Positions 1 to 43,321 of a DNA stretch of 43,321 nucleotides are shown here, piece by piece. Source of the DNA: Candidatus Poseidoniales archaeon (GTDB lineage: Archaea > Thermoplasmatota > Poseidoniia > Poseidoniales > Thalassarchaeaceae); assembly GCA_003602595.1 (NCBI GenBank), contig QQRX01000007.1, positions 1-43,321 of the forward strand, written 5' to 3'. A model generated the notes under the pieces. That model worked only from the letters and a program-made list of their open reading frames with translations. It was not told the origin of the DNA and ran no database searches. The translations under genes and the position numbers were made by a program. Within the stretch, counting starts at the first letter, position 1. Each line of letters opens with the position of its first letter.

Positions 1-157
1 ATAATTTCTCAGGTTTTCAGCATTCTTACTAGGCAACATTGTGTCTTTGTGATGAGTTATCATTTATGATGTTAATGTATAAAATAGACATATTGCCAAT
101 AATAATACATTATTCAATTTTAATATGTAAAAATTATCAACAATATTTGTTTTATAA

Positions 158-1192
158 TTAATTCTTACCGACATTCAAAACATCAACTTCCAAATATACT
201 TTTTGACCTGGTCCTAAGTTTTGAACAAATGGTAATCTCATTGCTTCAAAACCTTCAGGAAGCCAAGGATCTAAAATAATTCCTTCCATACTCTTTAATG
301 TTCTATTTTCAACTCTTATTTGAACCTTTAAATGTCCATAATTAGCTAAATAACCTGTAGTTATTGCTAATTTTCTTCCTAGCATTTTTTCTGAAGTTAT
401 AGATCCCGAAGGACGCATTTCAACCCCTATCTCAATGTAGCCTTCTGGAGGAATTTCCGGTATTTCTGTCATTTTTGGACTCGTGACCCAACCCAAAGGC
501 GTAGGTATCGACATTCTCATCGGCGACATATTATTATCTCCTAAATTTTCCACTGTAATTACCATCAGTCCGTTATTTGTACTCTCGGGCCACTTGGATT
601 CTATTGAGAGGAAAAAATGATTAACTAAAAAGGGACTTAACGCCTCTCCAGTTGGAACTGAACCTAGAACGCTTATTGCCCTTTCAAAAGCATCTGTTGC
701 AGCTTTAAAATCATCTTTTGCTAATTTTTGTCTTGCTTCTCTTATCAAATTTAATGTTACTTCTTCGGAATCGCTAAGATCTCCTAGTTCATTCAAATGC
801 CTATTTATTATTGATAATGATCTCCCTAATCCTTGAGGGCCTAGGGCTGCAATTGCCTTTTCGACAGAATCGGCTGCAGCGCCCCAATTACCTTCTCTCA
901 AAAATTGTAATCCCATTGCAACAAATTCTGATGAATTCAAATCGTTTTCATTTAATTCTTCCAATTCATCGAGTTGCTTTGCCAAAGAATTCAGAGACCT
1001 AGATAAACCTAATACTTGTTCCTCTAAGAAATCTGTTTCTTTACTTAATTTTTTAAGCATTTTTGATGCTTTAAGGGGTTTATTTTTCCATATAGTATGC
1101 TGAATTTTGATAGATTCTTCATCGATATGTTCTAAAATCTTCAAAGTGGCTTCAGCTCCACCTGAATTATTGAACTCTATTTTCTTACTCAT
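158..1192 (-). CDS. Cytosolic coiled-coil protein with C-terminal beta-sandwich-like domain (344 aa), unknown function
   Basis: I do not recognise a named family. The first ~185 residues are charged and helical: a probable coiled coil near residues 45-85, then two similar helical hairpins (near 88-115 and 147-176, each with a G/D-x-x-x-A-A-x-D/A-x-x-E/F-x-A pattern) that resemble TPR-like repeats. The last ~140 residues alternate hydrophobic and polar residues with the N-L-G-D-N-N and P-P-E-G signatures seen in CARDB/NEW3 (COG1470-type) domains. There is no signal peptide or membrane helix, so it should be cytosolic. Its ATG overlaps the stop of the upstream 1678-residue membrane protein by 4 bases (ATGA), so the two are almost certainly translationally coupled and may work together, for instance by binding the cytosolic tail of the big protein. 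The partnership is inference; the ORF and operon are directly visible. Confidence 0.85.
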   Translation of the reverse strand: MSKKIEFNNSGGAEATLKILEHIDEESIKIQHTIWKNKPLKASKMLKKLSKETDFLEEQVLGLSRSLNSLAKQLDELEELNENDLNSSEFVAMGLQFLREGNWGAAADSVEKAIAALGPQGLGRSLSIINRHLNELGDLSDSEEVTLNLIREARQKLAKDDFKAATDAFERAISVLGSVPTGEALSPFLVNHFFLSIESKWPESTNNGLMVITVENLGDNNMSPMRMSIPTPLGWVTSPKMTEIPEIPPEGYIEIGVEMRPSGSITSEKMLGRKLAITTGYLANYGHLKVQIRVENRTLKSMEGIILDPWLPEGFEAMRLPFVQNLGPGQKVYLEVDVLNVGKN

Positions 1193-4100
1193 TCAGAATC
1201 CCCCAGACGATTTTTTGGTTGGAATCGGTTTGAAGATTTTTGAGATGCCAAGATTTTCTTTATTTTCATTGCCTTTAGTTCTAATTGTCCTAAATCACCA
1301 TATATCTTCTCGTAAGATCTATCGAGGTATTTCAGAACAAGATGGATAATGATAGGTGATGCCAATATATATACAAATAATCCCGTTAATCCTGATGTGC
1401 TTGTATCTAAAGCTAAATTGGGTTGAATGATTGTGAATAATAAGAAAGCAAATGGTGCACATGAAGCAATTGCCCTTAACTCTCTGAATGTTTTTCTTGT
1501 TTCAGCATCATGATTGGAAATTGAAGCACGAGCACCAGTTAATGATTTTCTTTTATCGTTATATATCGCCTGGAGTTCGGATGAAGAAGTCCAAGCAATC
1601 CTTATGGAAGTCAATATTGCTAAAGATGCACAAACAATGGGAAGCCAGGTAAACCAGTTTGTCAAAGCAAGTGCCCCTAAAGCAGCAGTAGCAAAGTAGG
1701 AGGAAAGGAGAACGTAAGAAGGTGTAAAATCTCTTAATCCATTTCTATATAGATATATTGAAGCCAATAATAATATTATTGAAACAAATGCCATGAGTGG
1801 GACTTTTAGGCTTTCATTGCCTATTTTTACTAAATAACTTGGTGGTTCCCATGATTGAACTATCAATTCTTGAGAACGTATATCGTTTGAAACGTCATTA
1901 CCCATTATCTCTAATCCTGTACCAGTTAATTGAGCATTGCATGTAATTGGCTCTCCTGTAGACCACCATGGTATAGACTTGGAGCTTATTTGCCATGTTG
2001 AATTAAAGGTTGCTTGTGATGCTAATTGCGGTATATTTTGAGAACCAGAAGCAAACGTATCTAGATACGCCCCATTACAAAAAACAGAAATTACTGATCC
2101 AGATGGTAAAACTGCATCTCCTGCATTTTTCACTTCAACAACTAATGTTGCTGTTTTACCTTCAATTAGTTGAGAATCTAAAAATCTCATCTCCATTATC
2201 ATTGGATCGGAGGTATCTGTAGTGACCAAATTTATGGTAAAGTCTGTCCAGTATTGCGCTGCATCAACAGGATCTCCGAGATTTTTTAATCTAAACGTGA
2301 ATTCATATCCATCATCTGGTGCTAATTTATCTGTATCTGGTAAAATAAATTTGAGATCAAAATAAGTATCTGAATCATAAGGCTGTACAGGGAGGAAATC
2401 AATACCTGTAAAGTCTGAAGATAATTCCTGTCCATTCGGAAGAAGAGTAAATATTGCATCATTTACAAAGAATTGCCAATTAGCTTGTGAGTTTTCATCT
2501 CCAGAAATATGCCTAGAAGCGCTCAAAAGAGTAAGATTGTATACCGCTGCAGATTCATCTGTTTGCCCTAGATGTGGTACATGCATCCACGGAATTCTAA
2601 GTATTCTACATCTGTCACCTTCGTCTTCCTCACATAAAAGTAGACCATCGTCCCATGTACTTACGGCCCCCGTATCAATTATGATGGCATCATCTGTCTG
2701 TATTCTAACAATTTCTATGGGCGTACTGAATGATGTTGTTTCTTCAGCATCATCATCAGAAGTAAATATAATATCAAAAGTACCACTTTCTCCAACATAA
2801 TGATCAGAAGCGATTGGTGTTATTTCCAATGTTATTGCATAACTCTCTTCTATTTGAATAATAAATTGCGTAGATGGGAGATTTGGATAAGATACTTGCC
2901 ATCTTGACTGTTCCGTAACACTCAATTGAGAGCTCATGGAAACTCTTGCTGGTGCATTACCTCCATTTTCAATAACATAATCAAATGTTCTAGTTTGTCC
3001 TGGAACCATATTCATGTAATCAGAAGATGAGGTGATAATTAATTCAAAATATGGTTCGATTGTGATTGCGATATTTGTTAGTCCCAAAGTCAAAAGTTCT
3101 CCATTTGTGTCTTTGAAGTCATAAGAAAATATTTGAATAGGAATATTGAATACAGTTCCAGCTTCAAGCATTACATCCGGACCTAAATTGGGTAATGTAA
3201 AATTTAGTCTTACAGGTAAGCTATTTTCACTACCTGGTTCTAATGAAACATTATTATTTTCAGTTTCGAAAGTCCATATTCCTGATGAAGGTTCGGTCGG
3301 CAAAAGAGGAATAAAAGAAACATTATTCTCAAGTAGATTACCAAGATTTAGTAAATTGAAATCTGCATTAATAGTGTCTCCTGGTTGAGCAAAATAATTT
3401 GTACTACCTTGTAAATTTAGTGCATGATCTGGGTTTACAGTTACTTCCATAGTTTTGGTATCCAATAAACTACCATTATTTGATAATTTAATATCAAAGG
3501 TTGTTGACCTATCGGCACGTGCAGTATCTGATGCTTTAGCATAAACTCGAATGATTGAGGTTGCCCCTGGGGGGACTAACATAGTTTTTGTCAATTCTAG
3601 TATAGAATCGTCTTCACTGAATGTTATAAATAAATAGTCGTCATCAGTATTTTCTAGATTTAATACAAAAGTCTGATTAGAGTTACCTGTATTATTTAAT
3701 TCAAACATTATTGTAGAAGTTCCCAATCTATCTAAAATCGCTAAATCTGATCCTGTATTCAAATTAGCATTAATCAATTCATCTAATTGGAATTTAGCGG
3801 TTGCATATGTGAGTATTTCCGCTGGTTGATCTGTTGGATCATTCGGATCTTCTGGTTCGTGCTCGTAATCACAAACACCTAGGTCTCTTTTTGTACAGGC
3901 ATAGATCATTATTTCGTGTATTTTTTCGGCACTAGCAGTTGCAGGAGGAGTGGCTGAAACAGTAAAAGATGTTTCATATGGAACAAGACATGAACTACCT
4001 ATTCCACAAAAACCTTCTATTCTAGATTTAATGGTTGTTGTGCTGCTTATTGATACAGTCCATCCAGGCATTTCAACATAATTCAAATCAAATATATCTG

Positions 4101-6225
4101 GAGAATTGCCCATATTCTTTAATGTCATTTCTGCGACTATTACTGTTCCGGGTGCGCCATTTCCAATGGTCTTTGAAATTAGTCCGGCCTCGGATATTTG
4201 TGGTATATCAAAAGATATTGAAGTAGAATTATTTGAGGTTTGGATAGTATTTCCATTATAATCATCAAGAGCAAAAGTAGTTTCAGCAGCTACAGTAAAA
4301 CTCAGTTCTCCTGCAGCCGGGTATGGATAGTTTACATTAGAAGTATGGCGCATGGTTATTACTCCATACCCACTTTCTCCAATCCCCAAACTCATTGTTG
4401 AAGGGCTTAGACCAATTGTCCATCTTTGTTCTTCATATTGTGCCGCTCCTGTAGAAATTGGAGTATGATTTAAGAATCTCTGAACTAAATTAATTTGTGC
4501 TGTGCCATCTGTTTCTGAGGCTAAATTATTTTTGGCTTGAACTCTAAACTTTAATGCTCTATTAACTGATAATGAAGTTATTTCTTCCGATGTGACTTCC
4601 TCTAAACAAACTTCATATCCTTTATTTTGTGGACAATCCGCATCCAAGGGTTCATCATCATCATCTAATAATTCAAAATCAATTTCTACTTTAGGTAAAA
4701 CATGTATTGAAGTTGTGGCGATAACATCTAAACCACCAGATAATGGTATCGCTTGCACTCTGAAAGTTAATTCCAAATCTGCATTTATTTTCAATGCTGA
4801 TTGCATAGGTATCTCCATATCAGGAAGAATAAATGTTACAGGGATTGTAATATTCTCCCCAGGCAACAAAATATTTGTTATAGTAACAGGGGCGATTATT
4901 GTCCAATAAGGAACTGCCTCTAACATTGCAGCATTAATTTGATACTGAGCAGGGGCTGTACCTGTGTTGTTCAATATATATTCATGAGTGAAGCTTTCGC
5001 CACCGGGTTCAACATTGAAATGGTCTACTCCACTTGAGTGGGAGCTGTTTTGAGTAATTGTACCTTGAAATAATTCTCCTGCCATGACAATTACAGTACT
5101 TTCCAAAAGTAAACTATTACTTTGAGACAATACGGATAGAGTTACCATCTCTGAATCACTGATATCAGCATCTTCTGGGACTTGTACTGGAATTGTAATA
5201 ACTGTTGATGCTCCTGAATCTAGACTCAGCGGATCTGAACCCGAATGAATCGTTGCTGGTGCTTTTACCCAACCACTTACATTCGTTTGAGAAACAGTAA
5301 AGGTTTCGGGTAAACTACCAGCATTTTGTAAGAGGAAAGATATGTTCGTCCATTCTCCAGGATCTACATTCCTATCAATTGGAGTAGATAGTACTGCATT
5401 TGAGAAATCAAAAGAGACTGAAATATCTGATATGCTTATGGTAGTGGTCCCGGATAATGCACCTGTTAATTGAATCTCGCCAGATATTATGTATTCTCCT
5501 TCCAGAGGCGTTCCATCAAATGAAATATCTATATTTGTAAGTAAAGCAGGACTAGAAAGACTCCCAACGGGTGGTTGTATGGTTGTTGATGTAATTGGAG
5601 TAACGTCTCCTCCGAGTACAGATGTGAGTGATAAATCAGCAGTTACATCCACAGGAACTGTACCTGAGTTTACCATTGAAATTGTTCCAGACCAAAGTCC
5701 TTTTGCTAATACATCGTCATCATCTGGCAGAGTATCCGCAACGTGAGTAGCACTTTCAACATCAAGTACATCTATATTGGACAAAAGTAATTGATTATTG
5801 CTAGTATCAGAGTCTGTGGATGAGGGGTCATTTGTCCATAAGGCAATTAAAGAAGAGCCCGAGGGTGAATTGGTTGCATTCCAGTACATTATATGATTTG
5901 ATGTCCAACCAGAAGAAATTGAAATATCCCGACTGTCTACTTCCGATGGTCCTGAGCCATCATCAACTTCTAATGTGAGAGTGCCTTCTGCATCAGAACC
6001 CCCAAAATTTACTATTGTAACTCTGATTATATGATTCATGGGAGAAACTGTGGGTACAGCCCCTACATATACCGAGGGTGTAGTTATATCTAATTGAGTT
6101 ACTGCAACGTCTGCGTTTGAAGCTTGAAAAGAGGGTTCTATGTTAGATTTTAATGTCGCTTCCGGAGTATAAGGCAAAATTGAAAGAACCATTATGGTGA
6201 CTATTAAGATTGCTTTAACCTTCAT
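1189..6225 (-). CDS. Giant secreted, membrane-anchored CARDB/NEW3-repeat surface protein (1678 aa)
   Basis: The protein starts with a clear signal peptide (basic M-K-V-K, then a hydrophobic stretch to about residue 20). It continues for ~1450 residues as a series of beta-rich modules carrying N-x-G-x-x-x-x-x-F/Y and P-G-x-x-x-x-I/V-x-V signatures, typical of CARDB and NEW3 (alpha-galactosidase-associated, COG1470) Ig-like domains. There are many N-x-S/T sequons and few cysteines (small pairs such as the C-P-Q-N-K-G-Y-E-V-C region). Roughly residues 1475-1630 hold four to five hydrophobic helices, followed by a basic cytosolic tail. The topology is therefore a large extracellular stalk anchored by a helical bundle. 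Such proteins are typical of the cell envelope of marine Euryarchaeota, perhaps as surface or adhesion proteins; the exact role is unknown. It is the first gene of a two-gene unit with the coiled-coil protein downstream, and is divergent from a YfaP-like gene. Confidence 0.9.
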   Translation of the reverse strand: MKVKAILIVTIMVLSILPYTPEATLKSNIEPSFQASNADVAVTQLDITTPSVYVGAVPTVSPMNHIIRVTIVNFGGSDAEGTLTLEVDDGSGPSEVDSRDISISSGWTSNHIMYWNATNSPSGSSLIALWTNDPSSTDSDTSNNQLLLSNIDVLDVESATHVADTLPDDDDVLAKGLWSGTISMVNSGTVPVDVTADLSLTSVLGGDVTPITSTTIQPPVGSLSSPALLTNIDISFDGTPLEGEYIISGEIQLTGALSGTTTISISDISVSFDFSNAVLSTPIDRNVDPGEWTNISFLLQNAGSLPETFTVSQTNVSGWVKAPATIHSGSDPLSLDSGASTVITIPVQVPEDADISDSEMVTLSVLSQSNSLLLESTVIVMAGELFQGTITQNSSHSSGVDHFNVEPGGESFTHEYILNNTGTAPAQYQINAAMLEAVPYWTIIAPVTITNILLPGENITIPVTFILPDMEIPMQSALKINADLELTFRVQAIPLSGGLDVIATTSIHVLPKVEIDFELLDDDDEPLDADCPQNKGYEVCLEEVTSEEITSLSVNRALKFRVQAKNNLASETDGTAQINLVQRFLNHTPISTGAAQYEEQRWTIGLSPSTMSLGIGESGYGVITMRHTSNVNYPYPAAGELSFTVAAETTFALDDYNGNTIQTSNNSTSISFDIPQISEAGLISKTIGNGAPGTVIVAEMTLKNMGNSPDIFDLNYVEMPGWTVSISSTTTIKSRIEGFCGIGSSCLVPYETSFTVSATPPATASAEKIHEIMIYACTKRDLGVCDYEHEPEDPNDPTDQPAEILTYATAKFQLDELINANLNTGSDLAILDRLGTSTIMFELNNTGNSNQTFVLNLENTDDDYLFITFSEDDSILELTKTMLVPPGATSIIRVYAKASDTARADRSTTFDIKLSNNGSLLDTKTMEVTVNPDHALNLQGSTNYFAQPGDTINADFNLLNLGNLLENNVSFIPLLPTEPSSGIWTFETENNNVSLEPGSENSLPVRLNFTLPNLGPDVMLEAGTVFNIPIQIFSYDFKDTNGELLTLGLTNIAITIEPYFELIITSSSDYMNMVPGQTRTFDYVIENGGNAPARVSMSSQLSVTEQSRWQVSYPNLPSTQFIIQIEESYAITLEITPIASDHYVGESGTFDIIFTSDDDAEETTSFSTPIEIVRIQTDDAIIIDTGAVSTWDDGLLLCEEDEGDRCRILRIPWMHVPHLGQTDESAAVYNLTLLSASRHISGDENSQANWQFFVNDAIFTLLPNGQELSSDFTGIDFLPVQPYDSDTYFDLKFILPDTDKLAPDDGYEFTFRLKNLGDPVDAAQYWTDFTINLVTTDTSDPMIMEMRFLDSQLIEGKTATLVVEVKNAGDAVLPSGSVISVFCNGAYLDTFASGSQNIPQLASQATFNSTWQISSKSIPWWSTGEPITCNAQLTGTGLEIMGNDVSNDIRSQELIVQSWEPPSYLVKIGNESLKVPLMAFVSIILLLASIYLYRNGLRDFTPSYVLLSSYFATAALGALALTNWFTWLPIVCASLAILTSIRIAWTSSSELQAIYNDKRKSLTGARASISNHDAETRKTFRELRAIASCAPFAFLLFTIIQPNLALDTSTSGLTGLFVYILASPIIIHLVLKYLDRSYEKIYGDLGQLELKAMKIKKILASQKSSNRFQPKNRLGDSE

Positions 6226-6401
6226 AATATCTTATCCCAAAAAGTATACTTCTACAAATCTGTGTAGCCTAATGGCTATCCGCCCGAATATAGAGGGAGG
6301 TTGACTCGGATATGAAATACACGGTTATAAAATTGATTTGACACGTCTAAAGTAGTTAATTTAACCGATGTTATGAAAAGACGAGGCACAGGTTCAGAAC
6401 T
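6226..6401. promoter_or_regulatory. Divergent intergenic promoter region with short inverted repeats
   Basis: This 176-base gap lies between two divergently transcribed envelope genes. A TATA-like TTATAAAA is at 6325-6332 on the plus strand, about 70 bases before the GTG start of the YfaP-like gene. Close to the minus-strand start there is a perfect 10-base palindrome AAGTATACTT at 6242-6251 and a small hairpin TAGCC-taat-GGCTA at 6265-6278. No open reading frame or RNA gene is evident. The promoter assignment is inference from position and composition. Confidence 0.35.
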
Positions 6402-7562
6402 GTGGACGTTGTTTCGCTTGTCATCGTTGTGACGATAATTGGTTTGCTTTTTCAAGGCGTATACAGAATATTGTTTGGAGGTCGTAGAAGAACCATATTA
6501 CCTCCAACAGAGATAAATTTACCTGAATATGAATCAGAATCTGTTCAATTAAGAAATAGGAGACGAAGTGGTAGAAGATCTGACCGTTCGGATATTGCTC
6601 TCCCTTCTGAGGGTTTAGGAGAAGGGGGCGGAATTTTGGGTGAAGGGATTCAAGAAGCCGTGATTAGTGAAGAAGGTGTATCTGCTTTTAGTGAAAGGCT
6701 AGAAAGAGAAGGTGCAAAAAGAGGTTCAGTACAAATCAGTCTATTATGGAATAATTGGAATGATTTAGATTTGCATGTAATTACTCCTTCGGGAGAACAT
6801 ATTTTCCATGATAACAGAAAATCTGCATGCGGAGGAGAATTGGACTTAGACATGAATTTTAAACCAACGTCCAAAACCCCTGTGGAAAATGTAGTATGGA
6901 CTAAAACACCGCCTTCAGGAACATACAGAGTTGGAGTCAGGCACTACAAAATACAACATAAAAACAGTATTTTATCAAAAATTCCTATAATATCAAGTTT
7001 AATATTAAAAAATGAAACAGATTTCAAAGTTAGTGTAACTATAGGGGCTAATCAAAGGGTATATGAAGGAAAAATTAGACATAATAAAATAAATAATGAG
7101 TTGTTATTTATAGCCAAGTTTGCTATTGCAGAGATGGAGAAAGGGGAGTCAAAACCTAAAGAATTAGTATTAGAAGATGAAAATACACAAGTGTTGGAAA
7201 ATGAAACGGATAGTTCTGTCACGAATAATGCAATGATTGAGATGTCATTAGATTCTTCTAATGATCTCGGACTAAGCTTAGAAAAACCAGATGGACAAAT
7301 GATTTCTTTCTTAGATGTTGGAAAGCATAAAGATATACTATTTGAAATGGACGAAATGGCCAATAAACAATCAATTAAGTTAAACAATACTATTGAAGGA
7401 AAATATAATTTGTATATTGAAGAATATGAAACAACAGATGGAGAAGAATCTACAAAATATGAGATAGTTGTAAATTATAAAGATGGTACTAAAGATAATT
7501 TTGAAGGTATAATTGATAAAGGTCAAGAAAAGAAAAAGGTTGGAGAATTTGAAATTATATAA
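6402..7562 (+). CDS. Membrane-anchored YfaP-like (DUF2135-type) protein (386 aa)
   Basis: The ORF opens with GTG; no in-frame ATG exists upstream before a stop. Residues 3-23 form an N-terminal membrane anchor (V-S-L-V-I-V-V-T-I-I-G-L-L-F), followed by an Arg/Glu-rich linker (about 30-65). Residues ~105-185 match the YfaP/DUF2135 pattern: L-x-W-N-N-W-N-D-L-D-L-H-V, then P-S-G-E-H-I, a D-N-R-K-S pair, G-G-E-L-D-L-D-M-N, and P-S-G-T-Y-R-V-G-V-R-H-Y. A second, weaker beta-rich repeat (about 270-386) has L-E-K-P-D-G and G-K-Y-N-L-Y-I, suggesting a degenerate duplicate of the same fold. In bacteria such domains occur in secreted or von Willebrand-associated proteins; their function is poorly known. 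It is divergent from the giant surface protein, which suggests an envelope role. Family assignment rests on motif recognition only. Confidence 0.8.
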   Translation: MDVVSLVIVVTIIGLLFQGVYRILFGGRRRTILPPTEINLPEYESESVQLRNRRRSGRRSDRSDIALPSEGLGEGGGILGEGIQEAVISEEGVSAFSERLEREGAKRGSVQISLLWNNWNDLDLHVITPSGEHIFHDNRKSACGGELDLDMNFKPTSKTPVENVVWTKTPPSGTYRVGVRHYKIQHKNSILSKIPIISSLILKNETDFKVSVTIGANQRVYEGKIRHNKINNELLFIAKFAIAEMEKGESKPKELVLEDENTQVLENETDSSVTNNAMIEMSLDSSNDLGLSLEKPDGQMISFLDVGKHKDILFEMDEMANKQSIKLNNTIEGKYNLYIEEYETTDGEESTKYEIVVNYKDGTKDNFEGIIDKGQEKKKVGEFEII

Positions 7563-7571
7563 TTTTAATAT

Positions 7572-8357
7572 TTAATAATTTATTTCAATAATTTGTAATA
7601 TTTTCTCCATCCATTTTAATTTCGATAATTTTAATTCTTTATCAGTGATTCCCGACCATTTGCCAACTATATCTGTCCTTGTACCTACCATTACTATTCT
7701 TTCTTTAGGTACTCCTGTAGAATGAACAAAACATACTGCTCTATCTCCATCTGTAAATCCTCCAAAATTATACATACCATCAATTCCCTTAGGTAATTGA
7801 TGTGTAAGAACTATCTTTGTCTCAATACCTTTAGATAGAATATAATCGATAATATTAGTCCAAGAAGCGACATTGTCTCCATGGGCATGAAGTATCAAAG
7901 GTATATTTTTTTGGATCGCTTGAGTCAGACCTTTTCCCCCATCTCCGTCACTTATAACACAAAGTGATCGAGCCCAAGCTTCTTGTTCCAACTTATCATC
8001 TAATGTGGAAAAAACTGCGCCTGCACCATCTGCCAATACAAAAAAATTATTATTTTCTAAAATTTTTATAATTTCTAAAGATGTTGCTGCAGCACCGATA
8101 ATTACGATTTTATTTTTAGTAGAATTCATTTGCTCAATAATATCAAATAAAATCTTTTTTCGATTAGATTTTTTCCAACTATCGATATTAGAATTATTAA
8201 TTTTGTATAGTAATTTTTCTGTACTATGTAAATCGTCACTCAAATTCCAACCAAAAAAGTCCCTTATCTCATCTTGAATTTTAATTAATTCCTGATTGAT
8301 ATGTTCAATTTTTTGTTTTGATGGTGGCATAATGTCCTTTCTCATATATATCGGCAT
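7572..8357 (-). CDS. mptE: 6-hydroxymethyl-7,8-dihydropterin pyrophosphokinase, MptE type
   Basis: Archaeal MptE (DUF115 family) transfers pyrophosphate from ATP to 6-hydroxymethyl-7,8-dihydropterin, a late step in making tetrahydromethanopterin or folate-type C1 carriers. Visible signatures are the I-V-I-I-G-A-A-A-T-S nucleotide-fold strand (near residue 85), S-D-G-D-G-G, L-H-A-H-G-D-N, a T-H-Q segment, and the very characteristic N-F-G-G-F-T-D-G-D-R-A-V block near the C-terminus. Length (261 aa) is slightly longer than the typical ~230 because of an N-terminal helical region. Several in-frame ATGs exist at the start (M1, M5, M10), so the precise N-terminus is uncertain. It is convergent with the YfaP-like gene (9-base gap) and divergent from priL. 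Confidence 0.87.
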   Translation of the reverse strand: MPIYMRKDIMPPSKQKIEHINQELIKIQDEIRDFFGWNLSDDLHSTEKLLYKINNSNIDSWKKSNRKKILFDIIEQMNSTKNKIVIIGAAATSLEIIKILENNNFFVLADGAGAVFSTLDDKLEQEAWARSLCVISDGDGGKGLTQAIQKNIPLILHAHGDNVASWTNIIDYILSKGIETKIVLTHQLPKGIDGMYNFGGFTDGDRAVCFVHSTGVPKERIVMVGTRTDIVGKWSGITDKELKLSKLKWMEKILQIIEINY

Positions 8358-8396
8358 AGTTAGTATTGAAGAACCCTAGGGGTGCATAGAACCTTT

Positions 8397-9569
8397 ATGC
8401 CGCCCATGCCGCTCGAGTTGCCTGAGATTGGTGACGATAGTATATTGGCAAGATATGGTTTTCTTCCTCAGAGTAAAGAATATATTAAAAAATTATTAAA
8501 GCAAAACGATATAACTATAGAACAATTGATAGAAGCCCCTTGGCTTGAAGATATTCGAGCAAGAGGTCGAATTAGATTGGTAGAGAGTATTACCCACAAG
8601 GGTGATATTAAATCAGCAGAAATTATAGATTTATCAACTGATATAGGGAAGATGACAGAATGTTTATCATTTCTATATGCAATGTTAATAATATGTGCTT
8701 CTTTTGATGAAAGGTTATTGGGGAGGTGGATTGAAGGAGAATCTAGTAGAGCAGATTATTTGTTAGGAGTGGATAATCAAAATTTTATGCTAATTGCAAA
8801 AACATATCTTTCAGACATTAAAGAGGACATAGGTGAGAATGGTGTTCATATTTATTGGATACCAATCAGTGATTTTATAGAATTATGTCCTAAAATTTCA
8901 GGAAACTATTGGAGATTAATAAATCGATCGGTAATAGATGGTTGGGTCTGTATGAATCCAGGAGTGGGAGAAACCAGTATGCAGCGCACATCTAGATTGT
9001 TAAAGGAAAGAATTCGTGAAAATCTTAATGAAATGTGCATTCAGAGAATGGAGAAAATGGATGATGAATTTGCAGCTCTATTCTCATCTTCTGTAGAAAG
9101 AATAGTTAGTCTGTTTTCAGAACAGGTTCGAGAAGAAATGCCAATGAGTGCTACAACAAGGAATGAATGGCCTCCTTGTTTTGAATTAGCTGTTTCGGAA
9201 TTAAATCAAGGCATAAATGTAAATCATACGGGACGAGTTTTTTTAGCTGCTATGTCCAGAGCGATGGGTTTTTCTCAAGAAGAAACTTTGGCATTTTTTT
9301 CAAATGCTCCTGATTACAATGTAGAGACCAGTGGATATCAAATAAATCAAATATATGAGAGAGAATATACGCCTCATGGTTGTTCAGCACTAAAAACAGG
9401 TGCTCGCTGTCCAGTTCAGAAAGGTGATGATGCACTATGTGATCAAGAATGGATGAGTCATCCTCTTAAGTATTTGAGAGCAAAACAGAGAAGAAGATAT
9501 AATGAAGATACGAATCAAAACAGAGACATGGGGGGAGAAGTTGGAGACAAAGTAGCCAATTCTTCATAG
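8397..9569 (+). CDS. priL: DNA primase large subunit PriL
   Basis: PriL is the non-catalytic regulatory subunit of the archaeal/eukaryotic-type primase and holds a [4Fe-4S] cluster. The N-terminal part has the expected D-S-I-L-A-R-Y-G-F-L-P start and an A-R-G-R-I-R-L-V-E stretch. The C-terminal domain shows four well-placed cysteines that would bind the cluster: about C261 (P-P-C-F), C329 (H-G-C-S), C338 (A-R-C-P) and C348 (L-C-D), followed by H-P-L-x-Y-L. Length (~390 aa) is normal. An upstream in-frame GTG at 8382 would add five residues; ATG at 8397 is preferred because it follows a GGGGTG stretch, although a third start at 8406 is possible. It lies 42 bases before a DUF373 gene in the same direction. 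Confidence 0.88.
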   Translation: MPPMPLELPEIGDDSILARYGFLPQSKEYIKKLLKQNDITIEQLIEAPWLEDIRARGRIRLVESITHKGDIKSAEIIDLSTDIGKMTECLSFLYAMLIICASFDERLLGRWIEGESSRADYLLGVDNQNFMLIAKTYLSDIKEDIGENGVHIYWIPISDFIELCPKISGNYWRLINRSVIDGWVCMNPGVGETSMQRTSRLLKERIRENLNEMCIQRMEKMDDEFAALFSSSVERIVSLFSEQVREEMPMSATTRNEWPPCFELAVSELNQGINVNHTGRVFLAAMSRAMGFSQEETLAFFSNAPDYNVETSGYQINQIYEREYTPHGCSALKTGARCPVQKGDDALCDQEWMSHPLKYLRAKQRRRYNEDTNQNRDMGGEVGDKVANSS

Positions 9570-9611
9570 GTAATATCCAATTAGAATATAGATTAATGCA
9601 GGTGTGATTAT

Positions 9612-10790
9612 ATGGCTAGAACATTAATAATGACTGTTGATAGAGATAATGATTTAGGCGTTAAAGCTGGAATAAGAGGACCAGTAATAGGCAGAAAAAA
9701 TGCTTTAAATGCAGTTTTGAGATTAGGGATTGCAGATCCAGAAGAATCTGATACAAACGCAATTTTAGGAGCATTACATCACCATGATAAGATGGTAGAA
9801 AGTGCAAAGGGAAATGATGAATTAGAGATAGCGATATTAACGGGCGATGTAAGAGTTGGGCCACGTAGCGACAGAGCAATTGCAAGTCAATTAGAAGAAG
9901 TAATCAAGGAGTTTCAACCAGATTCAGCGGTTCTAGTAACTGATGGTGCTGATGATGAAGCATCTCTTCCAATAATAACCTCAAGAATAAGAGTAGATCA
10001 TATCGAAAAGATAATTGTAAGACAAAATAGAGGTATTGAAAGTACTTATTACTACATAATAAAAGCCGTTGAAGACCCAAGATGGCGTGCCAGATTGCTA
10101 GTACCAGTTGCAATATTCTTAATGCTTTTTGGATTGGGCCTGATGCTTCCTAATGGAACTGTAATTATTGGAGCAATGCCTTTGATAATTGGAATATGGG
10201 TTTTAGCAAAAGGACTAGGTTGGGAACAGCAATTAGACCGTTTGCTAAATGATATGCGAGAAAGTGCTACTGGGGGTATTTGGTCTTCTCTGTTGTGGGG
10301 ATTAGCAATTGTTTCTGTACTATTATCGGTTCTAACGGTTTGGCAAGTTCTCACTGGTTCTACATCAGAATTGAATGAATACGTGACTGAAAGTTATACA
10401 AGTATTGATGTATTTGATTTAGATGCAGTAAACAGAGATGCAGCGGTTTGGGTTATTGCACTAGATCAGGCACTTACATGGATAGTTGTATCTACTTTCT
10501 CTTTTGCACTTTCTTTAGGAGTACTAAGATGGAAGGAGGGGACATTTACAGGCAGGAGTTTGTTATTATTTGGCCTAGGAGGAGTAATTTATACTATTTC
10601 TAGGGCAATCATAGAAGTTCTATTAACTGAATTATCTGGAGACGATTATAGTTTAGCCTTTGGAGAAATATCAGATACTTGGTTTCTCCCAATTGTGGCT
10701 ACTGTTCTTTACTATCTATTAAGAACAGTAGTACAATCCTTTGAAGAAAATGATGAGACATTAAGTGCAAATAGATTTTGGGGTGTTTGA
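9612..10790 (+). CDS. DUF373 family archaeal membrane protein (392 aa)
   Basis: This belongs to the archaea-specific DUF373 family (PF04123); its biochemical role is unknown. The soluble N-terminal domain (residues 1-155) has M-T-V-D-R-D-N-D-L-G-x-K-A-G-I-x-G-P, A-D-P-E-E-S-D-x-N, L-T-G-D and V-T-D-G-A-D-D-E, a nucleotide- or metal-binding-like arrangement of aspartates. The C-terminal half contains about five to six transmembrane helices (near 160-180, 183-200, 222-245, 285-305, 315-340 and 352-370). The ATG is preceded by AGGTGTG (Shine-Dalgarno-like) a few bases upstream. It follows priL and is convergent with the ABC-F gene. DUF373 proteins are often near information-processing genes, but no function should be assumed. 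Confidence 0.9.
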   Translation: MARTLIMTVDRDNDLGVKAGIRGPVIGRKNALNAVLRLGIADPEESDTNAILGALHHHDKMVESAKGNDELEIAILTGDVRVGPRSDRAIASQLEEVIKEFQPDSAVLVTDGADDEASLPIITSRIRVDHIEKIIVRQNRGIESTYYYIIKAVEDPRWRARLLVPVAIFLMLFGLGLMLPNGTVIIGAMPLIIGIWVLAKGLGWEQQLDRLLNDMRESATGGIWSSLLWGLAIVSVLLSVLTVWQVLTGSTSELNEYVTESYTSIDVFDLDAVNRDAAVWVIALDQALTWIVVSTFSFALSLGVLRWKEGTFTGRSLLLFGLGGVIYTISRAIIEVLLTELSGDDYSLAFGEISDTWFLPIVATVLYYLLRTVVQSFEENDETLSANRFWGV

Positions 10791-10799
10791 TATTTTAAA

Positions 10800-12449
10800 C
10801 TATTTTTGTTTTTCTTTTCTTCTGATATAGTCAGAATAATTTCCCGGCCAAACAAAGAGGCTTCCATCTCCTTTTAATTCCCATATTGTATCACATACTT
10901 GATCTAAGAAATATCTATCATGGCTTACTGTAATTATTCCTCCATCGTATCCGATAAGGGCTTCTTCCAAGGCCTGCTTAGCGTCTGTATCCAAATGATT
11001 TGTTGGCTCATCTAATAAAAGCATATTATTCTCTTCTAATAATAAACATAGTAAAGCAACCCTTGCCCTTTCTCCACCACTTAATTTTGAAAGTTTAGTT
11101 TTGGCCATATCCGAGGTAAATTGAAATTGTCCTAACATAGATCTAAGGTTTGCATATTCCATTTTTGGTTTTAAAAATTGAATTTGTTCAATAGGAGTCA
11201 AATCAAAATTTAGTAGTCTATGATCTTGATGAAAATAACCTATTTGAACTCCGGGACGAATATCTATTTCTCCTGAGTCTAAACTCAATTCACCGTTGAT
11301 AATTCTTAATAATGTAGTTTTTCCTGCACCATTTGGACCTATTATGCCTATTTTCTGACCCCTTCTTACTCCAATATCTAGGCCCCTAATTATTGGATGT
11401 GAAAGACTATCAAATGACAAATGGGCTTTTTTAAAATCTAATACTTCTAAACTACTTTTTTCAGTAGCCTTCATATTAAATCTCAAAGGCTTTCTTAGAT
11501 TGGGCTTAATGGATTTTAACCATTTCAACTCACGTTGTGTTCGTAAAATCATTACATGTTTTTGAGAAACCGATTTATCATATTTATTGGAGCTTTTCAT
11601 CGATTGCATAGCACCTTTTAGCCTTTTCAACTCTTTTTGTGTCTTATCGATTCGGTCATTGAGGGTCTGTAGAAAAAGTTCTTTTTGCTTTAAAAAAGAA
11701 GTGTAATTACCATTGTACCCCCTTGTATGGGCATCTTGAACTTCAATAATATTATTACAGACTCTATCTAAAAAATATCTGTCATGGCTTACAATTAAGA
11801 GAGCTCCATTAAATTTAGTTAAAAAATTCTCAAGCCAATTCAAAGTCTGTAGGTCCAAATGATTTGTGGGCTCATCTAAGAAAAAAACATCTATTTCATT
11901 TAACCCAACCAATTGCCTTGCAAGTGCAACTTTTGCACGTTCACCACCTGATAGTAAAGAGAGTTGAATGTCTAATGGATGATGTTCCAAATCCAATGCT
12001 TTCAAAATTTCTTGGGCGTGTCCTGCGACATCTCCCCCTCCTGAGCGTGCCATGAGACTTTGTAACTCTTGATACCTATCCATATCGGGTTGCCAATCAC
12101 CTTCATAGAAGGAGGGTTGTGTCATTTTTTCTTCTAATAATGATATCTCGTCTTCAATTTCTTGAAATTGTCGTCCACGTCTATTAAGTTCTTCTCCTAA
12201 AGTGGCATTTTCGTCCAAATCTCTAATTTGTGTCAAAAATGCTAAACGAAGCCCCGCTGCAAAAGAAATATCGCCAAGGTCTTGATCTTGATTACTAATA
12301 GTACGTAATAGAGTGGTTTTTCCCGCGCCATTGTGTCCAACAATACCAATTCTATCTCCTTCATCTATACGTAAGTTAACTGATTCTAAAACTGTCAGGG
12401 GACCAAATGCACGATGGACCTCTTCAAGTCTAATCAATTCCCTGGCCAT
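10800..12449 (-). CDS. ABC-F family ATP-binding protein (ribosome-associated type)
   Basis: The protein has two complete nucleotide-binding domains and no membrane helices. Domain 1 has G-H-N-G-A-G-K-T-T (Walker A, about residue 38), L-S-G-G-E-R-A-K-V-A-L (signature) and F-F-L-D-E-P-T-N-H-L-D (Walker B). Domain 2 has G-P-N-G-A-G-K-T-T, L-S-G-G-E-R-A-R-V-A-L and L-L-L-D-E-P-T-N-H-L-D. The charged helical linker between them (about residues 230-320) is the P-site tRNA interaction motif region of Uup/EttA-like proteins. By family this acts in the cytosol on the ribosome, or in translation or antibiotic protection. Length (549 aa) is typical. ABC-F proteins are far commoner in bacteria and eukaryotes than in archaea, so an acquired gene is likely. 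Divergent from pcc1 with a 69-base gap. Confidence 0.93.
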   Translation of the reverse strand: MARELIRLEEVHRAFGPLTVLESVNLRIDEGDRIGIVGHNGAGKTTLLRTISNQDQDLGDISFAAGLRLAFLTQIRDLDENATLGEELNRRGRQFQEIEDEISLLEEKMTQPSFYEGDWQPDMDRYQELQSLMARSGGGDVAGHAQEILKALDLEHHPLDIQLSLLSGGERAKVALARQLVGLNEIDVFFLDEPTNHLDLQTLNWLENFLTKFNGALLIVSHDRYFLDRVCNNIIEVQDAHTRGYNGNYTSFLKQKELFLQTLNDRIDKTQKELKRLKGAMQSMKSSNKYDKSVSQKHVMILRTQRELKWLKSIKPNLRKPLRFNMKATEKSSLEVLDFKKAHLSFDSLSHPIIRGLDIGVRRGQKIGIIGPNGAGKTTLLRIINGELSLDSGEIDIRPGVQIGYFHQDHRLLNFDLTPIEQIQFLKPKMEYANLRSMLGQFQFTSDMAKTKLSKLSGGERARVALLCLLLEENNMLLLDEPTNHLDTDAKQALEEALIGYDGGIITVSHDRYFLDQVCDTIWELKGDGSLFVWPGNYSDYIRRKEKQK

Positions 12450-12518
12450 GAAACATCCGCGGGAAGAAGTTCAATATAATACCAGTACAAATCAAAAGAG
12501 GTAGCGCGTACGGAGTTC

Positions 12519-12764
12519 ATGGGAAGCACGGAAGTGGAAATAATTTGGAACGGTCCGAAGTCCCGCGCTGAATTACTACTTTCGGCTATTGCTCCAGATG
12601 ATCCTGAGTCCTTTTCATATGAAATAGTTGATTTAGATGAAACTTCTAGATTAATTATAAAAGTTATTTCTAAGAATTTAAACACAATTAGGTCAACAAT
12701 CGATGATATACTAGTTTGTTTAGCCGCAGCAAATACTAGCTTGGATGTAGTTGAAGAAAAATAA
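12519..12764 (+). CDS. pcc1: KEOPS complex subunit Pcc1
   Basis: An 81-residue protein matching the small dimerising Pcc1 subunit (PF09341) of the KEOPS complex, which helps Kae1 make the N6-threonylcarbamoyl-adenosine modification of tRNA. The pattern is a beta strand with V-E-I-I-W-N-G-P, a helix S-R-A-E-L-L-L-S-A-I-A-P-D, the E-S-F-S-Y-E-I strand, D-E-T-S-R-L-I-I-K-V-I, and a final helix N-T-I-R-S-T-I-D-D-I-L-V-C-L. That last helix corresponds to the conserved L-R-x-x-x-N-x-x-L end. Size and order of secondary structure fit well. A TATA-like AATATAATA lies at about 12473-12481, some 40 bases upstream of the ATG. It heads a plus-strand run with nadC and the phosphopantothenate synthetase. 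The assignment rests on pattern recognition in a short protein. Confidence 0.75.
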   Translation: MGSTEVEIIWNGPKSRAELLLSAIAPDDPESFSYEIVDLDETSRLIIKVISKNLNTIRSTIDDILVCLAAANTSLDVVEEK

Positions 12765-12805
12765 ACTATTTTACTGAAATAATTCGTACTATTGAAGATA
12801 GATGT

Positions 12806-13765
12806 ATGATACCGAGTAACATGGATGGCGTGCCACATGATCGTTCACATCTTCTTTGGGAAGGCGATATTGAAAATGGTTCGGCCACTCCTTTATTCCT
12901 GAAATCAATGGATGGATGGATAAATTCCATGATATTTGATGAACAAGGGGGTGGAAGCGGCCCTGAAAATATAATCAAAGGAAAAATAATATCCAAAGAC
13001 GAAGGTTTGCTTTGTGGAAAACCTATTGTAAATAGATTATTAGAAAAACATTTTAATGAATGTAAAATTTATTGGTATGTTAAAGAAGGAGAGGAAGTAG
13101 AAAAAGGGCAAGTAATTTTGGAAATAAAAGGAGTTGCAAAAGAAATCCTAAAAGTTGAAAGAATAATGTTGAATATTTTAGGAAATTTATCTGGTATTGC
13201 AACTAATACAAAAAAATGGGTTAATATGGCCCCACAAATAAAAATTGCCGCAACGCGTAAGACTGATTGGGGTTTGATGGATAAATGGGCAGTTAATGTA
13301 GGAGGAGGTTGTACTCATAGGCTAAATAGAAGTGATGCCGTTATGTTAAAAGAAAATGACTTTGCAGCGTATATGAAAGATAAAGAAGAATATCTGCAGA
13401 CAATTTCTAGAACTATTGATGAGCTAGATTTATCTAAGATTGATGATTTTATTATTGTAGAAGTGCAGAATATTGATGAGGTGATGATGGTTGTAAAGTC
13501 GTGGGAGAGAAAAATAGAGAATAATAATAATAAAATTATACTATTATTAGATAATATAGATGTCGATGCAGTCAAAGTGATATCTAGAAAATTGAAAAAA
13601 AATAAATTACGTGAATATTGTATTTTAGAAGCATCTGGGGGTATTGATTTTAATTCTTTAGAAGATTGGAACAATACAGATATTGAAGTTATTTCTTCTA
13701 GTAAATTGAATCGTGGAGTAAACCCGATTGATTTATCATTATTATTCGAAAAGGAGAGAATATGA
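12806..13765 (+). CDS. nadC: Nicotinate-nucleotide pyrophosphorylase (quinolinate phosphoribosyltransferase) family protein
   Basis: NadC converts quinolinate and PRPP into nicotinate mononucleotide in de novo NAD synthesis. The family framework is clear: G-x-I-I-S-K-D-E-G-L-L-C-G, V-K-E-G-E-E-V-E-K-G-Q-V-I, the E-R-I-M-L-N-I-L-G-N-L-S-G-I-A-T helix (about 125-140), A-A-T-R-K-T, A-V-N-V-G-G-G-C-T-H-R-L-N-R-S-D-A-V and M-L-K-E-N. Two deviations stand out: the usual T-R-K-T-x-P-G is T-R-K-T-D-W-G, and the usual K-E-N-H is K-E-N-D. Length (319 aa) is slightly above the normal ~280. Substrate preference could therefore be nicotinate or quinolinate. Its stop overlaps the ATG of the next gene (ATGA), indicating coupled translation with phosphopantothenate synthetase. 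Confidence 0.82.
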   Translation: MIPSNMDGVPHDRSHLLWEGDIENGSATPLFLKSMDGWINSMIFDEQGGGSGPENIIKGKIISKDEGLLCGKPIVNRLLEKHFNECKIYWYVKEGEEVEKGQVILEIKGVAKEILKVERIMLNILGNLSGIATNTKKWVNMAPQIKIAATRKTDWGLMDKWAVNVGGGCTHRLNRSDAVMLKENDFAAYMKDKEEYLQTISRTIDELDLSKIDDFIIVEVQNIDEVMMVVKSWERKIENNNNKIILLLDNIDVDAVKVISRKLKKNKLREYCILEASGGIDFNSLEDWNNTDIEVISSSKLNRGVNPIDLSLLFEKERI

Positions 13766-14556
13766 TGTCAGAAATACCAAAAAGTCATCCGAGATATAAT
13801 TCCTTGATCTCTAGAGAGAGATTGGTACAAGCTTCCAAAGATGGTCTTTTAGCAGAATCGGCTATGATTGCTCATGGAAGAGGGGAGGCTTTTGATTATC
13901 TTCTTGGTGAAAAAACTTCTGCTTCTGCTTTAAAATCAATTAAAGAAGTTGCAAAACGACTAAAAAGAGCAAAAAATCCTGTTATATCAATAAATGGTAA
14001 TACAGCGGTTTTAGCCGGAGAAGACCTAATAAAAATTGCAGCAACAATTTCCTGTCCAATTGAAATAAATATATATTACAGGACTCCCTTAAGAGTTTCA
14101 AAATTATTAAATTTGATGAATAAGTATAAACAAAAAATATCCAAAGAAGAGGCACCTGAAAAATGGAAAGCGGAAGAATGGGTAAGAAGAATAAACAGCG
14201 TTAAAATATTAGGTGAAAATTGTAAAGGTAAAATTATTGGATTGGAAGGACCTCGTTCAATATGTAGTTTAGACGGGATAGGAAAAGCAGATGTAGTATT
14301 AGTTCCTTTGGAAGACGGAGATCGTTGTGAAGCGCTTGTTGAGTTAGGTAAAGAAGTATTAGTAATTGATTTGAACCCACTTTCAAGAACAGCGAGAAAA
14401 GCCACAGTGACTATTGTAGATGAAGTTTCAAGAGCATCTAAACTATTATTAGAAGAAGTTTCTAATGTTGAAAGTGAAGATATTTCGTGGGATAACGATA
14501 AAGTATTAATGGATGCCTTAAAAATAATTTCTAATTCAGTAAACAGAATTAAATGA
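13762..14556 (+). CDS. 4-phosphopantoate--beta-alanine ligase (archaeal phosphopantothenate synthetase)
   Basis: This is the archaeal phosphopantothenate synthetase (COG1701, PF02006). It joins 4-phosphopantoate and beta-alanine using ATP, replacing bacterial pantothenate synthetase/kinase in CoA synthesis. Near-diagnostic blocks are S-H-P-R-Y-x-S-L-x-x-R-E-R-L-V (residues 7-22), A-H-G-R-G-E-A-F-D-Y-L-L-G-E (37-50), V-I-S-I-N-G-N-T-A-V-L (~72-83), I-N-I-Y-Y-R-T, A-D-V-V-L-V-P-L-E-D-G-D-R-C-E-A-L (~175-192) and I-D-L-N-P-L-S-R-T-A. The 264-residue length is normal. It starts inside the nadC stop (ATGATG; the second ATG at 13765 is also possible) and is convergent with rlmH with a 1-base gap. 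Confidence 0.95.
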   Translation: MMSEIPKSHPRYNSLISRERLVQASKDGLLAESAMIAHGRGEAFDYLLGEKTSASALKSIKEVAKRLKRAKNPVISINGNTAVLAGEDLIKIAATISCPIEINIYYRTPLRVSKLLNLMNKYKQKISKEEAPEKWKAEEWVRRINSVKILGENCKGKIIGLEGPRSICSLDGIGKADVVLVPLEDGDRCEALVELGKEVLVIDLNPLSRTARKATVTIVDEVSRASKLLLEEVSNVESEDISWDNDKVLMDALKIISNSVNRIK

Positions 14557-14557
14557 A

Positions 14558-14992
14558 TTAGGCTCTGTGATATGGGCTGCCTCGGATAATTTCAGTTGCC
14601 CTATACATTTGTTCTAATAATATACACGCTGCAATTTCATGAGGGAGTGTCATCATCGAAAGTGATATCTGTTGATTTGATACATTTTTCAATTTATAAC
14701 TAAATCCGTCAGGAGGGCCTATAGCAAAATTAACTGTATCGTTACTAAGTGATATTTTTGATATTAAATCAGATAATTCCTTACTTGTTTTCTGGACACC
14801 GTTTTCATCTAAAATTATTAAATCGCCTTTGAGAGTGGTTAAATATTTTTCATAATTATTATTATCTTTTTTATCAGAATAAATCTTAACCATTATTCCT
14901 TTAGAAGTTACTCTGCTAGAATAATCAGAGAATATTGATGCTAAATTCTTATCTTTTATTTTACCAAAAATGTGAACAATTATTCTACCCAC
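14558..14992 (-). CDS. rlmH: Ribosomal RNA large subunit methyltransferase RlmH (SPOUT family)
   Basis: RlmH N3-methylates pseudouridine 1915 in helix 69 of 23S rRNA using SAM. The C-terminal trefoil-knot signatures are visible: L-D-E-N-G (about residue 75), F-A-I-G-P-P-D-G-F (the usual I-G-G-x-x-G with two prolines), L-S-L-S-M-M-T-L-P-H-E-I, E-Q-M-Y-R-A-T-E-I, and the terminal S-P-Y-H-R-A. The open frame extends to a TTG at 15031 (157 aa). The GTG at 14992 gives a 144-residue protein whose first strand (G-R-I-I-V-H-I-F-G-K-I-K) aligns with the usual N-terminus, so it is preferred. The protein would act as a dimer on assembled 70S ribosomes. It is tail-to-tail with the phosphopantothenate synthetase gene. 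Confidence 0.9.
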   Translation of the reverse strand: MGRIIVHIFGKIKDKNLASIFSDYSSRVTSKGIMVKIYSDKKDNNNYEKYLTTLKGDLIILDENGVQKTSKELSDLISKISLSNDTVNFAIGPPDGFSYKLKNVSNQQISLSMMTLPHEIAACILLEQMYRATEIIRGSPYHRA

Positions 14993-15066
14993 AATTATAT
15001 CCAAAGGTTTCTGTGTAATAGAATTTCGCAAAGCATCAAGACTGAATACTCTTGCGAACCATCATT

Positions 15067-15387
15067 ATGAGTCGTTGGCGTCGTAGACGTAAACCTAAGC
15101 CCTTTGTGGAAGAACCCCATATGCGTGGTGCTAGGATGTGGTTACAAGATTTACGAGAGGTTTGTGAAAAATCTTTCAATAACCATACAGATGGGCAATT
15201 AAAAGTTAGGGAAATGCAGGTAGAATGGACTGCTGCAAATGAGATTGGAGAGGTTTCTGATTCGTTGCTTGAAGGGCTAAATAGGAGAGCTTTTAGACTC
15301 TTACAAGCCGATTCAATAGAATGGTTAGAATGGCTTGATAATGATAAATTTTGGAATCCGGGATGGAAAGGAGAAGTGTCAGAATAA
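15067..15387 (+). CDS. Small unknown protein with basic N-terminus (106 aa)
   Basis: No family is recognised. The protein begins S-R-W-R-R-R-R-K-P-K-P, a strongly basic tail that could bind nucleic acid or the membrane surface. It continues as a probably helical, tryptophan-rich acidic domain (W-L-Q-D-L-R-E-V-C-E, E-W-T-A-A-N-E-I-G-E, E-W-L-E-W-L-D-N-D). An upstream in-frame TTG at 15052 exists, but ATG 15067 is the natural start. Its TAA overlaps the ATG of the following membrane protein (TAATG), so the two are very probably co-translated. Codon usage is like its neighbours. Confidence 0.75.
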   Translation: MSRWRRRRKPKPFVEEPHMRGARMWLQDLREVCEKSFNNHTDGQLKVREMQVEWTAANEIGEVSDSLLEGLNRRAFRLLQADSIEWLEWLDNDKFWNPGWKGEVSE

Positions 15388-16094
15388 TGATCTCACTAAA
15401 CTTTTGGATACTATTTTATTTCCTGGTTGGAGGAGTTGTTATGTATTATAGTAGGTATCAACCATTCCCCGAAATTGGTGGAAGATTTGCCTTATTGATT
15501 ATTTTTTTCGGTATTATTTTTGCTATTTCAAGCACAGCACCAAGAGAGACGCTGGAGGAATTGCCAGCTTTGATTACCGTGATTGTGGGAAGTCTTGGTA
15601 TGGTTATTGGGGTAAGGCATATGGTAATTACAAAGCAAGATGTTATTTTAGCACCATTTGGAGGGTTGTTGTTGTGTATAGGTGCAATTGATTTGTTGAC
15701 CGTTGAATGGGTTAATTCATCCACTAATGAACAAATAATGTCATTCATAATGTCTTCTATAATTGTAATGTTAGAAATTTATCTCGCTTTTAGAGGTTTA
15801 GTGGTAGGCGTCCCGGGAATCTCATGGTCAAAATCTGGATTAAGACAAATAAAAAGAGGTTTAATTTATGGGAAAAATGGTGCAATCGAGCATTTCAAAA
15901 AATCATGGGACATGAATGATCCGTGGCTTAATACTATGAGTCATGCAGCATTGTTCTTAATATATGAAAAAATTGGAGATGAGGAAAGTAGTTCTGAACA
16001 TCTATTAGAATTAGAAAAGGCCGGAGGATGGTCTGCATTAGATGAATCTTGGACTGAAATAATAAAAAATTCACTTAGTGAAATTTCTTTGTAG
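15387..16094 (+). CDS. Membrane protein with C-terminal TPR-like region (235 aa), unknown function
   Basis: The start is the ATG of a TAATG overlap with the upstream small protein; an in-frame TTG at 15351 would lie inside that gene and is rejected. Residues 5-140 contain about five hydrophobic helices (near 5-22, 31-48, 60-78, 86-106 and 115-140). The soluble C-terminal ~90 residues (K-S-G-L-R-Q-I-K-R-G, then A-I-E-H-F-K-K-S-W, H-A-A-L-F-L-I-Y-E-K-I-G-D, S-S-E-H-L-L-E-L-E) have the spacing of tetratricopeptide-like repeats and probably face the cytosol. It has no recognised family. It lies just before the cobalamin adenosyltransferase gene, though a functional connection cannot be shown. Confidence 0.8.
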   Translation: MISLNFWILFYFLVGGVVMYYSRYQPFPEIGGRFALLIIFFGIIFAISSTAPRETLEELPALITVIVGSLGMVIGVRHMVITKQDVILAPFGGLLLCIGAIDLLTVEWVNSSTNEQIMSFIMSSIIVMLEIYLAFRGLVVGVPGISWSKSGLRQIKRGLIYGKNGAIEHFKKSWDMNDPWLNTMSHAALFLIYEKIGDEESSSEHLLELEKAGGWSALDESWTEIIKNSLSEISL

Positions 16095-16142
16095 CCATTG
16101 ACACGAACTATTCAAAATAACAACTGCTCTCGCAGATATGCA

Positions 16143-16757
16143 ATGGTTCGTATAACAAGAGTTCATACTGGAGGAGGGGATAAGGGAGAGACTTCACTTT
16201 TAGATGGTTCTAGAGTGAGTAAAGGAAATCCTAGAGTCGAAATGTATGGTACCATTGATGAATTGAATTCTCAACTTGGAATCGTTAGAATGGAATTAAA
16301 AAGATTCAACATAGCATCTGATGAAATAAAAAAATCTCTGGATATTGTTTTGGGACGAGTACAACAAGAGTTATTCGATATAGGAGGAGAATGTGCCTGT
16401 ACACCTGGAAAACTTCCATCAATGATGGTATTAATAGGTGAAGAAGAAGGAGATAAATTGGTTGATGAAATGAATGAATGGCTTGAAGATATAGAACCAT
16501 TAGAGTCGTTTATTATGCCAACTGGATCTGCACCTGTTGCAAGTTTACATGTTTCTCGTACTGTGGCTAGAAGAGCTGAAAGAATTGCTTGTTTGATGCT
16601 AGAAAATAATGGAAAAGAAGCGGTAAGAATTGAAATAATTTCTTATTTGAATCGTTTATCCGATTGGATGTTTGTTATGGGGAGATGGATAAGTGCAAAA
16701 TGTAAAGAAGAAGAGGTTTTATGGACGCCGCTTGGAATGAGAACAAAAGGCGATTAA
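16143..16757 (+). CDS. pduO: ATP:cob(I)alamin adenosyltransferase, PduO type
   Basis: The enzyme transfers the adenosyl group of ATP to cob(I)alamin to form adenosylcobalamin. Signatures of the PduO family are T-G-G-G-D-K-G-E-T-S-L-L-D-G (residues ~8-21), V-E-M-Y-G-T-I-D-E-L-N-S-Q-L-G, the helix V-S-R-T-V-A-R-R-A-E-R (~142-152), and Y-L-N-R-L-S-D-W-M-F-V-M-G-R near the C-terminus. The open frame runs up to a TTG at 16098. The family N-terminus fits ATG 16143 (M-V-R-I-T-R-V-H-T-G-G), giving 204 aa. It is the obvious supplier of coenzyme for the B12-dependent ribonucleotide reductase encoded at 27657-31298. Its TAA overlaps the stop of the convergent Nudix gene through a shared TTAA. Confidence 0.92.
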   Translation: MVRITRVHTGGGDKGETSLLDGSRVSKGNPRVEMYGTIDELNSQLGIVRMELKRFNIASDEIKKSLDIVLGRVQQELFDIGGECACTPGKLPSMMVLIGEEEGDKLVDEMNEWLEDIEPLESFIMPTGSAPVASLHVSRTVARRAERIACLMLENNGKEAVRIEIISYLNRLSDWMFVMGRWISAKCKEEEVLWTPLGMRTKGD

Positions 16758-17167
16758 ACTGGAAGTCCGGAATCGATTCTAAAAGCATAAACAGAATTAA
16801 TTATTTCTTTTTCCTGATCAAATGTTAGATGTTTTTTAGCATCATCAAAATTTAACCATAAATAATTGGTGTGTTCATGAGATAATGTAACATCCAATTC
16901 TTCAGTTTCCGCTAAATACCAGTATACCTCTTTAGAAATATCTTTTCCTTTTCGTTTAAATGTGTATTCTGTACGAGCGTCCCAGCCATCAACTATCACT
17001 ACTTCTTTTATCCCGGTTTCTTCTGTTAATTCTCTCAAAGCTGTATAGTGGTGGTTTTCATCTTGCTCCTCTATGTGGCCTTTTGGAAAACTCCAATGTC
17101 CTTGAGGATATTGAAGAAGTAGTATACTATCATAATTAATCAATATAAATCCACATGAGGTTTCCAT
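16754..17167 (-). CDS. Nudix hydrolase, Ap4A-hydrolase-like
   Basis: A 137-residue single-domain Nudix protein, probably hydrolysing diadenosine tetraphosphate or a related nucleotide. The N-terminus (S-C-G-F-I-L-I-N-Y-D, then Q-Y-P-Q-G-H-W-S-F-P-K-G-H-I-E) is typical of asymmetrical Ap4A hydrolases. The Nudix box follows as G-H-I-E-E-Q-D-E, N-H-H-Y-T-A-L and R-E-L-T-E-E-T-G-I; the spacing from the first glycine to the glutamate is one residue longer than the classical box. The catalytic R-E-x-x-E-E is intact. A later E-V-Y-W-Y-L-A-E strand and L-x-F-D-D-A-K end complete the fold. It is convergent with pduO, overlapping by 4 bases, and divergent from the DHH gene. Confidence 0.88.
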   Translation of the reverse strand: METSCGFILINYDSILLLQYPQGHWSFPKGHIEEQDENHHYTALRELTEETGIKEVVIVDGWDARTEYTFKRKGKDISKEVYWYLAETEELDVTLSHEHTNYLWLNFDDAKKHLTFDQEKEIINSVYAFRIDSGLPV

Positions 17168-17284
17168 GACTCTGCCGAAGAGAAGGTTACGTATCGTAAT
17201 TTTCTATAAATGATTAAAAAATATAAATATTATTTCTTATTCGTTCAAAAAAAATACTGTAATTATAATCATGATGTGTAAAAG

Positions 17285-18268
17285 ATGTATAAAAAAATTT
17301 TATCTTTGGATATTAAACGTATAATTACAGATACTGATTTAGATGGTGTGGTTACAGGAGCTATTTTGAATAGGTATTGGAAAGATGCTGAAATAATCTT
17401 CACACAAGCTGGATTATTGAGATCGGGGGAATTGGACGAAAAAATAGATATTTACACTGCAATTTGTGATTTACCATATCGTGCTAAGTGTGGATTGAAT
17501 ATAGATCATCATCAATCTAACAAACCTAGTCTAAATTTAGATATTGAAGGCATTATTGCTTGGGAAGATTCTCCTTCGGCGTCTCGAATAGCATACAATA
17601 TTGTATCCACAGAGTTAGATCTTAGTGATTTAGACGAATTGTTAGTATGGGTTGATAAATTTGATAGTGGAAATATATCCAAAGAGGAATATTTGTCAGA
17701 AAATAATATATTGTGGTTAGGCAGAATAATTGCCGATGATCCAAAAATTGCATTACATATCTTGAAATTATTAAAAGATGGTTTATCAGTAAATACTATT
17801 CTAAAAGATGATGTTATAGTTCCTATTTTATCTAAAAAAAAAGAGGAACAGTCCAAAATTATAGAAATAATAAGAGATAAGATGGAAATAATTAACAGGC
17901 TTGCAATAGTTAATTTTGAAGGACATGGAATTCGGTCAAACGGCTACAGTGTAACTGCAATAGCTGGTAATGAATGTGATGCATGTATTGTAATACATGG
18001 GAAATTAGGTTCTTCGTTTGAGGACTATCCAAATTATCCAGCATCTGCCTCTTTCTATACTAATTCATTTTTACATAAAAATAAGGGCGTTTATGATTTA
18101 ACAAAATTAGCGAGAAGATTTGATGAAGAAGGAGGAGGTCATCCTAATGCTTGTGGTTGCAGAATCAAAATTATTGGGAATAATCAATCAAATAAAGGAG
18201 AGGTCCAAAAAAAAGATCTTGACGATAATTTAAATGAATGGATCAGAATGTGGAATAAAAATATTTAA
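17285..18268 (+). CDS. DHH/DHHA1 family phosphoesterase (RecJ/NrnA-like)
   Basis: The N-terminal DHH domain has D-T-D-L-D-G at residues 16-21, a later C-D-L-P strand, and the name-giving D-H-H at about 74-76. Downstream, W-E-D-S-P-S-A-S-R-I-A and W-V-D-K-F-D continue the metal-binding face. The C-terminal DHHA1 domain ends with the substrate-binding glycine motif G-G-G-H-P-N-A-C-G-C (about 286-295). By family it is an Mn-dependent phosphodiesterase acting on short oligonucleotides, nanoRNA, cyclic dinucleotides or single-stranded DNA. At 327 aa it is too short for full RecJ and lacks the OB domain, so NrnA- or archaeal RecJ-like is more likely. It is convergent with the small membrane protein, overlapping by 4 bases. 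Confidence 0.87.
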   Translation: MYKKILSLDIKRIITDTDLDGVVTGAILNRYWKDAEIIFTQAGLLRSGELDEKIDIYTAICDLPYRAKCGLNIDHHQSNKPSLNLDIEGIIAWEDSPSASRIAYNIVSTELDLSDLDELLVWVDKFDSGNISKEEYLSENNILWLGRIIADDPKIALHILKLLKDGLSVNTILKDDVIVPILSKKKEEQSKIIEIIRDKMEIINRLAIVNFEGHGIRSNGYSVTAIAGNECDACIVIHGKLGSSFEDYPNYPASASFYTNSFLHKNKGVYDLTKLARRFDEEGGGHPNACGCRIKIIGNNQSNKGEVQKKDLDDNLNEWIRMWNKNI

Positions 18269-18729
18269 ATTATTTGTAAAAGATATAAAAATCCTAAAAA
18301 GGCGTGAATAATTACGAGTATAGACATAATGTCTCCGATTCTTCCATGTAAATTTTTAGTTCTAGAAAAAGAATCATCGCCTATTTTTTTATTTGTTGAA
18401 TGTCCGGATTTCCAAAGGATGAACATCAATATTACGCCTAATAAACCTCCAGAAGCATGAAAATTATTAGGTATCATATAACTATAAATTGGAACATTAT
18501 CAAATTTTGCTCGAATAATTTCTGCAATAAAGGCCAAAAAAACCACAAATATTGTTCCAAGCATTAATTTATTTCCATTTGATTTATGCCTTTCAAGTGA
18601 CTTTTGATAATTTTGATCTTGTAAAAAAAGCTTCTTTTGTCTCCATTTTCGTTGTTTCATAAACGCCCAAATTAATATTAAAGCGGCAATCGGATGAAGA
18701 AGAATCACAACACCCAATAAGAGATTCAT
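18265..18729 (-). CDS. Four-helix membrane protein with conserved-looking histidines (DUF4079/cytochrome b561-like, tentative)
   Basis: A 154-residue protein with four predicted membrane helices (about 3-23, 57-75, 92-110 and 132-152). Histidines occur where a heme-binding or b561-like bundle would need them: L-H-P-I-A-A in helix 1, E-R-H before helix 2, N-F-H-A-S-G-G at helix 3, N-L-H-G-R-I-G-D before helix 4, and an I-H-A in helix 4. This arrangement resembles DUF4079, a family known mainly from cyanobacteria and plants, but the match is by eye only. It could be an electron-transfer membrane protein or an unrelated small membrane protein. It is tail-to-tail with the DHH gene and divergent from the PIN-domain giant. 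Confidence 0.7.
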   Translation of the reverse strand: MNLLLGVVILLHPIAALILIWAFMKQRKWRQKKLFLQDQNYQKSLERHKSNGNKLMLGTIFVVFLAFIAEIIRAKFDNVPIYSYMIPNNFHASGGLLGVILMFILWKSGHSTNKKIGDDSFSRTKNLHGRIGDIMSILVIIHAFLGFLYLLQII

Positions 18730-18834
18730 ATAACTCGGTAGGCGTGTATGACTTGAGTTCTCTGTTGTTTAATTTGATTATGTGGGCGATGTATTGATGT
18801 ATGATTGCTAAAGGGCTCTTATTAGTGAGTTCAG

Positions 18835-21800
18835 ATGGAGCAGTATCTTCTTGAATGTTTAGATTCTTTGTCTCAATCTGGTGATGATAAAAAAAGAAGA
18901 TTGAATAGGGTTCAAAAGATATCGGCATGGGATTTGTTAAACAAGGAATGGCGTGCTTTAGTTGCCTTGGCGGCTAAAAAAGAAAGTTTGCCAGAAGTAA
19001 CTAAGGATACTGGTGGAAACCTTACACCTTTCAATCCAAATCGTAATAGAAAAATTGGAAGGAGAGGAGGAAAGGGACTCAGAAGGAGTTTGGAGGATAA
19101 TTTGGAGCATCCATCTGATGTAATTTTGTCTAAAGAATCAGAAGGGTACAAATTGGCCGTTTTGATAGCACAGAAAATAAAAATGGGAAATTCATGGAAT
19201 TTAGAATGGAATTCACATTTAGATACTTTAAGAAAATCTTGTGAAAAGGGAATACATCCTGTTTGGAATAAATTGGCTAAAGAGGCAAATATTTTTGCTG
19301 AGCTTAGTAGATTCAAAATAAGTCATGATAGTAAAAAGAATAAAGATTCTTCCCTTTGGATTAATAGTTCCTATTTTGATCCAGAAGATACTGTAGAATT
19401 GAAATCATGGCTGGACATGAGTCTACCATTTAATGCAAAAACTGATCAACTAAAAGTAATTCAAAAAATAAAAAAAGATATGGGCAATAAACCTCGGTTT
19501 TCAGAATGGAATAAATGGATTGATCCTGTTCTAAGAAATCAAAGTAAAGAAATGGCATTGATTGAGGGGATGATACTTGCCTGCTGTAAACATGGTGATG
19601 CTATCAAAGTTTTAGATAACATATCTGAAAAATCTATTGTTGATGTGGCGAAAAAACAAGTTAGATTATTAAAATTACGTGCCGGTAACTTAACTAATTG
19701 GGAGGAAGATTCCAAAATAGAAAAAGAAGATTTGTTATCACAATCAATCAGAACTACTGCATGGAGACAAATTGAAAATATCGAGAGGGATTTTACTATT
19801 GAGGAGTTACGTTTTGGTATAGATGTTTTATCTAATTCAGAAAAAAAAGTACCAGATTTCATTATCTGGAAATTAGTGTTTAAATTATTTGAAATAAATG
19901 AATTAGAGCAGGCTTATGATGCTGTAAATGGCCTAATAATTAGGAATAATGAGCAACTGAAAATTGCATTAAAAATAAATCTGAAAAAAGATATCGCGAC
20001 GATAATAGAACAATCTTTGGATAATTTAGATGAGGAGGGGCTTTTAGTAGTTGCAAAAGATCCCAGTTGTAATAACGAAATAAGAATAAAAGCTGCAACT
20101 AAAGTCTTAGAGTCTGATTCTATTAGATACATGAGTGATATCTTAGATATTTTTACTGATGTGGCTGATATTGAAAATCTAGCAAAGGTTTTGGTAGAGA
20201 ATAAATCACTAGCTAAAGTTTATCCGGAACGTGTTTTGATGATTTGGCATATGATTAGTGCAGAAAATGCAAAAAATATAGCCGATGAATTAGAAATTTT
20301 AAGAGATGATGCACTTAAATCAATTACTGATTCTCCTGAAGATTTGATTCTTTCTGAGGTTTCTAAAGCACTAATATCTCTTCTTGATGGCATTCCAAGA
20401 GATATGAATATAATTAATCAAAAATTGGATTCGGATGGTTTATTGGCGCTAAATGAAGTTCGCAGAGCATTATCTCCTGAAGGAGATAGCAGGGTTAGCA
20501 CGAAATCAATACAAAAACTAGAAGATTCAATAAAAATTGCAGACTTAGATTATTTGGAAAGGCGGTTGTTTGAATCACTAGGTGATTCTTTGTTGCTAAA
20601 TAGGATTGCAATGGACATAGAAAGTGGCATGTCGGACAGAGTGACAGAAGCAAATCAGACTTTGATTTCGATAACCTCTAAAGATAATATTTCTATGCAG
20701 AATGTAAGATTTGTGATTGAAATGATTATTGAGCATGGGAAAATAATTGCTGAAGGGATAATTCCTTTGGAAAAGTGGTATAGAAAAAATGATAATAATA
20801 GTTTAGATTCTAGACTTATTAAGGCCACAATACAAAGTTCACAAGGCAATTACATTCAGGCTGCAAGAGAATATGAAGATGCAGCAAAAAGAATCAAACA
20901 TGATTTTGAAAAATATGCATTAATTATGAGAAAGGCGTTAATATCTTATGCTCATGGAGGTGGATGGAATAATTCCGTAAATCTAATCAATTCAAAACCT
21001 GCGCTATCTGCTTCAGTAACAGAAAGATTTCAATTATACCTCAACGTTTGTAATGATGAAGTAGGAAATAAAAAGGACAAGGCAAGGAATCGGTTACATG
21101 AATATGCATTAAAGGAAGTACAATCTGAAACGTCAAATATCAAAGAAAATAGAGAAGCACAAATAGAGGCTTTAGAGCTTTTTATGCGATATCCAGAAGA
21201 GTTGGATCCTCCGCTACCAAAATCTCCATTTCAAGGTCGAGTTAGAGCAGCAATACGTGGATTACAAGGAATAGAAAATACACATAGATCAGAGCTTGAT
21301 TTAAAATTTGAACAAGAAATGTCTAGAGAAAAAAAGGATATTTATGAAATTCAATCTATAGCAAATCAAATTGCAGATTATGCTCCTATCAGGGGATTAC
21401 GAAAATTAGAACGGGCAATTTCTTCTCCTAATTTATCAGAAAATAATAAGACTACGTTAGAAAGGGTTGCTGGAGCAATGTTCGTGCAACATAGCGAATC
21501 CATACCCATAAAAGAAAGGGGTATGTTACGTAATCTTTCACTAAAACCTGTAGTCATTGTAGATACAAATATTTTGATTGACACTCTAAAAGATGATTTA
21601 TTACGAGAAATGTCCGGTGATAGTTTTGGAAGCCTTAACTGGACCGGAGATAGGTCATTCCATTGGATGCTAAGAAGAAGAAGTAAGGAAAAATTGATGT
21701 TCATGAATATTCCACCAATGGTAAGAGCAGAATTTCAGAATAGAGTCAAAACTCCTAAAGATGTATTAGAATTATTTTCTAAGAATGTATATGTAGATTC

Positions 21801-22230
21801 CAAAACTTGGAATGAAAAAATAACTAAAACATTACTTGAAAAGAAAGTAAAACAGATTTGTAAAGAATTCGGTAATTGGGATTGTAAAATCAATAAAAAA
21901 AGAATGAAAGAAATTGAACTAGAAGAATTTATGATACAACATAAAAATATATTTGAAGAGTTAACTAAACAAAAAATGAGTAGAGAAGATAATTCAAAGA
22001 GAAGTACAATAAAAGGTCAAGAAATATATCCTGAAGGAGGAGATATTCAAATAATGCGTTATGCAGCTGAACTATGTAATAATATTAATCCAGAAATAGG
22101 AAAAGTAATTATCGCAACTAGGGATGCTGATTTCAAATTAATCTCAAGATCTTTAGAGGAAGAATTTGGATTTGGAATAGTCGGAGATGCACAGGAGCTT
22201 AACAGAAGAATATTGAGAAAGGTTTCCTGA
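18835..22230 (+). CDS. Helical-repeat protein with C-terminal PIN nuclease domain (1131 aa)
   Basis: About the first 900 residues are helical and charged with no membrane segments. They include a basic patch near 60-85 (N-R-N-R-K-I-G-R-R-G-G-K-G-L-R-R) and TPR/HEAT-like helical pairs, for example around 680-720 (Y-I-Q-A-A-R-E-Y-E-D-A-A-K-R). The C-terminal ~220 residues form a PIN domain with all four acidic positions: V-I-V-D-T-N (about D910), V-R-A-E-F (E966), G-G-D-I-Q-I-M (D1070) and A-T-R-D-A-D-F (D1096/D1098). PIN domains are metal-dependent RNases. The large helical part may be a substrate or partner platform, for example on RNA or ribosomes. No antitoxin-like gene flanks it, so a VapBC toxin role is unlikely. 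The full-length family is not recognised. The ATG at 18835 is the first codon of the open frame, and the nearest gene upstream is divergent. Confidence 0.85.
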   Translation: MEQYLLECLDSLSQSGDDKKRRLNRVQKISAWDLLNKEWRALVALAAKKESLPEVTKDTGGNLTPFNPNRNRKIGRRGGKGLRRSLEDNLEHPSDVILSKESEGYKLAVLIAQKIKMGNSWNLEWNSHLDTLRKSCEKGIHPVWNKLAKEANIFAELSRFKISHDSKKNKDSSLWINSSYFDPEDTVELKSWLDMSLPFNAKTDQLKVIQKIKKDMGNKPRFSEWNKWIDPVLRNQSKEMALIEGMILACCKHGDAIKVLDNISEKSIVDVAKKQVRLLKLRAGNLTNWEEDSKIEKEDLLSQSIRTTAWRQIENIERDFTIEELRFGIDVLSNSEKKVPDFIIWKLVFKLFEINELEQAYDAVNGLIIRNNEQLKIALKINLKKDIATIIEQSLDNLDEEGLLVVAKDPSCNNEIRIKAATKVLESDSIRYMSDILDIFTDVADIENLAKVLVENKSLAKVYPERVLMIWHMISAENAKNIADELEILRDDALKSITDSPEDLILSEVSKALISLLDGIPRDMNIINQKLDSDGLLALNEVRRALSPEGDSRVSTKSIQKLEDSIKIADLDYLERRLFESLGDSLLLNRIAMDIESGMSDRVTEANQTLISITSKDNISMQNVRFVIEMIIEHGKIIAEGIIPLEKWYRKNDNNSLDSRLIKATIQSSQGNYIQAAREYEDAAKRIKHDFEKYALIMRKALISYAHGGGWNNSVNLINSKPALSASVTERFQLYLNVCNDEVGNKKDKARNRLHEYALKEVQSETSNIKENREAQIEALELFMRYPEELDPPLPKSPFQGRVRAAIRGLQGIENTHRSELDLKFEQEMSREKKDIYEIQSIANQIADYAPIRGLRKLERAISSPNLSENNKTTLERVAGAMFVQHSESIPIKERGMLRNLSLKPVVIVDTNILIDTLKDDLLREMSGDSFGSLNWTGDRSFHWMLRRRSKEKLMFMNIPPMVRAEFQNRVKTPKDVLELFSKNVYVDSKTWNEKITKTLLEKKVKQICKEFGNWDCKINKKRMKEIELEEFMIQHKNIFEELTKQKMSREDNSKRSTIKGQEIYPEGGDIQIMRYAAELCNNINPEIGKVIIATRDADFKLISRSLEEEFGFGIVGDAQELNRRILRKVS

Positions 22231-22235
22231 TTGGT

Positions 22236-23294
22236 CTACAGATTTATTTGATTCAAAAACCATTTTTCTAAAATTTTTCTTCTTTCAATTGAATCTATTG
22301 CAGATGTATGAGGCATAGAATCCAAAACATGTATTTCAGAAATGTCTTGATAATGTTGTTTCAACAATTCAAAATGATCATTACCAAGAGTTTCATCGTT
22401 TCCTGCCTGAATTACTAATATTGGCACCATGGGGATTCCCCAAAAAGGGATTTGAGCATTAGCATAACCTACATTCAAATCTGGATGTATGCGTTGATAT
22501 TCTCTCCTAAGAATATGCCTGACCCATGAATTTGCCATTACCGCCCTTCCAGGTAGTTTTTTTTCAATAATTAATGGAAAAGACGTTGCTGGAGATTCTA
22601 ATATTATGCCTCTGAGTGCTTTCTTCCACCAGCCAGATGAATGTGATGAAAGTCTAATTGTAAGGAATCCGCCCATTGAATGGCCATATATCCATAAATT
22701 TTCAGGAATATATCCCAAAACGGTAGGTATTTTTTCTAATAATAACTCAATATCGGCTATTACTTTAAGAATGGTCCACTCATACTTTCCCTTTTGTTCT
22801 CCAAACCCTCGCTGATCTAAACTAAAGATATTTGGGCCCATGGTGTTCATATGCTGACACCTGGATTCTCCTCTCCCCAGACTAGAATTATATCCATGTA
22901 AATATAATATTACATCTTTACTATTATTGGTTGTTTTTAAATAATGTGCCTTAAGAGTTTCATTGCCCCACCCTAAAAAAGTAAATGGACGCCAGCGAGT
23001 ATCGGTAATATTGGTCAACTCTCTAGAAGGAGTAATAAAAACTGAGGAATATATTCTCCATCTCATAAATAACCATCCTGCGACAGGAATCGATGCTCCG
23101 AAAAGAATCCAAGAAAACCGATATGTTCTCCAAACTGGAGAAAGCATCAACACAATAAGTTGGATTAAAATTAACAAAGTCAAAACTTTTGGCTTGCTTG
23201 GTAATAGCGGTTTTGGTGTTTTCTGATAAACTGCTGCTCTCAAATGAGAAATATGAAATTTCTTTTCATTTTTTTCTTTAATCAAAATATCCAC
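22236..23294 (-). CDS. Membrane-anchored alpha/beta hydrolase
   Basis: The frame begins with GTG at 23294 (no upstream ATG seen). Two hydrophobic segments near residues 37-56 and 62-80 anchor the protein. The rest is an alpha/beta hydrolase: oxyanion segment L-Y-L-H-G-Y-N-S-S (about 130-138), the strand L-D-Q-R-G-F-G-E, nucleophile elbow G-H-S-M-G-G (Ser near 205), a candidate acid in V-I-Q-A-G-N-D-E-T, and a candidate catalytic His in M-P-H-T-S-A. This is the arrangement of monoacylglycerol-lipase/BEM46-like serine hydrolases. Substrate is unknown; lipids or peptides at the inner membrane face are plausible. It is convergent with the PIN-domain gene (5-base gap) and divergent from the RND transporter. 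Confidence 0.88.
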   Translation of the reverse strand: MDILIKEKNEKKFHISHLRAAVYQKTPKPLLPSKPKVLTLLILIQLIVLMLSPVWRTYRFSWILFGASIPVAGWLFMRWRIYSSVFITPSRELTNITDTRWRPFTFLGWGNETLKAHYLKTTNNSKDVILYLHGYNSSLGRGESRCQHMNTMGPNIFSLDQRGFGEQKGKYEWTILKVIADIELLLEKIPTVLGYIPENLWIYGHSMGGFLTIRLSSHSSGWWKKALRGIILESPATSFPLIIEKKLPGRAVMANSWVRHILRREYQRIHPDLNVGYANAQIPFWGIPMVPILVIQAGNDETLGNDHFELLKQHYQDISEIHVLDSMPHTSAIDSIERRKILEKWFLNQINL

Positions 23295-23362
23295 CTATAA
23301 TTCTTGGAGTTGTATGTATTAAATAAATAAAACAGTGAAAACGATTACAACATGTTATAGAA

Positions 23363-23394
23363 CTTACACTAGATTTTAAATTTACACTTAGATT
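23363..23394 (+). promoter_or_regulatory. Direct repeat flanking a TATA-like box upstream of the RND exporter
   Basis: Two near-identical elements, TTACACTAGATT at 23364-23375 and TTACACTTAGATT at 23382-23394, flank an AT-rich TTTAAAT suitable as a TATA box. They lie 50-80 bases before the RND gene ATG (23442). A regulator binding both copies would cover the promoter. The operator role is inferred; the repeat is directly visible. Confidence 0.4.
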
Positions 23395-23441
23395 AAACTT
23401 TGTAATCAATAATTCAAATACCCTACTATTGAGCCATTGGT

Positions 23442-25796
23442 ATGGAAGGTGCTACTGATCCTGCTACCTTAGAAAATCGTCTTTATTTTAAAATGGGAAT
23501 TTTTGTTTATGATAATGCAAAGGTTGTACTTATGTGCTCTCTATTATTATGCGCAGGACTAGGGTACATGATTACATTAGAACCACGATATATCGAAGGA
23601 TATGGAGAAGGAGATCTAGAATCAGTTGATGGATGGGAAGCTGCCGGAGAAGGCTTTTCTGACCCTAATGAAACGGCTTTCGAGTCTTTTCACGTTCTAT
23701 TTCATCACCCCGGTTATGTTTACGATGATGAAGAAGTAGTCTCTGCTATCCAATCAACTATTGAAGTACTTTCTACAAATGAGAACATCGATGTAGAAGT
23801 TCCATGGGAGACAAATGAGGCAAATCAATCTATGTTAGTAAGCAGTATTGATTCTTCGTGGTCTAGAGTATATGTCAAGGTCAATATGAATAGAGAGGAC
23901 TCTAAAGTTCTCTTAAAAGATATTTATCAGGATATAGAACTACCAAGTAGTGCCCCGGAGGGAATGGAAAAATACCTCACAGATAATTTGGCGATTGACA
24001 TCACCTTCGATCTGGTTCTCAAAGAAGAGCTTCTAAGAGCAGAGTTGATTTCAGCTCCATTGACTATACTAATTCTCTTGTTTGTATTTGGTACTGTGGT
24101 CTCTGCGAGTCTTCCAGCATTATCTGGAATCTACACTGTAATAGCCGCAGTAGGTATAATTCACGGTCTTACTTACGTTGTCGATGATCTTACAGTTTAT
24201 GCAGTGAATATCGTGTCTTTGTTGGGCATCGGTCTGAGTGTGGATTATTCGCTGTTTATAGTTAATAGATTCAGAGAAGAGTTGGGTAGAGGTCATGACG
24301 ATAGGACTGCTATCGCAATGACTAGCGCGACCGCCGGGAGGGCGATTTTGTTTTCAGGCCTCACAGTGGTTGCAGGCCTGACCGGGATGTTATTTTTCGA
24401 TAATACCGGACTGCCATCACTAGGCTGGGGAGGAATTTGTGCGACTTTAGTAGCGCTCACTTCCTCAGTCATTCTACTTCCATCTATACTAGCGATACTT
24501 GGAGATAAAATCAATTTTGGAAGAGTTCCTTTAGGACTTAACACAGAAGTATCTGATGATGGTTTTTGGTCGGATTTAGCTAGAAGGGTAATGGACAAGC
24601 CGTTTTCAGTTTTGATTCCATCTGTTCTGATTCTTTTAGCAGCAGGAGCTCCTTTTCTTCAAGCAGAGTGGGGCATCACTTCTTGGAAAGCTTTGAGTCC
24701 GGATAATGAAGCCAGAAGTGGTATGGAGTTTACGGATGAAAACTGGCCTCAAGAAGTTTCTAATACCGCCCTAATTGTTTACGAGATTCAACCTGAAACA
24801 GATATATTTTCTGAGGAAAATATCAGAAGTCTTTATGCATTTTCTAAAGATATATTATCTATCGAAGGGGCCAATTATGTCTTCACTTACGCACACTTTA
24901 ATTCAAGCTGGAGTGAAGATGAGGTTGTCGATTTTTGGAATGATTCGACTGATGGTGATTTATCCCCAGATGAGGCAATAGTACGTGGGATGGAAAGAGG
25001 ATTCTACGCTGATTCATCTGTTGGAGATGGAGTCGTTCTCGTTCAAGTAGCCATAGAGGGAGATCAAAGTAGTGAATCATCCAGAAAGGTTGTTCAAGAA
25101 ATCAGGAATTTAAATGGCAAAGAAAGTCAGTTTGGAGGAGTTTCAGAGGTCAATGTCGCAGGCTTCGCTGCTTACAACCAAGATGTTTTAGATGCTGTCA
25201 AAGAGAACTTGCCAATCGCATTGATGTTCATACTATTCTCCAGTTACCTACTAATTTTCCTACAGGTAAGATCGGTAATTTTGCCCATGAAGGCTCTTAT
25301 AATGAACATATTATCGGTAAGTGCCTCATTCGGAATACTAGTATGGGTTTTCCAAGAAGGAAACGGAGCTGAGTTACTAAACTTCACCCCTCAACCTATA
25401 GATCCAACCACACCTGTGATGATTTTCGCTATTTTGTTCGGACTAAGCATGGATTACGAGGTACTGATGCTCTCTAGAATTCACGAAGAATGGGAGAGAA
25501 CAGGAGATAATACGATGGCTGTAGCCACCGGTCTACAAAAGAGCGGTCGAATAATCACATCTGCTGCCCTAGTCATGGTCACTGTCTTCTCGGCCTTTGG
25601 ATTCTCATCAGTTTCACTTATGATGCAATTCGGATTTATGCTAGCACTTGGAGTGGCCGTAGATGCGACTATTGTTCGTGCATTAGTAGTTCCTTCAACA
25701 ATGAGATTAATGGGTAATTTGAATTGGTGGTCACCTAAATGGTTACGAAGGAGTTTAGATAGGTTTGAAAATAAACTCGATTATCCTAAAGAATAA
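23442..25796 (+). CDS. RND superfamily exporter (MMPL/SSD type)
   Basis: A 784-residue membrane protein with the classical duplicated RND plan. Each half has a first helix (about 28-46 in half 1, 385-402 in half 2), a large outer loop, then five helices. Half 1 helices run from about 200 to 355 and contain G-I-G-L-S-V-D-Y-S-L-F-I-V-N-R-F-R-E-E (the MMPL/SSD G-x-x-x-D-Y proton-relay motif). Half 2 (about 590-760) has I-L-F-G-L-S-M-D-Y-E-V-L-M-L-S-R-I-H-E-E. Such proteins export lipids, hopanoids or other hydrophobic compounds using the proton gradient. Length matches archaeal and bacterial MMPL proteins. By eye its third codon positions are richer in G/C than in neighbouring genes, hinting at recent transfer or high expression. 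It has its own promoter region and no accessory subunits nearby. Confidence 0.93.
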   Translation: MEGATDPATLENRLYFKMGIFVYDNAKVVLMCSLLLCAGLGYMITLEPRYIEGYGEGDLESVDGWEAAGEGFSDPNETAFESFHVLFHHPGYVYDDEEVVSAIQSTIEVLSTNENIDVEVPWETNEANQSMLVSSIDSSWSRVYVKVNMNREDSKVLLKDIYQDIELPSSAPEGMEKYLTDNLAIDITFDLVLKEELLRAELISAPLTILILLFVFGTVVSASLPALSGIYTVIAAVGIIHGLTYVVDDLTVYAVNIVSLLGIGLSVDYSLFIVNRFREELGRGHDDRTAIAMTSATAGRAILFSGLTVVAGLTGMLFFDNTGLPSLGWGGICATLVALTSSVILLPSILAILGDKINFGRVPLGLNTEVSDDGFWSDLARRVMDKPFSVLIPSVLILLAAGAPFLQAEWGITSWKALSPDNEARSGMEFTDENWPQEVSNTALIVYEIQPETDIFSEENIRSLYAFSKDILSIEGANYVFTYAHFNSSWSEDEVVDFWNDSTDGDLSPDEAIVRGMERGFYADSSVGDGVVLVQVAIEGDQSSESSRKVVQEIRNLNGKESQFGGVSEVNVAGFAAYNQDVLDAVKENLPIALMFILFSSYLLIFLQVRSVILPMKALIMNILSVSASFGILVWVFQEGNGAELLNFTPQPIDPTTPVMIFAILFGLSMDYEVLMLSRIHEEWERTGDNTMAVATGLQKSGRIITSAALVMVTVFSAFGFSSVSLMMQFGFMLALGVAVDATIVRALVVPSTMRLMGNLNWWSPKWLRRSLDRFENKLDYPKE

Positions 25797-25803
25797 TTTG
25801 GCT

Positions 25804-27042
25804 TTACATATGATTGATTATTGCTTCACCAAAAGAGGAACAGGAAAGGAGCAGGGCATCATCCATCAATCTTTCAAAATCATATGTGACTGTTTTTGCA
25901 GAAATAGCTCCTTCCATTCCCCTAACTATCAAATCTGCCGCTTCATTCCAACCCATATGACGTAACATCATTTCAGCGGACAGAATTAATGAACCTGGAT
26001 TTACCTTATTTTGGCCTGCATATTTGGGGGCTGTACCATGTGTTGCTTCAAATATTGATATACCAGTATCATAGTTAATATTTGCACCAGGTGCAATACC
26101 TATGCCGCCAACTTGGGCTGCTAGTGCGTCTGATATGTAATCTCCATTAAGATTCATTGTAGTTAAAACGTCATATTCTCTTGGCCTGGATAATATTTGT
26201 TGGAGCATTGCATCTGCAATTACATCTTTAATTATAATTTTATTTCCAGAATTTGGGTTTGAGATGGCACACCACGGGCCGCCATCTATCTCAATGGCGC
26301 CAAACTCGTCTTTGGCTAATTGATAGCCCCAATCTCTAAATCCTCCTTCTGTAAATTTCATTATATTGCCTTTATGTACTATAGTGACATTATTTTTATC
26401 TTGTTCAATTGCATAATTGATTGCTGCTCTTACTATTCTATGAGTACCTTCTTTACTGATTGGTTTGATGCCTATTCCACTAGTTTCTGGAAATCTGATT
26501 TTATCTACGCCCATCTCATCTTGTAAGAAATTTATGATTTTTTTTACTTGAGGGCTACCAGCTTCCCATTCTATTCCGGCATAGACGTCTTCACTATTTT
26601 CTCGAAAAATAATCATATCCACATCTTTCGGAGATCTCACGGGACTGGGGGTTCCTTCATACCATCTGACTGGTCTAACACATGCAAAAAGATCTAGCTT
26701 TTGTCGGAGGGCAACGTTGAGGCTTCTGATTCCTCCTCCAACAGGCGTTGTAAGTGGACCTTTTATTGAAATTAAACCTGTCCTCATTGCTTCTAATGTT
26801 TCTTCTGGTAGCCATTCCCCAGTTCTATCAAATGCTTTTTGTCCAGCCAAAACTTCATGCCAATAGATTTTCTTAGATTTGGAATATGCTTTTTCTACTG
26901 CTGCGTTCACAACATCAATCATTACAGGAGTGATGTCGATACCTATTCCATCTCCCTCAATATAGTGAATTATGGGGGTGTCTGGGATGTATAATTTGCC
27001 ATCTTGCATCGTAACTTTATGGCCCTCTGTCATGTGTCTCAT
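25804..27042 (-). CDS. icd: NADP-dependent isocitrate dehydrogenase
   Basis: The TCA-cycle enzyme oxidises isocitrate to 2-oxoglutarate and CO2 with NADP. The sequence is remarkably close to the E. coli type: [23 protein letters not shown] (substrate Ser/Asn/Arg loop), [59 protein letters not shown] and T-Y-D-F-E-R-L-M. The K-Y pair and later Y/R positions are the NADP-selecting residues. The frame extends to an ATG at 27081, but ATG 27042 has a GGTGG ribosome site 5 bases before it and gives 412 aa, close to the usual 416. The N-terminus remains slightly uncertain. It is divergent from the OsmC-like gene. Confidence 0.95.
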
Positions 27043-27106
27043 ATACGCCACCAGCCTGTCATTGAAGAAGCCAACCCTCATGACCTAGATTATACTGGAT
27101 ATAATT

Positions 27107-27502
27107 ATGAAAGGCACGGTTCGATGGATAGAAGATAAAACGATGGAAGGGATTACTGAAGGAGGTAAAAAATTTGGAATTTATGGAAAGGATTTCCCGA
27201 GTCCAATGGAAATGTTATTGCATGCACATGCCGCATGTTCGTTTATTGATGTTATTGGGGGATTGAAAGAACGTATGGAAAAAGTAAATGAAGCGTGGAT
27301 AGAAATAGAAGGTACAAGAAGGGAAGAGAGTCCTAGAACATTTCAGTCCGTTCATATGAAATATGTAATAAATGGAGATGTGCCGAGAGAATTAGTTAAC
27401 AGAATAATAGAATATAGCCACGAAAAGCTTTGTTCAGTGGGAATAATGTTAACAGGTTATGGCATGAAATTAACATGGGAATTAGAAATTAATAAAATGT
27501 AA
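27107..27502 (+). CDS. OsmC family peroxiredoxin-like protein
   Basis: A 131-residue OsmC-fold protein. Members reduce organic or lipid hydroperoxides with a Cys pair. Both cysteines are present: H-A-A-C-S-F-I-D (about residue 46) at the start of the central helix and K-L-C-S-V-G (about 107) in the second, the spacing seen in OsmC/Ohr and YhfA-like proteins. The short N-terminal strands (T-V-R-W-I-E, G-I-T-E-G-G-K-K-F) are typical. The YhfA-like subgroup is the closer look by length. It is divergent from icd with a short shared promoter region containing TTATACTGGATATAATT. Confidence 0.87.
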   Translation: MKGTVRWIEDKTMEGITEGGKKFGIYGKDFPSPMEMLLHAHAACSFIDVIGGLKERMEKVNEAWIEIEGTRREESPRTFQSVHMKYVINGDVPRELVNRIIEYSHEKLCSVGIMLTGYGMKLTWELEINKM

Positions 27503-27656
27503 TTTGGCGTACTTGGAAAAGGAATAAAAATATCAATAATGATACAATTTGTAGTAGGTTCTTCCTCAATCATTAAACACCCTCTATCAGGAAGACAAAA
27601 TCCCGCACGTGGGGCAATGCAGAAATCGGACATTCAAATTATAGGAGGAGTATATA
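27503..27656 (+). promoter_or_regulatory. Leader/promoter region of nrdJ with strong Shine-Dalgarno
   Basis: This is a 154-base gap upstream of the ribonucleotide reductase gene. A 7-base-pair stem can form between TCTTCCT (27560-27566) and AGGAAGA (27589-27595) with a 22-base loop. A strong AGGAGG site at 27643-27648 lies 8 bases before the ATG, stronger than most in this window and consistent with high expression. I see no cobalamin-riboswitch consensus in it. The regulatory role of the stem is inference. Confidence 0.4.
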
Positions 27657-30600
27657 ATGCAGACGAAAATAAAAAAGGTCAACTCAGGAGCAAAAGAAGA
27701 AAGTGGAATGATAATTGAAAGAAGATTCACATCAGCCGGAGAAGACCCTTTTGATTCATTCAACTGGATTGAAATGGATGTAGAAATTAGAAACCCTGAT
27801 GGTTCAATGGCTGAATCTATCCATGGAGTGAAATTACCATCAGGTTTTTCTGGTGTACCGGGGAAAGTTTTGGCTCAGAAATATTTGCGTAAAGCGGGCG
27901 TTCCTCTCTATCTGCGAAAGGTATCGGAAGACGATGTGCCCGTTTGGCTTCAAAGAAGTGAGCCAGATCATGAGAAACTTCAAACCGTTGATAAAGAAAA
28001 AAGATGGGGAGGAGAAACTGATGGCCGAGACCTATTTAGAAGATTGGCTGGAACGTGGACTTATTGGGGATGGAAATATGGATATTTTGCAAGTGAAGCA
28101 GATGCTTTAGCATATTTTGATGAAATGTGCTACCTAATAGCAAGCCAGAGATCTGCACCGAATAGTCCTCAATGGTTCAATACTGGACTGCACTGGGCAT
28201 ATGGGATTGAAGGCCCAGCACAAGGGCATCACTATGTTGATCCAACAACTGGGGTGCTGAGCTTGTCCTCTAATGCTTATGAGCATCCTCAGCCCCATGC
28301 TTGCTTTATTCAGTCAGTATCTGACGAATTAGTAGGAGGGACTGGTTCAATTATGGGACTATGGAACAGAGAAGCATTATTGTTCAAATATGGTTCAGGA
28401 ACAGGCTCAAACTTTTCCAGCATTAGAGGAAAAGATGAGCCTCTATCGGGAGGAGGAAAATCATCCGGATTATTGTCTTTCTTAAAGATTGGAGATAGAG
28501 CAGCAGGTGCTATAAAATCTGGAGGGACAACGCGTAGAGCGGCCAAAATGGTAACTCTTGACCTTGATCATCCAGATATTGAAGAATATATCGATTGGAA
28601 GGCTAGTGAGGAAGAAAAAGTATCTGCTCTTGTGATCGGTAGTAATATTCTACAAAAGCATGCAAACACCATTATGGAAAAGATTTGGGAACATAGTAAT
28701 GATTCTGAAAGGTTCGATCAAAGTGTAAATTTGCCGTTAAGAAAAGCAATGGTACAAGCGATAAAAGATAGCGTGCCTCAACCACATATCCAAAGAATTA
28801 TTGATCTGGCAAAACAAGGTTGGAAAGGCGTTGATTTTGATGTTTTAGATACAGATTGGCAGGGAGAAGCATATATGACGGTGTCTGGTCAGAATAGTAA
28901 TAATTCTGTTAGAGTTCCAAATGAATTTATGGATTCTGTAAAAAGTAACGGAAAATGGAATCTCTATTACAGAACTGAGTTAGATAAAGCAGAACAGGAG
29001 GGGCGTGCGCCAGAGCCTTGTAAAATATTAGATGCGAGCGAATTATGGGATAAAGTAGCTTATACTGCATGGGCGTGTGCAGACCCAGGCGTACAATTTG
29101 ATACTACTATTAATGAATGGCATACTTGTCCAGAAGGAGGGAAAATAAATGGTTCTAATCCTTGTTCTGAATATATGTTTTTAGACGATACTGCATGTAA
29201 TTTGGCAAGTATAAACCTCCTAAAATACTATGATTTAGGAACTCAAACTTTCAATATAGAGAATTTTCGTCATAGTGTTCGCTTATGGACAACAACATTA
29301 GAGATTAGTGTCTTAATGGCTCAATTTCCTTCTGCTGAAATCGCCCAAAGATCTTATGATTATCGAACGCTGGGTCTAGGATACTGCAACATAGGTTCTT
29401 TGTTAATGCACATGGGAATACCATATGATGATGAACGAGGATATGCCATTTGTGGTGCTATGACTGCAATAATGTGTGGAGAATCGTATGCCACAAGTGC
29501 AGAAATAGCATCAATATTAGGACCATATCCAGATTATGAAAGAAATAAAGAACATATGCTAAAAGTTATGCGCAATCATCGAAGGGCCGCTTATGGTACA
29601 AGTGATGACGAATATGAAGGTTTAACTGTAAAACCAATGAGTATAGATTCTAAAAAGTGTCCAAAGGACTTATTAGAAGCAGCTCGAAATGCTTGGGATG
29701 TTGCTTTAAGAGAGGGCGAAGAGCATGGATATAGAAATGCACAGACAACCGTTATTGCTCCTACCGGAACAATAGGGTTAGTGATGGGAGCAGATACAAC
29801 TGGAGTAGAGCCTCAATTTTCTCTAGTACAATACAAAACATTGGCTGGTGGAGGTTCGTTAAGAATTGTAAACAGTGGCGTCCCTAATGCATTGAAAAGG
29901 CTCGGTTACAGTGATAAAGAAACAACAGATATTGAAGAATATATCACAGGCACAAAAACATTGAGTAATTGTCCTCATCTTTCTGCAGAGAAATTGACTA
30001 AAATGGGATTTGATGTCAATACAATAAAGAAATTAGAAGATAGTTTTGATGATGTGTTTGATATTCGTTCTGCTTTCTCTCCGACGATATTAGGAGAAAA
30101 GGTATGCAAAGACACTTTGGGGATGAATCAAAAGGATTATGATGATCCTTTCTTCGATGTTTTGTCCCATATAGGATTGTCATCTGATGAAATTGATACT
30201 GCTAATGATTATGTGTTTGGATATAATATGATAGAGGGCGCTCCGGGCTTAAAAGAAGAACATTTGGCTGTATTTGACTGTGCTACTCCTTGTGGAAAAT
30301 ATGGTAAAAGATCTATTGATTGGAGAGCTCATGTTATGATGATGGCTGCTGCACAGCCGTTTATTTCTGGTGCAATTTCAAAAACAATTAATATGCCTTC
30401 TGATTCAACTGTAGAAGAAATAAGGGATGCATATAACCTGAGTCATTCAACGATGAATAAAGCATGTGCAGTTTACAGGGATTGTTCTAAATTATCTCAA
30501 CCATTGATGAATCAGTTAGTTGATTCTAGCGCTATGGATGATGAAGAAGAAGTTGAGGAATTAGTAGTTACAAAAATGGTTGAAGAGGTGGTAAAGGTTC

Positions 30601-31298
30601 TACCTGTACCAGAAGTTGATGCAATGCCTGTAGCACAATCAATGGTGAATTATATAGCTACAAGAAGGCAACTACCCAATAAAAAGAAAGGTGATAATAT
30701 AAAGGCAAGAATTGGTGGTCACAGTGTTCGGTTAATTACAGGAGAATATCCAGATGGGGCACTTGGAGAAATCATATTAGTAACCTCAAAAGAAGGTGCT
30801 GCATGGAGAGCAATGCTAAATCAATTTGCAATAGCAGTCTCAATTGGATTACAACATGGAGTACCACTTGAAGCGTTTGTAAAGGTATTTACTTTCCAGA
30901 AATTTGAACCAAGTGGAATGGTTGAAGGAGGAAGTGGAAGAGTCAAAATGACTTCTAGTTTGGTAGATTGGATTTTCAGGGAGTTGGCAATTGAATATGC
31001 AGGTAGAGATGACCTGGCTCATGTTGCAGTAGAAGAATCGGATTTTGATCCTTATTCGATAAGTAAACCACAAATTAGTGATGTCGGTATAGTAAGAAAT
31101 CAAGGTGAAAAGCGAGAAATTCAATATACTCTTGATTCAGTGTCAAATCTAGAAAATAAAAATATGAAAGAAAGAAGGATTGCAAGAGAGAGGGGGTATA
31201 CGGGAGATATTTGTGCGTCTTGTGGCAGTAGCCAAATGCGTCGTAATGGAACTTGCCTAAAATGCGATGCATGTGGTGAAACTACAGGTTGTTCTTGA
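27657..31298 (+). CDS. nrdJ: Adenosylcobalamin-dependent (class II) ribonucleotide reductase
   Basis: A 1213-residue, oxygen-independent class II enzyme that reduces ribonucleotides to deoxyribonucleotides with adenosylcobalamin. Key blocks are R-S-A-P-N-S-P-Q-W-F-N-T-G-L (about 170-183), H-P-Q-P-H-A-C-F-I-Q-S-V-S (catalytic Cys near 215), K-S-G-G-T-T-R-R-A-A-K-M, N-P-C-S-E-Y-M-F-L-D-D-T-A-C-N-L (thiyl radical Cys region near 501), A-P-T-G-T-I-G-L, and S-G-A-I-S-K-T-I-N-M-P. A TSCPD-type domain spans about 1005-1110. The tail has a zinc-ribbon-like cluster C-A-S-C ... C-L-K-C-D-A-C-G (near 1183-1205) and ends C-S. The architecture matches the long proteobacterial NrdJ type. PduO at 16143-16757 provides its coenzyme. 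Confidence 0.95.
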   Translation: MQTKIKKVNSGAKEESGMIIERRFTSAGEDPFDSFNWIEMDVEIRNPDGSMAESIHGVKLPSGFSGVPGKVLAQKYLRKAGVPLYLRKVSEDDVPVWLQRSEPDHEKLQTVDKEKRWGGETDGRDLFRRLAGTWTYWGWKYGYFASEADALAYFDEMCYLIASQRSAPNSPQWFNTGLHWAYGIEGPAQGHHYVDPTTGVLSLSSNAYEHPQPHACFIQSVSDELVGGTGSIMGLWNREALLFKYGSGTGSNFSSIRGKDEPLSGGGKSSGLLSFLKIGDRAAGAIKSGGTTRRAAKMVTLDLDHPDIEEYIDWKASEEEKVSALVIGSNILQKHANTIMEKIWEHSNDSERFDQSVNLPLRKAMVQAIKDSVPQPHIQRIIDLAKQGWKGVDFDVLDTDWQGEAYMTVSGQNSNNSVRVPNEFMDSVKSNGKWNLYYRTELDKAEQEGRAPEPCKILDASELWDKVAYTAWACADPGVQFDTTINEWHTCPEGGKINGSNPCSEYMFLDDTACNLASINLLKYYDLGTQTFNIENFRHSVRLWTTTLEISVLMAQFPSAEIAQRSYDYRTLGLGYCNIGSLLMHMGIPYDDERGYAICGAMTAIMCGESYATSAEIASILGPYPDYERNKEHMLKVMRNHRRAAYGTSDDEYEGLTVKPMSIDSKKCPKDLLEAARNAWDVALREGEEHGYRNAQTTVIAPTGTIGLVMGADTTGVEPQFSLVQYKTLAGGGSLRIVNSGVPNALKRLGYSDKETTDIEEYITGTKTLSNCPHLSAEKLTKMGFDVNTIKKLEDSFDDVFDIRSAFSPTILGEKVCKDTLGMNQKDYDDPFFDVLSHIGLSSDEIDTANDYVFGYNMIEGAPGLKEEHLAVFDCATPCGKYGKRSIDWRAHVMMMAAAQPFISGAISKTINMPSDSTVEEIRDAYNLSHSTMNKACAVYRDCSKLSQPLMNQLVDSSAMDDEEEVEELVVTKMVEEVVKVLPVPEVDAMPVAQSMVNYIATRRQLPNKKKGDNIKARIGGHSVRLITGEYPDGALGEIILVTSKEGAAWRAMLNQFAIAVSIGLQHGVPLEAFVKVFTFQKFEPSGMVEGGSGRVKMTSSLVDWIFRELAIEYAGRDDLAHVAVEESDFDPYSISKPQISDVGIVRNQGEKREIQYTLDSVSNLENKNMKERRIARERGYTGDICASCGSSQMRRNGTCLKCDACGETTGCS

Positions 31299-31347
31299 AA
31301 TAAAATACCTGCTACATAAATAAGATATAATATGTACAGACGCATGT

Positions 31348-32175
31348 ATGTCCATTAGTGTCGACGTGGTGATTCCAACATTTCGGAGACCAGATGTATT
31401 ATCTAGGTGCTTAAAATCATTAAGTGAACAAACTGTCGCACCGCAGTCAATCGAGGTTATTGATGATTCAGAAACTGATTTTGGGCCTGGTACATCAAGA
31501 AATATAGGTTGGAAAAAAGGTAATGCCGATATTGTAGCCTTTCTAGATGATGATTGTGTTGCTCCATCAAATTGGATAGAGACCATATTAAAAATATTTG
31601 AAAAAAATAATTCAATAGGTGGAATAGAGGGGGCTATGACTACAATAGATAAAATGGGGAATATAGTGTCTCATAATCCTCCTACACGATTTAAATGGGA
31701 TCGTTTCAAAACAGCTAATTTAATAATAAAAAGAGAAGTTTTGGAAGAAGTGGGTGGCTTTGATGAAAGGTATCATTTGCATAGAGAAGATACGGATTTA
31801 GCATGGAAAGTTATTGATGCAGGATATTCGATAATATGGGCTCCTGAGTGTATAATGCATCATCCTGAACCTTTGGGGTCAATGGGAACATATGCGCCTT
31901 ATCCCAAGTCTGAACAATTACTTTATCGACGCAATCCTAAGAAATATGTAGAAAGTGCTGCTGGACTAATATCTAGAAGTAGTGTTATTAGTGGAGACTT
32001 ATGGAAATTACAAAAAAATTTAAGAAAACCACAAAAAAATAGTGATGTCAAACCATTATCCAGATACGAATCTTGGTCATTATGGAGTAAGGCTTGGTTC
32101 GTTGCTGTATTTTGGCTTATTAGAAAAAATTTGGTTGGAGAGCCAAAAAGAGTTTCAAAGAACTTACGAGTGTAA
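31348..32175 (+). CDS. Glycosyltransferase family 2
   Basis: A 275-residue GT-A glycosyltransferase, presumably adding sugars to surface glycans or N-glycan precursors. The start V-D-V-V-I-P-T-F-R-R-P-D-V-L-S-R-C-L-K-S-L is classical. I-D-D-S-E-T-D, a G-T-S-R-N-I-G-W helix and A-F-L-D-D-D-C-V-A-P (the D-x-D metal site, about 67-76) follow. G-G-F-D-E-R-Y-H-L-H-R-E-D-T-D-L-A-W-K (about 131-148) is the typical acceptor-side acidic motif. No membrane helices are evident apart from a weak hydrophobic patch near the end (W-F-V-A-V-F-W-L-I). First gene of a small decoration cluster with two sulfotransferases. Confidence 0.9.
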   Translation: MSISVDVVIPTFRRPDVLSRCLKSLSEQTVAPQSIEVIDDSETDFGPGTSRNIGWKKGNADIVAFLDDDCVAPSNWIETILKIFEKNNSIGGIEGAMTTIDKMGNIVSHNPPTRFKWDRFKTANLIIKREVLEEVGGFDERYHLHREDTDLAWKVIDAGYSIIWAPECIMHHPEPLGSMGTYAPYPKSEQLLYRRNPKKYVESAAGLISRSSVISGDLWKLQKNLRKPQKNSDVKPLSRYESWSLWSKAWFVAVFWLIRKNLVGEPKRVSKNLRV

Positions 32176-32182
32176 GAAGTTT

Positions 32183-33085
32183 TTATTTTATATAATTATC
32201 AATAATATCAGTCCATTTTTTTGTTGAAAATCCGGTAATAGACTCAAATAACATCAAATCTTCCAGGATTTCTTCATAACAAACTGAATAATGTAAATTA
32301 GTAATTTCATGGGGTTTGCTTTTACTACTTATTATTGGGGCTGAATAAATATTTATGCCTTTATTCTGTAATCTTTTTACAATTGGGTTTTTCAAAAAAT
32401 TTGGTATTGATGAAAATATTATCTTTAAAATGCTTCCAACTAATGTCAAAGGCCTCCTATCAGAAGCTTTATTCGCGTTCTTAATCATTTCTAAATCATA
32501 ATTATACGGTTCTAATTCCAAAAACTGTTCAATTTTTTGTAATGTTTCCTTTTGTTTATTTTTCATTATATTGCTGTCAATAATTATGAAGTTATTCATA
32601 TCAAAATATTTTAACCAACGTTCCATTGATTTTCCATACAACGAATCATATCTCAATCTTTCATCTCGCCATGCAAAAGAAAAATCTGACCAATTGACAT
32701 TATGTCTTTTATCTTCTTCTGTTTCTATAATCATTCTCCAATGGCTAAAGGCTCTTGAAATGGGTTCACGGATACATAAAATAAATTTCATATTTGGGAA
32801 TTTATCATATATTCTCTTTGGTGCTAAAGGGCAGGCAAATGTATGTATTGAAGCATCTATTTTCATTCTATTATCATCAATAAAAAATTGTTTATATTCA
32901 TCCCACACTAGATTATTGGTATTTCTACCAAAAGTTCCCTTATGAGTTGAGAAAAAATTCGGCTCTTTTGGGTTTGAAAGTTGTAGATCGGGGTGCTGGG
33001 ACAATGCATTCGCCAACCAAGTTGAGCCGGATTTAGGAACGCCTACAATATATCCGCCTAATGTATCCAAATATGACCCCCCCAT
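32183..33085 (-). CDS. PAPS-dependent sulfotransferase
   Basis: This is a soluble sulfotransferase that would move sulfate from PAPS onto a carbohydrate or similar acceptor. The 5'-phosphosulfate loop is Y-I-V-G-V-P-K-S-G-S-T-W-L (residues ~11-23). The 3'-phosphate motif is I-L-C-I-R-E-P-I-S-R-A-F-S-H-W (about 104-118). The H-P-D-L segment after the P-loop and E-P-N-F-F are family-typical. The open frame has a TTG at 33088 directly before ATG 33085; ATG is taken, giving 300 aa. It is convergent with the glycosyltransferase (7-base gap) and divergent from a second, different sulfotransferase-like gene, so all three probably decorate one surface glycan. Confidence 0.9.
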   Translation of the reverse strand: MGGSYLDTLGGYIVGVPKSGSTWLANALSQHPDLQLSNPKEPNFFSTHKGTFGRNTNNLVWDEYKQFFIDDNRMKIDASIHTFACPLAPKRIYDKFPNMKFILCIREPISRAFSHWRMIIETEEDKRHNVNWSDFSFAWRDERLRYDSLYGKSMERWLKYFDMNNFIIIDSNIMKNKQKETLQKIEQFLELEPYNYDLEMIKNANKASDRRPLTLVGSILKIIFSSIPNFLKNPIVKRLQNKGINIYSAPIISSKSKPHEITNLHYSVCYEEILEDLMLFESITGFSTKKWTDIIDNYIK

Positions 33086-33120
33086 CAATCCGAATCAATC
33101 GGTAGATATGAAAAGTATGA

Positions 33121-33900
33121 TTGATTGTGGATTATATAGGTGATTCTATCGCATACCGATTAATATGGTTTCAACATATCCATAAGGCCGCTGGAACTTT
33201 GATAGTTAATATGGCAAAAGCTAATAATGAAAAAATGTATATTAACAACAACAATGGAAATCCAACTAATGATAATGGAGTTGTGTTACCTATTTGGGAA
33301 TATAGCGATCTTGAATTATCAAAATTTATAGATAATTGTGAAAAAAATGGGGTTACTTTTGTTGCAACTGAGTCAGGAGCCCCAAATTTCAATGTCCTGG
33401 AAATGGACAATCGGGTTACATTAATCACATGTCTAAGGGATCCTGAAAAAAGACTGGTGTCGAATCATAATTATGCATATTATTCTGGATATACAGAAGA
33501 AAAGAAATTGATAAATTTCATACACAAACCAAATATTTTTTTATCTGATAATTATTATGTTAGAATTTTTTCAAATAATGGAAAATTTCCAAATAAACTA
33601 CTAAATGAAGAAGATTATCAATATGCTATTGAAAATATATCCAAATTTGATTTGATAATAAATTTAGATCTTGATGATGTACAAGAAAAATTGAAACTAA
33701 AACTTGATTGGAAAAATAAAAAGGTCGATAGACATAGTACATTTGGAAATAAATGGAATATAATTAATTTATTAAAAAAATTACAATTTCTTAAATTAAA
33801 AAAATATCTAAAAAGGGAAAAAATAGATTCGGACTTGTCTTGTATAAAAAATAAATATAATTTGGACTATAGATTTATGGAGGAGTTATTTAGTAAATAA
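33121..33900 (+). CDS. Sulfotransferase-like protein, Sulfotransfer_2-type (tentative)
   Basis: A 259-residue protein with an unusual start: TTG at 33121 or GTG at 33127, no ATG in frame nearby. Residues 15-27 (W-F-Q-H-I-H-K-A-A-G-T-L-I) fit the F-x-H-I-x-K-x-A-G-T 5'-phosphosulfate loop of the heparan/chondroitin sulfotransferase class. I-T-C-L-R-D-P-E-K-R-L-V-S-N-H (about 101-115) fits the R-D-P-x-x-R-x-x-S 3'-phosphate motif. The remainder is extremely Asn/Lys/Ile-rich, reflecting the very high A+T of this gene, and is poorly conserved-looking. The catalytic lysine K20 is present. It probably sulfates a surface glycan together with its neighbours. Only the two motifs support the call. Confidence 0.72.
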   Translation: MIVDYIGDSIAYRLIWFQHIHKAAGTLIVNMAKANNEKMYINNNNGNPTNDNGVVLPIWEYSDLELSKFIDNCEKNGVTFVATESGAPNFNVLEMDNRVTLITCLRDPEKRLVSNHNYAYYSGYTEEKKLINFIHKPNIFLSDNYYVRIFSNNGKFPNKLLNEEDYQYAIENISKFDLIINLDLDDVQEKLKLKLDWKNKKVDRHSTFGNKWNIINLLKKLQFLKLKKYLKREKIDSDLSCIKNKYNLDYRFMEELFSK

Positions 33901-33904
33901 ATAT

Positions 33905-35263
33905 CTATATTTTTGTTTTAATTTTTGATAGTTTTTTTTGTAAATCTTCATCACGCATTCCTATCCAACGATACAAATCAGAAAATGACTTTGTATCCTT
34001 ATTAAAAATTTTAGTTGCTGTATCAATATACGATGCTGGACTTAATTTCCCTTGATCGCAAATATAACTAACTAGTTTAGAGCGAGAGGTTTCATTGCAT
34101 TTAATCCATAGATCCGGTAGAATATTTATTTTATCTGTGATGTCATGATTTAAATACTCCCTTATGCTATTATTTACTAATATTTGAAGTGCTTTTTGAT
34201 TACCATGCTGAATTACAATTGGTGCTCTTAGATAGTATGCGTTTCTATTAGACCTAATAATGAATCCAAGAGCAGCCGTGGCAAGTACACATGTATTTTG
34301 ATCGGAGTCTATCAATAACCAATCTAAAATCGATAAAGTAAATTCTGGATCGTAAGAATATATCTTCGGTATTACCGAAGCTAAACTTCCTTTTGTAAAG
34401 GTGTTTGCGCTGGAATCAATTGAGCCAAGAATATTTTTGGATTGTATAGGATAGTCGGGCATTAGTTGTGTCGTGGCTTGTATCAATGATTCAACTTGTT
34501 CGCCTTGTAGTTGATTCAAGCATGTTTTTATTCTTGAAAATAAATCTAAATGATCAGTCAGAAAAGGGAATGTACTAAGGCTATGAATCCAAAATGGAAG
34601 GATATGTTTTAGAGACTGATCGGAGGAAGAAAGGTAATCTAAAATAATATTCACTGCAAAAATACCAGAGGGATGAGGAATATTATATTCAAAATTATTA
34701 TCATTATCTGAAGGATTCCAAGCAAGGTGATGTGGGCCAGAAGGGTTTGTCTTTGGCCTAAAATTAGGAGGTCTGGCCATAGAAATTGATATAATAAAAT
34801 TAAAGCAAAAATCCCTACATATAGTAGAGGATTCATAACACATCCCTATCAAAATAGAAATAGCAAAATACCATCTAGATGTGTCTGGTGACTTTTCATC
34901 TAATGCAGCATTGAGCCAATCATTAATTTGTAAAATTATTATTCTTTTTGAAACTTGATCGATATTTTTTAATGCCCATTTTTCTCTTTCCCCTTGAGGA
35001 TTGATGTGTCTGTTAACATAACTTGGTTCTAGGGCTTCAACTACTTCATCTAATTTTGAATTAAAACCGGCCTTATCAATTGAAAATAAACCTAAAACTT
35101 GAGAGGATAGTTCAGAAATTGATTCTGGATATTGTGCAGGAAAGTCGGGTAATTCTAGTGGAGGATTTGGCAAAAATCCATGTTTAAAAGAGTCTTTTAC
35201 ATATTGTGATAGTAACTCTGTACAATTCTCCCAGATTAGGATATTAGATTCACGGCGAACCAT
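33905..35263 (-). CDS. Helical-repeat protein of unknown function downstream of tfb (452 aa)
   Basis: I do not recognise the family. The protein is soluble and helical, with periodic alpha-hairpins reminiscent of HEAT/ARM repeats in the second half (for example L-S-I-L-D-W-L-L-I-D-S-D-Q-N-T and V-L-A-T-A-A-L-G-F-I-I, about 315-345). A histidine/proline-rich stretch (N-P-S-G-P-H-H-L-A-W-N-P) near 175-190 breaks it. ATG 35263 is preferred; TTG 35275 and GTG 35272 also lie in frame. It begins within 13 bases of the tfb stop, so it is co-transcribed with transcription factor B and may be a transcription-related scaffold. That role is guilt by association only. Confidence 0.82.
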   Translation of the reverse strand: MVRRESNILIWENCTELLSQYVKDSFKHGFLPNPPLELPDFPAQYPESISELSSQVLGLFSIDKAGFNSKLDEVVEALEPSYVNRHINPQGEREKWALKNIDQVSKRIIILQINDWLNAALDEKSPDTSRWYFAISILIGMCYESSTICRDFCFNFIISISMARPPNFRPKTNPSGPHHLAWNPSDNDNNFEYNIPHPSGIFAVNIILDYLSSSDQSLKHILPFWIHSLSTFPFLTDHLDLFSRIKTCLNQLQGEQVESLIQATTQLMPDYPIQSKNILGSIDSSANTFTKGSLASVIPKIYSYDPEFTLSILDWLLIDSDQNTCVLATAALGFIIRSNRNAYYLRAPIVIQHGNQKALQILVNNSIREYLNHDITDKINILPDLWIKCNETSRSKLVSYICDQGKLSPASYIDTATKIFNKDTKSFSDLYRWIGMRDEDLQKKLSKIKTKI

Positions 35264-35275
35264 GAAGGTCACCAA

Positions 35276-36202
35276 TTAAATCTCTAATTCAATGTTTAAA
35301 TTTTGAATTAATTCCTTATAACGATTACGAATTGTTACTTCTGTAACTCCTGCAACCTCTGCTACTTCTCTTTGTGTTCTTCTCTTTCCACAAAGAACGC
35401 TGGCAATATAAATTATTGATGCAGCAATCCCAGTAGGACCTCTGCCGCTAGTCAATTCTCTTTCTTGTGCGGCAGCGATTAATTCGTAAGCTTTAGCCTG
35501 TACTTCTGCATCCAAATCTAAGCCAGAACAGAAACGAGGAATATAATCTTCTGGTTTTGTTGGAGGTATTTTCATTTTTAACTCTCTTACCATAAATCTG
35601 TATGTACGTCCTATTTCTTTTCTACCTGTTCTGCTAGCTTCCCCGATTTCATCTAACGTACGAGGGTTGGAGCATTGTCGGCAAGCAGCGTAAAGACTAG
35701 CAGCGGCGACACCTTCTATTGAACGTCCTCGGATTAATCTAGCCTCAACTGCTTTTTTATAATTCACAGCAGCTGCCTCTCTAATTGATTTAGGCAAATC
35801 TAGACGGCTGGCCATTCTATCTAATTCTGCTAATGCCATAGCCAGATTCCTTTCAGTAGCGTTACTTACTCTTGATCTTTTTTGCCATTTTCTCATACGA
35901 TAAAACTGACTTCTATATCGGCTCGAAATTGATTTTCCTGAATAGTCCTTATTTTGCCAATCGATATCTGTTGAAAGTCCTTTATCATGTAGCATAACAG
36001 TCATTGGAGCCCCGGTACGAGCTCGCTGATCTCCTTGTTCAGGGCTAAAAACTCTCCACTCTGCGCCCTGATCTATTACATTATCTTCCAAAACAAGACC
36101 GCAGTCTTGGCAAATGAGTTCTCCTCTGTTTTCATCTTTTACTAAATTTCGACTTGCGCATTCTGTACATTTAACTGTATCCTCAATAAGGTCATTTACC
36201 AT
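35276..36202 (-). CDS. tfb: Transcription initiation factor IIB (TFB)
   Basis: TFB bridges TBP/TATA and RNA polymerase and recognises the BRE. The zinc ribbon has C12, C15, C31 and C34 (C-T-E-C ... C-Q-D-C-G). The B-reader region follows as [11 protein letters not shown] and R-A-R-T-G-A-P. Two cyclin-like repeats fill residues ~105-305, each with an A-A-S-L-Y-A-A-C-R or A-A-S-I-I-Y-I-A-S core. The BRE-reading helix-turn-helix is [20 protein letters not shown]. Length (308 aa) is standard. A GGAGTGAT Shine-Dalgarno lies 5 bases before the ATG. The leader carries an 18-base palindrome (36214-36231), and the gene is followed directly by an unknown helical-repeat gene. Confidence 0.97.
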
Positions 36203-36213
36203 GATATCACTCC

Positions 36214-36231
36214 ATCTTTCCTAGGAAAGAT
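36214..36231. promoter_or_regulatory. 18-nt perfect palindrome in the tfb leader
   Basis: ATCTTTCCTAGGAAAGAT reads identically on both strands. It sits 12 bases upstream of the tfb start codon and about 20-25 bases downstream of a TATA-like TTAAATATAA (minus strand, 36251-36260). It therefore lies at the expected transcription start or early leader, a classic repressor-operator position. The binding protein is unknown; operator function is inference. Confidence 0.5.
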
Positions 36232-36246
36232 AAAATACTCCGAAAG

Positions 36247-36262
36247 CGCATTATATTTAAGT
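36247..36262 (-). promoter_or_regulatory. Candidate TATA box of tfb
   Basis: On the minus strand the run TTAAATATAA (36251-36260) is the best TATA-like element in the divergent region, about 50 bases upstream of the tfb ATG. A transcript starting ~25 bases downstream would begin inside the 18-base palindrome. For the opposite gene, TTTAAAAC at about 36308-36315 lies ~25-30 bases before its ATG, suggesting a leaderless transcript there. Confidence 0.35.
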
Positions 36263-36338
36263 CTGACAGTAAATGTATCATAAATTTAATTTTCAAATCT
36301 AATCGAATTTAAAACTTAATTATCAAAAATCATGATAT

Positions 36339-38369
36339 ATGTCCGGAGTGTGCCAAGGTTACGGGAGTAGTAAAATGTTGGAAGAGCAATGGCCTCCAAA
36401 AAAAATATCTCTTACAAAAGGAAAAAGAGTTTTATTTTTAACTAAGGATTTGGATTTAATATCTAAGCAATTGTATAATGGTCTCAATCTTAAAATGGAA
36501 GACTTGAGCATAGACGATTTACTTGATGACATTAATACAGATGTAATGACTCCTGCTTGGGTATGCTTTGATCATGAGCCATCCAAAATTGCTGAAAATG
36601 CGTATGCTGGCCTGATGCATGGTGGCAGGAGAGTCTTTGAAGAACGAGCGTTGATAGATGGAAATTTTGAAGTGATAGTTTCTGGTCATAGAAAGGGAAC
36701 TGGTTCTAGCAGAGAAACTGCTCCTCAGTGTGAAAGATGGTCCGGAATTAGATTAGTTATTGCTGCATCCTTCGCACCTATTCATGAAAGGAATAATATA
36801 AATTTAGGACAATTGATGGGTAATTATGCGATTTTAGAAAGATTACAAAAAGGTGAGTCGATAGATTTATCAGAATTTACATCAAAATACGACCCGATAA
36901 CCCGCTTAATTTTAGAAAATGGGGGGATTTTGCCTTTTGCAAAAAAATTAGGTAAAGGAGATATTGTTTTACCAGAGTCTGTAACTACAAAAAGAGATAT
37001 GACGATGGCAGAAAAGATAATTGCAAAGAAAATGATTGGAGATAATACAGTTGAGAAATTTGTAAAGCCTGGTGATGCTGTACTTGCATCTGTAGATGGT
37101 GGCTATTCACATGAATTTACCACGGCCCAAGTACATACATTCCTAAAAGAAGAATATGGAGATAGTTATTCTATTCCAAATCCGATTAAGTTTGCAGTCT
37201 TTGAAGATCATTTACTTTATGCAACAAACGTACCTAAATTTAGTCCTCATATCAATAAAATAGAAGAATTACGGAATATGCAAAAAATATTTCAAAAACA
37301 TACGAAAGTTAGAGATTACTCGGCAGAAGGAGGGATTAGTCCAGGTATATGTCATCAGGTTGCTAGGGAGGAATTTATAGATGTTGGAGATTTTATTCAA
37401 GCAACTGATTCGCATACTTGCATGGGAGGAGCTTCGAACGCTTTGACATATGGCGTGGGTTCTACCGAATATGCAAACTTGATACATAATCAGTTTGCTT
37501 TTGTAAAAGTCCCAGAAAGTATTCGATTTGAATTAATAGGAAAATTACACCCTGGATGTACCGCGAAGGATGTTATTTTACATATATTATGGAATTATGC
37601 GGCGAAATCAGAAACATTGGATAGAAGTATGGAATTTGGCGGACCGGGGCTTGCAAGTCTTTCTATGGATGAAAGAGCAACACTGTGTAATATGGCTACA
37701 GAGTGCAGTGCTAAAACTGGAATCTGTGAACCCGATTCAATAACAATAGAATGGTTATTAAAAAAGAGAGATGGTTTAACCACTGAAGAAATTGAAAAAT
37801 GTTTCATTTTACCGGATGAAAATGCAATTTATGATGGAGGCGTACATGTAATTAATCTTTCAGAAATATTGCCAATGGTAGCTCATCCTGGAGATCCAGA
37901 TAAAGGGATTCCTTCCGATCCAACAAATGGTGCCTTTATCAAGGACCTAGGAGATATAAAAATAGATATTGCTTATGCAGGATCATGTACTGCAGGTAAA
38001 GATGATGATTTTGCATATTACGCGATGGTGACTAAAGCGGCATTGGCTGCGGGTATGAAAATTGCAGATGATGTGGAATGTTATATCCAATTTGGATCTA
38101 AGTCTGTCAAAGAATTATCCATAAAAAACGGGTGGGTCGACTTATTTGAAAAGGCAGGAATAAAAATTATTGATCCCGGGTGTGGTGCTTGCATAGGAGC
38201 AGGGCCGGGAATAAGTAATGATGCTAGTCAGGTGACTGTTTCAGCGATTAACCGCAATTTCCAAGGAAGATCTGGTCCTGGTAAATTATATCTAGCAAGT
38301 CCTTTGACTGTAATGACAAGTGCTTTTAAAGGTAAAATTACGTCCTGGGAACCTGAAATTTTTAATTAA
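36339..38369 (+). CDS. Single-chain aconitase/isopropylmalate dehydratase-family enzyme with N-terminal swivel domain
   Basis: This is a [4Fe-4S] hydro-lyase of the aconitase superfamily. Unusually, the swivel (LeuD-like) domain is first: V-S-G-H-R-K-G-T-G-S-S-R-E-T-A-P near residue 115-130. The catalytic LeuC-like part follows from about 225: A-T-D-S-H-T (~355), Y-G-V-G-S-T-E, C-N-M-A-T-E-C-S-A-K-T-G-I-C-E-P-D, then cluster ligands C550 (G-S-C-T-A-G-K) and C615/C618 (P-G-C-G-A-C). All catalytic hallmarks are retained. Swivel-before-catalytic order is as in aconitase B, but without its N-terminal HEAT domain. Motif details (T-D-S-H-T, S-A-K-T-G-I) look more like isopropylmalate/homoaconitate isomerases. 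The substrate is thus open: citrate, isopropylmalate or a homologue. It is divergent from tfb and probably leaderless. Confidence 0.85.
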   Translation: MSGVCQGYGSSKMLEEQWPPKKISLTKGKRVLFLTKDLDLISKQLYNGLNLKMEDLSIDDLLDDINTDVMTPAWVCFDHEPSKIAENAYAGLMHGGRRVFEERALIDGNFEVIVSGHRKGTGSSRETAPQCERWSGIRLVIAASFAPIHERNNINLGQLMGNYAILERLQKGESIDLSEFTSKYDPITRLILENGGILPFAKKLGKGDIVLPESVTTKRDMTMAEKIIAKKMIGDNTVEKFVKPGDAVLASVDGGYSHEFTTAQVHTFLKEEYGDSYSIPNPIKFAVFEDHLLYATNVPKFSPHINKIEELRNMQKIFQKHTKVRDYSAEGGISPGICHQVAREEFIDVGDFIQATDSHTCMGGASNALTYGVGSTEYANLIHNQFAFVKVPESIRFELIGKLHPGCTAKDVILHILWNYAAKSETLDRSMEFGGPGLASLSMDERATLCNMATECSAKTGICEPDSITIEWLLKKRDGLTTEEIEKCFILPDENAIYDGGVHVINLSEILPMVAHPGDPDKGIPSDPTNGAFIKDLGDIKIDIAYAGSCTAGKDDDFAYYAMVTKAALAAGMKIADDVECYIQFGSKSVKELSIKNGWVDLFEKAGIKIIDPGCGACIGAGPGISNDASQVTVSAINRNFQGRSGPGKLYLASPLTVMTSAFKGKITSWEPEIFN

Positions 38370-38424
38370 ATCTGAGTAATATAGAAATATATAATATTAA
38401 GCACTTTTACAATTAATTTTCATG

Positions 38425-38516
38425 CAAAGTTAAGGGCGGTCTGCGTTCTGGATAGCGTAACCATAAGCAGGCCCCGTGCCAATAGGGTATTGGGAGGACC
38501 TGATGGAGGGATTTAA
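38425..38516 (+). ncRNA. Candidate structured 5' leader of the top6BA operon
   Basis: Upstream of top6B a G+C-rich ~80-base stretch stands out from the AT-rich surroundings. A TATA-like ATATATAATATTAA (38387-38400) would start the RNA near 38425. Stem 1 pairs GGTCTGC (38438-38444) with GCAGGCC (38467-38473), 7 pairs. Stem 2 pairs CCAATA (38479-38484) with TATTGG (38488-38493) around a GGG loop. GGTC (38438-38441) can instead pair with GACC (38497-38500) just before the GGAGG ribosome site (38505-38509). In-frame TAA at 38514-38516 rules out an N-terminal extension of top6B. It matches no riboswitch or tRNA that I recognise. Confidence 0.45.
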
Positions 38517-40592
38517 ATGAACAAAGCCGAAGAAATTTCTAGTAAACAAAAACAAATTGCCGTAAGTGAATTTTTTGAAAAAAATAAACATTTTCTTGGG
38601 TTTGATTCTTTACAACGATCAATAATCACTGCAGTAAAGGAGTCTGTAGATAATTCTCTAGATGCTTGCGAAGAGGCCCGTATATTACCAAATATACATG
38701 TTGAATTAAATAAACAAAAAGGCGATAAAATTGAATTTGTTACACAGGATAATGGGCCTGGAATACCAAGAAATGCAATCGAGGATGTTTTTGGAAAATT
38801 TCTATTAGGTTCAAGGTTTCATGCCATTAGACAAACTCGTGGGCAACAGGGCATCGGCATAACAGGAGTGGTGATGTATAGCCAATTAACCACAGGATCG
38901 AAGACCCACGTTATATCAAAGGTTAAACAGGAATCTTCCGCAGTTATCGTTGAATTGGGTCTAGACACAAGGAAAAATAAAGCAATAAAAACCGGCGAAA
39001 GACGAGAGGTGTGGATTGATAAAAACACAGGTAAAGAAATAGAACAAGGTTTAAGGATTAGAACTATCATGAAAGGTAAATATCAGAAAGGTAAACAATC
39101 TGTTCATCAATATCTTAGGATGACTTCGATAGTTAATCCTCACGCAAGTATATCTTTAATAGTACGAGATAAGGATGGTAATATAATAGATCAGGGCAAT
39201 TGGCCTCGCACAACAGAGCGATTACCCAGGGTTGTTTCGGAAATCAGGCCTCACCCTCACGGTATCCACCTAGGGACTTTGCAACGGATGTTGCGCGAAT
39301 CGGGTGAAAGAAAAATGACTTCATTTTTACGTCATAATTTTTCTGGAGTCAGTATGAGGGCAGCTAGAGAAATCCTTGGGAAGGCTAAAATTGATGAAGG
39401 GAGAGAGCCTAAAAGGATTAAAGCCGATGACGCCCAAGAAATGTTAAATGCTTTTCAAAAGGTTAAGCTTCTTTCACCGCCTATGGATTGTCTTTCTCCA
39501 ATAGATGACTTGTTGATTAAGAAAGGTCTTTCTAAAGCAATTGATTCTAGATTTGCGTCCACTGTAACTAGGAATCCTAGTGTTAGCCAAGGGAATCCTT
39601 TCCAAATAGAAGTAGGTTTAGTTTTTGGCGGAGATCTAGGCGCCGATGGTCCGATAGAGGTTTTGAGATTTGCAAATAGAGTACCATTAATGTATCAGCA
39701 AGGCGGTTGTCTACTTACAAAGGCCCTTGAGTCAGTTGATTGGAAAAGATATGGTCTTGAACACCCCGGAGGACGAGGAGTACCCAAGGGGCCTGCAGCT
39801 TTATTGATTCATCTAGCGTCAACCAATGTTCAATTTACTAGCGAAGCTAAAGAAGCGGTGGCAGAAAACGAAGAAGTTCATGAAGAGATAAGAAAGGCTT
39901 TGCTCGAAGTTGGGAGGGGATTGAAGAATCATCTAAAGAAAAGTTCGCAGCGTAAAAAGGCAAAAGAAAAATTCGAATTGGTGAATATAATATTACCTGA
40001 AATAGCAAAAAAAAGCTCGGAAATACTTGCAAGGCCTGAACCTGATCTTGCACCGGTGATAACTCAAATTATGAATGCTGTATTTTGTGAAGAGGTTTTA
40101 GATTGGGATAAAGAACGTAAAATTGCCACATGTTCAATTAAAATTTACAATTATACGGCAAGAGCAAGAGCGTATACTATTTTAGCAAAGTGGCCAGAAA
40201 ATGAAGATACCGCAATGGTGGATAATGATCGTGGAGGAAGAAAAGAAACAAAGGGAATTTGGGCCTGGAGATTAGATACATTAAATCCTGGAACGTGTAC
40301 TACTATTAAGTTCGGAGTATCTGGATTAACAAAGGGAGACTGGGTAGATACAGATATTTTCTTTAGAGGAAATGGAGAGATAATAGGTGCTACTAGAATT
40401 GATGAAAGTTTACTTGATGAAATACGGAAATCTGAAGCTTTAATAATTGCTGAAAAAGAAATAATAAAAGAATCTAATAATTTAGAGCCTTTGATTGATA
40501 GAGCAGAAGAAAGTGTGCAAAAAGATATATCAACAACTATTTTAGAATCGAAAGAAGGGCAACTTTCTTTATCTGAATGGGAGGTAGAATAA
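38517..40592 (+). CDS. top6B: DNA topoisomerase VI subunit B
   Basis: The ATPase subunit of the type IIB topoisomerase that decatenates and relaxes DNA. GHKL Bergerat-fold motifs are intact: K-E-S-V-D-N-S-L-D-A-C (N-box, ~41-51), Q-D-N-G-P-G-I (~77-83) and R-G-Q-Q-G-I-G-I-T-G (~108-117). The transducer domain carries N-Y-T-A-R-A-R-A-Y and the switch-lysine area (G-G-R-G-V-P-K-G-P). At 691 aa it is longer than the ~530-residue crenarchaeal form and resembles the euryarchaeal type with an added C-terminal Ig-like domain (about 520-640). A GGAGG site lies 7 bases before the ATG, and the leader is structured. Its TAA overlaps the ATG of top6A (TAATG), giving a coupled 1:1 heterotetramer partner. 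Confidence 0.96.
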   Translation: MNKAEEISSKQKQIAVSEFFEKNKHFLGFDSLQRSIITAVKESVDNSLDACEEARILPNIHVELNKQKGDKIEFVTQDNGPGIPRNAIEDVFGKFLLGSRFHAIRQTRGQQGIGITGVVMYSQLTTGSKTHVISKVKQESSAVIVELGLDTRKNKAIKTGERREVWIDKNTGKEIEQGLRIRTIMKGKYQKGKQSVHQYLRMTSIVNPHASISLIVRDKDGNIIDQGNWPRTTERLPRVVSEIRPHPHGIHLGTLQRMLRESGERKMTSFLRHNFSGVSMRAAREILGKAKIDEGREPKRIKADDAQEMLNAFQKVKLLSPPMDCLSPIDDLLIKKGLSKAIDSRFASTVTRNPSVSQGNPFQIEVGLVFGGDLGADGPIEVLRFANRVPLMYQQGGCLLTKALESVDWKRYGLEHPGGRGVPKGPAALLIHLASTNVQFTSEAKEAVAENEEVHEEIRKALLEVGRGLKNHLKKSSQRKKAKEKFELVNIILPEIAKKSSEILARPEPDLAPVITQIMNAVFCEEVLDWDKERKIATCSIKIYNYTARARAYTILAKWPENEDTAMVDNDRGGRKETKGIWAWRLDTLNPGTCTTIKFGVSGLTKGDWVDTDIFFRGNGEIIGATRIDESLLDEIRKSEALIIAEKEIIKESNNLEPLIDRAEESVQKDISTTILESKEGQLSLSEWEVE

Positions 40593-41698
40593 TGACTTTA
40601 GGAAAAACAAAAACCAAAGAAGAAGTAATAGAAGCATTACACAGTGTGGCTGCAGAAATGCATGATAAAATGTTGAAAGGAAAACCTCCAGCGATGACTT
40701 TACCTGTCAGAACAAAAAAGAATATTCAATTTGATAAAAAATTGCAAGTTTATAAATATGGCAAAAATAAGAGTACAAGAGATGCAACGGCTTTAGGTTC
40801 AGCGAGAGTTTTGTTACGCTCATTACATATAACCGAATTTATAGAAGACATGATTGAATCAGGTAAGTCTTCAACTTTAAGAGAGATGTATTATATCTCT
40901 GAAGGATGGGGGAATGGTAAATTTGGTACTCAAAATGAAAGTAATAATCTCGCTGAAGATTTAGAAATAGTAACAAAATGTATAAGAGAGGATTTTAAAT
41001 TACGCCCTGAAGAAGATGGTGCTAGAATAATTGGAAATGTTACATTTGAAGAAAAAAATCGCAAAGGAGAATGGATGAGAATAAATTGCAGAGATGATGT
41101 AGGCGATTCTGGATATGGTGTCCCATATAACGTAGAATCTGAAAAATTGAGATTAGTTGAACATGATATTGATTTCGTAATGGCAGTTGAAACAGGAGGG
41201 ATGTTTGATAGATTAGTTGAAAATGGATTTGATGAAGAAGCTAGATGTGCAATAATACATCTGAAGGGGCAACCAGCAAGGTCAACCAGACGTATTATGA
41301 AAAGAATGAGTGATGAATGGAAAAAGCCCATACTTGTGTTCGCTGATTGTGATCCTTGGTCTTTCAGAATTTTTGCTAGTATAGCATATGGTGCCATAAA
41401 AACGGCTCATATATCCGAGTATTTAGCTACAAATGAGGCAATATATTTAGGAATAACGGCAGATGATATTTTGGCTTATGATTTACCAAGTGATGATTTA
41501 ACAAAATCTGATCTAGGAGCTCTTGAATCTGAATTATCTGACCCAAGATTTGCCACAGGATGGTGGAAAGAACAAATTAATCTAATGCAAGAGATAGGGA
41601 AAAAGGCCGAGCAGCAATCTCTAGCAAAATATGGTCTGGATTTCGTTACTGATACATATTTACCAGAAAAGTTAGCAGCGTTAGGTCTGAAATATTAA
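40592..41698 (+). CDS. top6A: DNA topoisomerase VI subunit A (Spo11-like)
   Basis: The DNA-cleaving subunit of topoisomerase VI. The 5Y-CAP domain shows [11 protein letters not shown] (catalytic Tyr about residue 100). The Toprim domain shows [10 protein letters not shown] (metal Glu) and [13 protein letters not shown] (D-x-D, about 251-253), matching Spo11/Top6A. Length (368 aa) is normal. ATG 40592, in the TAATG overlap with top6B and preceded by GGGAGGT, is chosen. An in-frame ATG at 40577 lies inside top6B and is rejected. Gene order B-then-A and overlap match other euryarchaeal operons. Confidence 0.96.
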
Positions 41699-41747
41699 TT
41701 AAAAGATTGATACATAGGCACTAGATGGGATACTTGTAGGTGGTAAT

Positions 41748-42458
41748 TTGCTTAGGATAGGAAAATGGTTAGCGGTTACATCGTTATCTTTTTTATTGGT
41801 GGGTACAATAGCATATTTTTATGCTCAGGATGATATGATAGAAGTTTTAGATCCAAAGACTACTAATTTAGTAGAATTGCCTCCTAATTCAAGTCAGTCT
41901 GTAGAATTAGAAAGAATGGGATTATATGTCGCTCTACGAATTGATGGAGAAGATACTTTGCCCGAATTAAAATTAATTAACAGTTCTGGTAAAGAAATTG
42001 AAGGGAGAGAAGCCGCATGGTATGATTTTGATAGAGCAGGTGTAGATGGTAGTATTTATCAGACTGTAATGGTTTTTGAAAATACAAAAAATGAAAAATA
42101 TATTTTATATAATGAAGGTGAAACTACGCTTTGGCTTATTGATGAAACATCAAATCAAATAGAAATAATGAGTGATCCTGGTTTTATAGCGATAAGTTGT
42201 GGTTTTTGTATGGGAATACCATTGGCTATTTTAGCAGTAATTACTCTTGTAATAGGTTGGAGAAAAGGTACAAAAAATAAAAAAATATCAATATCTGATG
42301 AATTGTACATTGATAAACAAGGAGGAAAAATAAAGATTGTTACAGATATTCAAAATATTCCAGATCCATTCATAAAAAATAATGATTTAAGAACCAATAA
42401 GACAGAAAATATAGAGAAAAAGGATACCTTTTGGGAAGATTGGGATAATCAGAAATAA
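41748..42458 (+). CDS. Membrane protein with two helices and extracytoplasmic domain (236 aa), unknown
   Basis: The start is TTG at 41748, preceded at a good distance by AGGTGG (41738-41743); no ATG is available in frame nearby. Helix 1 spans about residues 5-25 (L-A-V-T-S-L-S-F-L-L-V-G-T-I-A-Y-F), helix 2 about 146-168 (C-M-G-I-P-L-A-I-L-A-V-I-T-L-V-I-G-W). Between them is a ~120-residue beta-rich outer domain (Y-V-A-L-R-I-D-G-E-D, Y-I-L-Y-N-E-G-E-T). A charged cytosolic tail of ~68 residues ends with W-E-D-W-D-N-Q-K. No family recognised. It follows top6A by 49 bases and precedes the winged-helix gene, which could regulate it or share its operon. Confidence 0.82.
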   Translation: MLRIGKWLAVTSLSFLLVGTIAYFYAQDDMIEVLDPKTTNLVELPPNSSQSVELERMGLYVALRIDGEDTLPELKLINSSGKEIEGREAAWYDFDRAGVDGSIYQTVMVFENTKNEKYILYNEGETTLWLIDETSNQIEIMSDPGFIAISCGFCMGIPLAILAVITLVIGWRKGTKNKKISISDELYIDKQGGKIKIVTDIQNIPDPFIKNNDLRTNKTENIEKKDTFWEDWDNQK

Positions 42459-42481
42459 TGATTGGGTTTTTAGAATACCCA

Positions 42482-42510
42482 CCACTACCCAACCATAGGT
42501 TGGTAAGTGG
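42482..42510. promoter_or_regulatory. 29-nt interrupted palindrome abutting the winged-helix start codon
   Basis: Arms CCACT (42482-42486) and AGTGG (42506-42510) pair, as do CCAACC (42489-42494) and GGTTGG (42498-42503), all centred on base 42496. The only mismatches are a 2x2 internal gap and a 3-base loop. The element ends at the base immediately before the ATG at 42511, so it covers the ribosome-binding region. It could be a DNA operator for the encoded regulator or an RNA hairpin blocking translation. Function inferred. Confidence 0.5.
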
Positions 42511-43248
42511 ATGGTAGGTTTTGATGAGGCTTTATCTGTATTAGAAAATCCTACTAGGCGGGAAATTTTGATGCTTCTTGTGAAAGAACCGCATTATCCT
42601 TTACAAATTTCGGAATTGATAAATGTTAGCCAACAAGCAGTAGTGAAACATCTAAAGGTGCTTGAAAAGGCTGATTTTGTTAATTCAGAAATGGTAGCTT
42701 CAGAAAAGGGAGGTCCACCTAAAAAAATGTATAAAGTAGATCAATCATTTTCTATTAGGCTAGATTTAGGGCCTGACTTGTTCCGCACAGAACATAGAAA
42801 AATACCTAGTGGGGGTGCGATGAAACTTTCAAATAAACTTCCTATTGAATTAGAAGGAGTGGTTAAAAGAATGGGTACTAGAAGAAAATTAGACTTGGCC
42901 GAAGCAATAGACGTTTTAGGTGAGCTAGATATTGTTTTGGAAAAAATAGATAATCAGCGCGATGCAATTATTGCTATGCAACAGCAAGTTAAGAAAAAAG
43001 TATCTTCTAGTGTCTCAGAACACTCCAGTTCCTACGAAGAACGGAGGTTGGCCCATGCTGTAATGAATCAACCTAGAAGGCCTTTAGACCTCGATTTATT
43101 TTCTCATGGACTCAGAATACAATCTATGGATGCGGAAGAAATGATGGAGAATTTGCGAGAACGTTTACTTAGAGATTTTGCATCAAGCAGAGGAGATTTT
43201 ATAGCTGCGTCTAAAGGGACTCCTTTGCCATGGTGGCTAGCTAAATAA
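42511..43248 (+). CDS. ArsR-like winged-helix transcriptional regulator
   Basis: Residues ~5-75 form an ArsR-type winged helix-turn-helix: L-E-N-P-T-R-R-E-I-L-M-L-L, then Q-I-S-E-L-I-N-V-S-Q-Q-A-V-V-K-H-L-K-V-L-E-K-A-D-F-V (recognition helix), and a wing S-E-K-G-G-P-P-K-K-M-Y-K-V. There are no metal-binding cysteines. The C-terminal ~150 residues are a helical, charged extension with a Q-rich coiled coil (N-Q-R-D-A-I-I-A-M-Q-Q-Q-V) that may dimerise or bind partners. This size (245 aa) is longer than ordinary ArsR proteins and fits archaeal winged-helix regulators. The palindrome directly before its ATG suggests self-regulation. Confidence 0.88.
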   Translation: MVGFDEALSVLENPTRREILMLLVKEPHYPLQISELINVSQQAVVKHLKVLEKADFVNSEMVASEKGGPPKKMYKVDQSFSIRLDLGPDLFRTEHRKIPSGGAMKLSNKLPIELEGVVKRMGTRRKLDLAEAIDVLGELDIVLEKIDNQRDAIIAMQQQVKKKVSSSVSEHSSSYEERRLAHAVMNQPRRPLDLDLFSHGLRIQSMDAEEMMENLRERLLRDFASSRGDFIAASKGTPLPWWLAK

Positions 43249-43250
43249 TA

Positions 43251-43321
43251 TTAGAATCTAGTATCTTCATCTTCATTTCTTGACATCAAACTTGTCTTTT
43301 CAGCAAATGCTTGTAATGCAT
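43251..43321 (-). CDS. Partial C-terminus of a minus-strand gene running off the right edge
   Basis: On the minus strand the frame ending with TAA at 43253-43251 is open to the window edge and encodes 22 residues, ending E-D-E-D-T-R-F, preceded by A-F-A-E-K-T-S-L-M-S-R-N. The composition (helical, acidic tail) and the 2-base tail-to-tail gap from the winged-helix gene fit the end of a real gene in this dense genome. Too short to name. Confidence 0.5.
   Translation of the reverse strand, partial: ALQAFAEKTSLMSRNEDEDTRF

Follow-up and report, generated by a model that had tools for sequence, protein, structure and literature searches.

A predicted lineage-specific endoribonuclease of Poseidoniales archaea that joins a C-terminal PIN domain to a long helical solenoid

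We analysed a 43,321-nucleotide stretch of a Candidatus Poseidoniales genome (family Thalassarchaeaceae; contig QQRX01000007.1; hereafter the window) and found that it encodes a 1131-residue protein that joins a long helical solenoid to a C-terminal PIN domain. Its best reading, from our comparative analysis, is a lineage-specific endoribonuclease that would carry its own scaffold and work in the manner of SMG6; kinship to SMG6 is not claimed. That this protein (hereafter solenoid-PIN) is an active endonuclease acting on RNA in general is a prediction that we consider probably correct. The Ca. Poseidoniales rank with the most abundant archaea in surface ocean waters, and none of them has been cultured (PMC6461757). 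A nameless nuclease of this size, near-universal and single-copy among them, would leave a major gap in what is understood of their RNA metabolism.

The solenoid-PIN gene occupies positions 18835-22230 of the plus strand, stop included, and consists of 1131 codons, beginning with ATG, plus the stop. A search of its own genome revealed one copy, and homologues align with the window protein from residue 1-2 through the C-terminal end. Residues 1-900 (18835-21534, plus strand) form an all-helical solenoid and residues 901-1131 (21535-22227, plus strand) form the PIN nuclease domain. The full-length AlphaFold2 model, built on a 43-row alignment (mean pLDDT 85.8, pTM 0.68), contains 54 helices and no strand of at least three residues before residue 904. 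The original prediction had named exactly this reading frame and had described a helical repeat of about 900 residues; the structure prediction and fold search that it proposed for residues 1-900 bore out the repeat as an all-helical solenoid.

Foldseek and VIA-align matched the solenoid to TPR and other helical solenoids, and residues about 530-815 of the AlphaFold2 model are TPR-like. The best local match was LGN (Z 9.8, 161 residues, rmsd 5.3, model residues 616-811), and for the complete model the PDB entries that matched best were Ski3, IFT-A, Ctr9 and APC/C. We did not take these matches as evidence of kinship, as the listed Foldseek TM-scores were at most 0.26 and helical repeats commonly give matches of this sort. 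Among these generic TPR and solenoid matches (Foldseek, VIA-align) no 14-3-3-like protein stood out, which does not speak against such a domain. The basic patch that had been predicted in this region is present as an Arg/Gly-rich loop at residues about 69-84 (19039-19086, plus strand; NRNRKIGRRGGKGLRR, with the motif GRRGGKG). The model has low confidence here, with a loop near residues 55-82 that contains GRRGG, but the sequence is conserved in its RRGG core, R77 occurring in 97/97 full-length homologues and R76 in 87/97. RRGG-type loops often contact RNA.

To characterize the C-terminal domain, we modelled residues 831-1131 alone (pLDDT 88.8, pTM 0.86). Foldseek with this model produced no match at E ≤ 0.001 in the PDB or in viral models, and because Foldseek alone found no such PDB match we regard the PIN domain as divergent. 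The relationship to PIN proteins became visible only with VIA-align, which re-aligns Foldseek's own candidates. The best match was a VapC toxin (3zvk_B, Z 11.2, 131/133 residues, rmsd 2.8), with further matches to a second VapC (6a7v_G, Z 10.8), HARP (8ssg_E, Z 8.4), SMG6 (2hww_B, Z 7.6, 122 residues, rmsd 3.6) and Rrp44 (4ifd_J, Z 7.5). The 131 aligned residues of 3zvk_B are spread across 215 residues of the model, and the domain therefore contains an insertion of about 85 residues between its second and third acidic motifs. VIA-align and the helices of the domain model place this helical insertion at residues about 971-1056 (21745-22002, plus strand).

In Pfam, the window protein alone matched no PIN family. 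Among 31 family members, weak matches to models of the PIN clan appeared at a cut-off of E ≤ 1: PIN in 7/31, PIN_12 in 6/31, NYN in 4/31 and PIN_3 in 3/31, the best having an E of 1.7e-4 (PIN_12). A profile search of the PDB returned 13 matches at E ≤ 10, with no PIN chain among them. The claim of a complete PIN domain thus held, since the domain model aligns along entire VapC structures and PIN-clan models weakly match some homologues. The profile search that had also been suggested, to place the domain among VapC, Nob1, SMG6 and Rrp44 types, gave mixed results: weak PIN-clan matches in some homologues, and no PIN chain in the PDB.

The active site comprises five acidic residues, all encoded on the plus strand: D910 in the motif VDTN (21562-21564), E966 (21730-21732), D1070 in YPExxD followed by xxIM (22042-22044), and D1097 and D1099 in ATRDxDF (22123-22131). 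The original prediction had counted four; the set is present and invariant, but its number is five. We compared 97 distinct full-length homologues, after dropping 10 distinct shorter sequences (fragments, contig-edge-truncated pieces and two L168 pieces). E966, D1070, D1097 and D1099 were each found in 97/97, and D910 in 96/97, the exception being one unreadable X in L130. Loss of these residues, one of the two outcomes named beforehand as a refutation, was seen in none of the 97. The 43-row alignment has 38 invariant positions, and the only invariant ones among its 178 D/E positions are the five PIN motif residues; at a 98% limit in place of invariance, E1067 joins them. A site without catalysis would hardly account for these five being the sole invariant acidic positions, and we infer from the sequences that the PIN site is apparently intact and catalytic. 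Pairwise dN/dS, obtained by a simple counting method, was about 0.07 (window/L003), 0.13 (L005/L006) and 0.14 (window/L005), with similar values for both protein halves in the three pairs; by these estimates the gene is under purifying selection.

No family in Pfam, NCBIfam or PADLOC covers the whole protein, so the match to a described family that had been named as a refutation was not found. PADLOC matched 0 families at E ≤ 1, and PDB sequence searches gave unrelated weak matches only. Weak matches to SWIB, RecG, VOMI, MgtE and similar families were set aside as chance. The family is so far without a name: our literature search turned up no account of a Poseidoniales PIN-domain protein or of an archaeal solenoid PIN ribonuclease, though the PIN classification of Matelska et al. 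2017 and the review by Senissar et al. 2017 may mention the family. One paper that names both Marine Group II and the PIN domain appears to concern viral capsid genomes.

The fold matches raise the question of which PIN proteins solenoid-PIN resembles in function. VapC is the best structural match and has its acidic motifs in the same order, so solenoid-PIN could be a toxin domain of the VapC type whose attached scaffold has taken over the part of the antitoxin. We consider this very improbable. VapC toxins have about 133 aa, compared with 1131 here, and solenoid-PIN has no VapB, no antitoxin gene and no space for one. It is separated from a DUF4079-like gene on the minus strand by a divergent intergenic region of 105 bp (18730-18834), which contains no overlapping same-strand ORF of at least 20 aa. 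We identified 248 stretches that encode a relative and kept 80 as named loci. In 65/80 of these the upstream DUF4079-like gene is divergent, at a spacing of 104-159 bp; the remaining 15/80, some of them at contig ends, gave no upstream neighbour match. Where a downstream neighbour was recognised, the nearest one lies on the opposite strand (51/51 loci). This arrangement, with no such ORF in the gap, indicates that the gene is transcribed on its own and leaves no space for an antitoxin, in agreement with the prediction that it stands alone. Furthermore, the PIN model PF01850 at E ≤ 0.001 matched in 3/15 Poseidoniia genomes, each time at Nob1 places, and VapC toxins were seen in none of the 15. 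A near-universal, single-copy, syntenic core gene also differs from a mobile toxin module.

The genes surrounding solenoid-PIN encode a SPOUT methyltransferase, a cobalamin adenosyltransferase, NUDIX, DHH-type and isocitrate-dehydrogenase-type proteins, OsmC and a class II ribonucleotide reductase. Their order is conserved, and no common function links them. Apart from a possible DHH phosphoesterase, the conserved neighbours from the cobalamin adenosyltransferase to the ribonucleotide reductase have no RNA theme in common. Elsewhere in the window, not adjacent to solenoid-PIN, lie TopoVI and a primase-like gene.

The PIN superfamily includes DNA-cutting relatives, and the PIN and FEN folds are related. 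Together with a basic loop that could bind DNA, and with TopoVI and the primase-like gene in the same window, though not adjacent, this kinship would fit a structure-specific, FEN-like DNA nuclease for repair or replication. We regard such a function as quite unlikely, as the structural neighbours of the domain (VapC, HARP, SMG6 and Rrp44) are RNA-cutting PIN proteins and the conserved immediate neighbours of the gene include no repair gene. Membership of the PIN superfamily and these same structural neighbours suggest RNA as the substrate.

Presence and absence across Poseidoniia, a check that the original prediction had proposed, pointed to a gene characteristic of the order. A search with the window protein found solenoid-PIN, single-copy, in 87 of 97 order genomes, the window's own genome included. 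With a 43-homologue profile, 76/292 phylum genomes had matches, all within two code-named families, f1 and f2, and six sampled genomes of their sister family in the same class (f3) had none. A 31-row PIN-only profile at E ≤ 0.1 produced a single weak match outside f1 and f2 (G251, E 0.01); bar this match, the predicted restriction to the lineage was confirmed. The nearest homologues on named contigs come from metagenome-assembled genomes of Marine Group II or Ca. Thalassarchaeaceae. A tree built from two neighbour genes puts a Thalassarchaeaceae record in f1 and groups f2 with a Poseidoniaceae one. One named relative (L142) bears a Neomarinimicrobiota label, probably because its contig was mis-binned.

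Conflict proteins commonly join a solenoid sensor to a nuclease. PIN is also listed among conflict effector domains in a published account (PMC7159879). Solenoid-PIN could accordingly be an antiviral or dormancy effector, in which detection of a foreign or stress signal by the solenoid would free the PIN domain to cut tRNA or mRNA, and the gene is dispensable in one genus (g6, below). This reading appears unlikely to us. PADLOC gave no match; no relative was confirmed on viral contigs, and none was found in phage records or, for the PIN part, in plasmid records. The gene is inherited vertically at one chromosomal place across the order, and its sequence changes slowly (dN/dS as above). On these results, and with no antitoxin beside the gene and no VapC seen in the 15 genomes, we rejected toxin-antitoxin and mobile-element readings. 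That the gene is order-wide, single-copy and syntenic speaks instead for a cellular function.

Of the ten order genomes without the gene, five belong to genus g6. The absence in the other five (G005, G010, G030, G033 and G059; completeness 60-86) may come from incomplete assemblies. For g6, the gene is absent from 5/5 sampled genomes. In four of these (L084-L087) a single contig spans from the DHH-type to the isocitrate-dehydrogenase-type neighbour with no trace of the gene between them, and in the fifth (L088) the contig ends about 1 kb beyond DUF4079. In a tree of the DHH-type and isocitrate-dehydrogenase-type proteins, g6 falls within f1, where it shares a 27-row set (support 96/95) with the carrier genera g1, g4, g9, g10 and g11. 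The L088 row, which has only one of the two proteins, lies apart from the other four g6 rows. The gene occupies one shared place in f1 and in f2, so the simplest reading is that g6 lost it. The neighbours were kept, indicating that the gene is dispensable there. The gene-less g6 is in effect a natural knockout, so that targets of solenoid-PIN could be sought, with no need of culture, in metatranscriptomes, where the RNA ends of carriers can be set against those of non-carriers.

Loss in g6 bears on whether solenoid-PIN performs an obligatory step of RNA maturation. Its solenoid could hold a pre-rRNA or pre-tRNA particle while the PIN domain makes one defined cut, as Nob1, Utp24 or protein-only RNase P do. 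A near-universal, single-copy gene would suit such a role, as would a PIN fold that VIA-align finds close to the HARP and SMG6 types. HARP has a helical spike, which the helical insertion in the PIN domain roughly parallels. HARP, a minimal protein-only RNase P, shares the PIN-type metallonuclease core but is a small oligomer, unlike the giant solenoid here. Nob1 is likewise an archaeal PIN nuclease, for ribosome maturation; the window's genome, however, has a separate Nob1-type gene (PF17146, PIN_6), on contig C8 of G000 and not on the window's contig, C73. We then tested 15 or 16 chosen genomes, carriers and non-carriers of solenoid-PIN alike, for standard processing factors. Archaeal RNase P RNA was present in 14/15, the Nob1-type PIN_6 family in 15/16, exosome-type RNase_PH proteins in 15/15 and RtcB in 14/15. 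Given this RNase P RNA in carriers and non-carriers, no replacement for RNase P is needed, and since all four factors occur with and without the gene, solenoid-PIN stands in for none of them in the genomes tested. Presence and absence in these genomes thus gave no support to a replacement of RNase P or Nob1, or to a loss shared with exosome-type or RtcB genes. With g6 living without the gene as well, we consider a maturation endonuclease a doubtful reading.

We therefore propose that solenoid-PIN is a metal-dependent endoribonuclease of the PIN superfamily, a single polypeptide in which a long helical solenoid precedes the catalytic domain at the C-terminus. The solenoid, aided by the Arg/Gly-rich loop, would dock on a ribonucleoprotein, which could be the ribosome, a stalled mRNA or a pre-RNA. 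The PIN domain would then cut endonucleolytically, and other RNases would complete what this cut begins. The role would be in quality control or turnover and not in essential maturation: that g6 has lost the gene and that the standard processing factors are present favours surveillance or turnover over obligatory maturation, and the evidence leans weakly towards a dispensable role of this kind. Taken as a whole, from docking solenoid to quality control or turnover, we see this proposal as evenly poised between right and wrong. The original prediction of a new RNA-processing or RNA-surveillance nuclease is sustained in its anatomy, intact site, lack of an antitoxin and lineage restriction, whereas the RNA substrate and the choice between processing and surveillance are what we infer.

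A narrower form of the proposal, which we hold only tentatively and would not expect to be correct, is a co-translational or ribosome-associated endonuclease of mRNA surveillance, in which the solenoid recognises a stalled or faulty ribonucleoprotein and the built-in PIN domain cuts the mRNA, as a convergent counterpart of SMG6. If true, archaea independently invented the scaffold-plus-PIN plan of eukaryotic NMD. SMG6 has a TPR-like domain and then a C-terminal PIN domain with four acidic residues (PMC12923823). SMG6/EST1A, along with SMG5 and yeast Esl1/Esl2, resembles solenoid-PIN in placing a PIN domain with canonical acidic residues at the C-terminal end of a large, helical, TPR-like part (PMC12923823). 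The archaeal Poseidoniales protein differs in its solenoid of about 900 residues and its PIN insertion of about 85 residues, and has no detectable sequence similarity to SMG6; our profile searched against PDB sequences at E ≤ 10 returned no SMG6 chain, though the PDB contains SMG6 structures. On this comparison, the likeness to SMG6 is one of plan only. The two halves of solenoid-PIN also have separate counterparts in the exosome pathway: the PIN domain of Rrp44/Dis3 resembles one half, and the TPR solenoid of Ski3 (4buj_B, Foldseek E 2.3e-5, a match generic for helical repeats and no sign of kinship) resembles the other, but there they belong to different proteins.

Several copies of the PIN gene were irregular. 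Genome G088 carries, besides its own full copy, a second PIN-gene fragment on contig C17 (locus L036) that resembles the copies of f1, one of the Poseidoniales families carrying the gene; this fragment is 46% identical to the window protein, compared with 31% for the full copy. At locus L142, the record is labelled Neomarinimicrobiota, yet its PIN-gene copy is Poseidoniales-like. Both the G088 fragment and the L142 copy are probable cases of bin contamination. In two further assemblies, G081 (contig C42:24652-28009) and L168, the gene reads as two overlapping frames, a frameshift or assembly error.

The DHH-type phosphoesterase-like protein (window 17285-18268, + strand; weak DHHA1 match) is possibly a second nuclease. 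Its gene adjoins the PIN gene in many genomes and is also present in g6, the genus within f1 that lost the PIN gene. Between the DHH-type and isocitrate-dehydrogenase-type genes of four g6 genomes (L084-L087), a short gene adjoins the latter and, judged by eye from its sequence, reads like a SAM methyltransferase. Two of these four PIN-less sites (L084 and L085) additionally encode a 274-residue hydrophobic protein, probably a membrane protein.

Elsewhere in the window, a SPOUT methyltransferase gene (14558-15031, - strand; PF02590, E = 1.7e-30) forms part of a conserved archaeal gene order. PF02590 is the RlmH family, described chiefly in bacteria. A sulfotransferase (32183-33088, - strand; PF13469, E = 1.4e-14) and a family 2 glycosyltransferase (31348-32175, + strand) are encoded side by side, suggesting sulfated surface sugars. 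Finally, a 1678-residue protein (1189-6225, - strand), whose matches to Ig-like (HYDIN/CFA65, E = 2.2e-6) and CARDB models are weak, is probably a large surface protein.
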